From assembly GCF_021611515.1 (NCBI RefSeq), contig NZ_CP090960.1, positions 2,542,001-2,606,000 of the forward strand: a stretch of DNA of 64,000 bases. Direction: 5' to 3'. The notes under the pieces are model-generated. The model made no database searches, had not been told where the DNA came from, and saw nothing but the letters and a program-made list of their open reading frames with translations. Both the position numbers and the translations under genes were made by a program. This stretch comes from Mariluticola halotolerans. GTDB lineage: Bacteria > Pseudomonadota > Alphaproteobacteria > Rhizobiales > Devosiaceae. Below, one piece after another: positions 1 to 64,000 of the stretch; positions within the stretch are counted from its first letter, which is position 1; each line of letters opens with the position of its first letter.

Positions 1-1124
1 CCGAAAACGGCAATGTCACCGATTTCGGCGCGGTCGACATGAATGTCCTTGGGGGCCAGCTTGTCGGCGGTATTGCACAAGGGCCCGCCGATAAACACGC
101 TTTCATTATCGGCCACTTCCTGTCCCTCAAAAATCTGGGGGCGGTGCATGGGGATAATGGTCAGCGGGTGATTGATGCCCAGCGCCACCGGGCGGCGGAA
201 CTGGTGGGCACCGCCGGCGCAAATCACCTGTTTCTTGCCAAGGCTGTGTTTGATGTCGAGAATTTCGGTGCAATACCAGCCACTGTCGGCGGTCAGGTAA
301 CGGCCCAGTTCGAGCACGAACTGGCGATCGTTAAAGCCGAATTTGTCGATCATGCCCTTAAGGCTTTTGGCATAGGTTTCGGGAGAAAAGTCATTACCGG
401 TTTCAAGATAATCGATGCCGAAGCCGCCGCCGAAATCGATGATGTCGCAGCGCACGCCCTGATAGGTATCCTCGACACGGCGGGCGAGGTTGAACACCAG
501 TTCGCAATTTTTCAGCAGGTCCTTGATCTCAAGAATACCCGAGGCGGAATAGACATGCAGGCCGCGGAAATTGAGATGCGGCAGGGCGAGGATTTGCGGC
601 AGGATCTCGTTGAGGCGGCTTTCGTCAACGCCGAGCTTGGAACTGTCGCCGGAGAAATTGGCCTGCGCCCCGTGAATATGGAAATTGGGATTGACCCGGA
701 CCAGAATATCCTGGGTCTGGCCAAGTGTTGCGCAGATGGCTTCAAGCCGGTGGGCTTCGGTCAGGGATTCGATATGGACGGTCTCGATCCGGTTGGAGAC
801 GCTCCAGGCGAGTTCCTCTGGCGATTTGCCCGGGCCGGTGAAAATCAGCGCTTCCGGGCTGAAACCGGCATCAACCGCTTTTTGCGCTTCGCCGAGGCTG
901 GCGATCTCGATGCCATGGGCGTCGGATTCGCCGGCGGCGACCAGAAAGGCGTTATGCGGGTTGGCTTTCATCGCATAATAAATGCGGACATTTTCCGGCA
1001 AAAGCGCTTTGAGATTCTTGATTTTGCCGCGCATGGGCGCGGTATCATAAAGATAGAAGCTGCGCTGGGCCGGCGTTTCGGCGTGCTTGCGGATGGCGGC
1101 AAGAATATGCGGTTGCAGTTGCAT
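1..1124 (-). CDS. Type III PLP-dependent decarboxylase, 3' end beyond the window
   Basis: About 374 codons are visible; the C-terminus runs off the left edge. The fold is that of diaminopimelate/ornithine decarboxylase: a TIM barrel holding PLP, then a beta domain. The PLP lysine sits in YYAMKANP near residue 50, the phosphate-binding glycines in DFGGGFG, an ELGRYL segment follows, and the cysteine motif GPLCNTAD is near the visible end. ELGRYL and GPLC resemble the BtrK and exosortase-associated decarboxylases more than classical LysA (GPxCES) or ODC. A polyamine operon lies close by, so a putrescine-related role is conceivable, but the motifs do not fix the substrate. The ATG at 1124 was chosen as the first in-frame ATG. 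Confidence 0.85.
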   Translation of the reverse strand, partial: MQLQPHILAAIRKHAETPAQRSFYLYDTAPMRGKIKNLKALLPENVRIYYAMKANPHNAFLVAAGESDAHGIEIASLGEAQKAVDAGFSPEALIFTGPGKSPEELAWSVSNRIETVHIESLTEAHRLEAICATLGQTQDILVRVNPNFHIHGAQANFSGDSSKLGVDESRLNEILPQILALPHLNFRGLHVYSASGILEIKDLLKNCELVFNLARRVEDTYQGVRCDIIDFGGGFGIDYLETGNDFSPETYAKSLKGMIDKFGFNDRQFVLELGRYLTADSGWYCTEILDIKHSLGKKQVICAGGAHQFRRPVALGINHPLTIIPMHRPQIFEGQEVADNESVFIGGPLCNTADKLAPKDIHVDRAEIGDIAVF

Positions 1125-1346
1125 TGAATTTCCCGATTCGTAACGGTCCGGTTACTAGCTCATGATTGTGGCGGGACTGCTCGCATGAAAACAGCCGCGC
1201 GCCAAGTTATTCGTTTGTCCCCCGGCATTTCCCGGTCGCCCGGTTATGGGTTTGGCATTGACGGGCGCTGAATAAAAGCCAATTCTATCACTAACATTTC
1301 AGTCAGATCACCGATTTTACGGTGCAGAATCAAGTTGTGCCGTTCC

Positions 1347-2270
1347 ATGTTGCGCCCGCCTGCCGCCATTAAGCCCATTGAAGACAAAAGCCTTTTGGGT
1401 ATCTCCATGATGCTGGTGGCGGTGCTGTTGTTCACCGGCGTGGATATTTCGGCGAAGTGGCTGGTGCTGTCGGGTGTGCCCTCGCTTGAGGTGGTGTTCG
1501 CCCGCTATTCGGTGCATCTGGTCATCGTTCTGGCCGTGTTCGTGCCCACCCAGGGTCTGGCCCTGTTTCGCACCCATAGTCCGAAACTTGAACTTGTCCG
1601 GGCCCTGTCGCTGTTGTTTTCGACGGTCACCAATTTCATTGCCGTGCGCTATCTGCCGCTGACAGTGACGGGATCGATCGTTTTTGCCATGCCGATGATT
1701 CTGACGGTGCTGTCCGTGCCGATACTGGGGGAACGTGTGGGTTGGCGACGCTGGCTGGCGATCATTGCCGGGTTTGCCGGGGTGTTGATTATTGTCCGGC
1801 CGGGCGGCGAGACTTTTCATCCGGCGATCTTTTTGTCGCTTATCTCGGTCACCTGCTATGCGTTCTACAATATCTTCAATCGCAAGCTGGCCGGGGTGGA
1901 TTCACCTTATACCCAGCAGCTTTATTCGGCGCTGATTGCCACCTGCTGCATTGCGCCTTTTGCGTTTTCGGCCTGGGTCTGGCCCCAGGACGGGGCGGGC
2001 TGGGTGGCGTTTTTTGCCCTTGGGATTTTCGGCGGGGTGGGGCATTTGCTGCTGACCATGGCGCACCGGCTGGCGCAGGCGTCAACCCTTGCGCCCTTTG
2101 TCTATCCGCAGATCATCTATCTGACGGCCGCCAGCTGGCTGATCTTTGATCAGGCACCGGATGCGGCGGTTTTCATCGGCGCGCCGATTGTGATCGGCGC
2201 CGGGCTTTATATCTGGCTGCGGGAAAAGCAGCTTGCCGTCAAACCGACCCTGGCCGCACCCGTTCGATAG
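1347..2270 (+). CDS. EamA/DMT family transporter
   Basis: An integral membrane protein of about 307 residues, almost entirely hydrophobic, with about ten predicted helices in two EamA repeats, as expected for the drug/metabolite transporter superfamily. The second repeat starts around PAIFLSLISVTCYAFYN. Members export or import amino acids, nucleosides or other small metabolites; the substrate cannot be read from the sequence. The gene is divergent from the PLP decarboxylase and convergent with potI, 10 bases from its stop. An in-frame TTG at 1335 would add four residues; the ATG is preferred. Confidence 0.85.
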   Translation: MLRPPAAIKPIEDKSLLGISMMLVAVLLFTGVDISAKWLVLSGVPSLEVVFARYSVHLVIVLAVFVPTQGLALFRTHSPKLELVRALSLLFSTVTNFIAVRYLPLTVTGSIVFAMPMILTVLSVPILGERVGWRRWLAIIAGFAGVLIIVRPGGETFHPAIFLSLISVTCYAFYNIFNRKLAGVDSPYTQQLYSALIATCCIAPFAFSAWVWPQDGAGWVAFFALGIFGGVGHLLLTMAHRLAQASTLAPFVYPQIIYLTAASWLIFDQAPDAAVFIGAPIVIGAGLYIWLREKQLAVKPTLAAPVR

Positions 2271-2280
2271 GCCTTGTCTC

Positions 2281-3078
2281 TCAGGTTTTGGGCCGGCGCC
2301 ACATCTGCAGTGTGGCGATGACCACACCCAGCGCCACCACACCGATAATGATGGTGGCGAGGGCATTGATATCCGGGCTGACGCCGAGGCGGATTTTCGA
2401 GAAAATCACCATGGGCAGGGTGGAAGAGCCGGGGCCGGAGACAAAGCTGGCAATCACCAGATCGTCGAGCGACAGGGTGAAGGCCAAGAGCCAGCCCGAC
2501 ACAAGGGCTGGGGAGATGATCGGCAGGGTAATGTCGAAAAACACCCGGACCGGTGTTGCTCCCAGATCCTGCGCGGCCTCTTCCAGCGCCACATCAAGAT
2601 CGGCGAGGCGGGATTGCACCACCACGGTGACAAAAGCCATGCACAAGGTTGCGTGGGAGAGGACAATCGTCAAAACGCCGCGTCCGCCGGGCCAGCCGAA
2701 CATGGATTGCATGGCGACAAACAACAGCAGCATGGAAAGACCGATAATGACATCGGGCATGACAAGGGGGGCGGTGACCATGCCGGTCAAAAGGGTTCTG
2801 CCCCGGAACCTTCTGAAACGGGTGAGGGCGACAGCGGCAAGGGTGCCCAACACCAATGCCAGCGAGGCGCTGAGAGCGGCGATGACAAGGCTGAGGCGCG
2901 CGGCATCGATGATCTGGCTGTTCTGGAACAGTTCGCCATACCATTTGGTGGAGAAGCCGCCCCAGACTGTGACAAGCCGTGACTCGTTGAAGCTGAAAAT
3001 GACCAGCGAGATAATCGGGGCATATAAAAAGATGAAGCCGAGAATGGTTGCGGTGGTCAGAAGCCAGCGGCGGCGCAT
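2281..3078 (-). CDS. potI: Spermidine/putrescine ABC transporter permease PotI
   Basis: Inner-membrane permease of 265 residues with about six helices. The cytoplasmic EAA loop (EEAAQDLGATPVRVFF, about residues 166-181) contacts the ATPase. It is the last gene of the potFGHI operon and starts in a 4-bp ATGA overlap with potH, which suggests translational coupling. With PotH it forms the heterodimeric channel for putrescine or related polyamines. Length and order match the family. Specificity between putrescine and spermidine is inferred only from the four-gene PotFGHI arrangement. Confidence 0.93.
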   Translation of the reverse strand: MRRRWLLTTATILGFIFLYAPIISLVIFSFNESRLVTVWGGFSTKWYGELFQNSQIIDAARLSLVIAALSASLALVLGTLAAVALTRFRRFRGRTLLTGMVTAPLVMPDVIIGLSMLLLFVAMQSMFGWPGGRGVLTIVLSHATLCMAFVTVVVQSRLADLDVALEEAAQDLGATPVRVFFDITLPIISPALVSGWLLAFTLSLDDLVIASFVSGPGSSTLPMVIFSKIRLGVSPDINALATIIIGVVALGVVIATLQMWRRPKT

Positions 3079-4034
3079 CAGCGGTCTCCTGCGATATTGG
3101 CTTCGACATTGCGCATGAACATGATCGGCAGCACCACAGCGATCAGCATGGCGATGGCAACGGCGGAGGCCACGGGCCAGTCGCGGTTGGAGAAGAACTC
3201 ATCCCAGAGCACGCGCCCGATCATCAGGGTGTCCGGGCCGCCGAGGAGGGCCGGAATGACGAACTCGCCAATGGCTGGAATAAAGACCAGCATGGAACCG
3301 GCTATGATACCGGGCAGGGACAAGGGCAGGGTGACGGTGAAAAAGGTCGTCATCGGGCGGGCCCCGAGATCGGCTGCGGCCTCAAGCAGCGCTTCGTCGA
3401 GCTTCACCAGATTGGTATAGAGCGGCAGGATCATGAAGGGCAGATAGGTATAGACGATGCCGACATAAACGGCGAAATCGGTCTGCAGCATGGGCAGCGG
3501 ATCGCTGATAATGCCGGTGCTCATCAGGAAATTGTTGATGACGCCATTGCTCTTGAGAAAACCGATCCAGGCATAGACCCGCAACAGGAAAGACGACCAG
3601 AAGGGCAAGATCACCAGCATCAGCAGGATATTGCGGTAGCGTTCGCCGGACCGGGCGATGAAATAGGCCATCGGGTAGGCGATCAGCAGGGCGATCAGGG
3701 TGGAGAAAGCGGCGATCTTGATCGAGCTGAGATAGGCTGAGATATAAAGCGGATCATCCAGCAGGAACTGGAAATTGCCGAAATTGAGGGTGACGATCAT
3801 GCGCCCGTCCGCGGTCCATTCGAGAATGGGCAAATAGGGCGGGCTGGCAAGGGTGATTTCGGACAGGGCGATTTTGGCGACCACCGCGAAGGGGATCAGA
3901 AAAAAGATCAACAGCCAGAGCGTGGGGGCGGCAATGACCAGGGTGCGCCCTGAAACACCAACATGGCCGAGGGCTCTGGCGATCAGGCTCCAGGGCCTGG
4001 TTTTTATGGTTTGTGTCGCCTCCGCCTGGCTCAT
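3078..4034 (-). CDS. potH: Spermidine/putrescine ABC transporter permease PotH
   Basis: Inner-membrane permease of 318 residues with six main helices and the EAA loop LEAAADLGARPMTTFF near residue 217. It pairs with PotI. The ATG at 4034 overlaps the potG stop as ATGA. An upstream extension of the open frame would run into potG and encodes a basic stretch with no family resemblance, so the inner start is preferred. The N-terminal tail before the first helix is about 33 residues long, normal for PotH. Confidence 0.92.
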   Translation of the reverse strand: MSQAEATQTIKTRPWSLIARALGHVGVSGRTLVIAAPTLWLLIFFLIPFAVVAKIALSEITLASPPYLPILEWTADGRMIVTLNFGNFQFLLDDPLYISAYLSSIKIAAFSTLIALLIAYPMAYFIARSGERYRNILLMLVILPFWSSFLLRVYAWIGFLKSNGVINNFLMSTGIISDPLPMLQTDFAVYVGIVYTYLPFMILPLYTNLVKLDEALLEAAADLGARPMTTFFTVTLPLSLPGIIAGSMLVFIPAIGEFVIPALLGGPDTLMIGRVLWDEFFSNRDWPVASAVAIAMLIAVVLPIMFMRNVEANIAGDR

Positions 4035-5173
4035 GAGGTCAGCACCACGCCGCCGGTATCGCCCCATGACAGATAGACGGTTTCATCCCAGCGGATTTCA
4101 TCAATGGCGCCGCGCTCGGTATTGGGCTTGGTGACCTGGATGTGCTTGCCGCTCTCCAGGGTGACCCGGTAAATCGACATGTCGCCAAGATAGACAATGT
4201 CCTCGACCAGCCCCTTGGTGAAATTGGCATCGCCTTCGGGCTTGTTGCGCTGGAGGCGGATTTTTTCCGGGCGCAAGGCAAACCAGAGCGTCTGGTCGGG
4301 CGCGCAGGCGACGCCATGACCGACATAGATATCGCAACCGGCTTCAGCCGAGCGGATGCGGATATGGTCCTGTTCGTCCTCGATCACCCGGCCCTCGAAC
4401 ATATTGACTGACCCGATAAAGCCGGCCACGAAGCGCGAATTGGGATATTCATAGATTTCGCGCGGTTCGCCGATCTGGGCGATATAGCCCTCATCCATTA
4501 CCCCGACCCTTGTGGCGAGCGACATGGCCTCTTCCTGATCGTGGGTGACGACGATGAAGGTGACCCCGAGGGTTTCCTGAATCTTGACCAGTTCGAACTG
4601 GGTTTCCTCGCGCAGCTTCTTGTCGAGTGCGCCAAGCGGTTCGTCGAGCAGCAGCAATTTGGGGCGGCGGGCGAGAGCGCGGGCCAAAGCCACGCGCTGG
4701 CGCTGGCCGCCTGACAATTGATGCGGCTTGCGCGTGCCGTAATTATCGAGTTTGACCAGTTTGAGCAGGTCAGCGACGCGGCCATTGATCTCGTCCCGGG
4801 CCATGCCATGGCGCTTGAGACCATAGGCGATATTGGCCGCGACATTCATGTGCGGGAACAGGGCATAGGACTGGAACATCATATTGACCGGGCGGGCATA
4901 GGGCGGCACCCCGGCCATGTCCTGCCCGTCAATCTCGATTGTGCCCGAGGTCATGTCCTCAAACCCCGCGAGCATGCGCAACAGTGTTGATTTGCCCGAG
5001 CCGGATCCGCCCAGAAGACAGAACAATTCGCTTTTGAAAATATCGAGCGAGACATTGTCGACGGCGGTGACGTCGCCGAATTTCTTGGTGACGTTGCGAA
5101 TGCGCACGAAGGGTTTGGCGTTGCTGTCGCGCCAGGGTCTGGCTTCGGCAGCGATGGGCTGGTTGCTGTTCAC
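4031..5173 (-). CDS. potG: Polyamine ABC transporter ATP-binding protein PotG
   Basis: ABC ATPase of 380 residues that powers the PotHI channel. Visible motifs are Walker A GGSGSGKST (about residue 54), the Q-loop in MMFQSYALFPHM, signature LSGGQRQR (about 153), Walker B LLLLDEP (about 174) and the H-loop VTHDQEE. The last third is a TOBE/OB regulatory domain, as in PotA/PotG. The GTG start at 5173 has a GGGGGA Shine-Dalgarno site eight bases upstream and gives the usual length; the open frame to 5263 would overlap potF and is rejected. It overlaps potH by four bases. Confidence 0.92.
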   Translation of the reverse strand: MNSNQPIAAEARPWRDSNAKPFVRIRNVTKKFGDVTAVDNVSLDIFKSELFCLLGGSGSGKSTLLRMLAGFEDMTSGTIEIDGQDMAGVPPYARPVNMMFQSYALFPHMNVAANIAYGLKRHGMARDEINGRVADLLKLVKLDNYGTRKPHQLSGGQRQRVALARALARRPKLLLLDEPLGALDKKLREETQFELVKIQETLGVTFIVVTHDQEEAMSLATRVGVMDEGYIAQIGEPREIYEYPNSRFVAGFIGSVNMFEGRVIEDEQDHIRIRSAEAGCDIYVGHGVACAPDQTLWFALRPEKIRLQRNKPEGDANFTKGLVEDIVYLGDMSIYRVTLESGKHIQVTKPNTERGAIDEIRWDETVYLSWGDTGGVVLTS

Positions 5174-5235
5174 GTCAAATCCCCCGAACTGGATAAATGC
5201 CGGAGCGGATGCATGCACCCGCCCCGGCCTTGTGG

Positions 5236-6324
5236 TTACTGGCCGGTCTTGATCCGCGTCCATGCGCGGGTCAGCAAACGGTCGAACCGGAGGGAATAGG
5301 CCCGGATGGCGAAGAGGTTGTTCTTGACCTCTTCGGCGGGATAAATGGCCGGGTCGCCCGTCACCGCGGGATCGATGAGATCGAAGGAGGCGGCGTTGGC
5401 ATTGGCATAGAACACATAGTTGGAAATGTCGGCGGCGATCTGCGGCTGCATGACAAAATCGATGAACTTGTGGGCATTGTCCGGATGGGGTGCATCGGCG
5501 GGAATGGCCATCATGTCGAACCAGACAACTGCGCCTTCCTTGGGGATGACATAGTTGATTTCAACGCCCTGACCGGCTTCTGCGGCGCGGTCGCGCGATT
5601 GCAGGATGTCGCCGGAATAACCATGGGCAATGCAGACATCGCCATTGGCGAGGTCAGAGATATATTGCGAGGAATGGTAATAGCGGATGTAGGGGCGAAT
5701 GCTGGTGAGCAGTTCTTCGGCCTTGGCCAGGTCATCGGGATCTTCGCTCAAGGGATCAAGGCCGAGATATTTAAGGGCGGCCGGCAGCACCTCGGTGGGG
5801 GCGTCGAGCAGGGTGACGCCACAATCAGCAAATTTCGAGACGATTTCGGTATCGAAAATCATCGACCAGCTATCGACCGGCGCGTCGGGCATGCGCTCCT
5901 TGATGGCGGCGGTATTATAACCAAAGCCGGTGGTGCCCCACATATAGACTACCGAATGGGCATTATCCGGATCGTTGGTTTTCACCGTTTCCATGATTGC
6001 ACTGTCCATATTGGCCAGGTTTGGCAATTTGGACTTGTCGAGCGGCTGGAACAGGCCTGCCTGGATCTGGCGCTCAAGGAAAGACGCGCTGGGCACGACC
6101 ACGTCATAGCCCGAATTGCCGGTCAGCAATTTGGCTTCGACCAGTTCATTGGCGTCGAACACATCATAATTGACCTTGATGCCTGTCTCCGCCTCAAACT
6201 TGGCGATGGTGTCCTCGGCGATATAATCCGACCAGTTATAGACATTGACCACCGCTTCTTCCTGGGCAATGGCGTGCCCGGCAAGAAGGGATAGGCCCGC
6301 AGCGATAGTGAGGATTTTGTGCAT
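5236..6324 (-). CDS. potF: Periplasmic putrescine/spermidine-binding protein PotF
   Basis: Extracytoplasmic polyamine-binding protein of 362 residues, first gene of potFGHI. The signal peptide MHKILTIAAGLSLLAGHAIA ends at an AQ|EE-like cleavage site. The mature protein opens with VVNVYNWSDYIAEDTIAKFE, the typical PotD/PotF beginning whose W and D line the polyamine site. The family motifs WGTTGFGYN and NGDVCIAHGYSGD are also present. The ATG at 6324 has GGAG ten bases upstream; codons further up would spoil the signal peptide. The 63-base gap to potG is the only real spacer in the operon. Confidence 0.93.
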   Translation of the reverse strand: MHKILTIAAGLSLLAGHAIAQEEAVVNVYNWSDYIAEDTIAKFEAETGIKVNYDVFDANELVEAKLLTGNSGYDVVVPSASFLERQIQAGLFQPLDKSKLPNLANMDSAIMETVKTNDPDNAHSVVYMWGTTGFGYNTAAIKERMPDAPVDSWSMIFDTEIVSKFADCGVTLLDAPTEVLPAALKYLGLDPLSEDPDDLAKAEELLTSIRPYIRYYHSSQYISDLANGDVCIAHGYSGDILQSRDRAAEAGQGVEINYVIPKEGAVVWFDMMAIPADAPHPDNAHKFIDFVMQPQIAADISNYVFYANANAASFDLIDPAVTGDPAIYPAEEVKNNLFAIRAYSLRFDRLLTRAWTRIKTGQ

Positions 6325-6540
6325 TCGCTTGGCTCCTGAATACATATGTGCCCGGTTCCCGCCAAACCTGACGCCGCAAGCCAGCCTGCCGGTCGGGACC
6401 TCTCAAAAGATAAGCAGAAATTGCGAGGGGACGCTACCACGAACATTCGGCGGCGCTAAGAGCTTTCCAGCGCGGCTTCGGGCTGGACTGATCTGTTCAG
6501 GACCAGCTGAAAATCATGGCGCCGTCTGCAGCCTTCGCCT

Positions 6541-7455
6541 ATGCATGAAGGCATGACACAGATTTCAAAATCAGCCTGGCTGAGCGCCATCCCTGCCATT
6601 TTCGTGCTGTTATGGTCGACCGGATTTGTCGGTGCGCTCTATGCCATGCCCTATGCGCATCCGTTCGGCTTTCTCAGCCTGCGGTTTATCCTCTGCATCA
6701 TCCTGATCGGGGGATATTGTGTGCTCACCCGCGCCGAGTGGCCACGTGGCGAAGCATTGTGGGCGGCGCTTGTCACCGGGGCACTGATTCACGGGATTTA
6801 TCTGGGCGCGGTGTTCTGGGCGATCAAGCATGGTTTTCCCTCCGGCTTTGCCGGGCTGGTTGTGGGGTTGCAACCGGTGGTGACCATGTTGCTGGCCGGG
6901 CTGCTGCTGGGCGAGCGGGTGTCCATCCGGCAAACGGCCGGTTTTGCCATCGGTCTTTTAGGTGTGGTGATGGTGTTCTGGCCGCGGCTCGGGGGCGAGC
7001 TGGGCGGAGATTTCATCCGGAACGGGCTGGTGGTTTTTGTGGGTGTGGTGGCGATCAGCCTTGGCACTGTCATGCAGAAGCGGTTCGGCGGCAAAGGCAA
7101 TCTGGCGGCGGGCACGGCGGTGCAATATGTCGGTGCGCTGATGCTTTCGGGTGTGATCGTTCTTTTTTTCGAGCCGCTGGAGATGGAATGGACCGGTTCG
7201 CTGATTTTTGCACTGGTCTGGCTGGTTCTGGTGCTCTCGGTTGGTGCCATTGTTTTGCTGATGGTCATGATCCGTGCCGGCGAGGTCTCGCGGGTGGCAT
7301 CGCTTTTCTATCTGGTGCCGGCGGTGACGGCGGTTCTGGCCTATTTCCTGTTCGGGGAAACCTTGAACCTTATTCAGGTTGGGGGCATCGTGGTAGCCTC
7401 GGCCGGGGTGGCCCTGGCGACAATGCGGCGGCGCCCCGCGCCACCCCCCTTATAA
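6541..7455 (+). CDS. EamA/DMT family transporter upstream of psuGK
   Basis: Membrane protein of 304 residues with about ten helices in two EamA repeats ([21 protein letters not shown] and [17 protein letters not shown] are the family ends of each half). An in-frame ATG at 6553 gives a version four residues shorter. The 40-base gap to psuG on the same strand suggests co-transcription with pseudouridine catabolism, so it may move pseudouridine, uracil, ribose or a related compound. That role is inferred from context only. Confidence 0.87.
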
Positions 7456-7495
7456 TCCGCGTCCGCTCAGTGCCGGATGTGCAGGAGAGACTATC

Positions 7496-8416
7496 ATGAT
7501 GAAAACCGATCATTTGCGGGTGAGTGCGCCGGTTGCAGCGGCAGTGGCTGCCGGGCAACCCGTGGTCGCGCTTGAATCGACCATTATCACCCATGGCATG
7601 CCCTATCCCGAAAATATCGAAATGGCCCATTCGGTGGAGGGGATCATCCGGCAGAACGGGGCCGTTCCCGCGACCATTGCCATGATGGACGGGATGATGG
7701 TGGCCGGTGTTGGCGGCGATGATCTGGAACGGCTGGCCCGTGAGGGGCACAGCGCGGCGAAAGCCTCGCGACGCGACATGGCGGCGCTTTTAGCCAAGGG
7801 TACGATGGCGGGCACGACGGTGGCGACCACAATGCTCATCGCCCAGATGGCCGGCATAAAGGTGTTTGCCACCGGCGGCATTGGCGGGGTGCATCGGGGG
7901 GCCGAGCACACATTTGATGTGTCCGCAGATATATCGGAATTGTCGCAAACGCCGGTTGCGGTGGTGTGCGCGGGGGCGAAATCCATTCTCGATATTCCCA
8001 AAACCCTTGAAATGCTTGAGACCAACGGGGTGCCGGTTATCGGCTATGGCACCGATGCGTTCCCGGCGTTTTATGTGCGCGATAGCGGCTATCCGGCGGA
8101 TCACCGGTTCGACAACCCAGAGGATGTGGCGCATATGCTGGCGCTGCATTGGCAATTGGGCATGGGTGGGGTGCTGATCGGCAACCCGATTCCGGCCGAA
8201 TTTGCGCTCGATGCGGAGATGATCGAATTGCGGGTCAAGCAGGCTATTACCCAGGCGGAAGAACAGGGAATTACCCGCAAGGACATCACACCGTTTTTGC
8301 TGGGGCGGATGCTGGAACTGACCGAAGGCAAAAGCCTTGCGGCGAATATTGCTCTCGTTAAACACAATGCTGCTGTGGCCGCGCAGATTGCGGTTGCGCT
8401 GGCGAAGCGGGGCTGA
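7496..8416 (+). CDS. psuG: Pseudouridine-5'-phosphate glycosidase PsuG
   Basis: Cytoplasmic enzyme of 306 residues that reversibly splits pseudouridine 5'-phosphate into uracil and ribose 5-phosphate by breaking the C-C glycosidic bond. Family residues are visible: Glu in [13 protein letters not shown], Lys in [10 protein letters not shown], Asp in the manganese site FDVSADI, and Lys in CAGAKSILD. Glycine-rich [11 protein letters not shown] is a family hallmark. AGGAGA lies just upstream of two adjacent ATGs (7496 and 7499). The psuK gene follows after eight bases, the usual pair. Confidence 0.95.
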
Positions 8417-8424
8417 GCCGGGCC

Positions 8425-9321
8425 GTGCTGCCGGTGCTCAAGGGCGGCGTTCTGGTTGTGGGCGATGTGATGGAAGACATCATCGTGCGCCCGGATGGCC
8501 CGATGGTGCGTGGCTCTGATGTGACTGCGGAAATTCACACCCTGCCCGGCGGCTCCGGGGCCAATCAGGCGATGTGGCTGGCCCGGCTTGGGGTGCCTGT
8601 GTCGTTTATGGCGCGGGTGGGGGCGGATGATCTGCCGCGCTATGAAAAACTGTTTGAGCAGCGGGGCGTGACCCCTTTGCTGAGAGGTGATCCGGTGCGG
8701 GGCACCGGCCGGCTGGTGACCCTTCTGGACAATGATGGGGAGCGCAGCTTTTTCAGTGACCGGGGCGCCAATCTGGCGCTTGATGCGGGTGATCTGACCC
8801 CGCACATGCTGACCGGTATCGGCCTTGTGCATATTTCGGGATACAGTTTTTTCGCGCCCGGACCGCGTGCGGCCATGCGTGAACTGATGGCACTTGCGGG
8901 TGCCGCAGGCATTCCGGTTTCTGTTGATCCGGCCTCGACGGGGTTTCTGGCCAGTGCCGGTGCTTCTGAATTTCTAGGCTGGACCCAGGGGGCGGCAATG
9001 CTGTTTCCCAATCATGAGGAAGCCGCCTTTCTGGCCGGCACCGATGACCCGGCGATGCAGATGAAAATGCTCGGCGCGCATTATGATTTTGTTGTTATGA
9101 AGCGCGGGGCGATGGGGGCGATTGCGGGCGGAGGCGAGGGGATTGTGGCCAGCGCGGCGGCGCTCGAAATCAAGGCAGTCGACAGCACCGGCGCGGGCGA
9201 CGCCTTTCTGGCCGGGTTTGTGGCGGCGCGCCGGGAAGGCGCTGATATGCAGGCCTGTTTAATCGCTGGCAATGCCGCCGGCGCAAAAGCCGCCTCCCGG
9301 CTTGGCGGGCAACCTGCTTAA
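8425..9321 (+). CDS. psuK: PfkB-family kinase, probable pseudouridine kinase PsuK
   Basis: Ribokinase-fold sugar kinase of 298 residues. The N-terminal PfkB signature is GGSGANQAMWLARLG and the catalytic one is DSTGAGDAFLAGF near residue 252, where Asp acts as base and GAGD forms the anion hole. Placement directly behind psuG makes pseudouridine the likely substrate, giving the 5'-phosphate that PsuG cleaves. The start is GTG, eight bases after the psuG stop. PfkB kinases differ in specificity, so a ribokinase-type substrate cannot be excluded from sequence alone. Confidence 0.85.
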   Translation: MLPVLKGGVLVVGDVMEDIIVRPDGPMVRGSDVTAEIHTLPGGSGANQAMWLARLGVPVSFMARVGADDLPRYEKLFEQRGVTPLLRGDPVRGTGRLVTLLDNDGERSFFSDRGANLALDAGDLTPHMLTGIGLVHISGYSFFAPGPRAAMRELMALAGAAGIPVSVDPASTGFLASAGASEFLGWTQGAAMLFPNHEEAAFLAGTDDPAMQMKMLGAHYDFVVMKRGAMGAIAGGGEGIVASAAALEIKAVDSTGAGDAFLAGFVAARREGADMQACLIAGNAAGAKAASRLGGQPA

Positions 9322-9358
9322 GGGTCTGCCCGTGATGGCGTGCCGTTGATCGCGGTGG

Positions 9359-11074
9359 TTATGAATTGCAGATATTAGAATTCAGCAGCGCAATTTTCCT
9401 GAGATAATTCTCTTCGTCTTCAAGATCTGCAGCGGCAAAGCTTATCAGGTCGATGTCTTTGGGGAATTGTTCCGGGCCCAGATAAATGACTGTGTGGTCG
9501 CGGCAAAGGGCCGAGATTTGTTCCGGGGTTAATTGGCCAAGACGCATCTGGATTGGGCGGGACGGGGCAATGGCTGAATTGCGCACAATATCGCCGCCAA
9601 TGAAAATCCGTTCGCTGTCAACGATCACGACATCTGCCTGTTGGGCTTTCGCGAACGCTGTTGCCCGGGCAAAGGGGGTGACTTCCCCGTGAATTTGCCA
9701 GGCGCGCAAGGGCAGCATGACGAAAATACTGGCGATGGCGACCATGCCTAAAAAGACAATGCTGCGGCTGTCTTTTCCAGCAGCGAGCAATCGGGTGCCA
9801 CCATAGGCACCGATCAGGGCTACCGGGCCGATCAGGCCATGCAGATACCGGTAACCCCAGCCATGGCCCTGGTCGGGCATCAAAAAGATATAAGGCAACA
9901 GGCTCATGATGGTCGCGGCGGCCAGAAGCCGGAGCCATTTGTCCTTTACCAGCGCATGGCCGCAGGCGGCGATCAGAGGCAGTAATATCAGGTTCTGCCA
10001 GGCGACAAACCGGACCAGGTTTGCGGCGATGGTGAGCGCTTCATTGAGCGACGGTATCCGGATAATCCGGATGACCCGTTCGAGAAGGTTACGGGCTGCT
10101 GTCTCCGTGCCGGTCAGGTGCTGGTTGATGGACCACCAGTCCCATGAATAAACCAGAAGAAGGGATGCGGCATACCCTATGCCGTAGAATACGAGCAGGC
10201 CGGGCCGGAACGGGCGCAAAAGAATGAAAAAGAACGGCACGGCGAAAAACAGGTGAACATGGATTTGATGCAAGGCAGTGGTTGCCGCCGCAACAAGAAC
10301 GGCGCCGATATGCCCCCACCAGTCATTGCGCAAAAACAGGTAAAGCCAGAGCAGATTGAAACACAGATGCGCCGACATGGCATAGGAGGTCATCGCGGTG
10401 GCAAGGGCCTGTTGCGAGGAGAATACGAGGAATGCGGCCAACAGGGCGATGTCGCCCCGGCCGGGCCACAGTTTGAGGGCAACAGCGGCTGTGAGCAGAA
10501 TGGCCAGCCCGTTAAGAATTGCGGCGGTGTACACACCCGATCCCGCCAGATCGAACAGGGCATAGAGCGCTGCCATGCCGGGACGATAGTCGCTGGCGAC
10601 CCGGCCGGTGAGGGGATCATAGGCGGCGAAGCTGTGATACATCGCCCCCCCATAGGCGCGCCATTCCTCGGGGACGATGCCGGAAAGGTGTCCGTTGCGG
10701 AATATTTCCGCCTGCATCTGCGTCATCCATTCATCCATGGAAAAGGCGTAGCCGTGATAGATGAAACGGGTGCCAAGGATGGTGAGGATTGTTGCGATCA
10801 CGGCGAGGTGCCACGATCTTATGCGCGGCGGATTCAGCGCGAGGATAGCGGTAATCCATGGGCGCGGCATGGGCTGGGTGAGGGCTGCGGCAACCACAAT
10901 GATGGCGGTTGCCGTGACAAATCCCAAAAGGTCGACCTTGAGATAGAAATAGCGTGAAATGCCAAAGGTTGCCTCGCCCCGGATCACGGCAAAGGCGCAT
11001 AAGGCAAATGCCAGAACCAAGGCCAGGTATGCCTTCCAGACGACCGTGATCTTCTCGGCGTTTGTCCCGGTCAT
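9359..11074 (-). CDS. Multispanning GT-C-type glycosyltransferase-like membrane protein
   Basis: A membrane protein of 571 residues with about a dozen helices and a short soluble C-terminal domain. The first large loop carries MDEW, which resembles the acidic DE/DD motif of GT-C (GT39/GT83-like) transferases that use polyprenyl-phosphate sugars. YRPGMAALYALFD and GYRYLHGLIGP are further loop motifs. The ATG at 11074 overlaps the GT4 stop (ATGA). It belongs to a glycan module with the GT4 gene and the divergent UPF0104/GT2 pair. The acceptor and sugar are unknown, and the GT assignment rests on topology and context. Confidence 0.7.
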   Translation of the reverse strand: MTGTNAEKITVVWKAYLALVLAFALCAFAVIRGEATFGISRYFYLKVDLLGFVTATAIIVVAAALTQPMPRPWITAILALNPPRIRSWHLAVIATILTILGTRFIYHGYAFSMDEWMTQMQAEIFRNGHLSGIVPEEWRAYGGAMYHSFAAYDPLTGRVASDYRPGMAALYALFDLAGSGVYTAAILNGLAILLTAAVALKLWPGRGDIALLAAFLVFSSQQALATAMTSYAMSAHLCFNLLWLYLFLRNDWWGHIGAVLVAAATTALHQIHVHLFFAVPFFFILLRPFRPGLLVFYGIGYAASLLLVYSWDWWSINQHLTGTETAARNLLERVIRIIRIPSLNEALTIAANLVRFVAWQNLILLPLIAACGHALVKDKWLRLLAAATIMSLLPYIFLMPDQGHGWGYRYLHGLIGPVALIGAYGGTRLLAAGKDSRSIVFLGMVAIASIFVMLPLRAWQIHGEVTPFARATAFAKAQQADVVIVDSERIFIGGDIVRNSAIAPSRPIQMRLGQLTPEQISALCRDHTVIYLGPEQFPKDIDLISFAAADLEDEENYLRKIALLNSNICNS

Positions 11075-12243
11075 TCGCTGTCCTGAGCGCTTTTTTGTGC
11101 CTGCAGCGCGTCTTGCGCAATTTTTACATAGGCCCGGCACATGGCTGTTCTTGAATGACCTGCTTCCACGGCGTCATGGCGGGCGGCTTCTGCTTCAGGT
11201 GTGTCGGATGTACTGAGAATATCCCGGATTCTGTCTGCCCAGAGTGCCGCTGCCTGTGCCGGTTGCGTCAGGTCCGCCTGTACGTAAACGAGTTGGCTGG
11301 CAACCTTGTTTTCTGTTCCATCTGACCCCGTGCCCAGCATGGTTGCCGTGCCACAGGACAGGGCCTCCATCGCCACCAGCGGAATGCCCTCTCCATTGCT
11401 GGGTATGAGGGCCAGTCTGGACTGGCGCAATATTTTTGCGATTGTTGCGCGGGCGGGTTTCAGGATCACCGTCGTGTTTTTGTGCCGCCAATCCTTGGGA
11501 TTTTCCGGGCCCCAACCGATCAGGGTGAAGGGGATATCAGGGAGCGCGGCGGTGAGATGGCGGAGGAGTGCAAGTCCCTTGCTTTCAACAAACCGGCCGA
11601 CAAACACAATCCCCGCGCGCGGCGGCGCGCCGGGTTCCGGCAGGTGGAAACAATCCGTATCGATGCCGTTGGGAATAACCAGTGCGTTTTTGAGGCTGTG
11701 GTCCGGATCATAATTGTCCCGTTTCGCCCTGGTGACGAAAACGGTGTGCGCGGCCCGGCGCAGGAGCGGGCGGCTTATCCAGCGGGTGACCCCCAGCAGG
11801 AGCCAACGCAGCACCGGGTGGTTTTTCAGCGGCACAATGCCGGTATGTTTTACCACCACAAAAGGGGTGCGGGTGAGCACGGACCAGATAATGACGAGGA
11901 AATTGGAGACATAAATTTCCTCATGCACCATCACCAGATCGTAATCGCTCAGGTGGCGCAACAGACGGAAAACATGCAGAGGGTTCGGGATGATGACCGG
12001 CAGCCCGGTCGCGGCCTCAATGCCGTTCCAGCATTGCAGCGCAAAACGCTTATAACCCGTATCAGAGGTGTGCGGGGGTTCGCCGGTTGTATGTGCGACA
12101 AGCGTTGTGGGCCATTGCATTACATCCGCAAAATGCCGGGCAATCTCGTGGGCTATATTTTCGACGCCGCCGCCGTGCTCCAGAAAGTAGCTCGAAACAC
12201 ACAAGACTCGCGGATGGGCTGAGGTTCTGTTTTGAGCTAACAT
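11071..12243 (-). CDS. Glycosyltransferase family 4
   Basis: Cytoplasmic GT-B fold glycosyltransferase of 390 residues. The N-terminal domain opens VLCVSSYFLEHGGGVENIA, the acceptor domain typical of GT4. The donor domain has IVFVGRFVESKGL and the E-x7-E region SNGEGIPLVAMEALSCG near residue 300, which binds the nucleotide sugar. It is the first gene of a two-gene operon with the GT-C-like membrane protein. A TTG two codons upstream is an unlikely alternative start. The substrate is unknown; a role in cell-surface polysaccharide or glycolipid synthesis is inferred. Confidence 0.9.
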   Translation of the reverse strand: MLAQNRTSAHPRVLCVSSYFLEHGGGVENIAHEIARHFADVMQWPTTLVAHTTGEPPHTSDTGYKRFALQCWNGIEAATGLPVIIPNPLHVFRLLRHLSDYDLVMVHEEIYVSNFLVIIWSVLTRTPFVVVKHTGIVPLKNHPVLRWLLLGVTRWISRPLLRRAAHTVFVTRAKRDNYDPDHSLKNALVIPNGIDTDCFHLPEPGAPPRAGIVFVGRFVESKGLALLRHLTAALPDIPFTLIGWGPENPKDWRHKNTTVILKPARATIAKILRQSRLALIPSNGEGIPLVAMEALSCGTATMLGTGSDGTENKVASQLVYVQADLTQPAQAAALWADRIRDILSTSDTPEAEAARHDAVEAGHSRTAMCRAYVKIAQDALQAQKSAQDSE

Positions 12244-12328
12244 CCGCAAATTGCAACTATTATTAATAGTCAGAGACTAGTTTGCTTCGTGAAGTTTGTC
12301 ACGAATTGAAATTGCGGCTGCGTCCCTG

Positions 12329-13339
12329 ATGAATACCCGCCGTCCCATTCTTGTCCTCGCAACACTTGTTGCTGCGGTGGTGCTGCTGGTTCTGCTGATC
12401 CACCTTTCTGGGGTGCGCGCGGATCAGTTTCTGCACGCCTTGTCGGCGCTCGGTCCCTATGAGATGGCAGGGTGCCTGATCGGGTTTGCCCTGCCGGTGC
12501 TGATTGCTTCAATCAAGTGGCGCAGTGTGGTTGCCCGTGTCATGCGCCCGCCTGCGGTTCTGCCGGGTTTCCGGTTCTTCGTTCATTTCTCGGCCCTGTC
12601 CGGTGTGTTGGGGCAGGTGATCACCCCTTATGCCGCTGGCCCTATTGTGCGGGGCCTTGCCACCAAACGCGGTGGACATGGCGGTTTTACCCTTGGGGCC
12701 TCAACCTCGGTGCTTGAGCAGTTCTTTGATGCCTGGGCCAGCTTGATATTCGCCGGGACGGGTATTTTGCTGTTCCTGACCGGGGTGTCTCCGCAGATTG
12801 CATTGGTGGGGTATATTTTCGCGGCGATCATCGGCGCTGTGGGGGTGCAGGTCATTCTGGTTTTACCCGGTTCGAAGGTTCTCGGCTGGGTCGGCAATAT
12901 TCTGCCCGGCCAGCGCGAACGGCTGCAAAACCTGGAAAATCTCAGAACGCAGACAGAATTGATCAACACCGGATTTGTGAACCGGCTTTATTGGCTGTCC
13001 GTGCTGCGGTTCTGGGTTCTGGGTGTGGCGGTCATTGCTGTGGCCAGCACGTTTGGTATGGACTGGTCGGTTCTGGGGCTGCTCCATGTCTATGCGGCGG
13101 TTCAGATCACCCGTTTTGCGGTTTTTACGCCGGGCAATCTGGGGTTGGCCGAATGGGGGTGGGCCACGGTGCTCAGCCTCTATGGCTGGGATTTTGCCAC
13201 TGCCGCACTGTTCGCCCTGACCTTTCGGGCGGTTGGACTTGTCTTTACCTGCATGATCTATGTTTTTGCGGCCCTTGGTTATCTGGTGCCTGATGGGCGC
13301 GGGCGTGGTGCCGCCACCAAAAGCGATGATCCGCGCTGA
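12329..13339 (+). CDS. UPF0104/LPG-synthase transmembrane-domain protein
   Basis: An integral membrane protein of 336 residues with about eight to nine helices, of the lysylphosphatidylglycerol synthase TM-region (UPF0104, AglD-C/MprF-N-like) family. Family signatures include FFVHFSALSGVLGQVITPYAAG in the first half and FTPGNLGLAEWGW in the second. Without the soluble aminoacyltransferase domain, such proteins often accompany GT2 genes and are proposed flippases or lipid-sugar helpers. The stop is immediately followed by the GT2 ATG (TGAATG), so the two are coupled. The upstream TTG at 12296 is a less likely start. Confidence 0.82.
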   Translation: MNTRRPILVLATLVAAVVLLVLLIHLSGVRADQFLHALSALGPYEMAGCLIGFALPVLIASIKWRSVVARVMRPPAVLPGFRFFVHFSALSGVLGQVITPYAAGPIVRGLATKRGGHGGFTLGASTSVLEQFFDAWASLIFAGTGILLFLTGVSPQIALVGYIFAAIIGAVGVQVILVLPGSKVLGWVGNILPGQRERLQNLENLRTQTELINTGFVNRLYWLSVLRFWVLGVAVIAVASTFGMDWSVLGLLHVYAAVQITRFAVFTPGNLGLAEWGWATVLSLYGWDFATAALFALTFRAVGLVFTCMIYVFAALGYLVPDGRGRGAATKSDDPR

Positions 13340-14323
13340 ATGTTAGTGGATGCAACGAAACAGAAAGCTAGGCCTTTGACGAAAAGTGATTTTTCAAATG
13401 TCGCCGTTCTCGTGCCCTGCCTTGATGAGGCGGTCAGCATCGCGCAGGTCATCGGGGATTTCCGTGGGGCGCTGCCGGGGGCGAAAATCTATGTGTTTGA
13501 TAATGGGTCTGCCGATGACACCGTGCGGATCGCCCGCGAAAACGGTGCGATCGTGCGGGTGGAGCCGCGACGGGGGAAAGGCAATGTGATTGCCCGCATG
13601 TTCCGGGATGTCGAGGCCGATTATTTTCTGCTGGTCGATGGGGACGCAACCTATGATGCGGCGGCGGCGCCGCAAATGATCGAAAAGGTCCGGACGGAAT
13701 TCCTCGATGTGTTGATCGGGGTGCGAAAAGGCAGTTATGCGGGTCAGTACCGGCCGGGGCATCAATTGGGAAACAGCCTTTTCACCATGATCATCAGGCT
13801 GCTGTTCAATGCGCAGGTCAGCGATGTGCTGTCGGGCTACAGATTAATGTCACGCCGGTTTGTCAAATCATTCCCGGTGTCGGCGCGCGGGTTTGAGATC
13901 GAGACCGAACTCACCGTGCACATGCTTGAGGTCGGCGTGCCGTTTGGGGAATTCCCGGCTGAATATTTCAACCGTCCGGAGACATCGGAAAGCAAGCTGA
14001 ATACCTGGAAGGATGGGTTCAGGATTTTGCGGACCATTGCGACGCTGGTGGCGGCTGAGCGCCCGATTGCGGTATTTTGCGGGTTGGGGATGGCGTCTAT
14101 CATTGTCGGTGTTCTCGCCTTCCTGCCCGTTCTGGCAGAATATAACGCCACCGGGGTGGTGCCGCGTTTCCCAACGCTGATCGCCAGCACAACCCTTGGG
14201 ATTATCGGGCTTATCGCCTGTTTCGGCGGGCTTGTTCTGGATGGGGTCACGCGGACGCGGCGGGACATGAAAAAGCTGGCATTTCTGGCGCAGGTCCAGC
14301 CATCAGGCGCGGTGCGGCGTTAA
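13340..14323 (+). CDS. Family 2 glycosyltransferase, polyprenyl-phosphate hexose synthase-like
   Basis: GT-A transferase of 327 residues. The catalytic domain (about 1-230) has [16 protein letters not shown], the nucleotide site [10 protein letters not shown], and the DxD-type metal motif DGDATYD near residue 97. Two hydrophobic helices lie at about 237-260 and 275-298, like DPM1/GtrB-type enzymes that make membrane-anchored sugar donors. It starts one base past the UPF0104 stop. It could supply the polyprenyl-P-sugar used by the GT-C-like protein at 9.4-11.1 kb; this link is an inference from shared location. Confidence 0.9.
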
Positions 14324-14344
14324 TGGTTCTTGCGTTCAGAGGGT

Positions 14345-14420
<76 letters not shown>

Positions 14421-14480
14421 ACACTGGTGCGGAAAATCTAGCCAATAATTTTCGCCGATCCTAGTGGTTTTTACCGGTCA

Positions 14481-15491
14481 TCAGACGAGTTTCTGATCGA
14501 TCAGGCTTTGCCCCATTGCGATGACGGCATCCGCTGGCGGGGTGAGGGGGCGGCCGAGCAGTTTCCTGATCCGCGTGTTGTCGATTTCGCGGGGCGGGCC
14601 CAGTTCATGCAGGTTGTCGCGGGCGTCGCGATCAACCAGGGCGTAAAGACGCACAGCCCAATCGGGCATTTCGAATTTGGGGAGTTTGCCGGCATAGGCG
14701 GGGAAGGCGGCCCGCAAGGCCTTTGCCGTTTCCATAAGGGAAATATTGCCGGCGGTGGTGGCGTGGCGGTGTCCTCCGGCCTCCGGCGCGGTCATTGCTG
14801 CCATATGGGCGGCGGCGACATCGCGGACATCCACGGCGGGCATGATCATGCGCGGGGCGGCGGGAATGCTGCCGGTCAGCAAACGCTGAATGAGCCGGCC
14901 CGATGTGCCGGGGTCATTATCGAGCAGTGGCCCGTAAATGACCGAGGGGTTGATGGTGGCGAGCGTGGCGCGCTGGCCGGATGCCGCGACCATTTCCCAA
15001 GCGCGGCGTTCGGCAAGGGTTTTGGACTGGACATAGGCGCCGGCTTCATCAAGCCGGCTCCAGTCTTCTTCCGAAAAAATGTGGCCCTGTGGGTAGCCAT
15101 ACATGATGGCGGCCATGGACGAGGTCAGGACAATGCGTTCGGCCCCGGCCTTGAGACCGGCATTGATCGCCCGTTCGGTGCCCCCGACAGCGGGGCGGAT
15201 CAATTCGTCCTTGTCTTTCGGGGTGTTCAGGATGAAGGGCGAGGCGACATGATGGATATAGCGGCAGTCTTTGGCCGCCATTTCCCAGCCGTCATCCTGC
15301 AACAGATCGAGGCTGACAAATTCGAGCATGGAAGTGTCGGCACCATGCTGGCCGAGGGTTGTGCTGACTGCGTTGGCGCGGTCGAGATTGCGCAGACTGC
15401 CCCTTACGCGATAGCCGGCTTTGAGCAGTGCGAGGGCGACATGCCCGCCGAGAAACCCCGAAATGCCGGTGACCAGAATGGTGTCAGTCAT
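14481..15491 (-). CDS. NAD(P)-dependent reductase, extended SDR (dihydroflavonol-4-reductase-like)
   Basis: Rossmann-fold enzyme of 336 residues. The cofactor motif is ILVTGISGFLGGHVA at the N-terminus, and SLRNLDRANAV follows the second strand, where an arginine suggests NADPH preference. The catalytic region is [10 protein letters not shown] with a Y-x3-K equivalent in YVQSKTLAE. It resembles dihydroflavonol/aldehyde reductases, but the substrate is not predictable. The ATG at 15491 has AGGAG eight bases upstream; the TTG two codons earlier is unlikely. It is divergent from a TetR gene across a perfect palindrome that overlaps its probable promoter, so repression by that TetR is likely. Confidence 0.88.
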   Translation of the reverse strand: MTDTILVTGISGFLGGHVALALLKAGYRVRGSLRNLDRANAVSTTLGQHGADTSMLEFVSLDLLQDDGWEMAAKDCRYIHHVASPFILNTPKDKDELIRPAVGGTERAINAGLKAGAERIVLTSSMAAIMYGYPQGHIFSEEDWSRLDEAGAYVQSKTLAERRAWEMVAASGQRATLATINPSVIYGPLLDNDPGTSGRLIQRLLTGSIPAAPRMIMPAVDVRDVAAAHMAAMTAPEAGGHRHATTAGNISLMETAKALRAAFPAYAGKLPKFEMPDWAVRLYALVDRDARDNLHELGPPREIDNTRIRKLLGRPLTPPADAVIAMGQSLIDQKLV

Positions 15492-15506
15492 GATCAATCT
15501 CCTATT

Positions 15507-15540
15507 GAATTGAACGATATATACATTTATCGTTCAATTC
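15507..15540. promoter_or_regulatory. Perfect 13-bp inverted repeat overlapping the reductase promoter (TetR operator)
   Basis: The arms GAATTGAACGATA (15507-15519) and TATCGTTCAATTC (15528-15540) match perfectly around an 8-base spacer. Reading toward the reductase, TTGTAC (complement of 15541-15546), a 17-base spacer and TATATA (complement of 15518-15523) form a good sigma-70 promoter whose spacer lies inside the palindrome. Toward tetR, TTGAAT at 15505-15510 and TATCGT at 15528-15533 are a weaker pair. The layout is a classic divergent TetR operator. Confidence 0.85.
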
Positions 15541-15569
15541 GTACAAGGTGAAATCAAAAAGGCAAGCGC

Positions 15570-16118
15570 GTGACCCTTAAGCCCGCTATCGCTGCACGCC
15601 GGGAGAAAATCCTGGATGCCGGACAGGCGCTGATGCTCTCGCATGGATTGGCGGGGGTGCGCATGGAGGCGATTGCGCGGGCGGCGGGCGTGGCCAAGCC
15701 AACGCTCTACAGCTATTTCCCCGACAAGGATGCGGTCTATGCGGCAATTGTCGCGCGGCTGATTGCGGCGATGCGCGCCGCCTTCGTTGCGGGTATGGCG
15801 CGCGATGGTGATCTTGCCGCACGGATAGCCGGGGCCTTGTCTGCCAAATCCAAGCTGGTGTTCCGCCTGCTTGAGGGGTCGCCGCATGCGGCGGCGCTGA
15901 TGGGCGAAAAAGGGCGGTTGGCCGCCAGCGAAATGCAGGCCTTCGAGCAAATGCTGGAGCGGGAAATCACCGAAGCGCTGGCCGCATCCGGGCATGAAAC
16001 ACCCCGCCAGTATGCGCAGCTCATTCTTGCCTGTGCCGACGGGATATTGCGGCGGGCGGCGCGGGCTGAGGAGATCGGTCCCGCCTTGCGTTTGATGGTG
16101 GGGAAATTGCTGGCCTGA
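15570..16118 (+). CDS. TetR/AcrR family regulator
   Basis: DNA-binding repressor of 182 residues. The N-terminal helix-turn-helix spans about residues 13-55, with VRMEAIARAAGVAKPTLYSYF as the conserved core. The C-terminal domain is the variable ligand pocket and carries a conserved-looking QYAQLILACADGILRRA helix. The start is GTG at 15570, supported by frame and domain alignment. It is divergent from the SDR reductase and separated from it by a perfect palindrome, so it probably represses the reductase gene and itself until an unknown ligand binds. Confidence 0.88.
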   Translation: MTLKPAIAARREKILDAGQALMLSHGLAGVRMEAIARAAGVAKPTLYSYFPDKDAVYAAIVARLIAAMRAAFVAGMARDGDLAARIAGALSAKSKLVFRLLEGSPHAAALMGEKGRLAASEMQAFEQMLEREITEALAASGHETPRQYAQLILACADGILRRAARAEEIGPALRLMVGKLLA

Positions 16119-16322
16119 CTTTTGTTCCCAAGTCGCGGTGGATCAGGGCGTGTGCGCGTTGACAATGCTTGCGTTTGCCGTCGCAACAATCAGCGTCTGG
16201 CCCGCTTCTCTTTTCTCATAAGCGTCCCGACAGTTTAGGTTGGCGGCCATATGGTGCTGTCATTCGTGCGGTGTAGCGTCCTGCTGGCACCGCATGGACG
16301 AGATTTCGGAATTCGAAAAATC

Positions 16323-16351
16323 TTGCAAATAACTGACTGGTCATTTATTAA
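16323..16351 (+). promoter_or_regulatory. Promoter with embedded palindromic TetR-type operator
   Basis: TTGCAA at 16323-16328 and TATTAA at 16346-16351 are spaced by exactly 17 bases. The spacer holds the palindrome TGACTGGTCA (16334-16343), which extends outward to a near-perfect 22-bp repeat (16328-16349) with one mismatched pair. It lies about 20 bases before the ATG of the tetR gene that leads the efflux operon, so autorepression is the straightforward reading. Confidence 0.75.
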
Positions 16352-16371
16352 AGTACGAAACGGAGTTTTGC

Positions 16372-17037
16372 ATGAACAATCAGGTTGCCAAAAAAGGGGC
16401 GCGCCGCGTGCCCAAGTTCAGGCGGCGCGCCGAGGCGCGGCCTGACGAAGTGCTCGATGCGGCGCTGGAATTGTTTATCGACAAGGGCTTTTCCGCCACC
16501 CGGGTTGAGGACGTGGCCAAGCGGGCGGGCATCTCCAAGGGATCGGTCTATCTCTATTTCCCATCGAAAGAGGCCCTGCTTGAGGGGTTGGTGCGGCGTG
16601 CGGTTGCGCCGGTTGCGGACAATGTTTTGGGCATTCTGTCCGGATTTGAGGGGGATCCGCGCCCGGCCATTGAGGCAGCGCTATGCCTGCTGGCCGAGCG
16701 GATGAACGATCCCAAACTGTTTGCCGTGCCCAAGGTGGTCATGCGTGAGGCGGTTGTTGCACCCGCAATTGCCGAAATGTATCGCCATGAGGTGCTGGAC
16801 CGGGCGATCCCCATGGTTGCCGGATTGATCGAACAGGGTGTTGCCGATGGTTATCTGCGCCCGGTTGATCCGGAGCTGACGGTGCGTTCCGTTGTCGGGC
16901 CGATACTGACCCACATGCTTTTGGCTGAAGTGTTCGGCATCGTCCCGCCGGGCGGCATCGATATGAAAGCGCTGATCAACAATCACCTCTCGATCCTTTT
17001 CGATGGCCTTAGCCTGCAAAAGGGAGAAGCGCCATGA
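16372..17037 (+). CDS. TetR family repressor leading an efflux operon
   Basis: Regulator of 221 residues with a basic N-terminal tail and a helix-turn-helix at about residues 30-70 (FSATRVEDVAKRAGISKGSVYLYF). The C-terminal part resembles the TetR_C domains found in regulators of HlyD/ABC-2 exporters, with MRSVVGPILTHMLL-like helices. The ATG at 16372 has GGAG upstream. The stop overlaps the hlyD ATG by four bases, so the repressor is the first cistron of the exporter operon and probably controls it through the palindrome at 16328-16349. Confidence 0.9.
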   Translation: MNNQVAKKGARRVPKFRRRAEARPDEVLDAALELFIDKGFSATRVEDVAKRAGISKGSVYLYFPSKEALLEGLVRRAVAPVADNVLGILSGFEGDPRPAIEAALCLLAERMNDPKLFAVPKVVMREAVVAPAIAEMYRHEVLDRAIPMVAGLIEQGVADGYLRPVDPELTVRSVVGPILTHMLLAEVFGIVPPGGIDMKALINNHLSILFDGLSLQKGEAP

Positions 17038-17984
17038 GCGATGTTCTGGGCTGGATGACGGGGATCTTGGCGCTGGTCCTGCCGGGTTTCGGGGTGGAGG
17101 CCGTGCCGCAATATAACGGCTATATCGAAGCTGATTATGTTTATGCCGCGCCGGCCGGCACGGGCCGGATCGCCACGCTTCCCGCAATCGAGGGGCGTGA
17201 AGTTGCGGCGGGAAGTTTGCTGTTCTCGCTTGAATCGGACAATCAGGCCGCAGCCTTGCGCGCGGCGGAAGCGCGCGAGGCGGTGGCCGAGGCGACCTGG
17301 CGCAATCTGGAAACCGGCAGCCGGCAACAGGAAATCGATGTGATCCGGGCCGAACTGGCAAAGGCGCTGGCCGACCAGAGCCTTGCGGTTTCGACATTGG
17401 AGCGGTCGCGCAAACTGAACGCGGCGGGGGTGAGCTCCACGGCAAAGCTGGACAGCGACCAGGCGGCACTGGAAAGCGCCAATGCGCAGGTGGCGCAGTT
17501 GAAGGCGCAATTGGCCGTGGCGGAATTGCCCGCGCGTGACGCGCAACTGGTGGGCGCCAGGGCCAGCCTTGATGCGGCCCGGGCTGATGCGGACCGGGCG
17601 CGCGCGGATCTCGCAGACCGATTGGCCTTTGCGCCGACAGATGGGCTTGTGGAGCGGATTTATTACAAGACGGGTGAAGTGGTGGCCGCCGGCGCGCCGG
17701 TGGTGTCGCTACTGCCACCGGGGGAATTAAAGGCGCGCTTCTTCATCCCTGAACCCGACCGGATGCGCTTTAACCTTGGCGATGTTCTGGCGGTTGAATG
17801 CGATGGGTGCCCGGCCGGGCTGCGGGCCGAGCTGACCTATATGGCGTCCGATCCCCAGCATACGCCGCCGATCATTTACAGCCGCGATGAGCGGGCGCGG
17901 CTGGTGTTCATGGCCGAGGCGCAAATCATCGGGGACAGCCGGCTTCTGCCCGGCCAGCCGGTCACCCTGACGGTGCCGGAATGA
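17034..17984 (+). CDS. HlyD-family periplasmic adaptor
   Basis: Membrane-fusion protein of 316 residues, of the YbhG/YhiI type. An N-terminal hydrophobic segment (about 5-22) anchors or exports it. It is followed by a lipoyl-like half-motif AAPAGTGRIATLP, a long Ala/Glu-rich coiled-coil hairpin (about 65-185), the second lipoyl half FAPTDGLVERIYYKTGEVV, and a beta-barrel domain. It links an inner-membrane ABC-2 pump to an outer-membrane channel encoded elsewhere. Four-base overlaps with tetR and with the ATPase gene show a compact operon. Confidence 0.9.
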   Translation: MSDVLGWMTGILALVLPGFGVEAVPQYNGYIEADYVYAAPAGTGRIATLPAIEGREVAAGSLLFSLESDNQAAALRAAEAREAVAEATWRNLETGSRQQEIDVIRAELAKALADQSLAVSTLERSRKLNAAGVSSTAKLDSDQAALESANAQVAQLKAQLAVAELPARDAQLVGARASLDAARADADRARADLADRLAFAPTDGLVERIYYKTGEVVAAGAPVVSLLPPGELKARFFIPEPDRMRFNLGDVLAVECDGCPAGLRAELTYMASDPQHTPPIIYSRDERARLVFMAEAQIIGDSRLLPGQPVTLTVPE

Positions 17985-18928
17985 ACACCGAAGCTCCCGT
18001 CATTCAGGTGACCGGGCTGACCAAGAGTTTTGGCGACAAGCGGGTGGTCGATGATTTCGACATGGTGGTGCCGCGCGGGGCGATTTATGGATTTCTCGGC
18101 CCGAATGGTTCGGGCAAGACCACAACCATTCGCATGATGTGCGGCCTCCTCACCCCCGACGCCGGCACCGGACAATGCCTTGGGTTCGACATTCATACCG
18201 AGGCGGCCAAAATCAAGGCGCAGGTTGGGTATATGACGCAGAAATTCTCGCTTTATGAGGATTTGTCGATCCGCGAAAATCTCGATTTCATGGCGCGGAT
18301 GTATCAGCTGGACCGGCGGCGCGAACGGGTCGATACGGCGCTTGAGAATCTGGGCCTTGGCGACCGGCAAAAGCAATTGGCCGGCACCTTGTCCGGCGGC
18401 TGGAAGCAGCGATTGGCATTGGCCGCCTGTTTGTTGCACGAACCCAAACTATTGCTTCTGGACGAGCCGACCGCCGGTGTTGACCCCAAGGCGCGGCGCG
18501 ATTTCTGGGACGAGATCCGGCAGCTGTCGGCAGCGGGGGTCACCGTTCTTGTCTCCACCCATTACATGGATGAGGCGGTGCAATGCGATTTCATCGCTTA
18601 TATCGCCTATGGCAAGAAATTGATCGATGGGCCTTCGGCGCAAATTCCGGCGATGATTGGCCTCCACACCTGGCGCGTTGACGGGCCGGAACTTGGCAAG
18701 CTTGAAGCGGAATTGCGCGCGACAAAAGGCATTGCGCAGGTGGCCCGGTTCGGGGCGGTGTTGCATGTCTCGGGTACCGACGCGAAGAAATTGCGGGCCA
18801 TCGCCGAAGCGCACCAAGCGGACAAACGCTATCACTGGAGTGAGAAAAAGGCCGAGCTGGAAGAAGCGTTTATTTACCTGATGACGGGGGCGGAGGATAA
18901 TTTCGCGCCGGGGAAGGTGGTGTCATGA
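17981..18928 (+). CDS. ABC-2 exporter ATP-binding protein
   Basis: ATPase of 315 residues, DrrA/YbhF-like. Visible motifs are Walker A GPNGSGKTTT near residue 40, the Q-loop GYMTQKFSLYEDL, a signature LSGGWKQRLALA in which Trp replaces the usual Gln/Met, Walker B LLLLDEP, and the H-loop STHYMDEA. The C-terminal 90 residues are the accessory domain typical of ABC-2 exporters. It has a single nucleotide-binding domain, so it must dimerise, unlike the fused YbhF. It lies between the adaptor and permease genes with 4-bp overlaps on both sides. Confidence 0.93.
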   Translation: MNTEAPVIQVTGLTKSFGDKRVVDDFDMVVPRGAIYGFLGPNGSGKTTTIRMMCGLLTPDAGTGQCLGFDIHTEAAKIKAQVGYMTQKFSLYEDLSIRENLDFMARMYQLDRRRERVDTALENLGLGDRQKQLAGTLSGGWKQRLALAACLLHEPKLLLLDEPTAGVDPKARRDFWDEIRQLSAAGVTVLVSTHYMDEAVQCDFIAYIAYGKKLIDGPSAQIPAMIGLHTWRVDGPELGKLEAELRATKGIAQVARFGAVLHVSGTDAKKLRAIAEAHQADKRYHWSEKKAELEEAFIYLMTGAEDNFAPGKVVS

Positions 18929-20058
18929 GCGGGTTTTCCTGGGCCCGGTTTACCGCCGTGTTGTTTAAGGAATTCATCCAGATGCGGCGCGACCGCGTCA
19001 CCTTCGCCATGATGATCGGTTTGCCGATCATGCAGCTTTTACTGTTCGGTTTTGCGATTAATTCCGATCCCAAACACCTGCCGACACTGGTGGAAATGGC
19101 CGATAATGGTCCGGTGGCGCGGGCGCTTTTGTCGGGCATGCAGAATTCGGGCTATTTTGATTTTCAGGGTGTGGTCACCGGCCGGGCGGCGGGGGATGAG
19201 GCCTTGCGCAATGGCGCGGCCAATTTTGTCGTCGTCATTCCCCCCGATTTCGAGCGCGATATTATTCGCGGGTTGAACCCCAGCATATTGATTGCCGCGG
19301 ATGCTTCCGATCCGACAGCAATGACGGGGGCCGTGAGTGCCATGAACGGTATTGTTGAGGTGGCGATTGCCGAAAGCTTGACCGGGCCGCTGGCGCGGGC
19401 CCGGGGTGTGCCGCCGCCCTTCTCGGTTGTGGTGCATCGCCAGTTCAATCCCGAGGGGCGGACTGCGACCAATATTGTGCCGGGCCTGCTGGCGATCATC
19501 ATGTCGATGACCATGGTGTTGATCACGGCGGTGGCGATTGTGCGGGAATCGGAAAAAGGCACGATGGAAACCCTGCTCGCCACACCGGTACGTCCCGGCG
19601 AGGTGATGCTGGGTAAAATCCTGCCCTATGTGATTGTCGGTTATGTGCAGACCGTGGTTTTTCTGGCGGCGGCCAAACTGTTGTTTGCGGTGCCATTCGA
19701 GGGCGACCCGCTGGCGTTTTTTGTCGGGTTCAATCTTTATATTGTGGCCAATCTGGCGCTGGGGTTTCTGATCTCCACTTTGGCGCGCAACCAGATGCAG
19801 GCGATGCAGATTTCGTTCTTTTCCATCCTGCCCACGGTGCTTTTGTCCGGGTTCATGTTCCCGTTTGCGGGCATGCCCGGCTGGGCGCAGGCCATTGGCA
19901 CGGCCATTCCGGCAACGCATTTTCTGCGCCTGGTGCGCAAGGTCATGCTGAAGGGGGCGGGGCTTGGCGATATTGGCGGCGATATGCTGGGGATCATTGT
20001 GATCATGGTGGTGATCACGGTCATTGCCATGCTGCGCTATCGCCAGACGCTGGATTGA
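18925..20058 (+). CDS. ABC-2 type exporter permease
   Basis: Inner-membrane permease of 377 residues, YbhS/YhhJ-like. One helix lies near the N-terminus (about 25-45), followed by a large periplasmic domain (about 50-170) and five C-terminal helices. The family signature ATPVRPGEVMLGKILPY and the loop FPFAGMPGWAQAIGTAIPATHFLRL are present. Only one permease gene follows the ATPase, so a homodimer is likely. The substrate is unknown; this family exports drugs, detergents or lipid-like compounds. Confidence 0.92.
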   Translation: MSGFSWARFTAVLFKEFIQMRRDRVTFAMMIGLPIMQLLLFGFAINSDPKHLPTLVEMADNGPVARALLSGMQNSGYFDFQGVVTGRAAGDEALRNGAANFVVVIPPDFERDIIRGLNPSILIAADASDPTAMTGAVSAMNGIVEVAIAESLTGPLARARGVPPPFSVVVHRQFNPEGRTATNIVPGLLAIIMSMTMVLITAVAIVRESEKGTMETLLATPVRPGEVMLGKILPYVIVGYVQTVVFLAAAKLLFAVPFEGDPLAFFVGFNLYIVANLALGFLISTLARNQMQAMQISFFSILPTVLLSGFMFPFAGMPGWAQAIGTAIPATHFLRLVRKVMLKGAGLGDIGGDMLGIIVIMVVITVIAMLRYRQTLD

Positions 20059-20060
20059 TC

Positions 20061-20086
20061 TGGCCGGGATGCGGACATCCCGGCCA
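20061..20086. terminator. Hairpin between convergent exporter and livM genes
   Basis: The arms TGGCCGGGATG and CATCCCGGCCA pair over 11 bp around a CGGA loop in the 36-base gap between two convergent stops. There is no long T tract on either strand (only ATTTG on the plus side), so intrinsic termination is likely but not certain. Confidence 0.6.
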
Positions 20087-20094
20087 TTTGAAAA

Positions 20095-21378
20095 TCAACC
20101 GCGTTTGATCACTTCCGGGATCAGGCCCTTGGGCGCGTAGCGCAGGGCCAGCGTGATCACGAGACCCAGCACCAGAACGCGCATCTGGGATGAGCGCGAC
20201 TGGATATCGGGGATGGCGCCCCAGCCCAGATCGGTCGACCAGTTGCTCAGGGTCGAGAACACAGCCTGTGCCACCGGATCGGAAATCATCCAGGTCAGAT
20301 AGATCAGCAGGCCGCCAAAAATCGCGCCCCAGTTATTGCCCGCGCCGCCCACAATCAGCATCACCCAGATGAGGAAAGTGTGGTTGATCGGCTGGTAGGA
20401 GCCGGGGTCATAAATCTGGGAGAACGAGACCAGCATGGCCCCGCCAATCGCCATCAGCACCGACCCGAAGATGAAAATCTCAAGCTGGCGCGCGGTGACG
20501 TTTTTGCCCATGGAACCGGCGGCAATGTAATTGTCGCGAATGGCCCGCATCATCCGGCCCCAGGGGCCGGCATAGGCGCGTTGCACCAGAAAGAAGATCA
20601 GCGCCAAAACCACAACGACCACAGCCATAAAGCCCAGCCGGGAATAGATGAAGGATTGCGAAATCGCCATGCCGTCGGCCTGCAGGTCCTGGGGCAGGGG
20701 CACCGGCCAGGGAATGGGCGAGACGGTCAGCGTGCCGCGGGTCAGCCAGTCCATGTTCTTTAACAGCGCCCGGACGATCTCGGAAATACCGATAGTGGCA
20801 ATCGCCAGATAGTCGGTGCGCAGCCCAAGGCATATCCGCCCGATAATATAGGCAATGCCAGCGGCCAGCAGGCCGCCAAAGGCCCAGCCAAGCACCGGAT
20901 GCAAGCCAAGCCCGCCAACCCAGCCGGCTTCTGTTTCCTCAATATAGGCAGCGGCGGGATCGATCTGGCTGCGATAAATAATATAGGCAGCGATCCAGGC
21001 GATGACCGTCAGCACGGCCTGCCAGCGACCCTTGATGCCGATACGGTGGGCAAAGCGGGCCCCAACCACAAGGGCGGCACCAATGAGAAAGGCCAGCAGG
21101 GCCTTGCCCAGCATCATCGGCCCGTCAGAGGCCCAGAATTCGCCATTGACCGGGTAGGAGACAAAGGTCACGGCAAAGCCGCCGACCATGAGAAAACCCA
21201 TAATGCCGAAATTGAACAGCCCGCCATAGCCCCACTGGATATTGAGGCCGAGGGCGATCAGGGCATAGGCAAAGGATTGCACCAGCAGCAGCGAAATATT
21301 CGCCGGTCCCAGCACGGTGCCAACACCGAAAAACAGCACCACGAGCAGCGCGTAAAGAATAAGGGCCCGGCGGATCAT
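20095..21378 (-). CDS. livM: Branched-chain amino acid ABC permease LivM
   Basis: Inner-membrane permease of 427 residues with about ten helices. It is of the longer LivM kind, with a periplasmic insert around residues 140-165 (RSQIDPAAAYIEETEAG). The EAA-like cytoplasmic loop is MMRAIRDNYIAAGSMGKNV, followed by the family motif FSQIYDPGSYQPINHTF and GGAGNNWGAIFGG. It is last in livG-livF-livH-livM and overlaps livH by four bases. Transport of leucine/isoleucine/valine is the default call; family members also carry amides, urea or other amino acids. Confidence 0.92.
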   Translation of the reverse strand: MIRRALILYALLVVLFFGVGTVLGPANISLLLVQSFAYALIALGLNIQWGYGGLFNFGIMGFLMVGGFAVTFVSYPVNGEFWASDGPMMLGKALLAFLIGAALVVGARFAHRIGIKGRWQAVLTVIAWIAAYIIYRSQIDPAAAYIEETEAGWVGGLGLHPVLGWAFGGLLAAGIAYIIGRICLGLRTDYLAIATIGISEIVRALLKNMDWLTRGTLTVSPIPWPVPLPQDLQADGMAISQSFIYSRLGFMAVVVVVLALIFFLVQRAYAGPWGRMMRAIRDNYIAAGSMGKNVTARQLEIFIFGSVLMAIGGAMLVSFSQIYDPGSYQPINHTFLIWVMLIVGGAGNNWGAIFGGLLIYLTWMISDPVAQAVFSTLSNWSTDLGWGAIPDIQSRSSQMRVLVLGLVITLALRYAPKGLIPEVIKRG

Positions 21379-22379
21379 GACGAGGCTCCTTTAAAGATAC
21401 CTGTGGGGCGGACCAGCAGCGTGATCACCAGAATGACGAAGGCCACGGTCAGTTTGTATTCGGTGGGGACGATGGCCAGATTGGTGGGCAGTTCCACCCA
21501 TTCCGGCATGATGGGTTTGAGCGGGCGCAACAGGATGGCCCAATTGAACACCGCGCACATTTCAGCAAATCCGATCAGGAACCCCCCGGCAATTGCGCCA
21601 TAGGCCTGCCCCAGCCCGCCAACAATGGCAGCAGCAAACAGCGGCAAGACGATATTGAAAGCCAGATCGGGTTTCAGCGTTACATCAAGCGCCAGCATGG
21701 TGCCGGCGAGGCAGGCCAGCGAACCGGCGATGACCCATGTAACCCGTACCACCAGTTTGGTGTTGATGCCCGAAACCTGGGCCAGATCGGCATTGTCGGC
21801 CATGGCGCGCATGGCCTTGCCAAGGCGCGAGCGGGTCAAAAACAGGTGCAGTGCCAACACGGCGAGCACCGTCACCACAATCATCAGCACTTGCGGCTGG
21901 GTGAAATTGATGGTCCGCGTGGCATCAAAAATTGGTACCGCGACCCGGTAGAGCACTTTGGGTTGCAGGTCGTAAAAGCTGTAGGTGCCGGTGCCAAAGA
22001 TCAGCCGGATCAGACCCTGAATGATCAGGGTAACGCCGATTGAGCCGATCAGCAGCGTAACCGGTTTGGCCCCCCGCGCCCTTAAGGGGGCATAGAATAT
22101 CTTGTCGATGCCGAGCGCCAGCCCGGCGGTGATCACCATGGCGGCGGGCAATACGATAATTGCCATGGGTATGGGGGCGACAATGCCAAGCGCGGTCATC
22201 AGGGCCGCCAGTACAAAGGTGACGAAGGCCCCCATGGTCATCATGTCGCCATGGGCGAAATGGGCAAACCGCAAAATGCCGAACACCAGGGTGATGCCGA
22301 TGCCGCCCAGCGCATAGACCGAACCGAGCACGAGGCCGGAGACAACAACATTGTTGATAAAGAAGATGATTTCGTTCAT
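21375..22379 (-). CDS. livH: Branched-chain amino acid ABC permease LivH
   Basis: Permease of 334 residues with about eight helices. It starts FINNVVVSGLVLGSVYALGGIGITLVFGILRFAHFAHGD, the characteristic LivH N-terminus. The coupling loop is LGKAMRAMADNADLAQVSGIN. It forms the membrane channel with LivM, and its gene lies five bases downstream of livF. No periplasmic binding protein gene adjoins this cluster; a livK-type gene lies about 17 kb away at 41-42 kb. Confidence 0.92.
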   Translation of the reverse strand: MNEIIFFINNVVVSGLVLGSVYALGGIGITLVFGILRFAHFAHGDMMTMGAFVTFVLAALMTALGIVAPIPMAIIVLPAAMVITAGLALGIDKIFYAPLRARGAKPVTLLIGSIGVTLIIQGLIRLIFGTGTYSFYDLQPKVLYRVAVPIFDATRTINFTQPQVLMIVVTVLAVLALHLFLTRSRLGKAMRAMADNADLAQVSGINTKLVVRVTWVIAGSLACLAGTMLALDVTLKPDLAFNIVLPLFAAAIVGGLGQAYGAIAGGFLIGFAEMCAVFNWAILLRPLKPIMPEWVELPTNLAIVPTEYKLTVAFVILVITLLVRPTGIFKGASS

Positions 22380-22384
22380 GGCCG

Positions 22385-23092
22385 CTAACCCCCGAGAAAA
22401 CTTTTGGCAACTTCCGGATCGTCCAGAAGCTCGCGGCCTGTGCCGGTAAATGAATTCTGCCCCGAGGCCAGTACAAAACCCCTGGTGGCAAAGCCGAGCG
22501 CCTGCTTGGCGTTCTGTTCAACCATCAAAATGCCCACGCCTGAAGCGTTGACCTTGACGATCTGCTCGAAGATTTCGAGCACATAGCGCGGGCTGAGACC
22601 GGCAGAAGGTTCATCGAGCAAAAGCAGTTTCGGCTGGCTCATCAGGGCGCGGCCCATGGCCACCATCTGGCGCTGTCCGCCGGAGAGTTCACCGGCCGGT
22701 TGCCGCCGCTTCTCCTTGAGGGGCGGGAACATGTCATAGACATAATCGAGCGTTGCCGAGAAATCATCGGTGCGGATAAACGCGCCCATTTCCAGGTTCT
22801 CGTGCACGCTCATTGAGGTGAAGACATTCTTTTCCTGCGGCACAAAGCTTAAACCCATGGGCACCAGCAGGTCGGGCTGGGCATTGGTGATGTCGCGCCC
22901 GTCAAATGTCACTGTGCCCGAGGTGACCTGCAACAGGCCGAAAATGGCTTTAAGGGTGGTTGATTTGCCGGCCCCGTTCGGCCCCACAATCACGCCGATA
23001 TCGGTGATGTCGATTTCCATGTCGACGCCATTGAGAATGGGGGCGCCGCCATAGCCGCCGACGATTTTTTCAAGTTTGATCAAGGCCATCAT
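22385..23092 (-). CDS. livF: Branched-chain amino acid ABC ATPase LivF
   Basis: ATPase of 235 residues. Walker A is GPNGAGKSTTLKAIFG (about 40), the signature is LSGGQRQMVAMGRAL, Walker B is LLLLDEPSAGLSP, and the C-terminus is short as in LivF. It works as a heterodimer with LivG. Two adjacent ATGs (23092, 23089) overlap the livG stop; GAGGTGG just upstream is the Shine-Dalgarno site. Ordinary in all respects. Confidence 0.94.
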   Translation of the reverse strand: MMALIKLEKIVGGYGGAPILNGVDMEIDITDIGVIVGPNGAGKSTTLKAIFGLLQVTSGTVTFDGRDITNAQPDLLVPMGLSFVPQEKNVFTSMSVHENLEMGAFIRTDDFSATLDYVYDMFPPLKEKRRQPAGELSGGQRQMVAMGRALMSQPKLLLLDEPSAGLSPRYVLEIFEQIVKVNASGVGILMVEQNAKQALGFATRGFVLASGQNSFTGTGRELLDDPEVAKSFLGG

Positions 23093-23871
23093 GCCACCTC
23101 AGGCGCCGCGCCAAAATAGGCTTCGATGATCTCGGGGTTCTGGCGGATTTCCGCCATCGGCCCCTGGGCAATCACCTGACCGGCGGCCATGACGATGACC
23201 GGGTCGCAAAGCCGCCCGATCAGATCCATGTCGTGTTCGATAACAAAGAAGGTATAGCCCAGCTCCTGGTTCATGCGTTCGATATTGCTGGCGAGATCCT
23301 GCAACAGGGTTCGGTTGACGCCTGCGGCCACCTCATCGAGCAGTACCACCTTGGCATCGACCATCATGGTGCGGCCCAGCTCCAGCAGCTTTTTCTGGCC
23401 GCCCGAGAGATTGCCGGCCAGTTCGTTGCGCACATGGCCGAGTTTGAGGAAATCGATAACGTCATTGGCCTTCTGCCGAACGGCCAGATCCGCTCTGGCC
23501 ACCATGCCGGGGCGGGTCCATGTCTTGAGAAGGCTTTCTCCCGGCTGGTCGCCGGGTACCATCATCAGGTTTTCCAGCGCCGTCATATGGGAGAATTCAT
23601 GGGCGATCTGGAAGGTGCGCAGCATGCCCCGGTCGAACAATTGGTGCGGCTTGAGGCCGGTCACATCCTGTCCATCGAAAATCACCTGTCCGGCATCCGG
23701 CACCAGCGTGCCCGCCACCATGTTGAACAGTGTCGATTTGCCCGCGCCATTGGGCCCGATCAATCCGGTAATGGACCCCCGTGCGACTTTGAGCGAACAA
23801 TCGGAGACTGCATAAAGTCCCCCAAAATGTTTGGTGACGCCCCTGACGTCAATAATCGCGTCGAATGACAC
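23089..23871 (-). CDS. livG: Branched-chain amino acid ABC ATPase LivG
   Basis: ATPase of 260 residues. Walker A is GPNGAGKSTLFNMVAG and the signature is LSGGQKKLLELGRTMM. Walker B is VVLLDEVAAGVN, where V replaces the usual P after DE. The LivG-type C-terminal extension ends PEIIEAYFG. The open frame continues 21 codons upstream, but those residues are basic and unlike the family. A GTG at 23871 with GAGACGG upstream gives the normal length, so the start is moderately certain. It is first in livGFHM; mgsA lies 96 bases upstream on the same strand. Confidence 0.88.
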   Translation of the reverse strand: MSFDAIIDVRGVTKHFGGLYAVSDCSLKVARGSITGLIGPNGAGKSTLFNMVAGTLVPDAGQVIFDGQDVTGLKPHQLFDRGMLRTFQIAHEFSHMTALENLMMVPGDQPGESLLKTWTRPGMVARADLAVRQKANDVIDFLKLGHVRNELAGNLSGGQKKLLELGRTMMVDAKVVLLDEVAAGVNRTLLQDLASNIERMNQELGYTFFVIEHDMDLIGRLCDPVIVMAAGQVIAQGPMAEIRQNPEIIEAYFGAAPEVA

Positions 23872-23967
23872 CCGTCTCTGCCCCGTCTTTATTCTTGTTA
23901 ACTGGCGTTTGCGCCTTTGGCCGCATCTGTTCACATGCGGCGGCGGCGGTCAATATTGACCAAAGGA

Positions 23968-24327
23968 TCAAAAGGCCGCGAGAACCGCATCGGCTGTGGA
24001 ACGATTGCAGGCAAATGGCACATCATAGAGCGTTGCCAGCCGGGTGAGCGCCTTCACATCGACATCATGGGGCAGGGCCGTCAGCGGGTCGATAAAGAAG
24101 ATACAGGCGTCGAGTTCGCCCTCGACAATCATTGCGCCCAATTGGGCATCGCCACCCAGGGGACCGCTTTTGAGCAGGGTGATTTCAAGCCCGCTGGCCT
24201 CGACAATGCGGCCGCCAGTTGTGCCGGTGGCAAACAGTTTATGGGTGCCCAGCACTTTTTGGTGCAGCATCACCCAATCCACCAGATCCTGTTTTTTCTT
24301 GTCGTGTGCGACCAGACCGATCCGCAT
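23968..24327 (-). CDS. mgsA: Methylglyoxal synthase MgsA
   Basis: Cytoplasmic enzyme of 119 residues that converts dihydroxyacetone phosphate to methylglyoxal and phosphate, a bypass of lower glycolysis. Visible are the phosphate loop ATGTTGG (about 34-40), the catalytic Asp in GPLGGDAQLGAMI, and the conserved IFFIDPLTALPHDVD and CNRSTAD. It is somewhat short, lacking the C-terminal tail of the E. coli enzyme, as is common for the family. GGGGGAG precedes the ATG. It lies 75 bases downstream of a WYL regulator gene. A gloB-type hydrolase for methylglyoxal detoxification is encoded at 61 kb. Confidence 0.93.
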   Translation of the reverse strand: MRIGLVAHDKKKQDLVDWVMLHQKVLGTHKLFATGTTGGRIVEASGLEITLLKSGPLGGDAQLGAMIVEGELDACIFFIDPLTALPHDVDVKALTRLATLYDVPFACNRSTADAVLAAF

Positions 24328-24402
24328 ATAAGCGCACTCCCCCGAAAACCTCAGTCCGTTGAACCATGCCGGGGGTGATTTGCCAAGTAAACATCCATGC
24401 GG

Positions 24403-25104
24403 TCAGCAGGGGCGGTTTTCCTCATGCTCGTAGAGGGTTGAGATATAATGCTCGTAACTGAGCGCCGGCCCGGTTTCGAAATGGGTGTCGAGCGGGGTTG
24501 CCTCGGTGATCCGGTCGAGACGGAAATTGCGATAGTTCTGACGCAATTCACACCAGCCGAGCACCGTCCAGCGGTCGCCCCAGCCGATAATGGCCAGGGG
24601 CCAGATCACCCGTTCCGAGACAACGCCGTCCTTGTCGCCATAGTGAATTTGCAGCTTGATGTAATGGGTTGCCGCATTGCGCAATGTGGTGTGCAGATCA
24701 GAGAGGCTGCGGCTGCGCGCGGTCACCGGCATGCGGTAGGGCAGTTTTTCCAGCGCACGTTTTATTTCATCGGGCAGCACCGCGCGGATCCGCCGTTCGG
24801 CCCCTTGAGCGGCGGTGGCGAGTTCCACATCGGTTGCCGCGCGCACCATGGCGAGGCCCAGCACCAGGGACATGGCTTCCTCGGCACTGAACATGAGCGG
24901 GGGCAGATGGGAGCCGGGCCGCAAGCGATAGCCAACACCCGCCTCACCTTCAACAGCAACGCCGGACGCCACCAGCGCATCCATGTCGCGATAAATCGTG
25001 CGCTCGGAGACCTCGAGCACTTCCGACAATGTGCGCGCGGTCACCGCCGTGCGCCGCCCGCTCATCAAGGTCACCAGTTCAAAAAGGCGCTGGCTCTTGC
25101 CCAT
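24403..25104 (-). CDS. YafY-type transcriptional regulator (HTH plus WYL domain)
   Basis: Regulator of 233 residues. An HTH_11 domain occupies about residues 1-60 (LSEVLEVSERTIYRDMDAL). A WYL domain follows at about 140-205, with RVIWPLAIIGWGDRWTVLGWCELRQNYRNFRLDRI, the strand carrying the ligand- or nucleotide-sensing W-Y/W-L residues. YafY proteins control varied targets, often a neighbouring stress or defence gene. Its closest neighbour is mgsA, 75 bases downstream on the same strand, so the two may be co-transcribed. The target is unknown. Confidence 0.9.
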   Translation of the reverse strand: MGKSQRLFELVTLMSGRRTAVTARTLSEVLEVSERTIYRDMDALVASGVAVEGEAGVGYRLRPGSHLPPLMFSAEEAMSLVLGLAMVRAATDVELATAAQGAERRIRAVLPDEIKRALEKLPYRMPVTARSRSLSDLHTTLRNAATHYIKLQIHYGDKDGVVSERVIWPLAIIGWGDRWTVLGWCELRQNYRNFRLDRITEATPLDTHFETGPALSYEHYISTLYEHEENRPC

Positions 25105-25327
25105 TTTGATTTCCCCTGTCGCCGGTTCGGGCCGGGCATGACGGCTTTTTCAGCTGCCCATACCCTACCAAAACATGATGCGCCTTTCCTTAGACGCGAT
25201 CAATGTCAGGACGTGTCAGTAGGGTTGATGCGGGCGGGTTTTGAGTATCAAGCGAACCGATCAATATCGCAAACTGCTTTCGGTTCCTACCGAAGTGAGG
25301 AATGAAGAAGCTACTCTGTCAAATTTT

Positions 25328-26041
25328 TTATGACTGTTCTTCTGTTGGGGTTTGCTCGGGCTGGCGAGGCTGGCCGTACAAATCTGCAGTATCGACGTCG
25401 GTGAAAGCAGCTTGCTGATTCAAAACGTCACCCGAGGCTAGCCACTCCAAATTTTGGTTGCCAACATATTGGGGGAACTCATTATCAGGAATAAACAGCG
25501 TAATTCGGTGAAAAGAGCAACCTCTGAACACGCATTCTCGGAATACATAGCCGCTAAAATTGGAAACATTCATGTCCATACGCACGGCTTCCAGACGGCC
25601 ACCCTTGATATCGTGAATGGTGGTGCCAAATGCAAGAATGATATTGGCAGGTCCAACAATCTCGCAATTCATAAAATTCTTTTTTTCGATTGCGGGGCGC
25701 GAAGGCAATACAAAGTCGTTCAAGAAAATTCGTTCGTTCGAGAATGTCTCGTCTAGCGGGTTTACGGCTGGGTGTGACCTTCTAGAAATCACGTCGAGAT
25801 TGGTCATATGCCACTTCCTTCTCGCCCAGCTTACTATTAAAAACGAAATGCTGCTGAACAACATTCCCCCGAAACCTGCGACAACCCAAGATGCGGGGGC
25901 GTATTGTTCGAATCCAGACATGGCTCCGACCGCCCATGCGGGCAGCGCGAAGCTGCTTGCTGCGCCGATGACTAGCACAATAAGCGACCAACCCCATTCG
26001 ACCCCGGATAGCAGCCGGCTGATGTGACCCCAAAATCTCAT
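25328..26041 (-). CDS. Unrecognised two-TM protein with beta-helix-like C-terminal region
   Basis: I do not recognise a named family. The 237-residue product has two hydrophobic helices (about 17-40 and 48-70) and then a soluble region. A short linker includes a basic SRRSHP stretch. Around residues 120-190 the pattern alternates hydrophobic and small residues in short turns (MNCEIVGPANIIL, FSGYVFRECVFRGCSFHRI), which suggests a pentapeptide-repeat or right-handed beta-helix-like fold. The C-terminal tail is acidic and proline-rich. Base composition is visibly lower in GC than the flanks, hinting at horizontal acquisition. No operon partner is evident: the WYL gene starts 224 bases downstream. 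Confidence 0.7.
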   Translation of the reverse strand: MRFWGHISRLLSGVEWGWSLIVLVIGAASSFALPAWAVGAMSGFEQYAPASWVVAGFGGMLFSSISFLIVSWARRKWHMTNLDVISRRSHPAVNPLDETFSNERIFLNDFVLPSRPAIEKKNFMNCEIVGPANIILAFGTTIHDIKGGRLEAVRMDMNVSNFSGYVFRECVFRGCSFHRITLFIPDNEFPQYVGNQNLEWLASGDVLNQQAAFTDVDTADLYGQPRQPEQTPTEEQS

Positions 26042-26170
26042 AACGAATTATCTTGCCCCAACTGCGGTCTCAAATCGAGTCATTTGGATACCCTCCACAC
26101 AGCTTGAAGCGATGGATATATAAGGTATTGGGTGGCTAACAGCTGAATGTTTATAGTTGTGGTTACAAAC

Positions 26171-28654
26171 TCAGAAATCCCGCCAGTCCGGTTTGAGCGC
26201 GGTATTGCCACGGGTTTGGAGGTTTGCTGTCTCTGGCCGTTCCTGTCGGAAGGCGGTGGCGTCGGCATGAGATGCCGGGCTGGCTTCTGCGGTGTGGAGA
26301 CGGAAAATCTGGATAATCCGGTCCAGTTCCGCTGCCTGGGCTTCGGTTTTTTCGATGGCGGCATTGGTTTGCTGCACCAATGCTGCATTGTGCCGGGTCA
26401 TTTCGTCCATTTCCCGCACGACCGCATTGATATCGTCAATAGCGCCGGCCTGTGCCTTGGCGTCGTCGGCCATGCCGGTCATCAGGGTTGTGCTCTCTTC
26501 GATGCCGGCAAGCATGCTCGCCAGTTTGCCGGCGGATTCGGCGACAAGGGCGGAACCGTTTTTGACCTCGCCAACGCTTTGCTCGATCAAGACCTTGACC
26601 TCGTCGGAGGCGGTGGCGGCGGATTGCGCGAGGCGGCGCACTTCCTGCGCGACGACGGCGAAGCCCTTTCCGGCGTCCCCGGCGCGCGCGGCTTCCACGG
26701 AGGCATTGAGGGCGAGAAGATTGGTCTGGAAGGCGATATCGTCAATCATGCCGATAATATTGGAAATCCGGGCGCTGGACGCACTGATCTCGGCCATGGC
26801 CGCGTTGGCCCGCTCCATGACCTCGCCGCTTTGGCGGGCCGTCTGGCTGACCGCCTGCGATTTGGTGCTGGCAATATCGGCCTGCCCGGCACTGTGGCGC
26901 ACGGTGTCGGCCAGTTCGGCCATCGCGCCTGAGGTTTGCACAATCGTTGCTGCCTGCTTGCCGGTCCGTTCGGAAAGATCGCTGGCGCCGGTGAGAATTT
27001 CGGTCGTGGCCGTTTTCAACGTGCCCGAGGTGTCGCGCAACTGGCCGACGATTTCGGTCAGCTTGTCGGCCACTGCATTGGTGTCGTTTTTGAGTTTTGC
27101 AAATGCGCCGTCATAGTCGCCCGCGACACGGCGGGTCAGATCGGTTTCGGCAAGGGCGGCGAGCACGTGGCCCGTTTCGCCAATGCCGCGATCAACGGTT
27201 GCCACCAGATTGTTGATCGAGCCGGCAAGGCTGTTGAGTTCGGGGTCGGGAAATTCCACATCGACCCGCCGTGAAAAATCACCGGCCACGGCCGCATCGA
27301 CAACCTCGCCAAAGGCCTGTTGTAGGGCCTGCATCATCAGGGTGTCTTCTTCACGGCGCCGGGCCGCCGCGTCCCGTTCTGCCGCGTCGGTTGAATGATG
27401 CCGGATGCCGGTTTCACGGAAGCTTTCGAAGGCGCGGGCAATGTTGCCGAATTCGTCACCACGCCGTGCACCGCGCACCTCGACATCCAGATCTCCGGCG
27501 GCCAGCCCGGTTATCGCGTCATTGAGCCAGGCGAGGGGTTTTGTGATGGTGCGGGTCAGCAACAGGCTCAGGAGGGCTGCGAGCACTGCCAGCCCCAGTC
27601 CGGTAAGGATCAGGTTGTTGCGTATCGCAATGAGCGGGGCCAAAGCTTCATTCTCGTCCATCAGGGTGACAATGGCCCAGTGCTGCCCTGAAAACGCAAA
27701 CGGGACCGCCGCGACCAGACTTTTCATACCGCGATAATCTGCAGCGGTGCCCAGCGCTGAGGTGCCGGCGAGAGCGCTGGCGACGGCGGGATTGTTGAGG
27801 GTGACCGCCAGCATGTCATTGTCATCGGTGAAACCGGAATCATTGCGCAGTTTGAAATCGGTGCTGACCATCAGGGTTTCGCCGGTCTCCCCCAATCCGT
27901 TGCGGTCGGCCAGAAGGCTGTTGATCCGGGCAATGGGCAGGCGCACGGCAAGAACCCCGATGATTTCACCGGCATCGAATACGGGGGCAGCCATAAAACC
28001 GGCGGACAGCCCGAGAACCACTTCATAGGCGGCAAAATCGGCAAGGGTTACGGTGTCGGGGGCGCTGGCCGCGCGCGCGGCGCGGTAGGCTTCTCCAAGG
28101 GCTGTATCCCACCAGGGTTCGCCACTTTCAGCGAAATTGGTGGCGAAATCGGCGTGTTTATAAACCGAATAGACGAGCTGGCCCTCGGGATTGAACAGGT
28201 AGAGATCGTCATAGGCCCGGGTCCGGGCCAGCCGCAAAAAGGCGGGATGCTGCGCGGCGTGGGTCTGGTCATAGGCATCGTTTTCGCCGGAGGTTGCAAG
28301 CATTTGGCGCTGATCGGCGGGATGGGGATTGTCCTCGAGATAACGCTTTTGCAAGGCGCGGGTGGCATCAGTCCCAAGGGCCGCCCAGCCGCCATCGAAT
28401 GCGCTCACCGCATCAGCGGTCGTTGCCATGCCTGCAAGGATCATCAGGTCCTGGCTGACATTGGTCAGAATGTCGTTGAGCCCGGACGCTTTCTGCGCGG
28501 CGATGGTCTCCAGGTGCTCAAAGCTTCGGGTGGTGAGGGTGTCGGCCATCTGGCGATAGGCGGCGGTGCCCATGCCAGCACAAATCAGCACGGCACCGAT
28601 GATCAGCGTCAGGGGCAGTTTGCGCGCGAGGCGGACCGATGCGAAATTGATCAT
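26171..28654 (-). CDS. Methyl-accepting chemotaxis protein with dCache-like sensor
   Basis: Chemoreceptor of 827 residues. TM1 is at about 10-33, a large periplasmic sensor at about 34-345 contains [19 protein letters not shown] and [13 protein letters not shown] in a double-Cache-like arrangement, and TM2 is at about 350-372. HAMP segments follow, then the signalling hairpin with tip [23 protein letters not shown]. There is no obvious C-terminal CheR-tethering pentapeptide. The ATG at 28654 starts directly before TM1, with GGGAGAA upstream; 38 extra in-frame codons lack a signal and are rejected. It lies at the downstream end of the che cluster. Confidence 0.9.
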
Positions 28655-28825
28655 GCGAACCGTATTCTCCCTCGACCGCGCCCGGCTCGTGCCCGGGTGC
28701 AGCTGAAATGCGCGACAACGCCCTTGATTCGGCACAGGAATCGCCAGCATTGCCCATCGGGACGACACTAGTCGCGCAGGCGTAAATCTTTCTTAAACAT
28801 GATATTTAATGTCACTAAAGCAACG

Positions 28826-28851
28826 AAGCCGCCGGCTTTTGCGGGCGGCTT
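28826..28851 (-). terminator. Probable hairpin terminator downstream of cheY2
   Basis: The arms AAGCCGCC (28826-28833) and GGCGGCTT (28844-28851) pair around a 10-base loop, about 30 bases past the cheY2 stop. The following bases on the minus strand are only mildly T-rich, so termination strength is uncertain. It separates cheY2 from the downstream receptor gene. Confidence 0.5.
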
Positions 28852-28881
28852 GCGTTCAGTTTTTTCAAAAACCGGCAGCGT

Positions 28882-29271
28882 CTAGGACAGCGCGCCGATA
28901 ACCGCTTCGATGCGTTTTTTCATTGTGCCGGCATCAAAGGGTTTGATGATGTAATTATTGACGCCACATGCGATGGCTTCCTTGACCTGTTCCTTGTCGG
29001 AACGGCCCGTGGCCATGATGAAGGGCAGGGCGGCGGTGCGCGGATGTTTGCGCAAGACCTTGAGCAGGGTCAGCCCGTCAATATCGTCCATGTTCCAGTC
29101 GGATATGATCAGGTCAAAGCTGGCTTTTTCCAGCTTGGTCAGCGCATCCCGGCCGCTTTTGGCCTCTATGATATCCTTGAACCCGAGCTGGGTCAGAATA
29201 TACTTACAAATTCCGCGCATTGATTGCTGGTCGTCTACGATCAAGACACTGAGTGCACTGGCTTTAGGCAT
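28882..29271 (-). CDS. cheY2: Chemotaxis response regulator CheY2
   Basis: Single receiver domain of 129 residues. The acidic pair DD is in VLIVDDQQSM, the phospho-acceptor Asp in LIISDWNMDDIDG, the switch Thr in MATGRS and the Lys in IIKPF. The SDWNM tract is typical of motor-binding CheY. It follows cheB on the same strand after 94 bases, the place held by cheY2 in rhizobial che operons, where CheY2 is the main motor regulator. The number 2 and the motor role are assigned by position. Confidence 0.9.
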   Translation of the reverse strand: MPKASALSVLIVDDQQSMRGICKYILTQLGFKDIIEAKSGRDALTKLEKASFDLIISDWNMDDIDGLTLLKVLRKHPRTAALPFIMATGRSDKEQVKEAIACGVNNYIIKPFDAGTMKKRIEAVIGALS

Positions 29272-29365
29272 TTTACTCTTTTACTCCCCACGCCACGCAG
29301 GGTCCAAGTCCAAAGTTAGGGACCGAACCTAGGTAAAATCCGTTACTTTTCTCTCAATCGCCATT

Positions 29366-30412
29366 TCAGGCGGCCGATTTCATTTTAGAGAGCGCGTGCG
29401 CCAGTTTGCTGGCAATCGCTTCAATGGGGGCCTGTTCGCAAACGGCACCCTCCTCAAAGGCCACACGGGGCATGCCATAAACGAGGGCTGAGTTTTCGGA
29501 CTGGCCCACCGTATAGGCACCGGCGGCGCGCATCAGTTTCAATCCACGGGCACCGTCACGGCCCATGCCGGTGAGAATCGCGCCAACGGCCATGGGGCCG
29601 ATGGTCTTGGCGACGGATTCAAACAAAGCGTCAACACTTGGCCGATGGCCCGAGATTTCGGTGTCGTCCATAAGCCGGCATTTCAATTGTCCCGAACTGC
29701 GTTCCACGCGCAGGTGCTGGCCGCCCTTGGCGATATAGGCATGGCCCCGCTGCAAGGGCATGCGGTCTGCAGCCTCGACTACCTTGAGAGCCGAGAGATC
29801 GTTGAGCCGCTGGGCGAAGCGGCTGGTAAAGCCTGCGGGCATGTGCTGGGCGATCACGATGGGCGGGCAGTCCATGGGCATATTGGCGAGCACTTCGCGA
29901 ATGGCCTCAACTCCGCCGGTGGAGGCCCCCAGCGCAATCAGCGCCCCATCGGGGGCAGCGGCGGTGGTAACGTGAACGGCCGGTGCGGGGGCGCGCATGC
30001 CCCGGGACCGGGCGGCACTTGCGGCGGCGGCATGCACTTTTTCGCACACCTCAGCGCCAAAGGCGTCAATGCCACCGGCAAGATCGTGGCTCGGTTTGGC
30101 AACAAAATCGACAGCACCTAGTTCAAGCGCCAGCAGGGTTTCCTGGGCGCCCTGCTGGGTCAGGGTCGATACCATGACCACGGGCATGGGCCGCAACCGC
30201 ATCAGCTTGTCGAGAAAGGCCAGCCCGTTCATGTTCGGCATTTCAATATCAAGGGTCAGCACATCGGGATTGAGCTGCTTGATCTTCTCGCGCGCCTCGA
30301 TCGGGTCCTTTGCGGTGCCCACCACCTGGATTTTTGCGTCCTTGCCCAGCGAGCGGGTCAGCACATCCCGAATTAGCGCGGAATCGTCGACCACCAATAC
30401 TTTGACTGTCAT
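29366..30412 (-). CDS. cheB: Chemotaxis methylesterase/glutamine deamidase CheB
   Basis: Protein of 348 residues with an N-terminal receiver domain (acidic DD in VLVVDDSA, phospho-Asp in DIEMPNMNG) and a C-terminal methylesterase domain. The catalytic Ser is in ALGASTGGVEAI, the His in IAQHMPAGFT and the Asp in TGMGRDGARG, so the Ser-His-Asp triad is complete. It removes methyl groups from receptor glutamates when phosphorylated by CheA. It starts in a 4-bp ATGA overlap with the cheR stop. Confidence 0.96.
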   Translation of the reverse strand: MTVKVLVVDDSALIRDVLTRSLGKDAKIQVVGTAKDPIEAREKIKQLNPDVLTLDIEMPNMNGLAFLDKLMRLRPMPVVMVSTLTQQGAQETLLALELGAVDFVAKPSHDLAGGIDAFGAEVCEKVHAAAASAARSRGMRAPAPAVHVTTAAAPDGALIALGASTGGVEAIREVLANMPMDCPPIVIAQHMPAGFTSRFAQRLNDLSALKVVEAADRMPLQRGHAYIAKGGQHLRVERSSGQLKCRLMDDTEISGHRPSVDALFESVAKTIGPMAVGAILTGMGRDGARGLKLMRAAGAYTVGQSENSALVYGMPRVAFEEGAVCEQAPIEAIASKLAHALSKMKSAA

Positions 30413-31269
30413 GCTGCGTCTCGCTTCTTGCCTGCAATAGTTGATTGATAAATTGTTTTGCCGACCAGGGTGAAGGGGCCGCTGCCAGCGGCTATATTTT
30501 CCGAATGGCCGATATAAAGCATGGCACCGGGGGCCAGCATTTCGCCAAGGCGTGAAAACAATTGTGCCTGGGTTGGCTTGTCAAAATAGATTGCCACATT
30601 GCGGCAGAAAATCGCGTCAAACGGCCCGCGCATCGGCCAGGCTTCGTTGAGGTTCAGTGGCTTGAAAAACACCAGATTGCGAATGGCCTCGGGCACACGG
30701 ATCTTGCCGTCACCGGTGCGTTCGAACAGGCGGGCCCGTTCAGCACTCAGCCCGTTCAATTCAGATTCCGGATAAATCCCGGTTGCTGCCTTGGCCAGTA
30801 CATTTGTGTCGATATCGGTTGCCAGAATCTTGAAATCCCAGCGCTTGAGCTCTGGATAGGCATGCATCAGCGCGGCGGCAATGGTGTAGGGTTCTTGCCC
30901 TGTCGAACAGCCAGCCGACCAGATGCGTAGCCGCCGGGCGTTGACGCCCATATTCTGCTTTTCGGCAATCTGCCGGCCGATATAGTCCAGCAGGTGATCA
31001 AAGTGATGATCTTCACGGTAAAACCGGGTCAGGTTGGTGGTCAGCGCATTGACGAAATTCTGCTCATCGGCAGTGGTTGCCCCGCCGCGTTCGAGAAAGT
31101 CGACATAGGCATCAAAGCTGGGCAGGCGCAATGCGCGGATGACCTTGCTCAATCTGGAAACCACAAGGGTCCGCTTTGCATCGCTGAGAGAAATACCGGC
31201 GACCTTGTAAACGCGTCCCTGAATGCGCGCGAACTCGCGATCGCTCAGGGGGTATTCGCCGTTGTCCAT
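30409..31269 (-). CDS. cheR: Chemotaxis receptor methyltransferase CheR
   Basis: S-adenosylmethionine-dependent enzyme of 286 residues that methylates receptor glutamates. It has a small N-terminal helical domain and a Rossmann domain with the SAM motif SAGCSTGQEPYTIA near residue 118. The family strands FDAIFCRNVAIYFDK and GAMLYIGHSENI are also present. It overlaps cheB by four bases. No C-terminal TPR extension is present. Confidence 0.96.
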   Translation of the reverse strand: MDNGEYPLSDREFARIQGRVYKVAGISLSDAKRTLVVSRLSKVIRALRLPSFDAYVDFLERGGATTADEQNFVNALTTNLTRFYREDHHFDHLLDYIGRQIAEKQNMGVNARRLRIWSAGCSTGQEPYTIAAALMHAYPELKRWDFKILATDIDTNVLAKAATGIYPESELNGLSAERARLFERTGDGKIRVPEAIRNLVFFKPLNLNEAWPMRGPFDAIFCRNVAIYFDKPTQAQLFSRLGEMLAPGAMLYIGHSENIAAGSGPFTLVGKTIYQSTIAGKKRDAA

Positions 31270-31366
31270 ATGCCCTCACTCCAAACTCGATATCTGCCGG
31301 TGGGGAAGAACAACTGATCTATGCCGTTGCGCTTGGTGCCGACACAAACCACTGCGGCCGGTCCGG

Positions 31367-32905
31367 TCAACGCTCAGCTATATTCAGTTCCTCTGCCTCA
31401 AAAGTCCGGTCAGCGTCCCCCGCCATGTTGGCTACATCGGTCTCAAAACGCGCGAGGCCAGTGCTGCCAGTGTCAAGGCTGTCCGCAACTATGCCGGTCT
31501 CATTACTTATATTCAGTAAATGTTCCTCAAGCCCCGAGATCAGTCCGGCCAGGGTTTCCACCTGGGCGGCGCTGTCACCGGATCCGGCATGGCCACGCTT
31601 GGCCAGATCCCTGATTTCCTTGGCAGATTTTGATGTGGAGGCCGCAAGTGTGCGCACCTCGTCGGCCACTACGGCAAAGCCGGCCCCCATGTCACCTGCG
31701 CGGGCGGCCTCGATGGCGGCGTTCAGCGCCAGGAGATTGGTGCGGAAGGAGACATCCTCGATGGCGGCAATCATGCTTTCAATCTGGGCGGTCAGGCCGC
31801 CGACCGCGCCAATGGCTTCGGCGGTGCGTCTGGCGGTGTCGCCAGCCTCGCCTGCCAGCATCTGCGCGTCGCGGCTGATTTCGGCAACCTTGCGGGCCGT
31901 TGTGCGGCTGGTGTTGAGGGTCGTACCAACCTCAATCGCCCCGGCCTGGGCCTTTTGCGCCATCTGGCCGATCCGGCTGATCGTTGCCCGATGGGCGTCC
32001 ACAAGCCTTGCGATTTCACCCAGTTTGCGTTCCAGCCCGGCGCGGCGTTCCGCTTCGTCAGCCCGGGCATGGGCCAGGCCCGAAAAGGCGTCGTGAACCG
32101 AGCGCACCTGAAGGCTCAGCCCGGCATTGACGGCGGGCATGTTGCTTTCGCCGGTCGCGCCATTTTGCACAATGCCGTCTATCGCCTGCATGCTGCGGTC
32201 GACCAGTTCAAGCCCGGCATTCAGTTCTTCAAGGGCCGGGAACAGACTGGTCTGTCCGGGGGGGAAACGGAAATCTGTCTGCCCGGATGCCAGGGCGTCG
32301 GTATAGGCGGTCAGATGGCTGCGGCCCACGATCAGGCCGGCGCGGGAAAAGCCTGCGGCGAACCGGTCACCGCCAAGGGGCACAAAGCCGCCATCATAGG
32401 GCCGGGCATTAAGGGTTACCCGCTGCTGGCTGACCCCATCCATTGGTGGCGATTTATAGGTGTCGCCGAAAACCGCGTGCAGGTTTGCGCCGGGTGCTAT
32501 TTCAGGATCAAGAGCGGTCAGCCCCGCGCTCACGAACAGTACATCGCCATGATTATCGGCGATCAATGCGGGCAGGTTGAGGCTGGCAAAGGCGGTTTTG
32601 AAGCCGGCGGCCCGTTCCAGCCGCAGGCAAAGGCTGGCGATCATTGCCTTGACGAATTCGGTCTCGCCCTGATGCACGCTTGCTGTAATTCCCAGCGCAT
32701 CGCCAAGTTCGGACAGGGTCTTGCGGGCCTTGCGGTCGGCCTGGTGTCCGACCAGCAAAAGCCCCAGACTGGCCATCAGCCAGATGCCGGCCGCCACGCC
32801 GATGCCCGCCGGGGTGAGGCCCAATGCGGCTATCGCCCCGAGGCTTGCCCCGAATACCGCAAGCGCGCACAGGCTGCCGCCGAGCGCTAGTGTGACCCGG
32901 CGCAT
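31367..32905 (-). CDS. Chemoreceptor with two N-terminal TM helices and no periplasmic domain
   Basis: Receptor of 512 residues encoded inside the che cluster upstream of cheR. Two close hydrophobic helices (about 7-30 and 34-54) leave almost no periplasmic loop. A cytoplasmic region (about 75-250) includes a PAS-like stretch [21 protein letters not shown]. The methyl-accepting hairpin has its tip [23 protein letters not shown] near residue 400. It probably senses an internal or membrane-linked cue. Its place in the cluster recalls IcpA, the cytoplasmic receptor of the rhizobial che operon; orthology is not established. Confidence 0.88.
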
Positions 32906-33059
32906 GACAAATATCCCGGCAAAATTGCAAAGGACGAAATTAACATGTCGTTAGCTTAAAGAGAGAATGGTTAACCAAACCTCTCCAGCGCGGCTTGTGC
33001 GCAAGATTTTGCTAACCAGACCCTGCCATATCGCGCGCAAGCTTTTGGCGCGAGGGATG

Positions 33060-33650
33060 CTAGAACAATTCGATATCGTCGTGTGCGGGCACCGAGACCT
33101 TTTGTACGCCGGCAATGGCGATTTCTTCGCGTACAAGGTTGGCACCGGTTGCGCTGTCGAGCCGTTTGACGAACACGCGGCCGGAGGAGGGTTTAAACAA
33201 TACCCGTCGCGCGAAGGCACCGCCCACGTCCTGGGCGGAGGATTTATAACCCTCTGCCTTCAGGAATTCGCGAATGAATTCAATATTCTGGGCGCCGATA
33301 TCATTGAGGGAGGCATTGATATTGCCGCCGCCGAAAACCTTGATGTCGAGATTGGCCTTGTTGCCGCTGCCTTTACTGAGAACCGTATTGATCAGTTTTT
33401 CCATGGCAAATGCGCCGTATCGCGCGGATGCGCCATATCTGTCTTTTGCTGCGCCTGATTGTTCGGCGAGCAGAAAGTGGTTCATGCCACCTACCCCGGT
33501 GGAGACGTCACGAATGCAGGCGCTGATGCAGGATCCCAATACGGTTGAAAAGGTGACATCAATTGCGCTGGAAACATGACAGTCGCCCTGATGAATTGTC
33601 GTCACAACGCCGCGGTCGAATTCTGGCGGTAACGAGTCTTGCGATGCCAT
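33060..33650 (-). CDS. cheD: Chemoreceptor glutamine deamidase CheD
   Basis: Deamidase of 196 residues that converts receptor glutamines to glutamates, and in some bacteria binds CheC-type phosphatases. The catalytic Cys and His lie in LGSCISACIRD and GGMNHFLL, as expected for the family. The C-terminal half carries VFGGGNI and the long strand FVKRLD. The ATG at 33650 has AGGGG upstream; a TTG two codons earlier is unlikely. It lies 154 bases upstream of the receptor gene. Confidence 0.94.
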   Translation of the reverse strand: MASQDSLPPEFDRGVVTTIHQGDCHVSSAIDVTFSTVLGSCISACIRDVSTGVGGMNHFLLAEQSGAAKDRYGASARYGAFAMEKLINTVLSKGSGNKANLDIKVFGGGNINASLNDIGAQNIEFIREFLKAEGYKSSAQDVGGAFARRVLFKPSSGRVFVKRLDSATGANLVREEIAIAGVQKVSVPAHDDIELF

Positions 33651-33806
33651 CCGCAACCCCTAAATACAAACTCTGGACTTAAACCTAGTGAGAGAAACGT
33701 TAGGGAATTGCTAACCACGCCTCAAATCATCAACTAATTCACGCAGGCGCAAAGTCACGTTTACTATTTTTCGCGTAAAGTAGCTTTCGAACGTCAGGGA
33801 AGACAT

Positions 33807-34160
33807 ATGTCGCTTGAAAGACTAGCCAAAGAACTCGAAGAAACCGCCCGCCAGACATCGGTTATGGTTGAAGGGATAACAGACGCATTGGCCGTTCTCG
33901 CTGAATCGAGAGCGGATGCGGATGCCACCCGGGAACTTGTGGCTCAAAAGATTATTGTTGCTCTTCAGGGGCAGGACCGTATCGAGCAGCGCTGCCGGAA
34001 CATGGCGGAGGCTGTGCGGCATCTTGTTGCCTCTGACAGAAACATTGATCATGCGCGTTTCGACGAAATCTGGGCGCATCTGGCGCTTGACGAACTGGCG
34101 GTGCCCGAACTCTCGGGCATAGCGGGACGAACCCAGAGCGGTGAGGTTGATCTGTTCTGA
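33807..34160 (+). CDS. Candidate CheT/CheZ-like CheY-P phosphatase
   Basis: A mainly helical protein of 117 residues on the plus strand between cheD and cheW, both of which are on the minus strand. Around residues 54-64 it reads LQGQDRIEQRC, which contains Q-D-x-x-x-Q, the motif of CheZ, whose Asp and Gln are catalytic in CheY-P hydrolysis. A D-x-x-x-Q motif is also reported for CheT of Sinorhizobium meliloti. The C-terminus ends in acidic and hydrophobic GEVDLF, reminiscent in kind of the CheZ tail that binds CheY. The predicted helices flanking the motif fit a short helical hairpin. Function is inferred from motif and context; overall similarity to CheZ is too low to assert homology by eye. 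Confidence 0.72.
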   Translation: MSLERLAKELEETARQTSVMVEGITDALAVLAESRADADATRELVAQKIIVALQGQDRIEQRCRNMAEAVRHLVASDRNIDHARFDEIWAHLALDELAVPELSGIAGRTQSGEVDLF

Positions 34161-34182
34161 GCGGATCCGGTCTGTGTCATCA

Positions 34183-34214
34183 AAAAAAGCGCCGGCGAGG
34201 ACCGGCGCTTTTTT
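34183..34214. terminator. Bidirectional intrinsic terminator between the CheT-like gene and cheW
   Basis: The arms AAAAAAGCGCCGG and CCGGCGCTTTTTT pair perfectly around a CGAGGA loop. GC-rich stem and T tract are present on both strands, so it ends the plus-strand CheT-like transcript and the minus-strand cheS-cheY1-cheA-cheW transcript. The che cluster is therefore at least two minus-strand units. Confidence 0.95.
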
Positions 34215-34234
34215 GTTTGTTCTGCTGGCAGGGA

Positions 34235-34720
34235 TCAGGTTTCGATCTGTGCGCCGGCGACAACAGCATGCAGGTCGATCAGGCCAACCATCTGGCCATC
34301 ATGGGTGATGATGCCGGAAAGCAGATCGGTATCGATAGAATTGCCTTCAGGGACATTGTGAATGTCATCTTTTGAAATCGTCAGAATGTCGCTAACCGCA
34401 TCAACGAGAATGCCGACCCATTTTTCGCCCACGGACATGACCACGACCACATGGGTCTTGGTGGGGGAGGTCTGACCGTCGCCGAAGCGGGCGCGCAGGT
34501 CAAAGATCGGGACAATCGTGCCGCGCAGGTTGATCACGCCGACAACGAATTCGCGGGTATTGGGCAGGGGGGTTGCCCCGTTCCAGGCCCGGATTTCGCG
34601 GACAGTGGTGATTTCCACGCCATAAATCTGTTCGCCGATCGAGAAAGCGATCAGCTGCAGGCTTCTGGTCTCGGCGGCGTGGCCGTCATCGACTTCATTG
34701 TTTATTTCAAGCGCTTCCAT
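34235..34720 (-). CDS. cheW: Chemotaxis coupling protein CheW
   Basis: Adaptor of 161 residues made of one SH3-like CheW domain joining receptors to CheA. It reads LIAFSIGEQIYGVEITTVREIRAW at the start of the domain, then VGVINLRGTIVPIFDLRARFG, both typical. GAGGAA precedes the ATG. It is last in the cheS-cheY1-cheA-cheW unit, 24 bases after cheA and followed by a strong terminator. Confidence 0.96.
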   Translation of the reverse strand: MEALEINNEVDDGHAAETRSLQLIAFSIGEQIYGVEITTVREIRAWNGATPLPNTREFVVGVINLRGTIVPIFDLRARFGDGQTSPTKTHVVVVMSVGEKWVGILVDAVSDILTISKDDIHNVPEGNSIDTDLLSGIITHDGQMVGLIDLHAVVAGAQIET

Positions 34721-34744
34721 GATTCCTCGCTTTCAACCCGGCGG

Positions 34745-36850
34745 TTACGCCGCGTTCCTATGGGTGGTGGCCGTACGCAGGCCCTGAACATCCACGATGA
34801 GGGCGACATTGCCATCGCCCAGAATGGTGCCGCCGGCAATGCCGTCAATGCGTTCGAAATTCTCTTCGAGGCTTTTGATCACCACTTGCTGCTGGCCAAT
34901 AATGTTGTCGACAATCAGCGCAATCTTGACTGAACCTTCTGCTTCGCAAAGCACAGCGAACCGGTTTTTTTCCTCGATATCGGTATGCATTTCGAACCGG
35001 GTCGCCAGGTCCACGACCTGCACATATTCGCCCCGGACCTGCAGCACACGACCGCCGGTCGGCATATGGCCGAAATCGGCCCGCGCGCATTGCATGGTCT
35101 CCACGATCGAGGAGAGCGGGATGACATAGGGGCAGCCGCCCACGGTTACCAGCATGACATCGAGCACGGCGAGCGTCAGGGGCAGGCGCAGGGTCATGCG
35201 CGTGCCGGCCCCGGGCCAGGAGCGCACATGCACCGAACCACCGATCTTCTTGATATTGGAGAGCACCACATCCATGCCCACGCCACGGCCCGAAATATCG
35301 GAAACCTCGTCTGCCGTTGAAAAACCGGGGGCGAAGATCAGGTTGTCGATCTGTTCCTCGGTCATTTGCTGATCCGGGCCGACAACGCCGCGATCGCGGG
35401 CGATCTGGAGCACGCGTTCGCGATTGATCCCGGCCCCGTCATCCTCAACGATGATCAGGATATTGCCGCCGGCCTGTTCAGCGGAAAGACGGATAACACC
35501 GGTCTCGGGCTTGCGCCCGGCGGTGCGTTTTTCTGGCGATTCGATGCCGTGATCGGCAGAATTGCGGATCATGTGGGTGAGGGGATCGGATAATTGCTCG
35601 ATCACCGTCTTGTCGATTTCGGTGTTCTCGCCGACCATTTCGAGGCGGATTTTCTTGTTTGTCTTGCCCGCCAGTTCGCGGACCAGGCGCGGCATGCGCG
35701 AGAAGACGGATTTGACCGGCTGGGCGCGGATGGCCATCACCGAATCCTGCAGGCCGCGGGTGGTCTGGGCCAGCACTTCAAGGCCGCGCACCAGTTCCTG
35801 ATAATGGACCTTGAGATTGTCATCCATTTGCTGGGTCAGCATGGACTGGGTGATCACCAGTTCGCCGACCATGTTGACGACGCGATCCACCTTGTCGAGA
35901 TCGACGCGAATCGATTGCACGCCCACGGGGGCGGCGTTCTTGGCGTCACCCGCCTCGCTTGTGGTCTGGGCCGGGGCTTCGGCAGGCTTGGCCACCGGTT
36001 TGATCTCATTGGCGAGGTCGGCAAAGCTTGGCAGGTCGTCGTCATCAAGATCAAAGCCGGCATCGGCGGCGGGGGGTGCCTCGGACACGGTCTTGCGGGT
36101 GATCTTGATATCGCAATCACCATCAACGAATTCGAACACATCGCGTACGCTCTGCTCGGTCACGTCCGCGCCGGGCACCAGAATTTCCCAGCCGCAATAA
36201 ACGCCGAAAGGCTCAAAATCGCTGAGTGCGGGGATCTCCTTGAGGATCACCTTGATTTCCACGTCACCCAGTTCGGCCAGTTCACGCAGCAGCAAAAGCG
36301 GGTCGTTGGCGCGGGCATAGAGATCGCGATAGGGGGTGAATTCAACCAGCCAGCCCTCGGTCTCGCTGGCGGTGTCAGCCTCCAGATTGACGGCGACGGG
36401 GGTGAAATCGATATCGAATTCCTCCATCGGCTCCCCGTCTTCTTCCAGTTCCTCATCGCTTTTCGAGCCATTGCACAAAGCGACGAAACGCGCCTTTTCC
36501 TCAGCGCCATAATCGGATGCGAGCTCTTCGCCAGCCCGCGCCGCGGCGACGAAATCGGCGACGATATCGTTTGCCCGGATGCACAGCGCCGCCACTTCGT
36601 CGCTCATCTCCACCTTGCCATTGCGGACAAAGTCGAGAAGCGTCTCGAATTCATGGGCGAAGCCCACAAGGCCGGTAAAGCCGAAGGCGCCCGCGCCACC
36701 CTTTACCGAATGAATCGCCCGGAACACGGCATTGAGCCGGTCCGCATTGCGGTCACCTTCCTCGATCGCGGTGAACTGCTCCTCAAGCTCGTTCAAAAGC
36801 TCGGAACATTCATCGAAATAGGTGGCCTTGAATTCGTCGAGTTCACTCAT
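34745..36850 (-). CDS. cheA: Chemotaxis histidine kinase CheA
   Basis: Kinase of 701 residues that phosphorylates CheY1, CheY2 and CheB. The P1 domain has the phospho-His in AIHSVKGGAGAFGF near residue 47. An acidic variable P2-like region (about 120-300) holds several DD/EE runs. P3 dimerisation has VNMVGELVITQSMLTQQM. The P4 ATPase carries the N box HMIRNSADHGIESPEKR and the G boxes VEDDGAGI and GRGVGMDVV. A C-terminal CheW-like P5 ends near VDVQGL. All key residues are present. A long open frame on the opposite strand is a shadow. Confidence 0.97.
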   Translation of the reverse strand: MSELDEFKATYFDECSELLNELEEQFTAIEEGDRNADRLNAVFRAIHSVKGGAGAFGFTGLVGFAHEFETLLDFVRNGKVEMSDEVAALCIRANDIVADFVAAARAGEELASDYGAEEKARFVALCNGSKSDEELEEDGEPMEEFDIDFTPVAVNLEADTASETEGWLVEFTPYRDLYARANDPLLLLRELAELGDVEIKVILKEIPALSDFEPFGVYCGWEILVPGADVTEQSVRDVFEFVDGDCDIKITRKTVSEAPPAADAGFDLDDDDLPSFADLANEIKPVAKPAEAPAQTTSEAGDAKNAAPVGVQSIRVDLDKVDRVVNMVGELVITQSMLTQQMDDNLKVHYQELVRGLEVLAQTTRGLQDSVMAIRAQPVKSVFSRMPRLVRELAGKTNKKIRLEMVGENTEIDKTVIEQLSDPLTHMIRNSADHGIESPEKRTAGRKPETGVIRLSAEQAGGNILIIVEDDGAGINRERVLQIARDRGVVGPDQQMTEEQIDNLIFAPGFSTADEVSDISGRGVGMDVVLSNIKKIGGSVHVRSWPGAGTRMTLRLPLTLAVLDVMLVTVGGCPYVIPLSSIVETMQCARADFGHMPTGGRVLQVRGEYVQVVDLATRFEMHTDIEEKNRFAVLCEAEGSVKIALIVDNIIGQQQVVIKSLEENFERIDGIAGGTILGDGNVALIVDVQGLRTATTHRNAA

Positions 36851-36880
36851 GTGGGCTGCATTCGATTTTCGATTGCGGGA

Positions 36881-37249
36881 TTAATGGACGACGCGCCGGA
36901 TGACGCTGATCAGTTTTTCCGGGTCAAACGGTTTGACAATCCAGCCCGTGCCCCCAGCCTCGCGGCCAAGATCGCGTTTTTCCTGGCTGGTTTCAGTGGT
37001 CAGAATGAGAATGGGCAGGCTCTGGTGCTGGCCCGAGGCCCGAACGTTCTTGATGAATTCAATGCCGTCCATCACCGGCATATTGATGTCGGTGATCACC
37101 ACATCAACGGTTTCGGTGTTCAGCACTTCAAGTCCCTTTTGGCCATCCTCGGCCTGCAAAACCTCAAAACCGGCACCTGACAATGTGTGGTGCAGCATGG
37201 CCAGAATGGTTCGGGAATCGTCAACGGTCAGTACACGCATTCTTCGCAT
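36881..37249 (-). CDS. cheY1: Chemotaxis response regulator CheY1
   Basis: Receiver domain of 122 residues. The acidic DD is in VLTVDDSR, the phospho-Asp in VITDINMPVMDG, Thr in LTTETS and Lys in IVKPF. The ATG lies within the upstream gene's TAATG. Its location between the STAS gene and cheA is that of rhizobial CheY1, described as a phosphate sink that drains phosphate from CheA and CheY2. That role is inferred from synteny; the domain itself cannot show it. Confidence 0.92.
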   Translation of the reverse strand: MRRMRVLTVDDSRTILAMLHHTLSGAGFEVLQAEDGQKGLEVLNTETVDVVITDINMPVMDGIEFIKNVRASGQHQSLPILILTTETSQEKRDLGREAGGTGWIVKPFDPEKLISVIRRVVH

Positions 37250-37539
37250 TATCCTTTCAGAATTGGCGCAAAGCTTTCGCCCAAGCCAAGTCGTGCAATT
37301 GCAGCAGTCATGGGGTCGCTGAGATTTAAGACATAAAAACTGGAATCATTGCGCCTGGCGGATTCAGCGGCGCTCATGAGCATAAGCAATGCATTTGTGG
37401 CGACGCGTTCGACGGCGGAGGCGTCTACCTCAACCGGTCCGTGATCGATGGCTTCAATCAATTGATCGCGCACCGTGTCGATAGCATCCAGATCGACAAT
37501 CGCTGGCAAGGCCAATGATTGCGCGGCTACGTCGCTCAT
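37249..37539 (-). CDS. STAS-domain protein, CheS-like
   Basis: Small protein of 96 residues that fits a single STAS fold: beta-alpha pattern with LPAIVDLDAIDTVRDQL and VEVDASAVERVATNALLML. Where phosphorylated anti-sigma antagonists have DSSG, this has ATNA, so serine phosphorylation is doubtful. It overlaps cheY1 by one base (TAATG). In Sinorhizobium meliloti a small protein encoded at this spot, CheS, binds CheA and speeds CheY1 dephosphorylation; synteny makes this the likely counterpart. An ATG at 37557 would add six residues. Confidence 0.8.
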   Translation of the reverse strand: MSDVAAQSLALPAIVDLDAIDTVRDQLIEAIDHGPVEVDASAVERVATNALLMLMSAAESARRNDSSFYVLNLSDPMTAAIARLGLGESFAPILKG

Positions 37540-37637
37540 TTGATGCACTACCCCCATTAATATGGGTGGGAGTTTGTCATCACAGTGGTTTACGAATTGC
37601 TAATGCCCACCGCAACTTGCACATGCAAATGCCATAT

Positions 37638-38675
37638 TCACAGGGATTGACCAAGTACAGCGTCAATGGCCGCCCCGTCGACTTCAGCGATTGTTGCCGG
37701 TTGCCATTGCGCATTTTTGTCCTTGTCGACGAGAACCGCCCGCACCCCTTCTGCGAAGTCGGGACGGCGCACCATCCAGCGGGCGAGGGCGAGGTCATTG
37801 GCCAGCACGTCGGTGATTGTGCCTTTGCGGGCAGCGATCTGGCCGCGCACAATCACCTCAAGACTGGTGGGGCAGCGTGACGTCAACACCGCCAGAAAAG
37901 CGGCGGCGGCACTGTCATCGCTTTCGGCCAGACCTTGCAGAATGGCGGCGGCATCCGCTTGCTTAAAGATGGTTTCATGGGCGTCGGCATTGGCAATAAA
38001 GCCGGCCGTGCCGGCATGGATACCATGGGCCTGCATGACATTGGTGATCGAGGTGGCCACATCGCCCTCTGCAATGGCGGTGACCAGCATGTCGCGAACC
38101 TCAGCCATGGCCCCTTGCGGGATTACGCAATCAGTCAACCCCAGACCCAGGGCGTCTGCTGCGGGCACAATCGTGCCGGACATCAAAAAGGCCAGGGCCC
38201 GGTGCAGCGGCGCCCTGGCCAGAATGGCGTTGACGCCCACATCACAGAAAAAGCCGATGGCGCTTTCCGGCATGGCAAACCGGGACTGGTCGGTTGCAAT
38301 GCGAAAACGGGCATGACCGGCAAGGCCGATGCCGCCCCCCATCACCACGCCGTCGGTGAGGGCCACAACCGGCTTCCGGGCGGCAGCGATGGCTCCGTTG
38401 AGCGCATATTCCGCTGCAAAGAACCGGTCTGCGGCGGCAAGTTCGTCCTCAAGGGCTGCCTGGCGCACGGCGCGCACATCGCCGCCGGCACAAAAGCCGC
38501 GTGTGCCCATGCCCTCGAATATAATTGCCGCAATTGTGTCGTCAGCGCTGAAATCGTCAAAAGCGCTGGCAATGGCCGTGATCATGTCCATGTCGAGGGC
38601 GTTGATGGCGGCGGGCCGGTTCAGTGTAATGAAACCGGTATTGCCGGTGCGCGTGCTCAGAACGGTTTGTGACAT
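37638..38675 (-). CDS. 3-Hydroxyisobutyryl-CoA hydrolase (enoyl-CoA hydratase superfamily)
   Basis: Crotonase-fold enzyme of 345 residues, likely valine catabolism: 3-hydroxyisobutyryl-CoA to free acid and CoA. The oxyanion-hole segment RGFCAGGDVRAV (about 60) and GVVMGGGIGLAGHARFR are present. MPESAIGFFCDVG holds the Glu and Asp typical of HIBCH. The C-terminal region RPDFAEGVRAVLVDKDKNAQW is also family-typical. Length (345, against about 260 for simple hydratases) supports the hydrolase. It stands alone; stop and start are about 100 bases from the neighbours. Confidence 0.88.
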   Translation of the reverse strand: MSQTVLSTRTGNTGFITLNRPAAINALDMDMITAIASAFDDFSADDTIAAIIFEGMGTRGFCAGGDVRAVRQAALEDELAAADRFFAAEYALNGAIAAARKPVVALTDGVVMGGGIGLAGHARFRIATDQSRFAMPESAIGFFCDVGVNAILARAPLHRALAFLMSGTIVPAADALGLGLTDCVIPQGAMAEVRDMLVTAIAEGDVATSITNVMQAHGIHAGTAGFIANADAHETIFKQADAAAILQGLAESDDSAAAAFLAVLTSRCPTSLEVIVRGQIAARKGTITDVLANDLALARWMVRRPDFAEGVRAVLVDKDKNAQWQPATIAEVDGAAIDAVLGQSL

Positions 38676-38804
38676 GCAAGGCTCCTCTTTCCCTTGCCTC
38701 CTTCGTGCCAGTTTGCGGTTGATAGCGCAATATTGCGCGTTCCCGTTTCCATTGCTCGTGGGGAGTGCTAGGGACAGGCAGTTTCAACCAACGCTGCTTG
38801 TTTC

Positions 38805-40127
38805 ATGACCAATGTCCATCTCACCGGGCTTGCCCGCGATCTCGCCACCCGCGCCGAAACCGGCAAGTCTATCCGTATCGGGGTGATCGGTTCGGGAGAG
38901 ATGGGCACCGATCTGGTCACCCAGTGCATGCTGATGCCGGGGCTGGAGCTTGCGGCCATTGCGACCCGCCGGCCGCATACGGCCATGGCGGCGATGACCA
39001 TTGCCTATGGTGATGACAGTCATGGGCGCGAGGTTTCGACCCGCAGCCAGATGTCGGCAGCTCTCGATATGGGCAAGACGGCGATCACCGATAATCCTGA
39101 ACTGTTGGTCACCGCGCCGGAAATCGATGTGGTGATTGATGCCACCGGCAAACCCGGCGTTGCCGCCGATTATGTGCTCATGGCGATGGAGCACGGCAAG
39201 CATGTGGTGATGATGAATGTGGAGGCCGATGTCACCATCGGGCCCTATTTGAAGAAACGCGCCGATGAACTCGGGGTCATCTATACGGTGGGGGCGGGTG
39301 ACGAGCCGTCCTCGTGCATGGAGCTGATCGAATTTGCCTCGGCGCTCGGCTATACGATTGTCTCGGCCGGCAAGGGCAAGAACAATCCCTTGAACCACGA
39401 CGCGGTGCCCGACGACTATCGGGATGAAGCGATAAGGCGCAACATGAACCCGCGCATGCTGGTCGAGTTTGTCGACGGGTCAAAAACCGCGGTTGAAATG
39501 TGCGCCATTGCCAATGCCACAGGGCTGGTCCCCGATGTGCCCGGCATGCACGGGCCAAAGGCCAGCCGCGAGGAGCTGGCCTCGGTCCTGATTCCGAAGG
39601 AAGATGGCGGGGTGCTCAACAAGATTGGCGTTGTCGATTATACCATCGGCAAGGGCGTGGCCCCCGGCGTGTTCGTCATCGTCAAGGCGGAGCACAAGCG
39701 CATTATTGAACGCATGGACGATCTGCATGTGGGTAAGGGCCCCTATTACGGGTTTTTCCGGCCTTATCATTTGACCAGTCTCGAGGTGCCACTCAGCGCG
39801 GCGCGGATCATGCTTTACGGCAAGGCCGACATGGTGCCGCTGGCCAATCCCGTGGCCGAGGTTTGTGCCGTGGCCAAACGAGATCTCAAACCCGGTGAGA
39901 TTTTCGATGCGATCGGGGAGACCTGCTATCGCTCCTATGCGATGACGGTCACCGATGCCCGGGCGCAACTGGCGCTGCCGGTGGGGCTTTTGGAAGGTGG
40001 CAAGGTTTTGGCCCCGGTCAAAAAAGGCGAACTGATCACCACCGCCAACGCCGCCCCCGACCAAAGCACAAGACTTTACGCCCTGCGCCAGAAACAGGAT
40101 GAAATGCTGGGACTGACGGCGGACTGA
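38805..40127 (+). CDS. NAD(P)-binding oxidoreductase with C-terminal SAF domain
   Basis: Enzyme-like protein of 440 residues. An N-terminal Rossmann fold of the homoserine dehydrogenase type has RIGVIGSGEMGTDLVTQ near residue 24, VVIDATGKPGVAADYVL and the catalytic-domain segment VSAGKGKNNPLNHDA. A C-terminal SAF domain (about 350-420) contains VAKRDLKPGEIFDAIGE. SAF domains make databases mislabel it FlgA; it is not flagellar. Relatives occur with sugar-acid or aldonate catabolic genes, but none is adjacent here, so the substrate is unknown. It is divergent from the HIBCH-like gene. Confidence 0.82.
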   Translation: MTNVHLTGLARDLATRAETGKSIRIGVIGSGEMGTDLVTQCMLMPGLELAAIATRRPHTAMAAMTIAYGDDSHGREVSTRSQMSAALDMGKTAITDNPELLVTAPEIDVVIDATGKPGVAADYVLMAMEHGKHVVMMNVEADVTIGPYLKKRADELGVIYTVGAGDEPSSCMELIEFASALGYTIVSAGKGKNNPLNHDAVPDDYRDEAIRRNMNPRMLVEFVDGSKTAVEMCAIANATGLVPDVPGMHGPKASREELASVLIPKEDGGVLNKIGVVDYTIGKGVAPGVFVIVKAEHKRIIERMDDLHVGKGPYYGFFRPYHLTSLEVPLSAARIMLYGKADMVPLANPVAEVCAVAKRDLKPGEIFDAIGETCYRSYAMTVTDARAQLALPVGLLEGGKVLAPVKKGELITTANAAPDQSTRLYALRQKQDEMLGLTAD

Positions 40128-40166
40128 CGCGACACTTTTTGTCATTCCCGCTCCCTCCTCCCCCAG

Positions 40167-40315
40167 ATCGTCACCCTCGGGCCTGACCCGAGGGCCCATG
40201 ACCAGCCACCAGCAGGTGCAAAAGGGCGGTTCACGCAACACCGTGTGTCCCCCATGCCCACCCGTGGTCGCTGCACCATCGCATGGGTACTCGGGTCAAG
40301 CCCGAGTATGACGAT
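40167..40315. repeat. BIME-like repeat, copy A
   Basis: Two palindromes face each other: CCCTCGGGCCTGACCCGAGGG near the left end (21 bases, imperfect at centre) and ACTCGGGTCAAGCCCGAGT near the right. The outer ends are atcgtca and tgacgat, so the whole unit is an inverted repeat. Compared with copy B it carries about 23 additional bases in the middle (around 40230-40253). This form resembles bacterial interspersed mosaic elements and REP pairs. Confidence 0.85.
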
Positions 40316-40532
40316 GGGAGGTTTTATGACGATCCGGGGACCCCGACAGGGTCGATTAGGACCGAGTAAAACCCCACAATCCCAAAAAAACTTATCGACG
40401 CCCCCCAAACCCCGTTTATCCTTGTTCCACCTTTTCACACCACCGGCGCCGGCGCGACGAACGTCCGGGGTGAAGGGGGACCGGGTTCCTTGGGGGTCGC
40501 CTCAGGGAAGGCCAAAACTGTGCCGCGACCAG

Positions 40533-40582
40533 CCTGCCCCCGAAGGCAGGTGTACCGGGGAAACCCGGCGGGGATGGGCCCC
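40533..40582. other. Three consecutive short hairpins, possible structured RNA
   Basis: Hairpin 1 pairs CCTGCC (40533-40538) with GGCAGG (40545-40550). Hairpin 2 pairs CCGGG with CCCGG across a GAAA tetraloop (40555-40568). Hairpin 3 pairs GGGG with CCCC (40570-40573, 40579-40582). Such a tight run, including a GNRA tetraloop, is typical of folded RNA or of a mobile palindromic element. No known family is recognised. Confidence 0.4.
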
Positions 40583-40622
40583 AGCGCAGTTAAGAGCACA
40601 GGCCACGCCAAAAATCCCGGTT

Positions 40623-40683
40623 GCATGAGACGGTGTATGTCTCATTTGTTTATTACTCAGACGGGCCATGCACCGTCTCATGC
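40623..40683. repeat. 13-bp perfect inverted repeat with nested smaller repeat
   Basis: The arms GCATGAGACGGTG (40623-40635) and CACCGTCTCATGC (40671-40683) are perfect complements around a 35-base AT-richer centre. Inside the left part TGAGAC and GTCTCA (40626-40631, 40639-40644) form a second palindrome. There is no T tract, so this is not an obvious terminator. It could be the ends of a miniature mobile element. Confidence 0.75.
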
Positions 40684-40780
40684 CGCCAGTTGATTGACAC
40701 CGTGGGTTTTCGGACCGGACGGGGGCTTTGGGGTGGGTGGAATTTAAGGGGTGCCCAAAAAAATCTCTCACCACCCCCAC

Positions 40781-40906
40781 ATCGTCACCCTCGGGCCTGA
40801 CCCGAGGGCCCATGACCAACCATCAGCAAATACAAAAGGACGGAACGCCCACCCGTGGTCGCTGCACCACCGCATGGGTACTCGGGTCAAGCCCGAGTAT
40901 GACGAT
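40781..40906. repeat. BIME-like repeat, copy B
   Basis: This unit is almost identical to copy A over both ends (shared cgtcaccctcgggcctgacc and gtactcgggtcaagcccgag) but lacks the middle insertion. The outer ends are again atcgtca/tgacgat. Two copies 470 bases apart in the same orientation point to a multi-copy chromosomal element. Confidence 0.85.
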
Positions 40907-40942
40907 CGGAGATAGGACAACAAATGGCCCCTCTCTCTTCCT

Positions 40943-41016
40943 TCTCCCTCGGGCTTGACCCGAGGGTCCATACGGTACTGGCCACACCGCATGGATGCCC
41001 GGATCAAGTCCGGGCA
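40943..41016. repeat. Degraded third REP pair
   Basis: A shorter, diverged pair: CCCTCGGGCTTGACCCGAGG at the left and CCCGGATCAAGTCCGGG at the right, joined by a GCATGGATG segment that resembles the GCATGGGTA of copies A and B. It is probably another family member of the same repeat. Confidence 0.7.
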
Positions 41017-41097
41017 AAAAGGGGTTTGGGCGAGGACGAGGATGACGTCGATAATGAGGAAGAAGCCGAGGATGGGGGCGAAGGGCGGGAACAAAAA

Positions 41098-41120
41098 AGC
41101 CCGGGACTTCTCCCGGGCTT
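41098..41120 (-). terminator. Intrinsic terminator of livK
   Basis: On the minus strand, AAGCCCGGGA and TCCCGGGCTT form a stem around a short GAAG-type loop and are followed at once by a run of T (complement of 41092-41097). It is 27 bases past the livK stop. Confidence 0.92.
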
Positions 41121-41146
41121 CACTATTCAGTTTAAAGTGGCTGCGA

Positions 41147-42355
41147 TTATTCGATCGCGCCCTTTTCGACGAACTGACCGCCTTCAACGGCCAGCTCAAC
41201 GATGACACCGTCAACGTCGCCGGCTTCGTCAAAGTCGACCGGGCCGCCGGCACCATCATAATCGATGTCCTTGCCTTCAGCGATCAGGGCCTTGGCTTTT
41301 TCCCATTCGCCCGGCAGGATTTTTTCACCGGGAGCCGAGGCGACTTCGCGCAGGGCGGCGGAGAGACCTTCGCGGTCAGCCGAACCGTTCTTTTCAACGG
41401 CAAGAGCCAAAAGGAAGGCAGCGTCATAGGCCTGAGGCGCATAGGTTGCGTTCGGGTCCTGACCGGCTTCCTCAGCCAGTTTCTTGTAAAGATCGGCAGA
41501 TTCACCGGCATAGGCACCGGCGCGGGTGGCGATGAAGCCTTCAACCGATGCGGCATCGATGCCGGTCAGCAGGTCGTCGCCGACCATGCCGTCACCACCG
41601 ATATAGGTGATGAAATTGCCGGTTTCGACAGCCTGACGCAGGATGGTCTGGCCCGAACCCGAGGCATAGGCAAGGATGACGAGGTTTTCTGCGCCACCGC
41701 CAGCGAGCTGGCCAAGTTCAGCCCGGTAGTCGGCCTTGCCGTCTTCATGGGCTGCGTTGGCGCTGACAGTGCCGCCGCCGGCCTCGAAGGTTTCTTCAAA
41801 AACATCGGCCAGGCCCTTGCCATAGTCGTTGTTCACATAGGTGAGCGCGACGTCCTTGATGCCCTTGGAGAGCAGCAGTTCAGCCATCTTCACGCCCTGG
41901 AAGGCGTCGGACGGGGTCGTGCGGTAAACAAGATCATTGTCGTCGAGCGTGGTCAGGGCCGGGGCACTGGCGGATGGCGAAATCTGGACAACATTGCCCG
42001 GAATGCCAGCAGCTGTTGCCGCACCAATGGTGGCACCGGTGCAGAAGGCACCGACCATGGCAGTTACCTGATCGGTGTTGACCAGCTTGTCGGCAGCGGG
42101 GCCGGCGACCGACGGATCACAGGCACTGTCGCCAACCACGGAGACGATCTGGGCACCATCAAGAACGCCACCCTGGGCATTGACGTGATCAAAAGCCAGC
42201 TGGGCACCGGCCACGATCGGCGGGGCAAGGCTTTCAATCGGGCCGGTCAGGTCGCCGAGAATACCGAGCTTCACGTCGTCGGCGAAGGCCGGTACGGCGG
42301 CGGTAAGCGCTGTGGCGGCAACGGCCAGAGCAAGGGTTTTCTTCAAAATCTGCAT
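41147..42355 (-). CDS. livK: Periplasmic branched-chain amino acid-binding protein, LivK-like
   Basis: Binding protein of 402 residues. The signal peptide MQILKKTLALAVAATALTA ends near AFA|DDVK. The mature protein begins VKLGILGDLTGPIESLAPP, typical of type I periplasmic amino-acid receptors. Ser/Thr-rich ligand loops such as GDSACDPSVAGPAADKLV and SPSASAPALTTLDDND follow. The ATG at 42355 starts the signal peptide; the longer open frame is rejected. No permease adjoins it, so it may serve livGFHM at 20-24 kb. It may also bind another amino acid, amide or aromatic ligand, as many family members do. Confidence 0.88.
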   Translation of the reverse strand: MQILKKTLALAVAATALTAAVPAFADDVKLGILGDLTGPIESLAPPIVAGAQLAFDHVNAQGGVLDGAQIVSVVGDSACDPSVAGPAADKLVNTDQVTAMVGAFCTGATIGAATAAGIPGNVVQISPSASAPALTTLDDNDLVYRTTPSDAFQGVKMAELLLSKGIKDVALTYVNNDYGKGLADVFEETFEAGGGTVSANAAHEDGKADYRAELGQLAGGGAENLVILAYASGSGQTILRQAVETGNFITYIGGDGMVGDDLLTGIDAASVEGFIATRAGAYAGESADLYKKLAEEAGQDPNATYAPQAYDAAFLLALAVEKNGSADREGLSAALREVASAPGEKILPGEWEKAKALIAEGKDIDYDGAGGPVDFDEAGDVDGVIVELAVEGGQFVEKGAIE

Positions 42356-42580
42356 GTTTCCCTCTGAATTAATCGGCGTTGTCCCGCTGTGAGGGCCTGA
42401 TTGCCCTTCTTCCAGCCAGAACAACATCTTATGGGCACACGATTGGATGTGCCGCTGATGGTAAGCTTTGCACATTTTGCCAGCCGGAGTCATCTGCATT
42501 TAGCGGCTTTATGAATTGCAGCGTTTTGTTGCTTAATGCCGTGGATTTTGGCAGTTTGCCGCCAGCACAAGGACAGGTTC

Positions 42581-43576
42581 ATGCGTGAGTATATTGTCGG
42601 CTTTCTGACCGGGCTGGTTTTGTTGATGGCAGGTGGTCCTGTCTGGGCGCAGGAGGGGAACGGGTTTTCCGCATTGCCGCCGCCCTGCGGAACCGAGCCG
42701 ATTGTGATTGCCGGCATGCAATGGCCCTCCAGCGCCGTGCTGGCGGAAATCCATGCGCAAATCCTGCGCCGGGAATATGGTTGTGTGGCCGAGGTGGTGC
42801 CGGGGGATCTGGCGGCGACCAGTTCTTCCATGGCGACGACCGGTCAACCCGCCGTCGCGCCTGAATTATGGATCAACCGCGTTGCCGATGTCTGGAACTC
42901 GGCGATCGAGAGCCAGAGCGTGCGCCAGGCCGGGCCGACTTTCGATGCGACAGCATTGGAGGGCTGGTTTATTCCCGATTTTGTTGCTGACAATCATCCA
43001 GGGCTGACGAGCGCTGCCAGTCTCAAGGATTACTGGCAGGTTTTCCGTACTGGGGCTACGGGCAAGGCAAAGTTCATTTCCTGCCCACCGGACTGGGCCT
43101 GCGCCGTCATCAATCGCAACCTGCTGACGGCTTTGGGGTTGGCCGATCAGTTTGAGATTGTCGAGCCGGCCAACCGGTTTGAGCTCGATACTTTGATAGG
43201 CGAGGCCGTGTCGCGGCGTGAGGCGGTCATCTTTTACTATTGGCAACCCAATGCGGTTCTGGCGCAGCTGGCGTTCCGCCAGCTTGATCTGGGTGCCTAT
43301 GATGCTGTTGCTGCGGCCTGTCTGGCCAAACGTGTTTGCGCCGAACCCAGCCCATCCGCTTTTGTGCCCGAACCGGTGGTGATTGCGCTTGCCGACTGGG
43401 TGTTTGCCAGCGCGCCTCAAGTGGCGGGTTATTTCCAGCGGGCGCAGATGCCGGTTGGGGAGATGAATGCGCTTCTGGCCTGGCAGAACGAGCAAGGGGA
43501 AACACCCGCCGTCACCGCCGCGCATTTTATTTCGACGCGTGAGGATGTCTGGCGTTCCTGGATTGGGAACAATTGA
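42581..43576 (+). CDS. Quaternary-amine-type substrate-binding protein, divergent copy 1
   Basis: Secreted protein of 331 residues with a signal peptide (about 1-25, GPVWA|QEG) and the OpuAC/ProX fold. It keeps CGTEPIVIAGMQWPSSAVLAEIH, ISCPPDWACAV and FYYWQP, aligned with the two following paralogs, including paired cysteines. But VEPANRFELD replaces FSPGSGG, and QPNAVL replaces GPTAMM, in the pocket region. The ligand may therefore differ from that of copies 2 and 3. The ATG at 42581 has AAGGA upstream. It is first of five genes with proW/proV-like partners. Confidence 0.87.
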   Translation: MREYIVGFLTGLVLLMAGGPVWAQEGNGFSALPPPCGTEPIVIAGMQWPSSAVLAEIHAQILRREYGCVAEVVPGDLAATSSSMATTGQPAVAPELWINRVADVWNSAIESQSVRQAGPTFDATALEGWFIPDFVADNHPGLTSAASLKDYWQVFRTGATGKAKFISCPPDWACAVINRNLLTALGLADQFEIVEPANRFELDTLIGEAVSRREAVIFYYWQPNAVLAQLAFRQLDLGAYDAVAAACLAKRVCAEPSPSAFVPEPVVIALADWVFASAPQVAGYFQRAQMPVGEMNALLAWQNEQGETPAVTAAHFISTREDVWRSWIGNN

Positions 43577-43686
43577 CCCGCTGGGGACTTGTTACTGACA
43601 CTTCCTGTCGCCCGGACGTGATTTGACCATGGGCCGGCAGGCGCTCATGCTGCCGGATACGGCAAAAGTCAGGACAGGAACGCGAC

Positions 43687-44697
43687 ATGAAATTGTCAAT
43701 CAAGCAATATATTGCTGCGGCGGCTTTTGCCGCGGCGTTTTCCGGTGTCACCCATGGTGTTCAGGCCGCCGAATGCGGCACTGACAAAACCATCCAGATT
43801 GCGGAAATGGGCTGGCCCTCCGCCGCCGCTCTAGCGCATGTGCATGCGATCATTCTGCAAAAGGGGTTCGGGTGTTCGGTCGAACTGGTGACCGGCGACA
43901 CGGTGCCGACGCTGGCCACGATGAATGCCAAGGGTGTGCCCGCGCTGGCGCCTGAATTCTGGCCCAATGCCAGCCGGGAGGCCTGGGACAAGGGACTGGC
44001 CGAGGGCAGAATAGTTGATCTCGGGCCGGCGATCGCCGAGGGGCTTATTCAGGGCTGGTATATCCCCACTTATCTGGCGACGGCAAATCCGGGGCTGAAA
44101 AGTGTTGAAGACCTGCCCGATTATGCCGACCTGTTTGCTGATCCGAATGATCCCTCCAAGGGTCGCTTCCTGTCATGTCCGCCGGGTTGGTCCTGCGAGG
44201 TGATGAACGCCAATTTCTTCAAGGCCTATGGGCTGGATGAAACGTTCAACCTGTTCTCGCCGGGTTCGGGCGGCGCGCTGGATGCCAGCATAGCACGGGC
44301 CTTTACCCGTGAAGAGCCTGTGGTTTTTTATTATTGGGGGCCGACGGCGATGATGGGTCGCTTTGATATGACCCGGCTTGATATGGCGCCTTTCGATCAG
44401 GCCAAATTCGACTGTATTGGCGACCCGGATTGTGCCGATCCGCAAAAAACCGACTTTGTAGTTCCCGATGCGGTCAAGGCTGTGGCAGCGTGGTTGCCTG
44501 AAGAGGCACCGATAGTGGCCGACTATCTTGGCAAGGTGTCACTGACCAATGCCGATGTGGGGCGGATGCTGCTCTGGGGCGACGAGAACAAGGCCGATGC
44601 GCGCGACACGGCGCGGAATTTCCTTCTGACCGAGCCGGAAATCTGGGAGGCCTGGGTTCCTGCAGACGTCGCTGCGGCTGTGAAAGCGGCGCTTTGA
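43687..44697 (+). CDS. Glycine betaine/proline-betaine-type substrate-binding protein, copy 2
   Basis: Binding protein of 336 residues with a signal peptide ending GVQA|AECG. Aromatic residues of the expected cage are visible in EMGWPSAAALAH, APEFWPNA, IQGWYIP, CPPGWSCEV and FYYWGPTAMMG. It is a quaternary amine receptor of the ProX/OpuAC class. Its closest relative in the window is copy 3. It lies 110 bases after copy 1 and is followed by an AT-rich gap of 320 bases. Betaine, choline-related or proline-betaine ligands are all possible. Confidence 0.9.
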   Translation: MKLSIKQYIAAAAFAAAFSGVTHGVQAAECGTDKTIQIAEMGWPSAAALAHVHAIILQKGFGCSVELVTGDTVPTLATMNAKGVPALAPEFWPNASREAWDKGLAEGRIVDLGPAIAEGLIQGWYIPTYLATANPGLKSVEDLPDYADLFADPNDPSKGRFLSCPPGWSCEVMNANFFKAYGLDETFNLFSPGSGGALDASIARAFTREEPVVFYYWGPTAMMGRFDMTRLDMAPFDQAKFDCIGDPDCADPQKTDFVVPDAVKAVAAWLPEEAPIVADYLGKVSLTNADVGRMLLWGDENKADARDTARNFLLTEPEIWEAWVPADVAAAVKAAL

Positions 44698-45017
44698 GCT
44701 GCCGGGTGGGACGATATGGGCGGGGTGCATTGCACCCCGCGGCCGTCGTGTTGCTTTGAAAATCAAATGGATGAAATAAAATGTAGTTCCGTCGCGCGCT
44801 GGTTTTGTTTCGCTGCAAGTTAAAATATATTTTGACTGTTTTTCGAAATGAAGATCGATATCATAAATTCATTTGACCCGAATAATACTTGTTGTTCTTT
44901 AGTTTTATTGCCCTTATTTGCGAATTCTGGGTGGGTGTGATGCAAGGTCTCAAATTTGACTATTGGATACTATCTCTTTAAAAAAGCGCTAGTTCCAATG
45001 GATTATGGAGAAATTGT
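44698..45017. other. AT-rich intergenic region with candidate promoter before copy 3
   Basis: No gene is seen. A GC hairpin GCGGGGTGCA/TGCACCCCGC lies at about 44725-44745, just after the copy 2 stop. From about 44820 the DNA turns strikingly AT-rich for this genome. Near the end, TTGACT (44956-44961), 17 bases and TAAAAA (44979-44984) form a plausible promoter, with ATTATGGAGAAATTGT giving a GGAG Shine-Dalgarno site before the next ATG. Confidence 0.6.
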
Positions 45018-46034
45018 ATGACTTTCAAATTTGGAAGCCTTGCCGCTGCGTTTGGGCTGGCTGCTGGCCTTACGGTCGCGCTGCCCATGGCTGCACAGGC
45101 CGCCGAATGCGGTACTGACCGGAAGATTGATATTGCCGAGATGACCTGGGCCTCGGCTGCGGCGCTGGCGCATATCCACGCAAAGATTTTGGAAGACGGT
45201 TTTGGCTGTAATGTCGAGATCGTTGCAGGCGATACGGTGCCGACTTCGGCAACCATGTTGTCCAAGGGCACACCGGCTGTTGCGCCGGAACTGTGGACCA
45301 GTGCCATTCAGGAGCCCTGGGAAAAGGGCGTTGCAGAGGGCAAGGTACTCAGCCTTGGCGATGCGATTGATGGTGGTGCTGTTGAAGCATGGTTCATCCC
45401 GCAATATTTCAAGGATGCACATCCGGAGCTGGTAACAGCACAGGACGTGGTTGATCATCCTGAACTGTTCTCAGATCCCGAGCAGCCCGATCAGGGCCGT
45501 CTTTATGCCTGCCCTCCGGGCTGGGCTTGTGAACTCGCCAATGCGGCGCTGTTTGAAGCCTATGACATGGAAGATACCTGGAACCTGTTTTCGCCAGGTT
45601 CGGGCGGCAATCTGGACGCCTCGATTGCCCGTGCCTTCACACGTGAAGAGCCTATCCTGTTCTATTATTGGGGGCCGACTGCCATTCTTGGCAAGTATGA
45701 CACCTACCAGCTGGAAATGCCGGAAGTGGATATGGCGGCTTACAAGTGCAACACCGATCCGGAATGCAAGGAACCTGCGCAAAAGACAGCGTGGCCTTCT
45801 TCCGAAGTTATCGTTGGTGCTGCGGCATGGCTGAAGGATGAGGCACCTGCGGTTGCTGATTACTTCTCCAAGGTTGCCATGGGCACTGACAAGATCAACG
45901 GTTTGCTGGCATGGGCCGATGACAACAAGGCTGATGCCGACGAAACGGCTGTCAACTTCCTGAAGACCGAGGAAGCTACCTGGACGACATGGGTTCCCGC
46001 CGATGTTGCCGAAAAGGTCAAGGCAGCCCTCTGA
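45018..46034 (+). CDS. Glycine betaine/proline-betaine-type substrate-binding protein, copy 3
   Basis: Binding protein of 338 residues, closely matching copy 2: signal peptide to AQA|AECG, then MTWASAAALAHIH, APELWTSA, VEAWFIPQYF, CPPGWACEL and FYYWGPTAILG. All expected cage aromatics are kept. Codon choice looks more biased (AAG, GAC, CTG rich) than in copy 1. With its own AT-rich leader, this suggests the most highly expressed of the three. A hairpin terminator-like element lies between it and the permease gene. Confidence 0.9.
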   Translation: MTFKFGSLAAAFGLAAGLTVALPMAAQAAECGTDRKIDIAEMTWASAAALAHIHAKILEDGFGCNVEIVAGDTVPTSATMLSKGTPAVAPELWTSAIQEPWEKGVAEGKVLSLGDAIDGGAVEAWFIPQYFKDAHPELVTAQDVVDHPELFSDPEQPDQGRLYACPPGWACELANAALFEAYDMEDTWNLFSPGSGGNLDASIARAFTREEPILFYYWGPTAILGKYDTYQLEMPEVDMAAYKCNTDPECKEPAQKTAWPSSEVIVGAAAWLKDEAPAVADYFSKVAMGTDKINGLLAWADDNKADADETAVNFLKTEEATWTTWVPADVAEKVKAAL

Positions 46035-46058
46035 GCGGCCTGATCTGAGTTGCGTTTC

Positions 46059-46090
46059 TGGCCGGGCGGCCTTGTCGTCCGGCCAATTTT
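46059..46090 (+). terminator. Attenuator-like hairpin between copy 3 and proW
   Basis: TGGCCGG (46059-46065) pairs with CCGGCCA (46079-46085), followed by ATTTTGTTT. It lies 25 bases after the stop of copy 3 and about 140 bases before the permease start. Partial termination here would give more binding protein than permease. Confidence 0.65.
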
Positions 46091-46226
46091 GTTTGGCTGT
46101 CGTGGAACAATGAGTATGCTTCCCCACGTCCGCGCCAACGTTCCTGGCTACCATTCGCGGCATGCGGTGCGGTATTCGCGTTTTGCTGACGGGCCAGAAT
46201 AAACAAGAATCTTGAGGAGCCCCGTG

Positions 46227-47264
46227 ATGGAGCCAGTTCAGATCGCTTTGTGGTTATTGATTGCACTCGCCTTTGTCGGGTTGATTTATATAACGGCGCG
46301 ACAGAGTTTTTCCGGTGCCGTTGTATTGTCAGCCTGGATAGGCATGGCGTTGCTGACGATTGTCGTTGCATTGTTCAATCCCGTTTCGGGCGATTTTTTT
46401 CCGGAAATCATTGATACACGCCCATTAAGATTCTGGGTGGATGACGGCCTGGAATGGGTCGTCAGATATTGGGGTACCGGGTTTGAGGCCGCTGCGTATC
46501 CGCTACTGCTGCTGCTGATCAATATCGAGAAAGTGCTGCTGGCCATTCCGTGGTGGTACATGGTGGTGATCTTTACCGGTCTGGCCTTTTTGGCGACGCG
46601 CAGCGCGGCTTTGCCATTGATGGTGGCCGCCGGCTTGCTCTTCATGGGGTTCATGGAGTTGTGGGAGGATTCGATCCGCACCATGGCATTGATGATTGCG
46701 GCGACGATTACCGCCATTATCGTTTCCATTCCTACCGGTATTTTCATGGCGCGTTCGGCGCGGTTCCGCAAATTCATGGTGCCGGTGCTTGATCTGATGC
46801 AGACACTGCCGAGCTTTGTTTACCTCATTCCGGTGGTGATGATTTTCGGACCTGGCAAGGTGCCGGCATTGATCGCGACGATCGTTTACGCCGCGCCGCC
46901 GCTGGTGCGGCTGACCGATCTGGGTATCCGGATGGTTGATCCGGATGTGATGGAAGCCACGCGCGCCTTCGGTACCTCGCCGCGGCAACGATTGTTCGGT
47001 GTGCAAATTCCGCTTGCCATGCCAACGATTCTGGCCGGTGTGAACCAAACCACAATGATGGCGTTGGCCATGGTGGTGATTGCCTCGATGATTGGTGCTG
47101 GCGGCCTTGGGTATCAGGTGCTGCAGGGCATTGGACGGCTTGAAGTCAGCCGAGGCCTGTTCGCGGGTCTGGGCATTGTGGCTCTCGCCATTATTTTTGA
47201 CCGCGTAACCCAAGCCTTCGGCAAACGGTTGCAGGCGCGGATCGGTCTTGCGGAGAAGCAATAA
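46227..47264 (+). CDS. proW: Quaternary-amine ABC transporter permease ProW-like
   Basis: Permease of 345 residues with about seven to eight helices. A longer N-terminal part (about 1-130) has several helices. The EAA-type loop DPDVMEATRAFGTSPRQRLFGVQIPLAMP lies near residue 235. FVYLIPVVMIFGPGKVPALIATIVYA is the ProW/OpuAB signature. The ATG at 46227 is preceded by GAGGAGC; the TTG five codons earlier is part of that Shine-Dalgarno site. Its stop overlaps the ATPase start (TAATG). Confidence 0.92.
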   Translation: MEPVQIALWLLIALAFVGLIYITARQSFSGAVVLSAWIGMALLTIVVALFNPVSGDFFPEIIDTRPLRFWVDDGLEWVVRYWGTGFEAAAYPLLLLLINIEKVLLAIPWWYMVVIFTGLAFLATRSAALPLMVAAGLLFMGFMELWEDSIRTMALMIAATITAIIVSIPTGIFMARSARFRKFMVPVLDLMQTLPSFVYLIPVVMIFGPGKVPALIATIVYAAPPLVRLTDLGIRMVDPDVMEATRAFGTSPRQRLFGVQIPLAMPTILAGVNQTTMMALAMVVIASMIGAGGLGYQVLQGIGRLEVSRGLFAGLGIVALAIIFDRVTQAFGKRLQARIGLAEKQ

Positions 47265-48310
47265 TGAGCGATATTCCGGCAATTGATATTCGCAACATCA
47301 CCAAGATTTTCGGTGATGATCCCGACACGGCTCTGGAATTGCTGAAGCAAGGCAAGTCCAAAACCGAGGTGCAGGCCGAGACCGGACAGGTTGTTGGCAT
47401 CAATGACGTCTCGATTACGGTGGGGCGCGGGCAGATTTATGTGGTCATGGGGCTGAGCGGCTCCGGCAAGTCCACACTGATCCGCCACGTCAACCGGCTG
47501 ATCGACCCCACATCGGGTGAGATCGAGATCAACGGGGTTGATGTTCTGGGGATGAACCTCGACGAGTTGCGGGATTTCCGCCGCACGCAGATCGCGATGG
47601 TGTTCCAGAAATTCGGTCTATTGCCGCACAGGTCGGTCATCGACAATGTGGCCTATGGCCTCGAGGTGCGGGGCGTGGGCAAGGAAGAGCGTCTGGAAGC
47701 GGCCAAGAAATGGATCGAAACGGTCGGGCTGGCCGGGTATGAAGAATCCCAGCCGCACCAATTGTCCGGCGGTCAGCAGCAGCGCGTTGGTCTGGCGCGT
47801 GCGCTGGCGATGGACACGGAAATCCTTTTGATGGACGAAGCCTTCTCCGCGCTCGATCCCCTGATCCGTTCGGGCATGCAGGACGAGTTGATGGTTTTGC
47901 AAAAAGAACTCAACAAGACCATCCTGTTCATTACCCATGACTTTGACGAGGCTCTCAAGATTGGGGACCGGATTGCCGTGCTCAAGGATGGCGAACTGGT
48001 GCAGGAAGGGCGGCCCGAAGATATCGTGCTGCGTCCGGCAAATGCCCATATCGAGGAATTCGTGGCTGATGTGAACAAGGCGCGCGCCATTCACGTCAAA
48101 TCGATCATGGCCACCGATGCCAATGTCGAGAAATGCGAAATTGCGGTGCCCTATTCGTCCCGTTGTGAAGACGTGCTTCCCCTATTTGCAGAGCATGACT
48201 GGGTCGGGGTTGTCGATGATGAGGGTGAGCAGATCGGCTATGTGACTGCCAAGGGCATCATCAAGGCGCTGGCGAAACACCAGCCGACCATGGAAACCAC
48301 GTCGGTCTAG
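47264..48310 (+). CDS. proV: Quaternary-amine ABC transporter ATPase ProV-like
   Basis: ATPase of 348 residues. ProV-type N-terminal IRNITKIFGDDPDTALELLKQGKSK precedes Walker A GLSGSGKST (about residue 66). VFQKFGLLPHRSV is the Q-loop, LSGGQQQR the signature, ILLMDEAFSALDPLIR Walker B and THDFDEA the H-loop. A short C-terminal CBS-like part (about 280-340, YVTAKGIIKAL) is shorter than the tandem CBS osmosensor of OpuAA. It is last in the five-gene operon. Confidence 0.94.
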   Translation: MSDIPAIDIRNITKIFGDDPDTALELLKQGKSKTEVQAETGQVVGINDVSITVGRGQIYVVMGLSGSGKSTLIRHVNRLIDPTSGEIEINGVDVLGMNLDELRDFRRTQIAMVFQKFGLLPHRSVIDNVAYGLEVRGVGKEERLEAAKKWIETVGLAGYEESQPHQLSGGQQQRVGLARALAMDTEILLMDEAFSALDPLIRSGMQDELMVLQKELNKTILFITHDFDEALKIGDRIAVLKDGELVQEGRPEDIVLRPANAHIEEFVADVNKARAIHVKSIMATDANVEKCEIAVPYSSRCEDVLPLFAEHDWVGVVDDEGEQIGYVTAKGIIKALAKHQPTMETTSV

Positions 48311-48520
48311 ATTTAACTCTGCGTTCATCATATTGAATAGTCGCCCGGCTGGAATTGCCGCATCCGGGCGGCTGTCACGGAAGTGTCATGTCACTGTCAT
48401 TATAGACCGGTAATTGTCGCCGGTTGTGCTGAATCTGGACAATCCTGTTCCGGGCGGCAATCTGTAACACCCTGAAATTTATTGTCTTTTTAGACAGAGA
48501 TTCAGTTCTCTTTAACGAGA

Positions 48521-50143
48521 ATGCGGTCAATGTCTCCTCGTTGGATCGGGCGTGCGTTGGCGTGTGCCCGATATCAGCAAGTCAGAATTCCAGGGCGTAA
48601 AATGCGTAGTGACACGACTTCCTCCGGGCATCTCGGACTTTATCGCAATGTGGCCATCGGTGTGGGGATATTGACCACCGCTGCAATCGGGCTGGCTGCG
48701 ATGGGCAATACTCACGTGGCAGATCTGCCCGATTTACGGTTGATGATCTTCGGTGGCACGGTTCTGCTGGGCTTCTTGTCGCTCATGCTGCTTCGCTATG
48801 GCTATTTTCTGCTCAAGCGTTCCGTGCAGTCGGCGGCAGCGGCCAATAATGTCCTTTTGGCGTCTGCCCATCAGGATTCACTGACGGGGGCGTTGACGCG
48901 GTCCTATTTTCTCGAAGAGTTGAAGGGGCTGGTGCATCACGGGTCGCGGCATGCGGTGGGCTATATTCAACTCGATATGGATCATCTCAAACAACTCAAT
49001 GATGGCAGCGGTCATGCGGCCGGTGATGCTGCGCTGGCGCATCTGGTGGCGCGGGTGCGCAAAGCACTTCCCGATGCCATCATCGGTCGTCTGGGCGGCG
49101 ACGAATTCGGTATTGCGATTATCGGTTGCGACAGCCGCAAGGCCATCCGGCGGGTTTGTGAACAAATTCTCCTGGAACTCGAGACCCCGGTAACCATTGC
49201 GGCGCGGCATGTGCGACTGGGCGCCACCATGGGCATCGCACTGGCGCCTGCAGATGCCACCTCGGTGGACGAATTAATTTCCAAGGCGGATCTGGCGCTT
49301 TACGAAGGCAAAAAGCAGGGACGTAACACAGTTGTGCTGTTCGAGGAGAACATGCATCGGGATGAGCGGCATCAGCGCTATATCGAGCGCGAATTGCGGG
49401 CGGCGATTCTCATGAACGAGCTTGATCTCTATTACCAGCCGATATTTGAAAGCGACGGGGTGACTTTGCGTTCCTATGAATCGCTGGTGCGCTGGGAGCA
49501 TCCCGTGCGCGGTACGATTTCGCCGGGCGATTTTATTCATATTGCAGAGAAAAGTGATCTGATCGACAAGCTTGGCGAATGGGTATTGCGCCGCGCCTGC
49601 CGGGATATGGCGGCCCTCGATGCGCCCTCGATCGCGGTCAATGTATCCGCCGCGCAATTGCGTCGTTCGGATTTTGCCGAGCGGTTTGCCGCCATTCTGG
49701 CCACTGCGGATATCGATGGCGCGCGGTTGACGGTAGAGATTACCGAAACCGTGCCTCTGGCTGCCAATGGCGTGGAAAAAGCCAATCTGGACGCCTTGCG
49801 CGCCCTCAACGTCAAAATAGCCATTGATGATTTCGGGGCGGGGAATGCCAGCCTTGGCTATATCAAGCAGTTCTCATTCGATGTGCTCAAGATTGATCGC
49901 TCCTATGTGGAGGGGATCACCGTGAACCGGCTGGATGCGATGATGGTCAGTGCCATCTGCCGTATTGCGCGCACGGCAGGCATGGAAGTGGTGGCCGAGG
50001 GTGTTGAGACCGAGGAGCAGCTTGCGATCCTGCGGGGAGCCGGATCGATTGCCCTTCAAGGTTTCCTGTTGGGACGCCCTCAACCCTTGCGGCGGATCCT
50101 CGCCGACAAGACGGCGCGCGAGGATATGGTTTCGGCTGCATGA
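48521..50143 (+). CDS. Membrane GGDEF-EAL cyclic-di-GMP protein
   Basis: Bifunctional-type protein of 540 residues. Two TM helices lie at about 44-64 and 72-96, with no periplasmic sensor of note. The GGDEF domain (about 115-275) has the intact active motif LGGDEFG. The EAL domain (about 295-530) has ESL instead of EAL in YESLVRWEHP, but keeps the catalytic Asn (NVSAAQL), Glu (VEITE), DDFG, Lys (LKID), EGVET and QGFLLG. Both cyclase and phosphodiesterase may be active. A second ATG at 48602 with AGGG upstream may be the true start, giving 513 residues. It stands alone. Confidence 0.9.
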   Translation: MRSMSPRWIGRALACARYQQVRIPGRKMRSDTTSSGHLGLYRNVAIGVGILTTAAIGLAAMGNTHVADLPDLRLMIFGGTVLLGFLSLMLLRYGYFLLKRSVQSAAAANNVLLASAHQDSLTGALTRSYFLEELKGLVHHGSRHAVGYIQLDMDHLKQLNDGSGHAAGDAALAHLVARVRKALPDAIIGRLGGDEFGIAIIGCDSRKAIRRVCEQILLELETPVTIAARHVRLGATMGIALAPADATSVDELISKADLALYEGKKQGRNTVVLFEENMHRDERHQRYIERELRAAILMNELDLYYQPIFESDGVTLRSYESLVRWEHPVRGTISPGDFIHIAEKSDLIDKLGEWVLRRACRDMAALDAPSIAVNVSAAQLRRSDFAERFAAILATADIDGARLTVEITETVPLAANGVEKANLDALRALNVKIAIDDFGAGNASLGYIKQFSFDVLKIDRSYVEGITVNRLDAMMVSAICRIARTAGMEVVAEGVETEEQLAILRGAGSIALQGFLLGRPQPLRRILADKTAREDMVSAA

Positions 50144-50234
50144 TTCCGCGGTGCATGTGACAGTTGCACGCAGGGCTGGCTATTGCTTATAAGGAGCGCA
50201 AGCTTCAAGCGGCCAGTTCAACGGGAGATGTAAT

Positions 50235-50645
50235 TTGGAACTCAAGCGGATCAATGATCATGTAAGTGTTGCGGGCCAGCTCAGCCCGGATGAAATGACA
50301 CAATACAAGGCCGCGGGTTTCACCACGATCATCAATAACCGACCTGATGGCGAGGCACCCGATCAGCCGTCTGCTGCGACGATGGAAGCTGCGGCACGTG
50401 CTGCCGGCCTCGATTATCACTTTATCCCGATGGGGCGTGAAGGCGTCAGCCCGGAGATGGTTGAACAGACCCGAGCAGCACTTGAAGGCAGCAGTGGTCC
50501 GGTGCTTTGCTTTTGCCGGACCGGGACACGTTCGACCACGCTTTGGGCGCTCAGCCAGGCCGGGCGGATGGATGCAAACGAGATTATCTCTGCTGCGGGC
50601 AATGCTGGCTATGACATGTCCCATCTGGCAGGCCATCTCGGCTAA
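50235..50645 (+). CDS. DUF442/TIGR01244 family phosphatase-like protein
   Basis: A 136-residue protein of the beta-lactamase-hydrolase-like (Blh N-terminal) family with a dual-specificity phosphatase fold. It reads INDHVSVAGQLSPDEMTQYKAAGFTTIINNRPDGE, the family's first part. The P-loop CFCRTGTRST (C-x5-R) near residue 92 holds the catalytic Cys. Related Blh proteins act in sulfide metabolism or biofilm; here it stands alone and its substrate is unknown. The TTG start at 50235 is the first codon of the domain-consistent frame. Confidence 0.85.
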   Translation: MELKRINDHVSVAGQLSPDEMTQYKAAGFTTIINNRPDGEAPDQPSAATMEAAARAAGLDYHFIPMGREGVSPEMVEQTRAALEGSSGPVLCFCRTGTRSTTLWALSQAGRMDANEIISAAGNAGYDMSHLAGHLG

Positions 50646-50731
50646 AGGCGCCGTGCTGCCTGGAGGCTTGCCTCCACCTCTTCCCGTCCAGGGCTGACCA
50701 GCCCTCCTGTTCTCTTTCTACGGGTGCTTGC

Positions 50732-53700
50732 ATGACCATTAAAAAAATTCTCGTCGCCAACCGCAGTGAAATCGCTATCCGGGTGTTTCGCGCCGCCAAT
50801 GAGCTGGGCTTGAAAACCGTCGCGGTTTTTGCCGAGGAAGACAAGCTGGCCCTGCACCGGTTCAAGGCGGACGAAGCCTATCTGATCGGCAAGGGAAAAG
50901 GGCCGGTCGAGGCGTATTTGCAGATCGAGGAATATATCCGCATCGCGCGTATCTCGGGCGCTGATGCGATCCATCCCGGTTATGGGCTGTTGTCGGAAAG
51001 CCCGGAATTTGTGGATGCCTGCGAGGATGCGGGGATTATATTTATCGGTCCACGGGCACAGACGATGCGCGATCTGGGCAATAAGGTTGCTGCGCGCAAT
51101 ATGGCGGTTTCGGCCAATGTGCCGGTTGTGCCCGCAACTGAGCCACTGCCGGATGATCTGGACGAGGTGGCCCGGATGGCTGCCGAAATCGGCTATCCGC
51201 TGATGCTGAAAGCAAGCTGGGGCGGCGGTGGACGCGGCATGCGCCGGATCCTTTCGGAAAAGGATCTCAAGACCGAGGTGTCTGAGGGCAAGCGCGAAGC
51301 CAAGGCCGCGTTTGGCAAGGACGAGATGTATCTTGAAAAGCTGATCGAGCGGGCGCGGCATGTGGAAGTGCAGTTGCTGGGCGATGATCATGGCAATCTG
51401 GTGCATCTGTTTGAACGTGATTGTTCGGTACAGCGCCGCAATCAAAAAGTCGTGGAACGGGCACCCGCACCCTATCTCTCTGATGCGGTCCGTAAGGAAT
51501 TGACGGATGCAGCGTTGCGTCTCGGCAAGGCCGCAAATTATCTGGGGGCCGGTACCGTCGAATTCCTGATGGATGCGGATACCGACAAGTTCTATTTCAT
51601 CGAGGTTAACCCGCGCATTCAGGTGGAGCACACGGTGACCGAAGAGGTGACCGGTATCGATATCGTCAAGGCGCAGATTCATGCGCTTGATGGCGCGGTG
51701 ATCGGGACGCCGGAATCGGGTGTGCCCAGCCAGGAAAACATCAAGCTCAATGGCCATGCGCTGCAATGCCGGGTGACGACAGAAGACCCGGAAGAGAACT
51801 TTATACCGGATTATGGCCGGATCACTGCCTATCGCGGGGCAACCGGCTTTGGTGTGCGGCTGGATGGCGGTACGGCCTATTCGGGTGCGGTGATCACCCG
51901 TTACTACGATCCGCTTCTGGAAAAGGTGACCTGTTGGGCGCCGACGCCGCAAGAGGCGATTGCGCGTATGGACCGGGCCTTGCGCGAATTCCGTATTCGC
52001 GGGGTTGCCACCAATCTCGCGTTTCTCGAAAACATCATCGACCATCCGAAATTTCGCGATAACACCTATACAACGCGGTTTATCGACAATACGCCTGAGC
52101 TGTTTGATTTCAAACGCAAGCGGGACCGGGCGACCAAGCTGTTGACCTATATCGCGGATGTCACAGTCAATGGGCATCCGGAAGTTCGTGACCGGCCAAA
52201 GCCGCCGGCAGACGCTGCGGCACCGGTTGTCCCCGATTTTCCCGAACTGGTGCTTGCCGAGGGCAGCCGGCAGGTGCTGGATCGTGATGGCCCCAAAGGG
52301 CTGGCGCGCTGGATGAAGAACCAGACCCAGGTGCTTATGACCGACACGACGATGCGGGATGCGCATCAGTCATTGCTGGCGACGCGCATGCGTTCCGACG
52401 ACATCACCAGGATTGCCCAGGCCTATTCGCGCGGGTTGCCGAACCTGTTCTCGCTGGAATGCTGGGGTGGGGCGACGTTTGATGTGGCGATGCGTTTCCT
52501 CAACGAGGATCCCTGGGACCGCCTTGCAAAGGTGCGTGAAGGTGCGCCGAACATTCTCACCCAAATGCTTTTGCGCGGCTCGAATGGCGTCGGCTATACC
52601 AATTATGCCGATAATGTCGTGCAGTTCTTCGTCAAACAGGCGGCGGCCGGCGGTGTCGATATTTTCCGTGTGTTCGATTGCCTTAACTGGGTGGAGAACA
52701 TGCGCGTCTCCATGGATGCGGTGATCGAGGCCAACAAGGTCTGTGAGGGTGTCGTTTGCTATACCGGCGATATGCTTGATCCGGACCGGGCCAAATATGA
52801 TCTCAAATATTATGTGAGCCTTGCCAAGGAACTGGAAGCTGCGGGTGCGCATGTGCTCGGGCTCAAGGACATGGCCGGGCTGATGAAGCCGCAGGCGGCA
52901 AAAAAGCTGATCGAGACGCTGAAGCAGGAAATCTCCCTGCCGATCCATTTCCATACCCATGACACTTCGGGCGCTGCCGCGGCCACAGTTCTCGCGGCGG
53001 TGGAAGCGGGTGTGGATGCGGTCGATGCAGCGATGGACGCGCTGTCGGGCACGACCAGTCAGCCCTGTTTCGGCTCGATCAATGCCGGGCTTGCCGGGAC
53101 CGAGCGCGATCCGGGTTTTGATCCCAAAGCGATCCGGCAGATCTCGTTCTATTGGGAGGCGGTACGTAACCAGTACCGCGCCTTTGAAAGCGATCTGCGC
53201 TCGGGCGCCTCGGAAGTCTATCTGCATGAAATGCCGGGCGGGCAGTTTACCAATCTCAAGGAACAGGCGCGCTCGCTGGGGCTTGAAAGCCGCTGGCATG
53301 AAGTGGCGCAGACCTATGCCGACGTCAACCAGATGTTCGGCGATATCGTCAAGGTGACCCCGTCGTCCAAGGTGGTGGGCGATATGGCGCTCGCCATGGT
53401 CTCCTCGGGGTTGACCCGCGCCGATGTGGAAGACCCGAACCGCGATGTGGCCTTCCCGGATTCCGTTGTGGGGTTCTTTGCCGGTGATCTCGGCCAGCCG
53501 CCGGGCGGCTTTCCGAAAGAGCTGCAGAAAAAGGTTTTGAAGGGCAAGAAGCCGCTTGCCGAGCGGCCTGGTTCTTATCTGGAACCGGTTGATCTGGAAG
53601 CGGAGCGCAAAACGATTGCCGAAGAGCTGGATATGGAGATCGACGATTTCCAGCTGGCGTCATATCTGATGTATCCCAAGGTCTTCACCGAGTTCATGCG

Positions 53701-54172
53701 GGCGCAGGATACCTACGGACCGACCTCGGTTCTGCCGACACCGGTCTATTTCTATGGCCTTGAACCGGGCAGCGAGTTGCTGGTTGATCTACGCAAGGGC
53801 GTGACACTGGTCATTCAGCTGCAGGGCCGGGCCGAGACCAATGAAAAGGGTATGGTTCGGGTTTTCTTCGAACTCAACGGCCAGCCGCGTGCAGTGGCGG
53901 TGCCCGACCGGGCGAAGGCGGGCGATATTGTTGCGCGGGCAAAGGCGGAAGCCGGTAATGCGAAACAGATCGGTGCGCCAATGCCGGGCGTGATCTCGAC
54001 CCTTGCGGTCAAGACGGGCCAGGAGGTTGTCGCAGGCGATGTGCTGCTCTCGATCGAGGCGATGAAGATGGAAACCGCGATCCATGCAGAAGTCGATGGG
54101 GTTGTGGCCGAGGTTACCGTGAAGCCGGGTGACCAGATCGACGCCAAGGATCTGCTGGTACGTTTCGAGTAA
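50732..54172 (+). CDS. pyc: Pyruvate carboxylase
   Basis: Full-length enzyme of 1146 residues that replenishes oxaloacetate from pyruvate, bicarbonate and ATP. The biotin carboxylase region (1 to about 450) opens KKILVANRSEIAIRVFRAA and has the ATP-grasp loop KASWGGGGRGMR and the EVNPRIQVEHTVTEE site. The carboxyltransferase domain (about 530-1000) begins TDTTMRDAHQSLLATRMR and includes the metal-site HFHTHDTSG. The biotinyl domain ends the protein, with the biotin Lys in IEAMKMETA near residue 1112. It is monocistronic, with its own terminator. Confidence 0.98.
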   Translation: MTIKKILVANRSEIAIRVFRAANELGLKTVAVFAEEDKLALHRFKADEAYLIGKGKGPVEAYLQIEEYIRIARISGADAIHPGYGLLSESPEFVDACEDAGIIFIGPRAQTMRDLGNKVAARNMAVSANVPVVPATEPLPDDLDEVARMAAEIGYPLMLKASWGGGGRGMRRILSEKDLKTEVSEGKREAKAAFGKDEMYLEKLIERARHVEVQLLGDDHGNLVHLFERDCSVQRRNQKVVERAPAPYLSDAVRKELTDAALRLGKAANYLGAGTVEFLMDADTDKFYFIEVNPRIQVEHTVTEEVTGIDIVKAQIHALDGAVIGTPESGVPSQENIKLNGHALQCRVTTEDPEENFIPDYGRITAYRGATGFGVRLDGGTAYSGAVITRYYDPLLEKVTCWAPTPQEAIARMDRALREFRIRGVATNLAFLENIIDHPKFRDNTYTTRFIDNTPELFDFKRKRDRATKLLTYIADVTVNGHPEVRDRPKPPADAAAPVVPDFPELVLAEGSRQVLDRDGPKGLARWMKNQTQVLMTDTTMRDAHQSLLATRMRSDDITRIAQAYSRGLPNLFSLECWGGATFDVAMRFLNEDPWDRLAKVREGAPNILTQMLLRGSNGVGYTNYADNVVQFFVKQAAAGGVDIFRVFDCLNWVENMRVSMDAVIEANKVCEGVVCYTGDMLDPDRAKYDLKYYVSLAKELEAAGAHVLGLKDMAGLMKPQAAKKLIETLKQEISLPIHFHTHDTSGAAAATVLAAVEAGVDAVDAAMDALSGTTSQPCFGSINAGLAGTERDPGFDPKAIRQISFYWEAVRNQYRAFESDLRSGASEVYLHEMPGGQFTNLKEQARSLGLESRWHEVAQTYADVNQMFGDIVKVTPSSKVVGDMALAMVSSGLTRADVEDPNRDVAFPDSVVGFFAGDLGQPPGGFPKELQKKVLKGKKPLAERPGSYLEPVDLEAERKTIAEELDMEIDDFQLASYLMYPKVFTEFMRAQDTYGPTSVLPTPVYFYGLEPGSELLVDLRKGVTLVIQLQGRAETNEKGMVRVFFELNGQPRAVAVPDRAKAGDIVARAKAEAGNAKQIGAPMPGVISTLAVKTGQEVVAGDVLLSIEAMKMETAIHAEVDGVVAEVTVKPGDQIDAKDLLVRFE

Positions 54173-54177
54173 GGTTC

Positions 54178-54206
54178 GGGGCGCCCGTGTGGCGCCCCTT
54201 CCTTTT
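54178..54206 (+). terminator. Intrinsic terminator of pyc
   Basis: GGGGCGCC (54178-54185) pairs with GGCGCCCC (54191-54198) around a CGTGT loop, followed by TTCCTTTT. It lies five bases past the pyc stop and before the convergent MFS gene. Confidence 0.9.
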
Positions 54207-54220
54207 GATATAGAGTATGT

Positions 54221-55417
54221 CTATTCGACGGTTTGCGGTGTGCGTGAGCGCACCGTACCCAGAGCGAGGACAAAGGCCGTGGTGCCGCAGGCTGCGATGA
54301 TGGCCAGCATTGGAACGGGCGTTCCATCGAACAGGACGCCGCCAAGCACCATGGCTCCTGCACCCAGCAGCATTTGCAGTGTGCCGCCAAGCGCCGCCGC
54401 GGCCCCGGCAATCGGGCCGTGATCGTCGAGTGAAAGCACCATCACCGATGGAATGACAAACCCCATGAACAGGTTGGCAAAGATCAACATGGCAATCATC
54501 AGCCAGATGCTGCCAAGCCCGGCGAGAAACAGAAGCAGAAGACCGACAGTTGTTGCTGCATAGAAGAAGGTTGCGCCCCGGATCAGTCGCGACGGTCCAA
54601 AACGGACCATGGTATTCGAGGCGAACTGGGAGGCGATGAAGAAACCTGCTGCATTGGCTGCGAAAGCGACCGAGAACATGGTGGGGGACAGCCCGTAAAA
54701 CTCCATGTAGACGAAAGATGCACTGCCAAGGAAGGTGAAGAATGCCGCCATGCCAAGGCCGCCGATAAATGTAAGGCCGAGATAGGTCGGATCACGCAGA
54801 AGCGTTGCGAAGCTCGACAGCATGGTTCCGAAACGGAAAGGCACACGGTTCGCCCTGGCCAGGGTTTCCGGCAGCGCGAAGGCGTTGAGCAGCAGCGCAA
54901 TACCGGCCGCCCCGGTAACGGCGAGGAATACGGCACGCCAACCAAATGGCACGATGATAATGCTGCCCACCAGCGGCGCGAGCATTGGAGAGACCGAGAT
55001 CACCAGCATGACCGTCGACATCAGCCGTGTGGCCTTGGCGCCGGTGTAAAGGTCGCGGATGATGGCGCGGGGGATCGACATCACACCGGCGGCACCGAGC
55101 CCTTGAAAGAAACGGAACGTGGTCAGGGTTTCGATATTGGGCGCAAAGGCACAGCTGATGGAAGCCACGGCAAACAGCCCCAGGCCAAAATAGATCGGCG
55201 GCTTGCGCCCGAACATGTCGGCCGCAGGACCATAAAACAGCTGGGCGACACCAAAGGCGATGAAATAAGTGGTCAGTGTGAGCTGCGCCGCTGCGACCGG
55301 AGCACCGAAATCATCGGCAATAGTCGGCAGTGCGGGCAGATACATATCGATGGCGAAAGGGCCAATCGTGCTCATGAGCCCCAGTATCAGGGCCATTTTC
55401 AAAAGTTGGCGGTCCAT
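54221..55417 (-). CDS. Bcr/CflA family multidrug exporter (MFS)
   Basis: A 398-residue protein with twelve predicted helices of the drug:H+ antiporter-1 group. It starts MDRQLLKMALILGLMSTIGPFAID, followed by MYLPALPTIADDFG, the Bcr/CflA hallmark. The MFS loop GPAADMFGRKPP lies between TM2 and TM3 and a SIPRAIIRDLYTG segment follows TM4. AAGGACG precedes the ATG at 55417; the long upstream open frame is non-coding-like. Typical substrates are bicyclomycin, chloramphenicol or sulfonamides. It is convergent with pyc and divergent from ispG. Confidence 0.9.
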   Translation of the reverse strand: MDRQLLKMALILGLMSTIGPFAIDMYLPALPTIADDFGAPVAAAQLTLTTYFIAFGVAQLFYGPAADMFGRKPPIYFGLGLFAVASISCAFAPNIETLTTFRFFQGLGAAGVMSIPRAIIRDLYTGAKATRLMSTVMLVISVSPMLAPLVGSIIIVPFGWRAVFLAVTGAAGIALLLNAFALPETLARANRVPFRFGTMLSSFATLLRDPTYLGLTFIGGLGMAAFFTFLGSASFVYMEFYGLSPTMFSVAFAANAAGFFIASQFASNTMVRFGPSRLIRGATFFYAATTVGLLLLFLAGLGSIWLMIAMLIFANLFMGFVIPSVMVLSLDDHGPIAGAAAALGGTLQMLLGAGAMVLGGVLFDGTPVPMLAIIAACGTTAFVLALGTVRSRTPQTVE

Positions 55418-55804
55418 TAAAGTACGTCCTTGCCATAAATGATGGCGCTTGTTTCGAGATGGGGCCAGGGGCCTACTGCTCCTGGCCAATTTGCTTATGA
55501 AAACGACGAAACACCGCGCACAAACGTGCGTGAATCGCTGAAATGTCAGGTGGGCCGGCCGCATCGAGCATCGCCGGAGGGCGATAGATTCGGTAAGCGT
55601 CAATATCTGCAACCGGAAGCGAATTGGCAAGAGTGTTTAGGCCGGGGTATGCGGGGCATTCCGCGACAGTTCCGTGAGGCTGCCGGCATTTATCCCTGTG
55701 GCGGTATCAATCATGTCTCGCATTGGTGGGGTCAGGGGCGCGGCCCCAAGTGTTGCGCGACGAGCGGCGAACGCTTATGTGCTAGGGGATTGAAGGAGTT
55801 TCAG
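55418..55804. other. Gene-free leader between the MFS exporter and ispG
   Basis: A 387-base divergent spacer. A strong hairpin GGCCAGG/CCTGGCC with a GGCCTACTGCT loop lies at about 55463-55487, on the exporter side. The ispG frame stays open through the region without family similarity. The last bases carry GAAGGAG, the ispG Shine-Dalgarno site. No riboswitch class is recognised. Confidence 0.6.
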
Positions 55805-57046
55805 ATGGCCGGGCCGCAAGAGCGCAGAAAATCAGTCGGTGTTGATATCGGTGGCGTACAGGTGGGCGGTGGCGCACCGATTGCCGTACAATCGATGACC
55901 AATACCGATACCGCTGATATCGACAGCACGGTCAAACAGATCGCGGCGCTGCACCGTGCCGGTTCCGAGATGGTGCGGATTACGGTTGATCGCGACGAGG
56001 CGGCAGCTGCAGTGCCGCATATTCGCGATGCGCTGGCGCGGCGTGGCGTTGATGTGCCGATCATCGGTGATTTCCACTATATCGGGCACAAGCTTTTGAC
56101 CGATCATCCAGCCTGCGCCGAGGCGCTGGCAAAGTACCGGATCAACCCGGGCAATGTGGGGTTCAAGGCCAAGCGCGATACGCAATTCTCGACCCTTATC
56201 GATCTGGCGCTCAAATATGACAAGCCGGTCCGGATTGGCGTCAATTGGGGGTCGCTCGATCAGGAATTGCTGACCCGGTTGATGGACGAGAACAATGACC
56301 GTGCCGAGCCCTGGTCGGCCAATCACGTCATGCGTGAGGCGATCATCCAGTCGGCACTGATGTCGGCGGCGCGGGCGGAAGAGATCGGGCTGGGGCGGGA
56401 CCGGATTATTCTGTCCACCAAAGTGTCGGACGTGCAGAACCTGATTTCGGTCTATCAGGATCTGGGCGGGCGTTGCGATTATGCGCTGCATCTGGGGCTG
56501 ACCGAGGCGGGCATGGGTTCCAAGGGCATTGTTGCGTCTTCGGCGGCGATGGGCATTCTGCTGCAGCAGGGGATTGGCGACACGATCCGCATTTCACTGA
56601 CGCCGGAGCCGGGCGGCGACCGCACCAAAGAAGTGCTGGTGGCGCAGGAATTATTGCAGACCATGGGCTTTCGCCAGTTTCTGCCGGTTGTCGCCGCGTG
56701 CCCCGGCTGCGGGCGGACGACCTCGCAGACATTTCAGGTTCTGGCCAAGGAAATTCAGGACCATCTGTCCAGTTCCATGCCGGTCTGGCGTGAGCGCTAT
56801 CCGGGGGTCGAAGATCTGTCGGTGGCGGTAATGGGTTGTATCGTCAATGGTCCGGGTGAATCCAAGCATGCCAATATCGGCATTTCCCTGCCCGGCACGG
56901 GCGAGGCACCTGCGGCACCTGTTTTTGTCGACGGGCAAAAAGTCGCGACCTTGCGGGGAGCGGATGTGGCGGATCAGTTCAAGCAGATGGTTGCCGATTA
57001 CATCGAGAAAAAATATGGCAGCGGCAAGAGCGCTGCCGCTGAATAA
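55805..57046 (+). CDS. ispG: 4-Hydroxy-3-methylbut-2-enyl diphosphate synthase IspG (GcpE)
   Basis: Iron-sulfur enzyme of 413 residues in the penultimate step of the MEP isoprenoid pathway (MEcPP to HMBPP). The TIM-barrel start [30 protein letters not shown] is characteristic. The 4Fe-4S cysteines lie in [13 protein letters not shown] and [11 protein letters not shown] in the C-terminal domain, and the fourth ligand Glu is the one in NGPGE. GAAGGAG lies nine bases upstream of the ATG. The upstream in-frame stretch is not conserved-looking. Together with ispA at 58.5 kb this window holds two isoprenoid genes. Confidence 0.97.
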
Positions 57047-57250
57047 ACCGCATGGGCTTTACGCCCTGGTCCATACAAAATTGCATATTTAAAGCACGAA
57101 TTTGCGTAATTCCGCAGAGGCGTTCCCGCGTCTATTGTCGTTGCAACACCTGACAGGGGTCAGGGGTTTCGACAGCGATCAAGGTGCCAATCCCGCGCGA
57201 ATTGTTGCGGCCAAAGGGGTGCTGCCTTGCTGAATCAGGGATTACGCGTC

Positions 57251-57964
57251 ATGCAGCTTTTCAACCATCCACAATCCAGATCCTATGCCCGTACGACCGG
57301 GTTGTTTTATCTGATCATTGCTCTCGCCGGTGGCTTCAGCATTCTTTATGTGCCTTCGGTTTTATACGTGGCTGACGACCCGGCAGCGACCATGAATGCG
57401 ATTGCGGCCAATCGGGGTTTGTTTACTTTAGGCGTCGCCGGCGAGCTGATTATCGTGATCGCTGAGCTTTTCGCGACCGTGATGCTTTATTTCATGTTCA
57501 AGCCGGTTAATGCCACATTATCGCTGGTTGCCGCCTTTGCCCGGCTCAGTATGGCCATTGTCATGGCGGTGATGCTGTTCTTCACAGCGATTGCGCTCGC
57601 CCTTGCCAGCGATGTGGCCTGGCTTGGGGTTTTTAGTGCTGAACAGCGCTTTGCGCTCTCTTATCTGGCGCTTGATGCCCATGATTTCGGTGTGGTGATC
57701 TGGCAGGTGTTTTTCACGGTTCACCTGTTTATCCTTGGTAACCTTGTGATCCGTTCCGGCCAGTTTCCCAAATTGCTGGGTGCGCTGATGGCTGTGGGCG
57801 CGTTCGGCTATCTGCTGGACAGTGCGGGACAGTTTGTCTTCATCGGAGATGCTGTTTTTGGCATGGTGACGGGTATTTTTCTTGCGATCGTAACATTTGG
57901 CGAAGTCGGGTTTGCCCTCTGGCTGCTGATCAAGGGACCCAAAACCGAAAGCGTCACAGCGTAG
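57251..57964 (+). CDS. DUF4386 membrane protein
   Basis: A 237-residue membrane protein with about six helices, fitting the DUF4386 family: RTTGLFYLIIALAGGFSILYVPSVL at the first helix and FFTVHLFILGNLVIRSGQFPK before the fifth. The function of this family is unknown. A TTG eight codons upstream (57227) is a possible alternative start; the ATG was preferred. It stands alone between ispG and the convergent YbaK-type gene. Confidence 0.8.
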   Translation: MQLFNHPQSRSYARTTGLFYLIIALAGGFSILYVPSVLYVADDPAATMNAIAANRGLFTLGVAGELIIVIAELFATVMLYFMFKPVNATLSLVAAFARLSMAIVMAVMLFFTAIALALASDVAWLGVFSAEQRFALSYLALDAHDFGVVIWQVFFTVHLFILGNLVIRSGQFPKLLGALMAVGAFGYLLDSAGQFVFIGDAVFGMVTGIFLAIVTFGEVGFALWLLIKGPKTESVTA

Positions 57965-58016
57965 TTCGGGTTGCGGCTCTATTGCATGGGGCGGGCCGGG
58001 GTGATCGGTCCGCCAG

Positions 58017-58490
58017 CTATACGTCTTCGGGAAGCTGGCACGCATCGGACCAGCGCCCGCCAGTCAATTCCAGCAGGCGTGCCAAAGGCAAGCGGACCGA
58101 GGCGTGCGTCGAGCCGGCGGCGGGGATAACCTCATCGTAGATTTGCAGCGAGACATCACAATAGATCGGCAAATCCTCAGGCAGGCCGAACGGGCAAACA
58201 CCCCCAATCTTGTGGCTGGTCAATTGTTCGACTTCTTCGGCACCCAGCATGCGGGGGCGCCCGCCAAATGCAGCCTTGGCCTTTTTATTGTCGAGGCGTG
58301 CGTCACCGCGGGCGACCAGCAAAACCACATCGCCATTGACCCTAATGCACAGGGTCTTGGCGATCTGGCCGGGGGCGCAGCCGTGCACTTCGGCGGCAAG
58401 TTGAACTGTGGCTGTTGAGGCGTCGGTGACGATAACTTCAAGGTCTGGAGCGCGGGAAGCGAGGTCGGCGCGAACGGATTCAAGGCTCAT
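58017..58490 (-). CDS. YbaK/EbsC-family aminoacyl-tRNA deacylase
   Basis: Cytoplasmic protein of 157 residues with the YbaK/ProXp fold. It hydrolyses mischarged aminoacyl-tRNA or related esters. The family features VHGCAPGQIAKTLCIRVNGDVVLLVARGDARLDNKKA (catalytic Lys after QIA) and GGVCPFGLP are present. It resembles the proline-type (YeaK/ProXp-like) members more than those fused to synthetases; the exact mischarged pair is not predictable. It is 22 bases downstream of the ispA gene, so probably co-transcribed. Confidence 0.88.
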   Translation of the reverse strand: MSLESVRADLASRAPDLEVIVTDASTATVQLAAEVHGCAPGQIAKTLCIRVNGDVVLLVARGDARLDNKKAKAAFGGRPRMLGAEEVEQLTSHKIGGVCPFGLPEDLPIYCDVSLQIYDEVIPAAGSTHASVRLPLARLLELTGGRWSDACQLPEDV

Positions 58491-58511
58491 GTTTTATGTT
58501 TCCGGGTTGTC

Positions 58512-59414
58512 TCAGCTCTGGCGTTCGCCGAAATATCGCGCGGTGGCCCGCAGGCCGTCGGCTTCGGGACCAAAGCATGTCAGCGCGGTGATGGCGTTAT
58601 GGATGGTGTCGGCGAGATGTTTGTTGGCAGCGTCGATCCCGATACGCGCAATCAGTGTGGGCTTGCCCCGTCCGGCATCCTTGCCGGTCTTTTTGCCCAT
58701 TTGCATTTCGGTTGCCGTCTCATCCAGAATGTCGTCGGCAAGCTGGAAGGCGCGGCCGGCGGCCTCGGCATAATGGGTGAGGGCATCGAGTTGTTCCGGA
58801 GATGCATTGCCCAGAATTGCCCCCATGCGCACCGCCGCCCGGATCAGTGCGCCGGTTTTCATTTTTTGCATGGTGGCGATTTCACTGTCGGTGACGCGGG
58901 CGTTTTCACCGTCGAGATCGCGCATCTGACCGCCGGCCATGCCGCCGGCACCAGCACCGGCCACCAGTTCTGTCACAAGGGCGATGCGCACGGCAGGGTC
59001 GGCATGGCAATCACTGGTGGCCAGCAGGCCGAAGGCATGGGTAAGCAGGCTGTCGCCAGCGAGCACGGCGGTTGCTTCGTTAAACATCTTGTGCACGGTC
59101 GGCTTGCCCCGGCGCATGTCATCATCATCCATGGCGGGCAGATCATCATGCACCAGCGAATAGCAATGGACCAGTTCAACGGCGAGGCCTGCATCAAGTG
59201 CTGCGGCAGGGGGGAGCTGAAAGATGCCGGCAGTTTGGCGCAGCAGCAAGGGGCGCAGGCGTTTGCCGCCGTTCAGGGTGCCATGACGCATGGCGGCAAT
59301 CAGGCGTTCGGGTGCAGGGCCAGGACCTGAAAGGCGCGCGCGGGCCAGCAATGCATCCAGTGCAGCTTCGATGTCCCGGGCGCAGTCACGCGCTTCCTGT
59401 TCAAATGGGGTCAT
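58512..59414 (-). CDS. ispA: Farnesyl/geranylgeranyl diphosphate synthase (IspA-type)
   Basis: Short-chain trans-prenyl diphosphate synthase of 300 residues. It condenses isopentenyl diphosphate with allylic diphosphates. The first Asp-rich motif, DDLPAMDDDDMRRG, has the four-base-spaced DDx4D bacterial form. The second motif is LADDILDETATE, and GGKRLRPLLLRQTAG is the substrate-site stretch. The ATG at 59414 directly precedes the helical start; eleven upstream codons are unlike the family. Product chain length (C15 or C20) is not certain from sequence. Confidence 0.92.
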   Translation of the reverse strand: MTPFEQEARDCARDIEAALDALLARARLSGPGPAPERLIAAMRHGTLNGGKRLRPLLLRQTAGIFQLPPAAALDAGLAVELVHCYSLVHDDLPAMDDDDMRRGKPTVHKMFNEATAVLAGDSLLTHAFGLLATSDCHADPAVRIALVTELVAGAGAGGMAGGQMRDLDGENARVTDSEIATMQKMKTGALIRAAVRMGAILGNASPEQLDALTHYAEAAGRAFQLADDILDETATEMQMGKKTGKDAGRGKPTLIARIGIDAANKHLADTIHNAITALTCFGPEADGLRATARYFGERQS

Positions 59415-59498
59415 GGACAGAATTACCTTCCCGGTAAGATGCGACAAGCTCTGAGGTGATCTGTATAAGAGCCGGGTTGAATTTTCCAGCGGAGTGGC

Positions 59499-60215
59499 GT
59501 GGTTGGTGGCGATATGAGAAGAGTGTGGCGGTTAATCCGTGTGCTGGCAATTACCCTTGGGCTGTTGGCGGCCATTCCGCTCGTTCTGGTGCCGGTTTAT
59601 GCTCTGGTCAATCCGGTCTCCATGCCGATGCTGGGGCGCTACGTGACCTTCCAGAAGGTCACGCGCATCTGGCGGCCCATTGATACCATATCTGACCGTC
59701 TGAAAGCTGCGGTTGTGGCCAGTGAGGATGGGCAATTCTGCCGGCATTGGGGCGTGGATCTTGGCGCGCTCAGGGCCGAAATCAACGCCTGGCGGGCGGG
59801 CCGGTCGCCGCGGGGCGCGTCCACGATTTCAATGCAGGTGGCGCGTAACCTGTTTTTGTGGAACGGGCGATCGTTTGTGCGCAAAGGCCTCGAAATCCCG
59901 ATTGCCTTCTATCTCGATCTGGTTTTGCCGAAACGGCGGATCATGGAGATTTATCTCAATATTGCGGAATGGGGTCCGGATGGCGAATTTGGCATTGAGG
60001 CAGGGGCGCAGCGTGCCTTTGGGATTGATGCAGATGCGTTCTCCTGGAATGGGGCGGCACTCATAACTGTTACCCTGCCCAACCCGCATTTACGCAATCC
60101 GGCGCGTCCGACGCGGGGCATGGCGCGCGTGGCAGGAATCGTCGAGCGGCGGGCGCGAGCTGGCGCCAGCCATATTACCTGCCTCTATCGGAACGGTCAG
60201 GTGCAGTTGGAATAG
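59499..60215 (+). CDS. mtgA: Monofunctional peptidoglycan glycosyltransferase MtgA
   Basis: Membrane-anchored GT51 enzyme of 238 residues (233 if the ATG at 59514 is used) that polymerises lipid II into glycan strands. One TM helix lies at about 12-34. The catalytic Glu is in VVASEDGQFCRHWGVD, and GASTISMQVARNLFLW is motif 2. The family motif RIMEIYLNIAEWGP is also present. No transpeptidase domain follows, which makes it monofunctional. It is divergent from ispA and upstream of rpmF, an arrangement seen in many alphaproteobacteria. Confidence 0.95.
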   Translation: MVGGDMRRVWRLIRVLAITLGLLAAIPLVLVPVYALVNPVSMPMLGRYVTFQKVTRIWRPIDTISDRLKAAVVASEDGQFCRHWGVDLGALRAEINAWRAGRSPRGASTISMQVARNLFLWNGRSFVRKGLEIPIAFYLDLVLPKRRIMEIYLNIAEWGPDGEFGIEAGAQRAFGIDADAFSWNGAALITVTLPNPHLRNPARPTRGMARVAGIVERRARAGASHITCLYRNGQVQLE

Positions 60216-60445
60216 GGTGGATTTTGGGGGTTTAAAGCGATGTGACGCATCGGAATTTTGCCTTTGGGCTGGTTTGGTGTTATTGCGCCATGCATCCGGA
60301 TCAATCAAATCGCACAAGCCTCTAGCCAAACGTTGATCTGTTCTGTATAAAACGCGCCAATCCGAGCAGAGACATTCAAGTCTGTTGCCCTTCGGTGCCG
60401 GTTCCGGCGGTGGGGCTCTGGGCTATTTGAGATGGAGTACTAATC

Positions 60446-60625
60446 ATGGCAGTGCCAAAGCGTAAAACGACCCCGATGAAACGCGGTATGCGCCGTTCCG
60501 CAGACGGCCTGGTCGCAAAGGCTTATGTGGAAGACAAGGATTCCGGCGAATTGCGCCGTCCGCACCACATCGACCTGAAGACCGGCATGTATCGCGGTCG
60601 TCAGGTCATGGAGCCGAAGCGCTAA
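60446..60625 (+). CDS. rpmF: 50S ribosomal protein L32
   Basis: A 59-residue, very basic protein: [20 protein letters not shown] followed by an acidic and basic middle and [10 protein letters not shown] near the C-terminus, the standard alphaproteobacterial L32. It lacks the zinc-binding cysteines, as usual in this group. It is too short for automatic open-frame lists. GATGGAG precedes the ATG. A clear terminator follows after 29 bases. Confidence 0.98.
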
Positions 60626-60654
60626 GCTTTTCCGGTTTCATAAAGAAAATTTCA

Positions 60655-60686
60655 AACGGCCAGTGCCAATCGGTGCTGGCCGTTTT
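60655..60686 (+). terminator. Intrinsic terminator of rpmF
   Basis: AACGGCCAG (60655-60663) pairs with CTGGCCGTT (60676-60684), extending inward partly, then TT. AAACGG on the left also gives a bidirectional character, so it may also end the convergent small gene. Confidence 0.88.
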
Positions 60687-60702
60687 GCTATGCAGGGGTG
60701 GG

Positions 60703-60966
60703 TTAGACGTCTTCGGCGTGGCTTAGGCCCGAAGGAGCGCGGCGCTGGGTGATGCCGGCGCCGGCCCGATAGGCCTCGACGGCGCTGTTGCGCGGCGGGC
60801 GCATATAAATTGGGTTACCGACCGCGTGCCGGTCCTCGGTCATGATCTGGGTTACAAAGGCTGCCGGATAAGGATAGGCACGATCCGTTGCCCTGCGCCC
60901 GAAGCGTTTGGTGGCGGGGTTTCTCTGTGCCGTTTCGATACGTCTGTTACGCGTGAACTGCGACAT
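60703..60966 (-). CDS. Small basic protein of unknown function
   Basis: I do not recognise a family. The 87-residue product is rich in Arg and has an ordered centre (RAYPYPAAFVTQIMTEDRH, then NPIYMRPPRNSAVEAYRAGA) and a polar tail. There is no signal peptide or TM helix. It is convergent with rpmF, sharing its terminator region. AGGA lies eight bases before this ATG; in-frame starts at 60975 and a TTG at 61014 are possible. Its composition is like the neighbours, so it is probably a real lineage-restricted gene. Confidence 0.55.
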   Translation of the reverse strand: MSQFTRNRRIETAQRNPATKRFGRRATDRAYPYPAAFVTQIMTEDRHAVGNPIYMRPPRNSAVEAYRAGAGITQRRAPSGLSHAEDV

Positions 60967-61134
60967 GGCCTGCATCCTGTTCCAGATCGGGCCATTTGTT
61001 TCATTTTGGGACAAAATCCCGGGCCCTTACCCCTAACGTCGCAAGGCACGTGCCAGTTATCAATGATTTGTTAACTTTTTGCCCTGCCCGACGCTTTCAT
61101 GGTTAAGGCGTCGGGCGGGGATTTAGGGTCCGGG

Positions 61135-61902
61135 TCAGAAATTGTCCTTGGCCTTGCGGATCGCCGCAAATACCTCGTCAGGGGTCGCGCCTTCCATATG
61201 CATCAGTTTCGCCATGGCCGGTTCATCGGCACGCAGGAACGGATTGGTGATCTTTTCCTCACCCAGTTTTGCCGGGACAGTGAAATTGCCATTGGCGCGC
61301 TGGTGGGCGATTTCGTCACTGCGCGCCTTGAGCAATGTGTTCAAGGGATCGATGCTGAGGGCAAAGCGGGCATTCGCGGCGCTGTATTCATGGCCGCAAT
61401 AGACCAGGGTGTCGTCGGGTAATTCGCGCAGGGCAGCAAGGCCTGCCCACATTGGTCCGGGCGTGCCCTCAAACATGCGGCCGCAGCCGAGGGAGAACAG
61501 GGCGTCGGCGGAAAACAGCTGCTTGTCGTCGGGGTTAAAATAAACGATATGCCCCAGGGTGTGGCCCGGGGTGTTGAATACCTGGATGTCGGCATTGCCC
61601 AATTTGATGGTGTCGCCGCCGCCCACCAAATGATCAAGCCCCTCGATACGTCCCTGTTCAGCGCGTGGGCCGGTTACCTTGGCGTCGAAATCCATTTTCA
61701 ACGGCAAAATCGCATCGGTATGGTCATGGTGATGGTGGGTGATGAAAATGTCGGTCAAGGTCCAGCCGGTGCGGGCGAGGGCCTCGCGGATCGGGCCTTC
61801 CTGCGGTGCATCGATCGCGGCTGTCGCCCCGGTTGCGGGGTCGTGCAGCAGGTAACCGTAATTATCGGAGAGGCATTCGAAGATATCGACGACAAGCGCC
61901 AT
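61135..61902 (-). CDS. gloB: Hydroxyacylglutathione hydrolase (glyoxalase II)
   Basis: Metallo-beta-lactamase-fold enzyme of 255 residues. It hydrolyses S-lactoylglutathione to lactate and glutathione, the second step of methylglyoxal detoxification. The binuclear metal motif is THHHHDHTDA near residue 58, followed by FNTPGHTLGHIVYF and LFSLGCGRMFEG. The C-terminal HEYSAANARFA and glutathione-binding region are present. mgsA at 24 kb makes methylglyoxal, so the window holds both source and sink. It is divergent from the methyltransferase gene. Confidence 0.95.
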   Translation of the reverse strand: MALVVDIFECLSDNYGYLLHDPATGATAAIDAPQEGPIREALARTGWTLTDIFITHHHHDHTDAILPLKMDFDAKVTGPRAEQGRIEGLDHLVGGGDTIKLGNADIQVFNTPGHTLGHIVYFNPDDKQLFSADALFSLGCGRMFEGTPGPMWAGLAALRELPDDTLVYCGHEYSAANARFALSIDPLNTLLKARSDEIAHQRANGNFTVPAKLGEEKITNPFLRADEPAMAKLMHMEGATPDEVFAAIRKAKDNF

Positions 61903-62046
61903 GAAAGCAAACCCCTGTTTTTCATGCTATGTTGAGCCGGGAGCGTACGTTGCCCATATTATGTTAGCAAGACTGTGGAATCGGCAAGACTGGCGCATGA
62001 CGAGAAATTGATAGGTCGGGATTGCCGGTATGGATTTGAGGCCTGA

Positions 62047-62781
62047 ATGACACCAGATGTGACGCAGTTGATCGGGTTCTATAAGTCGCCCCTTGGCCGG
62101 ATCGCCCGCAGCCTGTTGACCGAGCAGGTGCGTGGACTGGCGGGCGATGTAACCGGGTTGAGGGTGCTCGGTCTTGGCTTTGCCACGCCTTATATGCGCT
62201 TTACGCTCGCGAATGCTGAAAGGGTGCTGGCCTTCATGCCTGCACGTCAGGGGGCATCGTCATGGCCCCGTGAGGGACCGTCGCGCACCGTGTTGTGCGA
62301 CCCGCTGGAAATGCCGCTCACCGATTCGGCGGTCGATCTGGTGATTGCGGTGCATGCATTTGAGCATGTAACCGATTCCGAGGAATTGATGCGCGAGCTT
62401 TGGCGGGTCTGTGCCCCCAATGCCCGCATTATTGTTGTGGTGCCGCGCCGGCGCGGTTTGTGGGCGCAGCGCGACAATACCCCGTTCGGCAGCGGGCACC
62501 CTTTTTCGCGCTCACAACTCGATGACTTGCTGCGACAGCATTCATTCACCCCGGAGGTTTGGCGCGATGCACTGTTTCTGCCGCCCTCGCAATTGCCGCC
62601 TTTACTCAAATCGGCGCGTCTTTTTGAACGCGGTGGCCGGCTTTTGGGATCGACTCTGGCGGGGGCGATGTGTGTGAAGGCGAAAAAGGAATTGTTTCCC
62701 GCCATTACCCGGCGGCAGCGCTCAGAGCGTCTGGTGCGGGTGCCGGCCTTGGCTCCCCAGGCCGCCATGCGCGCGGAATAG
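62047..62781 (+). CDS. Class I SAM-dependent methyltransferase
   Basis: Protein of 244 residues with a methyltransferase-11-like domain. Motif I VLGLGFATPYM near residue 41 is a degenerate G-x-G-x-G. AVHAFEHVTDSEELMRELWRVCAPNARIIVVVPRRRG holds the post-motif strands. The C-terminal third is basic and without clear motif. Its place between gloB and hisC is a recurring alphaproteobacterial arrangement, but its substrate is not known. The degenerate motif I makes catalytic activity plausible but not certain. Confidence 0.82.
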   Translation: MTPDVTQLIGFYKSPLGRIARSLLTEQVRGLAGDVTGLRVLGLGFATPYMRFTLANAERVLAFMPARQGASSWPREGPSRTVLCDPLEMPLTDSAVDLVIAVHAFEHVTDSEELMRELWRVCAPNARIIVVVPRRRGLWAQRDNTPFGSGHPFSRSQLDDLLRQHSFTPEVWRDALFLPPSQLPPLLKSARLFERGGRLLGSTLAGAMCVKAKKELFPAITRRQRSERLVRVPALAPQAAMRAE

Positions 62782-62893
62782 GCATGAAACCCAAGCCTGC
62801 CGCGTGTCTTTCCTTTGCTTTGCGGCTTTGCTTTCAGTATGGTCGCGCGCGCTTTTGGAGACCCGAAGCGCCAAGCCAGACAGAGTGAATTGC

Positions 62894-63985
62894 ATGAGTG
62901 ATCGTCCACAGCCGCAACCCGGTATCCTGAAAATTGCGCCCTATGTGCCGGGTAAATCCGGGGCGGGCGATGGCGTCTCGAAAGTGAAACTTTCGGCGAA
63001 TGAAAGTCCCTTGGGCGCGAGCCCCAAGGCGATTGCCGCTTATCGGGCATTCGCGGACCGGTTGGAAATCTACCCCGAGGGGACCTCTGCGGAATTACGC
63101 CAGGCGCTGGCCGAGGTTCACGGTATTGAAGCTGATCGCATTGTTGCCGGTTCGGGTTCTGATGAGGTGCTGCACCTTCTGGCCCAGACCTATCTGGGCG
63201 AAGGTGACGAGGCGATTTATTGCCAATATGGTTTTTCGGTTTACCCGATTGTCATTCAAGGGGCGAGTGCGACACCCGTTGTGGCACCTGAGGCTGATTA
63301 CACCGCCAGTGTTGATGCCATACTCGCCGCGGTGACTGCACAAACCAGAATGATTTTTCTGGCTAATCCGAACAATCCCACCGGCACCTATTTGAATGTC
63401 GCGGAATTGAGACGGCTGCAGAATGGTCTGCGCCCGGACATCCTCTTGGTGATCGACAGTGCCTATGCGGAATATGTCACCGCTGAGGACTATAGTGCGG
63501 GCATGGTTCTGGTGCGCGACAGCCAGAACACGGTGATGGTGCGAACATTTTCCAAAATGGGTCTGGCGGGCGTCCGCGTGGGCTGGTTCTACGGACCGGA
63601 TCATGTGGTGGATGCCGTCAACCGTCTGCGGGGGCCCTTCAATGTTAATGTGGCAGCCCAGGCGGCAGGCGCAGCTGCGGCACGGGACACGGCATTTACC
63701 CAGGCGCTTTGTGACTATAATGCAAAATGGCGGGACTGGTTGACGGCTGAATTGTCGAGCAACCAGCTGAGGGTTACACCCAGCCAGGGCAATTTCATTC
63801 TGGTGCATTTCCCTGATGTGGACGGGCAGCGTGCGCCTGACGCTTTTCAGATGCTGATGAATGCGGGATATGTCGTGCGTGAAATGGGCGGGTATGGCTT
63901 GCCCAATGCCTTGCGTATTTCCATTGGCAGCGAAGAGGCGATGCGCGCTGTGGCCCGTTTGCTCAAGAATTTCGGGACCGAATAA
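62894..63985 (+). CDS. hisC: Histidinol-phosphate aminotransferase HisC
   Basis: PLP-dependent class II aminotransferase of 363 residues, converting imidazole acetol-phosphate to histidinol phosphate; alphaproteobacterial HisC often also handles aromatic amino acids. It has VKLSANESPLGASP at the start, NPNNPTGTY, and the PLP lysine in TFSKMGLAGVRVGW near residue 225. The ATG at 62894 begins the conserved part; the long upstream frame is not family-like. The stop overlaps a following ATG (TAATG), so the next gene is probably coupled. Confidence 0.94.
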   Translation: MSDRPQPQPGILKIAPYVPGKSGAGDGVSKVKLSANESPLGASPKAIAAYRAFADRLEIYPEGTSAELRQALAEVHGIEADRIVAGSGSDEVLHLLAQTYLGEGDEAIYCQYGFSVYPIVIQGASATPVVAPEADYTASVDAILAAVTAQTRMIFLANPNNPTGTYLNVAELRRLQNGLRPDILLVIDSAYAEYVTAEDYSAGMVLVRDSQNTVMVRTFSKMGLAGVRVGWFYGPDHVVDAVNRLRGPFNVNVAAQAAGAAAARDTAFTQALCDYNAKWRDWLTAELSSNQLRVTPSQGNFILVHFPDVDGQRAPDAFQMLMNAGYVVREMGGYGLPNALRISIGSEEAMRAVARLLKNFGTE

Positions 63986-64000
63986 TGTTTGAAAAAATAG
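63985..64000 (+). CDS. First codons of the next gene, probably tyrC prephenate dehydrogenase
   Basis: An ATG overlaps the hisC stop as TAATG and begins M-F-E-K-I before the window ends. In many alphaproteobacteria hisC is followed by a cyclohexadienyl/prephenate dehydrogenase gene starting in just this way. Only five codons are visible, so the identity is inferred from synteny. Confidence 0.45.

Follow-up and report, generated by a model that had tools for sequence, protein, structure and literature searches.

The small gene at positions 33807 to 34160 of the window (the whole stretch of 64,000 nucleotides of Mariluticola halotolerans DNA analysed here) is probably the CheT of its lineage in a divergent gene order, residues D57 and Q61 of its product being expected to end the chemotaxis signal by acting on CheY-P and its C-terminal tail to dock to a partner shared with CheD. 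Homology supports the CheT reading; phosphatase activity, the choice of CheY substrate and docking are all three inferred. CheT itself is a recently reported protein of S. meliloti, and passages of PMC12654446, which there describe Agbekudzi 2024, credit it with faster dephosphorylation of one of the two CheY-P and with binding to CheR, and name DxxxQ as its phosphatase motif. An excerpt of PMC8429497 reports a chemotaxis defect of S. meliloti cheT mutants, an excerpt of PMC13401364 merely names CheT, and DxxxQ together with the adjoining AxxFQ of CheZ is, as far as an excerpt conveys, the subject of PMC7750401.

The gene, its neighbours and its predicted product

As an earlier note on this DNA had described, a small plus-strand gene lies between cheD and cheW, divergent from the former and convergent with the latter (Table 1); the neighbours assigned by Pfam (cheD, cheW, a STAS gene, two cheY, cheR, cheB, cheA and two MCP genes) are all on the minus strand. 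The description of the gene as inserted backwards proved misleading, since its reversed position is constant across the family and it is therefore no recent insertion: in all 75 family loci, which comprise 50 distinct sequences and represent some genomes twice, cheD is found upstream and on the other strand. Where cheW is in range (53 of the 75 loci), it is convergent downstream without exception (53/53).

The gene had also been given a terminator of its own. There is indeed a terminator-like hairpin downstream, but because it stands between converging genes with an A run and a T run flanking it, it is likely, not proven, to be a terminator serving both the CheT-like gene and cheW. The RNA fold of 34160-34235 has a z of -2.46, and a simple terminator scan yielded one site, with an average of 0.9 in shuffles. 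Expression apart from CheA, a further claim, is made plausible by the orientation, divergent from cheD and convergent on cheW, although a scan of the region between cheD and the CheT-like gene found no sigma-70-like promoter site; this region is presumed to be the site of both promoters.

Table 1. Features of the che cluster (positions in the window) and receptor-fused proteins in comparison loci (locus:positions)
Feature	Position	Strand	Details
cheY (cheY2 position)	28882..29271	-	PF00072
cheB	29366..30412	-	
cheR	30409..31269	-	
Cluster chemoreceptor	31367..32905	-	PF00015 E 2.5e-27
cheD, divergent neighbour	33060..33656	-	PF03975 E 1e-24; product ends DDIELF
Divergent intergenic region, cheD/CheT-like gene	33657..33806	.	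150 bases
CheT-like gene	33807..34160	+	ATG at 33807, TGA 34158-34160; 117 aa
Candidate phosphatase motif Q56-D57-R58-I59-E60-Q61 (QDRIEQ), codons	33972..33989	+	
C-terminal tail EVDLF and stop	34143..34160	+	protein end GEVDLF
Terminator-like hairpin between CheT-like gene and cheW	34183..34214	.	13 pairs; flanked by an A run and a T run, one on each side
cheW, convergent neighbour	34235..34720	-	PF01584 E 5e-37
cheA	34745..36850	-	
cheY (cheY1 position)	36881..37249	-	PF00072
STAS-domain gene in cheS position	37249..37557	-	PF13466 E 2e-13; same order in S. meliloti
Receptor-fused proteins	L080:4326-5450, L081:3909-5468, L082:4098-5357, L084:322-1449, L086:516-1793, L087:464-1741, L091:171-1268, L093:4511-5623, L095:59-1159, L097:210-1469, L079:4172-5215, L149:2435-3598, L150:2127-3386		
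Named receptor-fused case	L178:1288-2529		WP_075382284.1

The open reading frame is real, and its 117-residue product carries, as first noticed, QDxxxQ (D57, Q61), which falls inside the second of three predicted helices (residues 2-33, 39-75 and 82-92). A structure model of middling confidence (pLDDT 73.3, pTM 0.58, residues 99-117 below 50) takes the form of a helical hairpin. On helix 2, the side chains of Q54, R58, Q61 and N65 are placed at 136-176 degrees from the hydrophobic face and that of D57 at 124; with I50 at 144 degrees the outward face also has a hydrophobic member, and Q56, at 24 degrees, is turned inward. In the model, the outward position of Q54, D57 and Q61 is what an exposed functional site would show. 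With respect to a CheZ-like hairpin, a hairpin is predicted, but fold searches returned generic helical hairpins only, with no Foldseek match at E<=0.001 (best 0.22), VIA-align matches at Z <= 9.2 to common helical hairpins, and no CheZ among the best 50 rows of either search. At the sequence level, Pfam and NCBIfam gave nothing above cut-off for the 117-residue protein, a PDB search nothing useful (best E 0.4) and a plasmid search no match.

Conservation of the motif and kinship to CheT

The motif is conserved among relatives: Q.[QE]D...Q is found in all 50 distinct relatives, chosen from the 75 loci by BLAST alone, and Q54, D57 and Q61 are each present in 50 of 50. As motif and tail patterns had guided the choice of the initial sets, it is these BLAST-chosen relatives that give counts free of that choice, and on such counts the DxxxQ of the CheT-like family is judged to be more than chance. 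Among CheT rows, partly motif-chosen, Q54, D57 and Q61 occur in 13 of 13, and L098 and L105, found by profile, have the motif as well. The residue preceding the Asp is I, L or V in CheT as against Gln in the CheT-like protein; S. meliloti CheT reads IDL where the window protein reads QDR.

Kinship to CheT is drawn from profile-profile alignment against decoys and from cluster content (cheD, two cheY and, where cheS would be, a STAS gene). The CheT set comprised 16 proteins, 11 picked partly by motif and 5 by position, and included the S. meliloti 'hypothetical protein' encoded between cheD and fliF, which we equated with the published CheT by position and description. Aligned by hhalign with a 49-sequence family set, the CheT set scored 43.1 (Prob 92.5) over 105 columns, end to end, with LQxxDxxxQ and the tail in register. 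The best decoys reached 17.5 (column shuffles, n=100), 23.4 (shuffles of seven-column blocks, n=100) and 14.3 (reversed). The score was 32.8 without the last eight residues and 32.5 with the motif masked, and when both motif and last eight residues were removed it fell to 21.8, the level of the decoys, so it is motif, tail and spacing in combination that carry the case. With G302, a genome of another family, added to the family set, the score was 51.5. A CheT profile run against the 5505 ORFs of the loci placed 18 CheT proteins first (E about 1e-25 or lower), followed by two family proteins (E 2.2e-5), the receptor-fused protein of L080 (3.8e-5) and then more of the family. With this profile the window protein itself reached E 0.03, and its relation to S. 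meliloti CheT is a profile-level comparison.

It is very improbable that an unrelated helical protein within the che cluster bears DxxxQ by chance. DxxxQ alone is common, and neither Pfam nor NCBIfam has a match over cut-off for the protein, but its conservation, its shared position beside cheD and the tail in common with CheD argue otherwise, and the CheT profile match with decoy controls already contradicts coincidence.

The divergent CheT reading accords with further points of likeness. S. meliloti CheT, like the window protein, is small, is encoded beside cheD, and has LQxxDxxxQ, a C-terminal L-rich segment and an acidic-aromatic tail (GDFEAF in S. meliloti); the two clusters have in common a STAS gene, two cheY, cheA, cheW, cheR, cheB and cheD. 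They differ in gene order, cheT of S. meliloti following cheD on the same strand whereas the window gene adjoins cheD but diverges from it. We take the divergent position to reflect a rearranged gene order and not a different protein family, the same-strand order being usual but not defining.

Distribution across the family and order

A genome scan yielded 20 relatives, 18 of them in Devosia or Pelagibacterium and two in 'Rhizobiales bacterium', and from these the profile A1 was built. A1 matches 125 of the 136 genomes of the family (Devosiaceae), that of the window's own organism included, and 114 of the 119 of good quality. Surveyed across the order, it matched 15 of 297 genomes: 13 of the family; G302 (E 1.6e-6), in which the gene is also divergent from cheD; and the dubious G336 (E 7e-4, a 655-residue frame with a stop), which was left out of the divergent-form count. 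Eleven of the 136 family genomes, some of them nearly complete, gave no match to A1 (G001, G049, G125 and eight more). In one further genome (G088:C1:1683520-1683869) the gene appears broken or misread, its match being split into two pieces that overlap (residues 1-83 and 81-117).

A C-terminal tail in common with CheD

All 50 distinct family sequences end in the strict tail [DE].[DE][LF]F, and the cheD product of the window has a tail of the same class, DDIELF. A looser pattern fits 75 of the 78 distinct CheD frames in the loci. The strict tail is found on 7 of 16 CheT proteins and 6 of 13 proteins in which the module is fused to a receptor (see below); the looser pattern occurs near the end of 15/16 and 13/13, respectively. 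Searched at the DNA level in its strict form, [DE]x[DE][LF]F plus stop, the tail pattern has six places in the organism's own genome, against four in a backwards control. Of the six, two have TGG where the stop should be and two belong to frames just 10 and 17 codons long, which leaves cheD and the CheT-like gene as the only gene-sized frames of the genome that bear it. This strict tail, common to CheD and the CheT-like protein, suggests a common docking site.

The pentapeptide of chemoreceptors is of the NWETF type. We do not claim the tail as such a pentapeptide: position -4 in the family is I, V, A, P or C, not aromatic. The GDFEAF end of S. meliloti CheT is closer to the receptor pentapeptide than the family tails are.

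Three arrangements of the module

Comparison of the sequences indicates that this is one module in three arrangements: divergent from cheD, as here, and in other Rhizobiales either after cheD or joined to the C-terminal end of a soluble chemoreceptor. Of the receptor-fused proteins, the three that were checked have PF00015. Their C-termini (e.g. L080, L082, L095) share with the CheT-like protein QFQDRxxQ, or carry QFQDLxxQ, and have an LGExR-like segment and a tail of the IELF/IDLF kind; the difference is that the module sits on an MCP signalling domain instead of being free. The named case comes from Methylobacterium oryzae, where its gene on plasmid pMOC3 has a STAS gene and a response-regulator gene as neighbours. 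In hhalign, the fused set scored 53.9 with the family over 61 columns that do not cover the tail (best block-shuffled decoy 41.4, n=50) and 41.2 with CheT (best of 50 block-shuffled decoys 25.5). Eleven of the 13 fused proteins lie within the 6-kb stretch around cheD.

In the order survey at E<1e-20, the fused form was found in 13 of 297 genomes and stand-alone CheT in 15, a cut-off that kept 13 of 30 and 15 of 18 genomes with any match, respectively; the weaker matches, which were dropped, come from large MCP-like proteins or are the family protein. Many of the surveyed genomes had also contributed sequences to profiles A2 and A3, which makes these hits partly self-hits, and with at most 13-15 candidates scored per genome the absences are provisional. 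No surveyed genome, the 14 with the divergent form included, had strong matches of two forms. The 49 genomes with CheD divide into 14 with the divergent form, 15 with CheT, 12 with the fused form and 8 in which none was found.

The fused proteins raise a different account of the window gene, in which it arose as, or works like, a detached chemoreceptor end, the C-terminal hairpin of soluble receptors serving as a structural part of the array. The 13 of 297 genomes of the order with a receptor-like protein that strongly matches the module at its C-terminus would fit such an origin, as would the tails of those proteins (all 13 of the looser kind, six strict) and the profile score with the family; that score, however, comes from the 61 tail-free columns, with shuffled decoys of the fused set reaching 41.4, and conservation of DxxxQ would need another reason. 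We regard this account as quite unlikely. That the fused forms, which may be no phosphatases, bear DxxxQ too weighs against the divergent CheT reading of the window gene.

Proteins of about 570-780 residues also match the fused-module profile (L145:1765-3465, L146:617-2329, L147:2064-3797, L148:789-3137, L151:778-2508 and L157:1266-3011) and end in DDGIELF, LDALMF, LDAFML, LDSLLF or LDIFF. This class was set aside: Pfam applied to three of them gave two marginal MCP matches and one none, the fourth protein in that scan being a CheZ. As a separate observation, among the genomes drawn, two of family f28 have CheD, G392 and G407 (L083, L092); they yielded no CheT-like module and no CheZ match, and their CheD lacks the tail, ending in SITLFRP and SSLPGRK.

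Relation to CheZ and the question of an adaptor

The identity first proposed was of a CheT/CheZ type, of which the CheT half is upheld by the controlled hhalign comparison and the cluster content but the CheZ half is not. The family aligned with CheZ at Prob 10.7% and a score of 25.5 (best of 50 decoys 19.1), and a Pfam scan of the 117-residue protein gave no match to PF04344 (CheZ). We do not claim homology to CheZ, the signal being weak, out of register for CheT (25.9; best decoy 19.2) and lost when G302 was added to the family (18.6); the receptor-fused set, at 23.6, scored below its best decoy (32.2). Like CheZ, the CheT-like protein has DxxxQ, which would lie on the second helix of a predicted hairpin, a disordered end and a C-terminal peptide; it is shorter than CheZ, its conserved tail is of another type, and it has no C-terminal peptide of the SQxEIDALL type that the aligned CheZ proteins show.

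A search of the organism's own genome returned no CheZ and no CheC match, and CheW matches fell in cheW and cheA only, as for one che system. Judged against CheZ and CheC, the CheT-like protein is therefore plausibly the only dedicated CheY-P phosphatase of the genome. Among 50 genomes, a CheZ match over cut-off turned up in 2 of the 29 that have a stand-alone form, 9 of the 13 with the fused form and 6 of the 8 with none; for stand-alone forms against the rest (2/29 vs 15/21) Fisher's test gives p 2.3e-6, genomes being taken as independent.

These counts bear on a reading in which the protein is a CheT relative devoid of phosphatase activity, an adaptor whose tail binds CheR or CheD's partner and tunes receptor modification, and hence adaptation. 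Passages of PMC12654446 report CheT in complex with CheR; CheD, an adaptation enzyme, bears the same tail and is encoded divergently next to the gene in all 75 loci. The conserved, outward Q54-D57-Q61 would nevertheless make little sense if it had no part in an active site, and most genomes with a stand-alone form have no CheZ match (27/29), so that we consider a pure adaptor improbable.

Proposed mechanism and significance

The catalytic Asp and Gln of CheZ are D143 and Q147. In the divergent CheT reading that we prefer, the small helical hairpin would use its second helix to bring D57 and Q61 to the active site of phosphorylated CheY, where CheY-P would be hydrolysed fast through these residues, as through D143/Q147 in CheZ, and the chemotaxis signal would end. 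The disordered tail, ending acidic-x-acidic-[LF]-F, would dock the CheT-like protein to a partner that CheD also uses, candidates being CheR, CheY-P or a part of the CheA-receptor complex. A broader and more tentative possibility is that the Rhizobiales CheT module and CheD possess a docking peptide in common ([DE]x[DE][LF]F for the family, looser elsewhere) that brings phosphatase and deamidase to one site, coupling signal ending and adaptation or making them compete, and that some lineages have built the phosphatase module into a chemoreceptor.

The divergent, family-wide form offers a second protein on which the DxxxQ mechanism can be tested; the three arrangements would all place the module near the receptor array, and the tail in common with CheD lends itself to a simple truncation test of the link between signal termination and adaptation. 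A literature search of titles and abstract starts, with subscription journals mostly outside it, listed among its matches no Devosia CheT, no receptor-fused CheT module and no tail common to CheD and CheT.

As to the chemoreceptors of the cluster, the C-terminus of the one encoded at 31367-32905 has neither the CheT-like module nor the tail. The MCP encoded at 26171-28768 has a HAMP domain, with dCache below its cut-off, and ends in DWRDF, which resembles a receptor pentapeptide tether.
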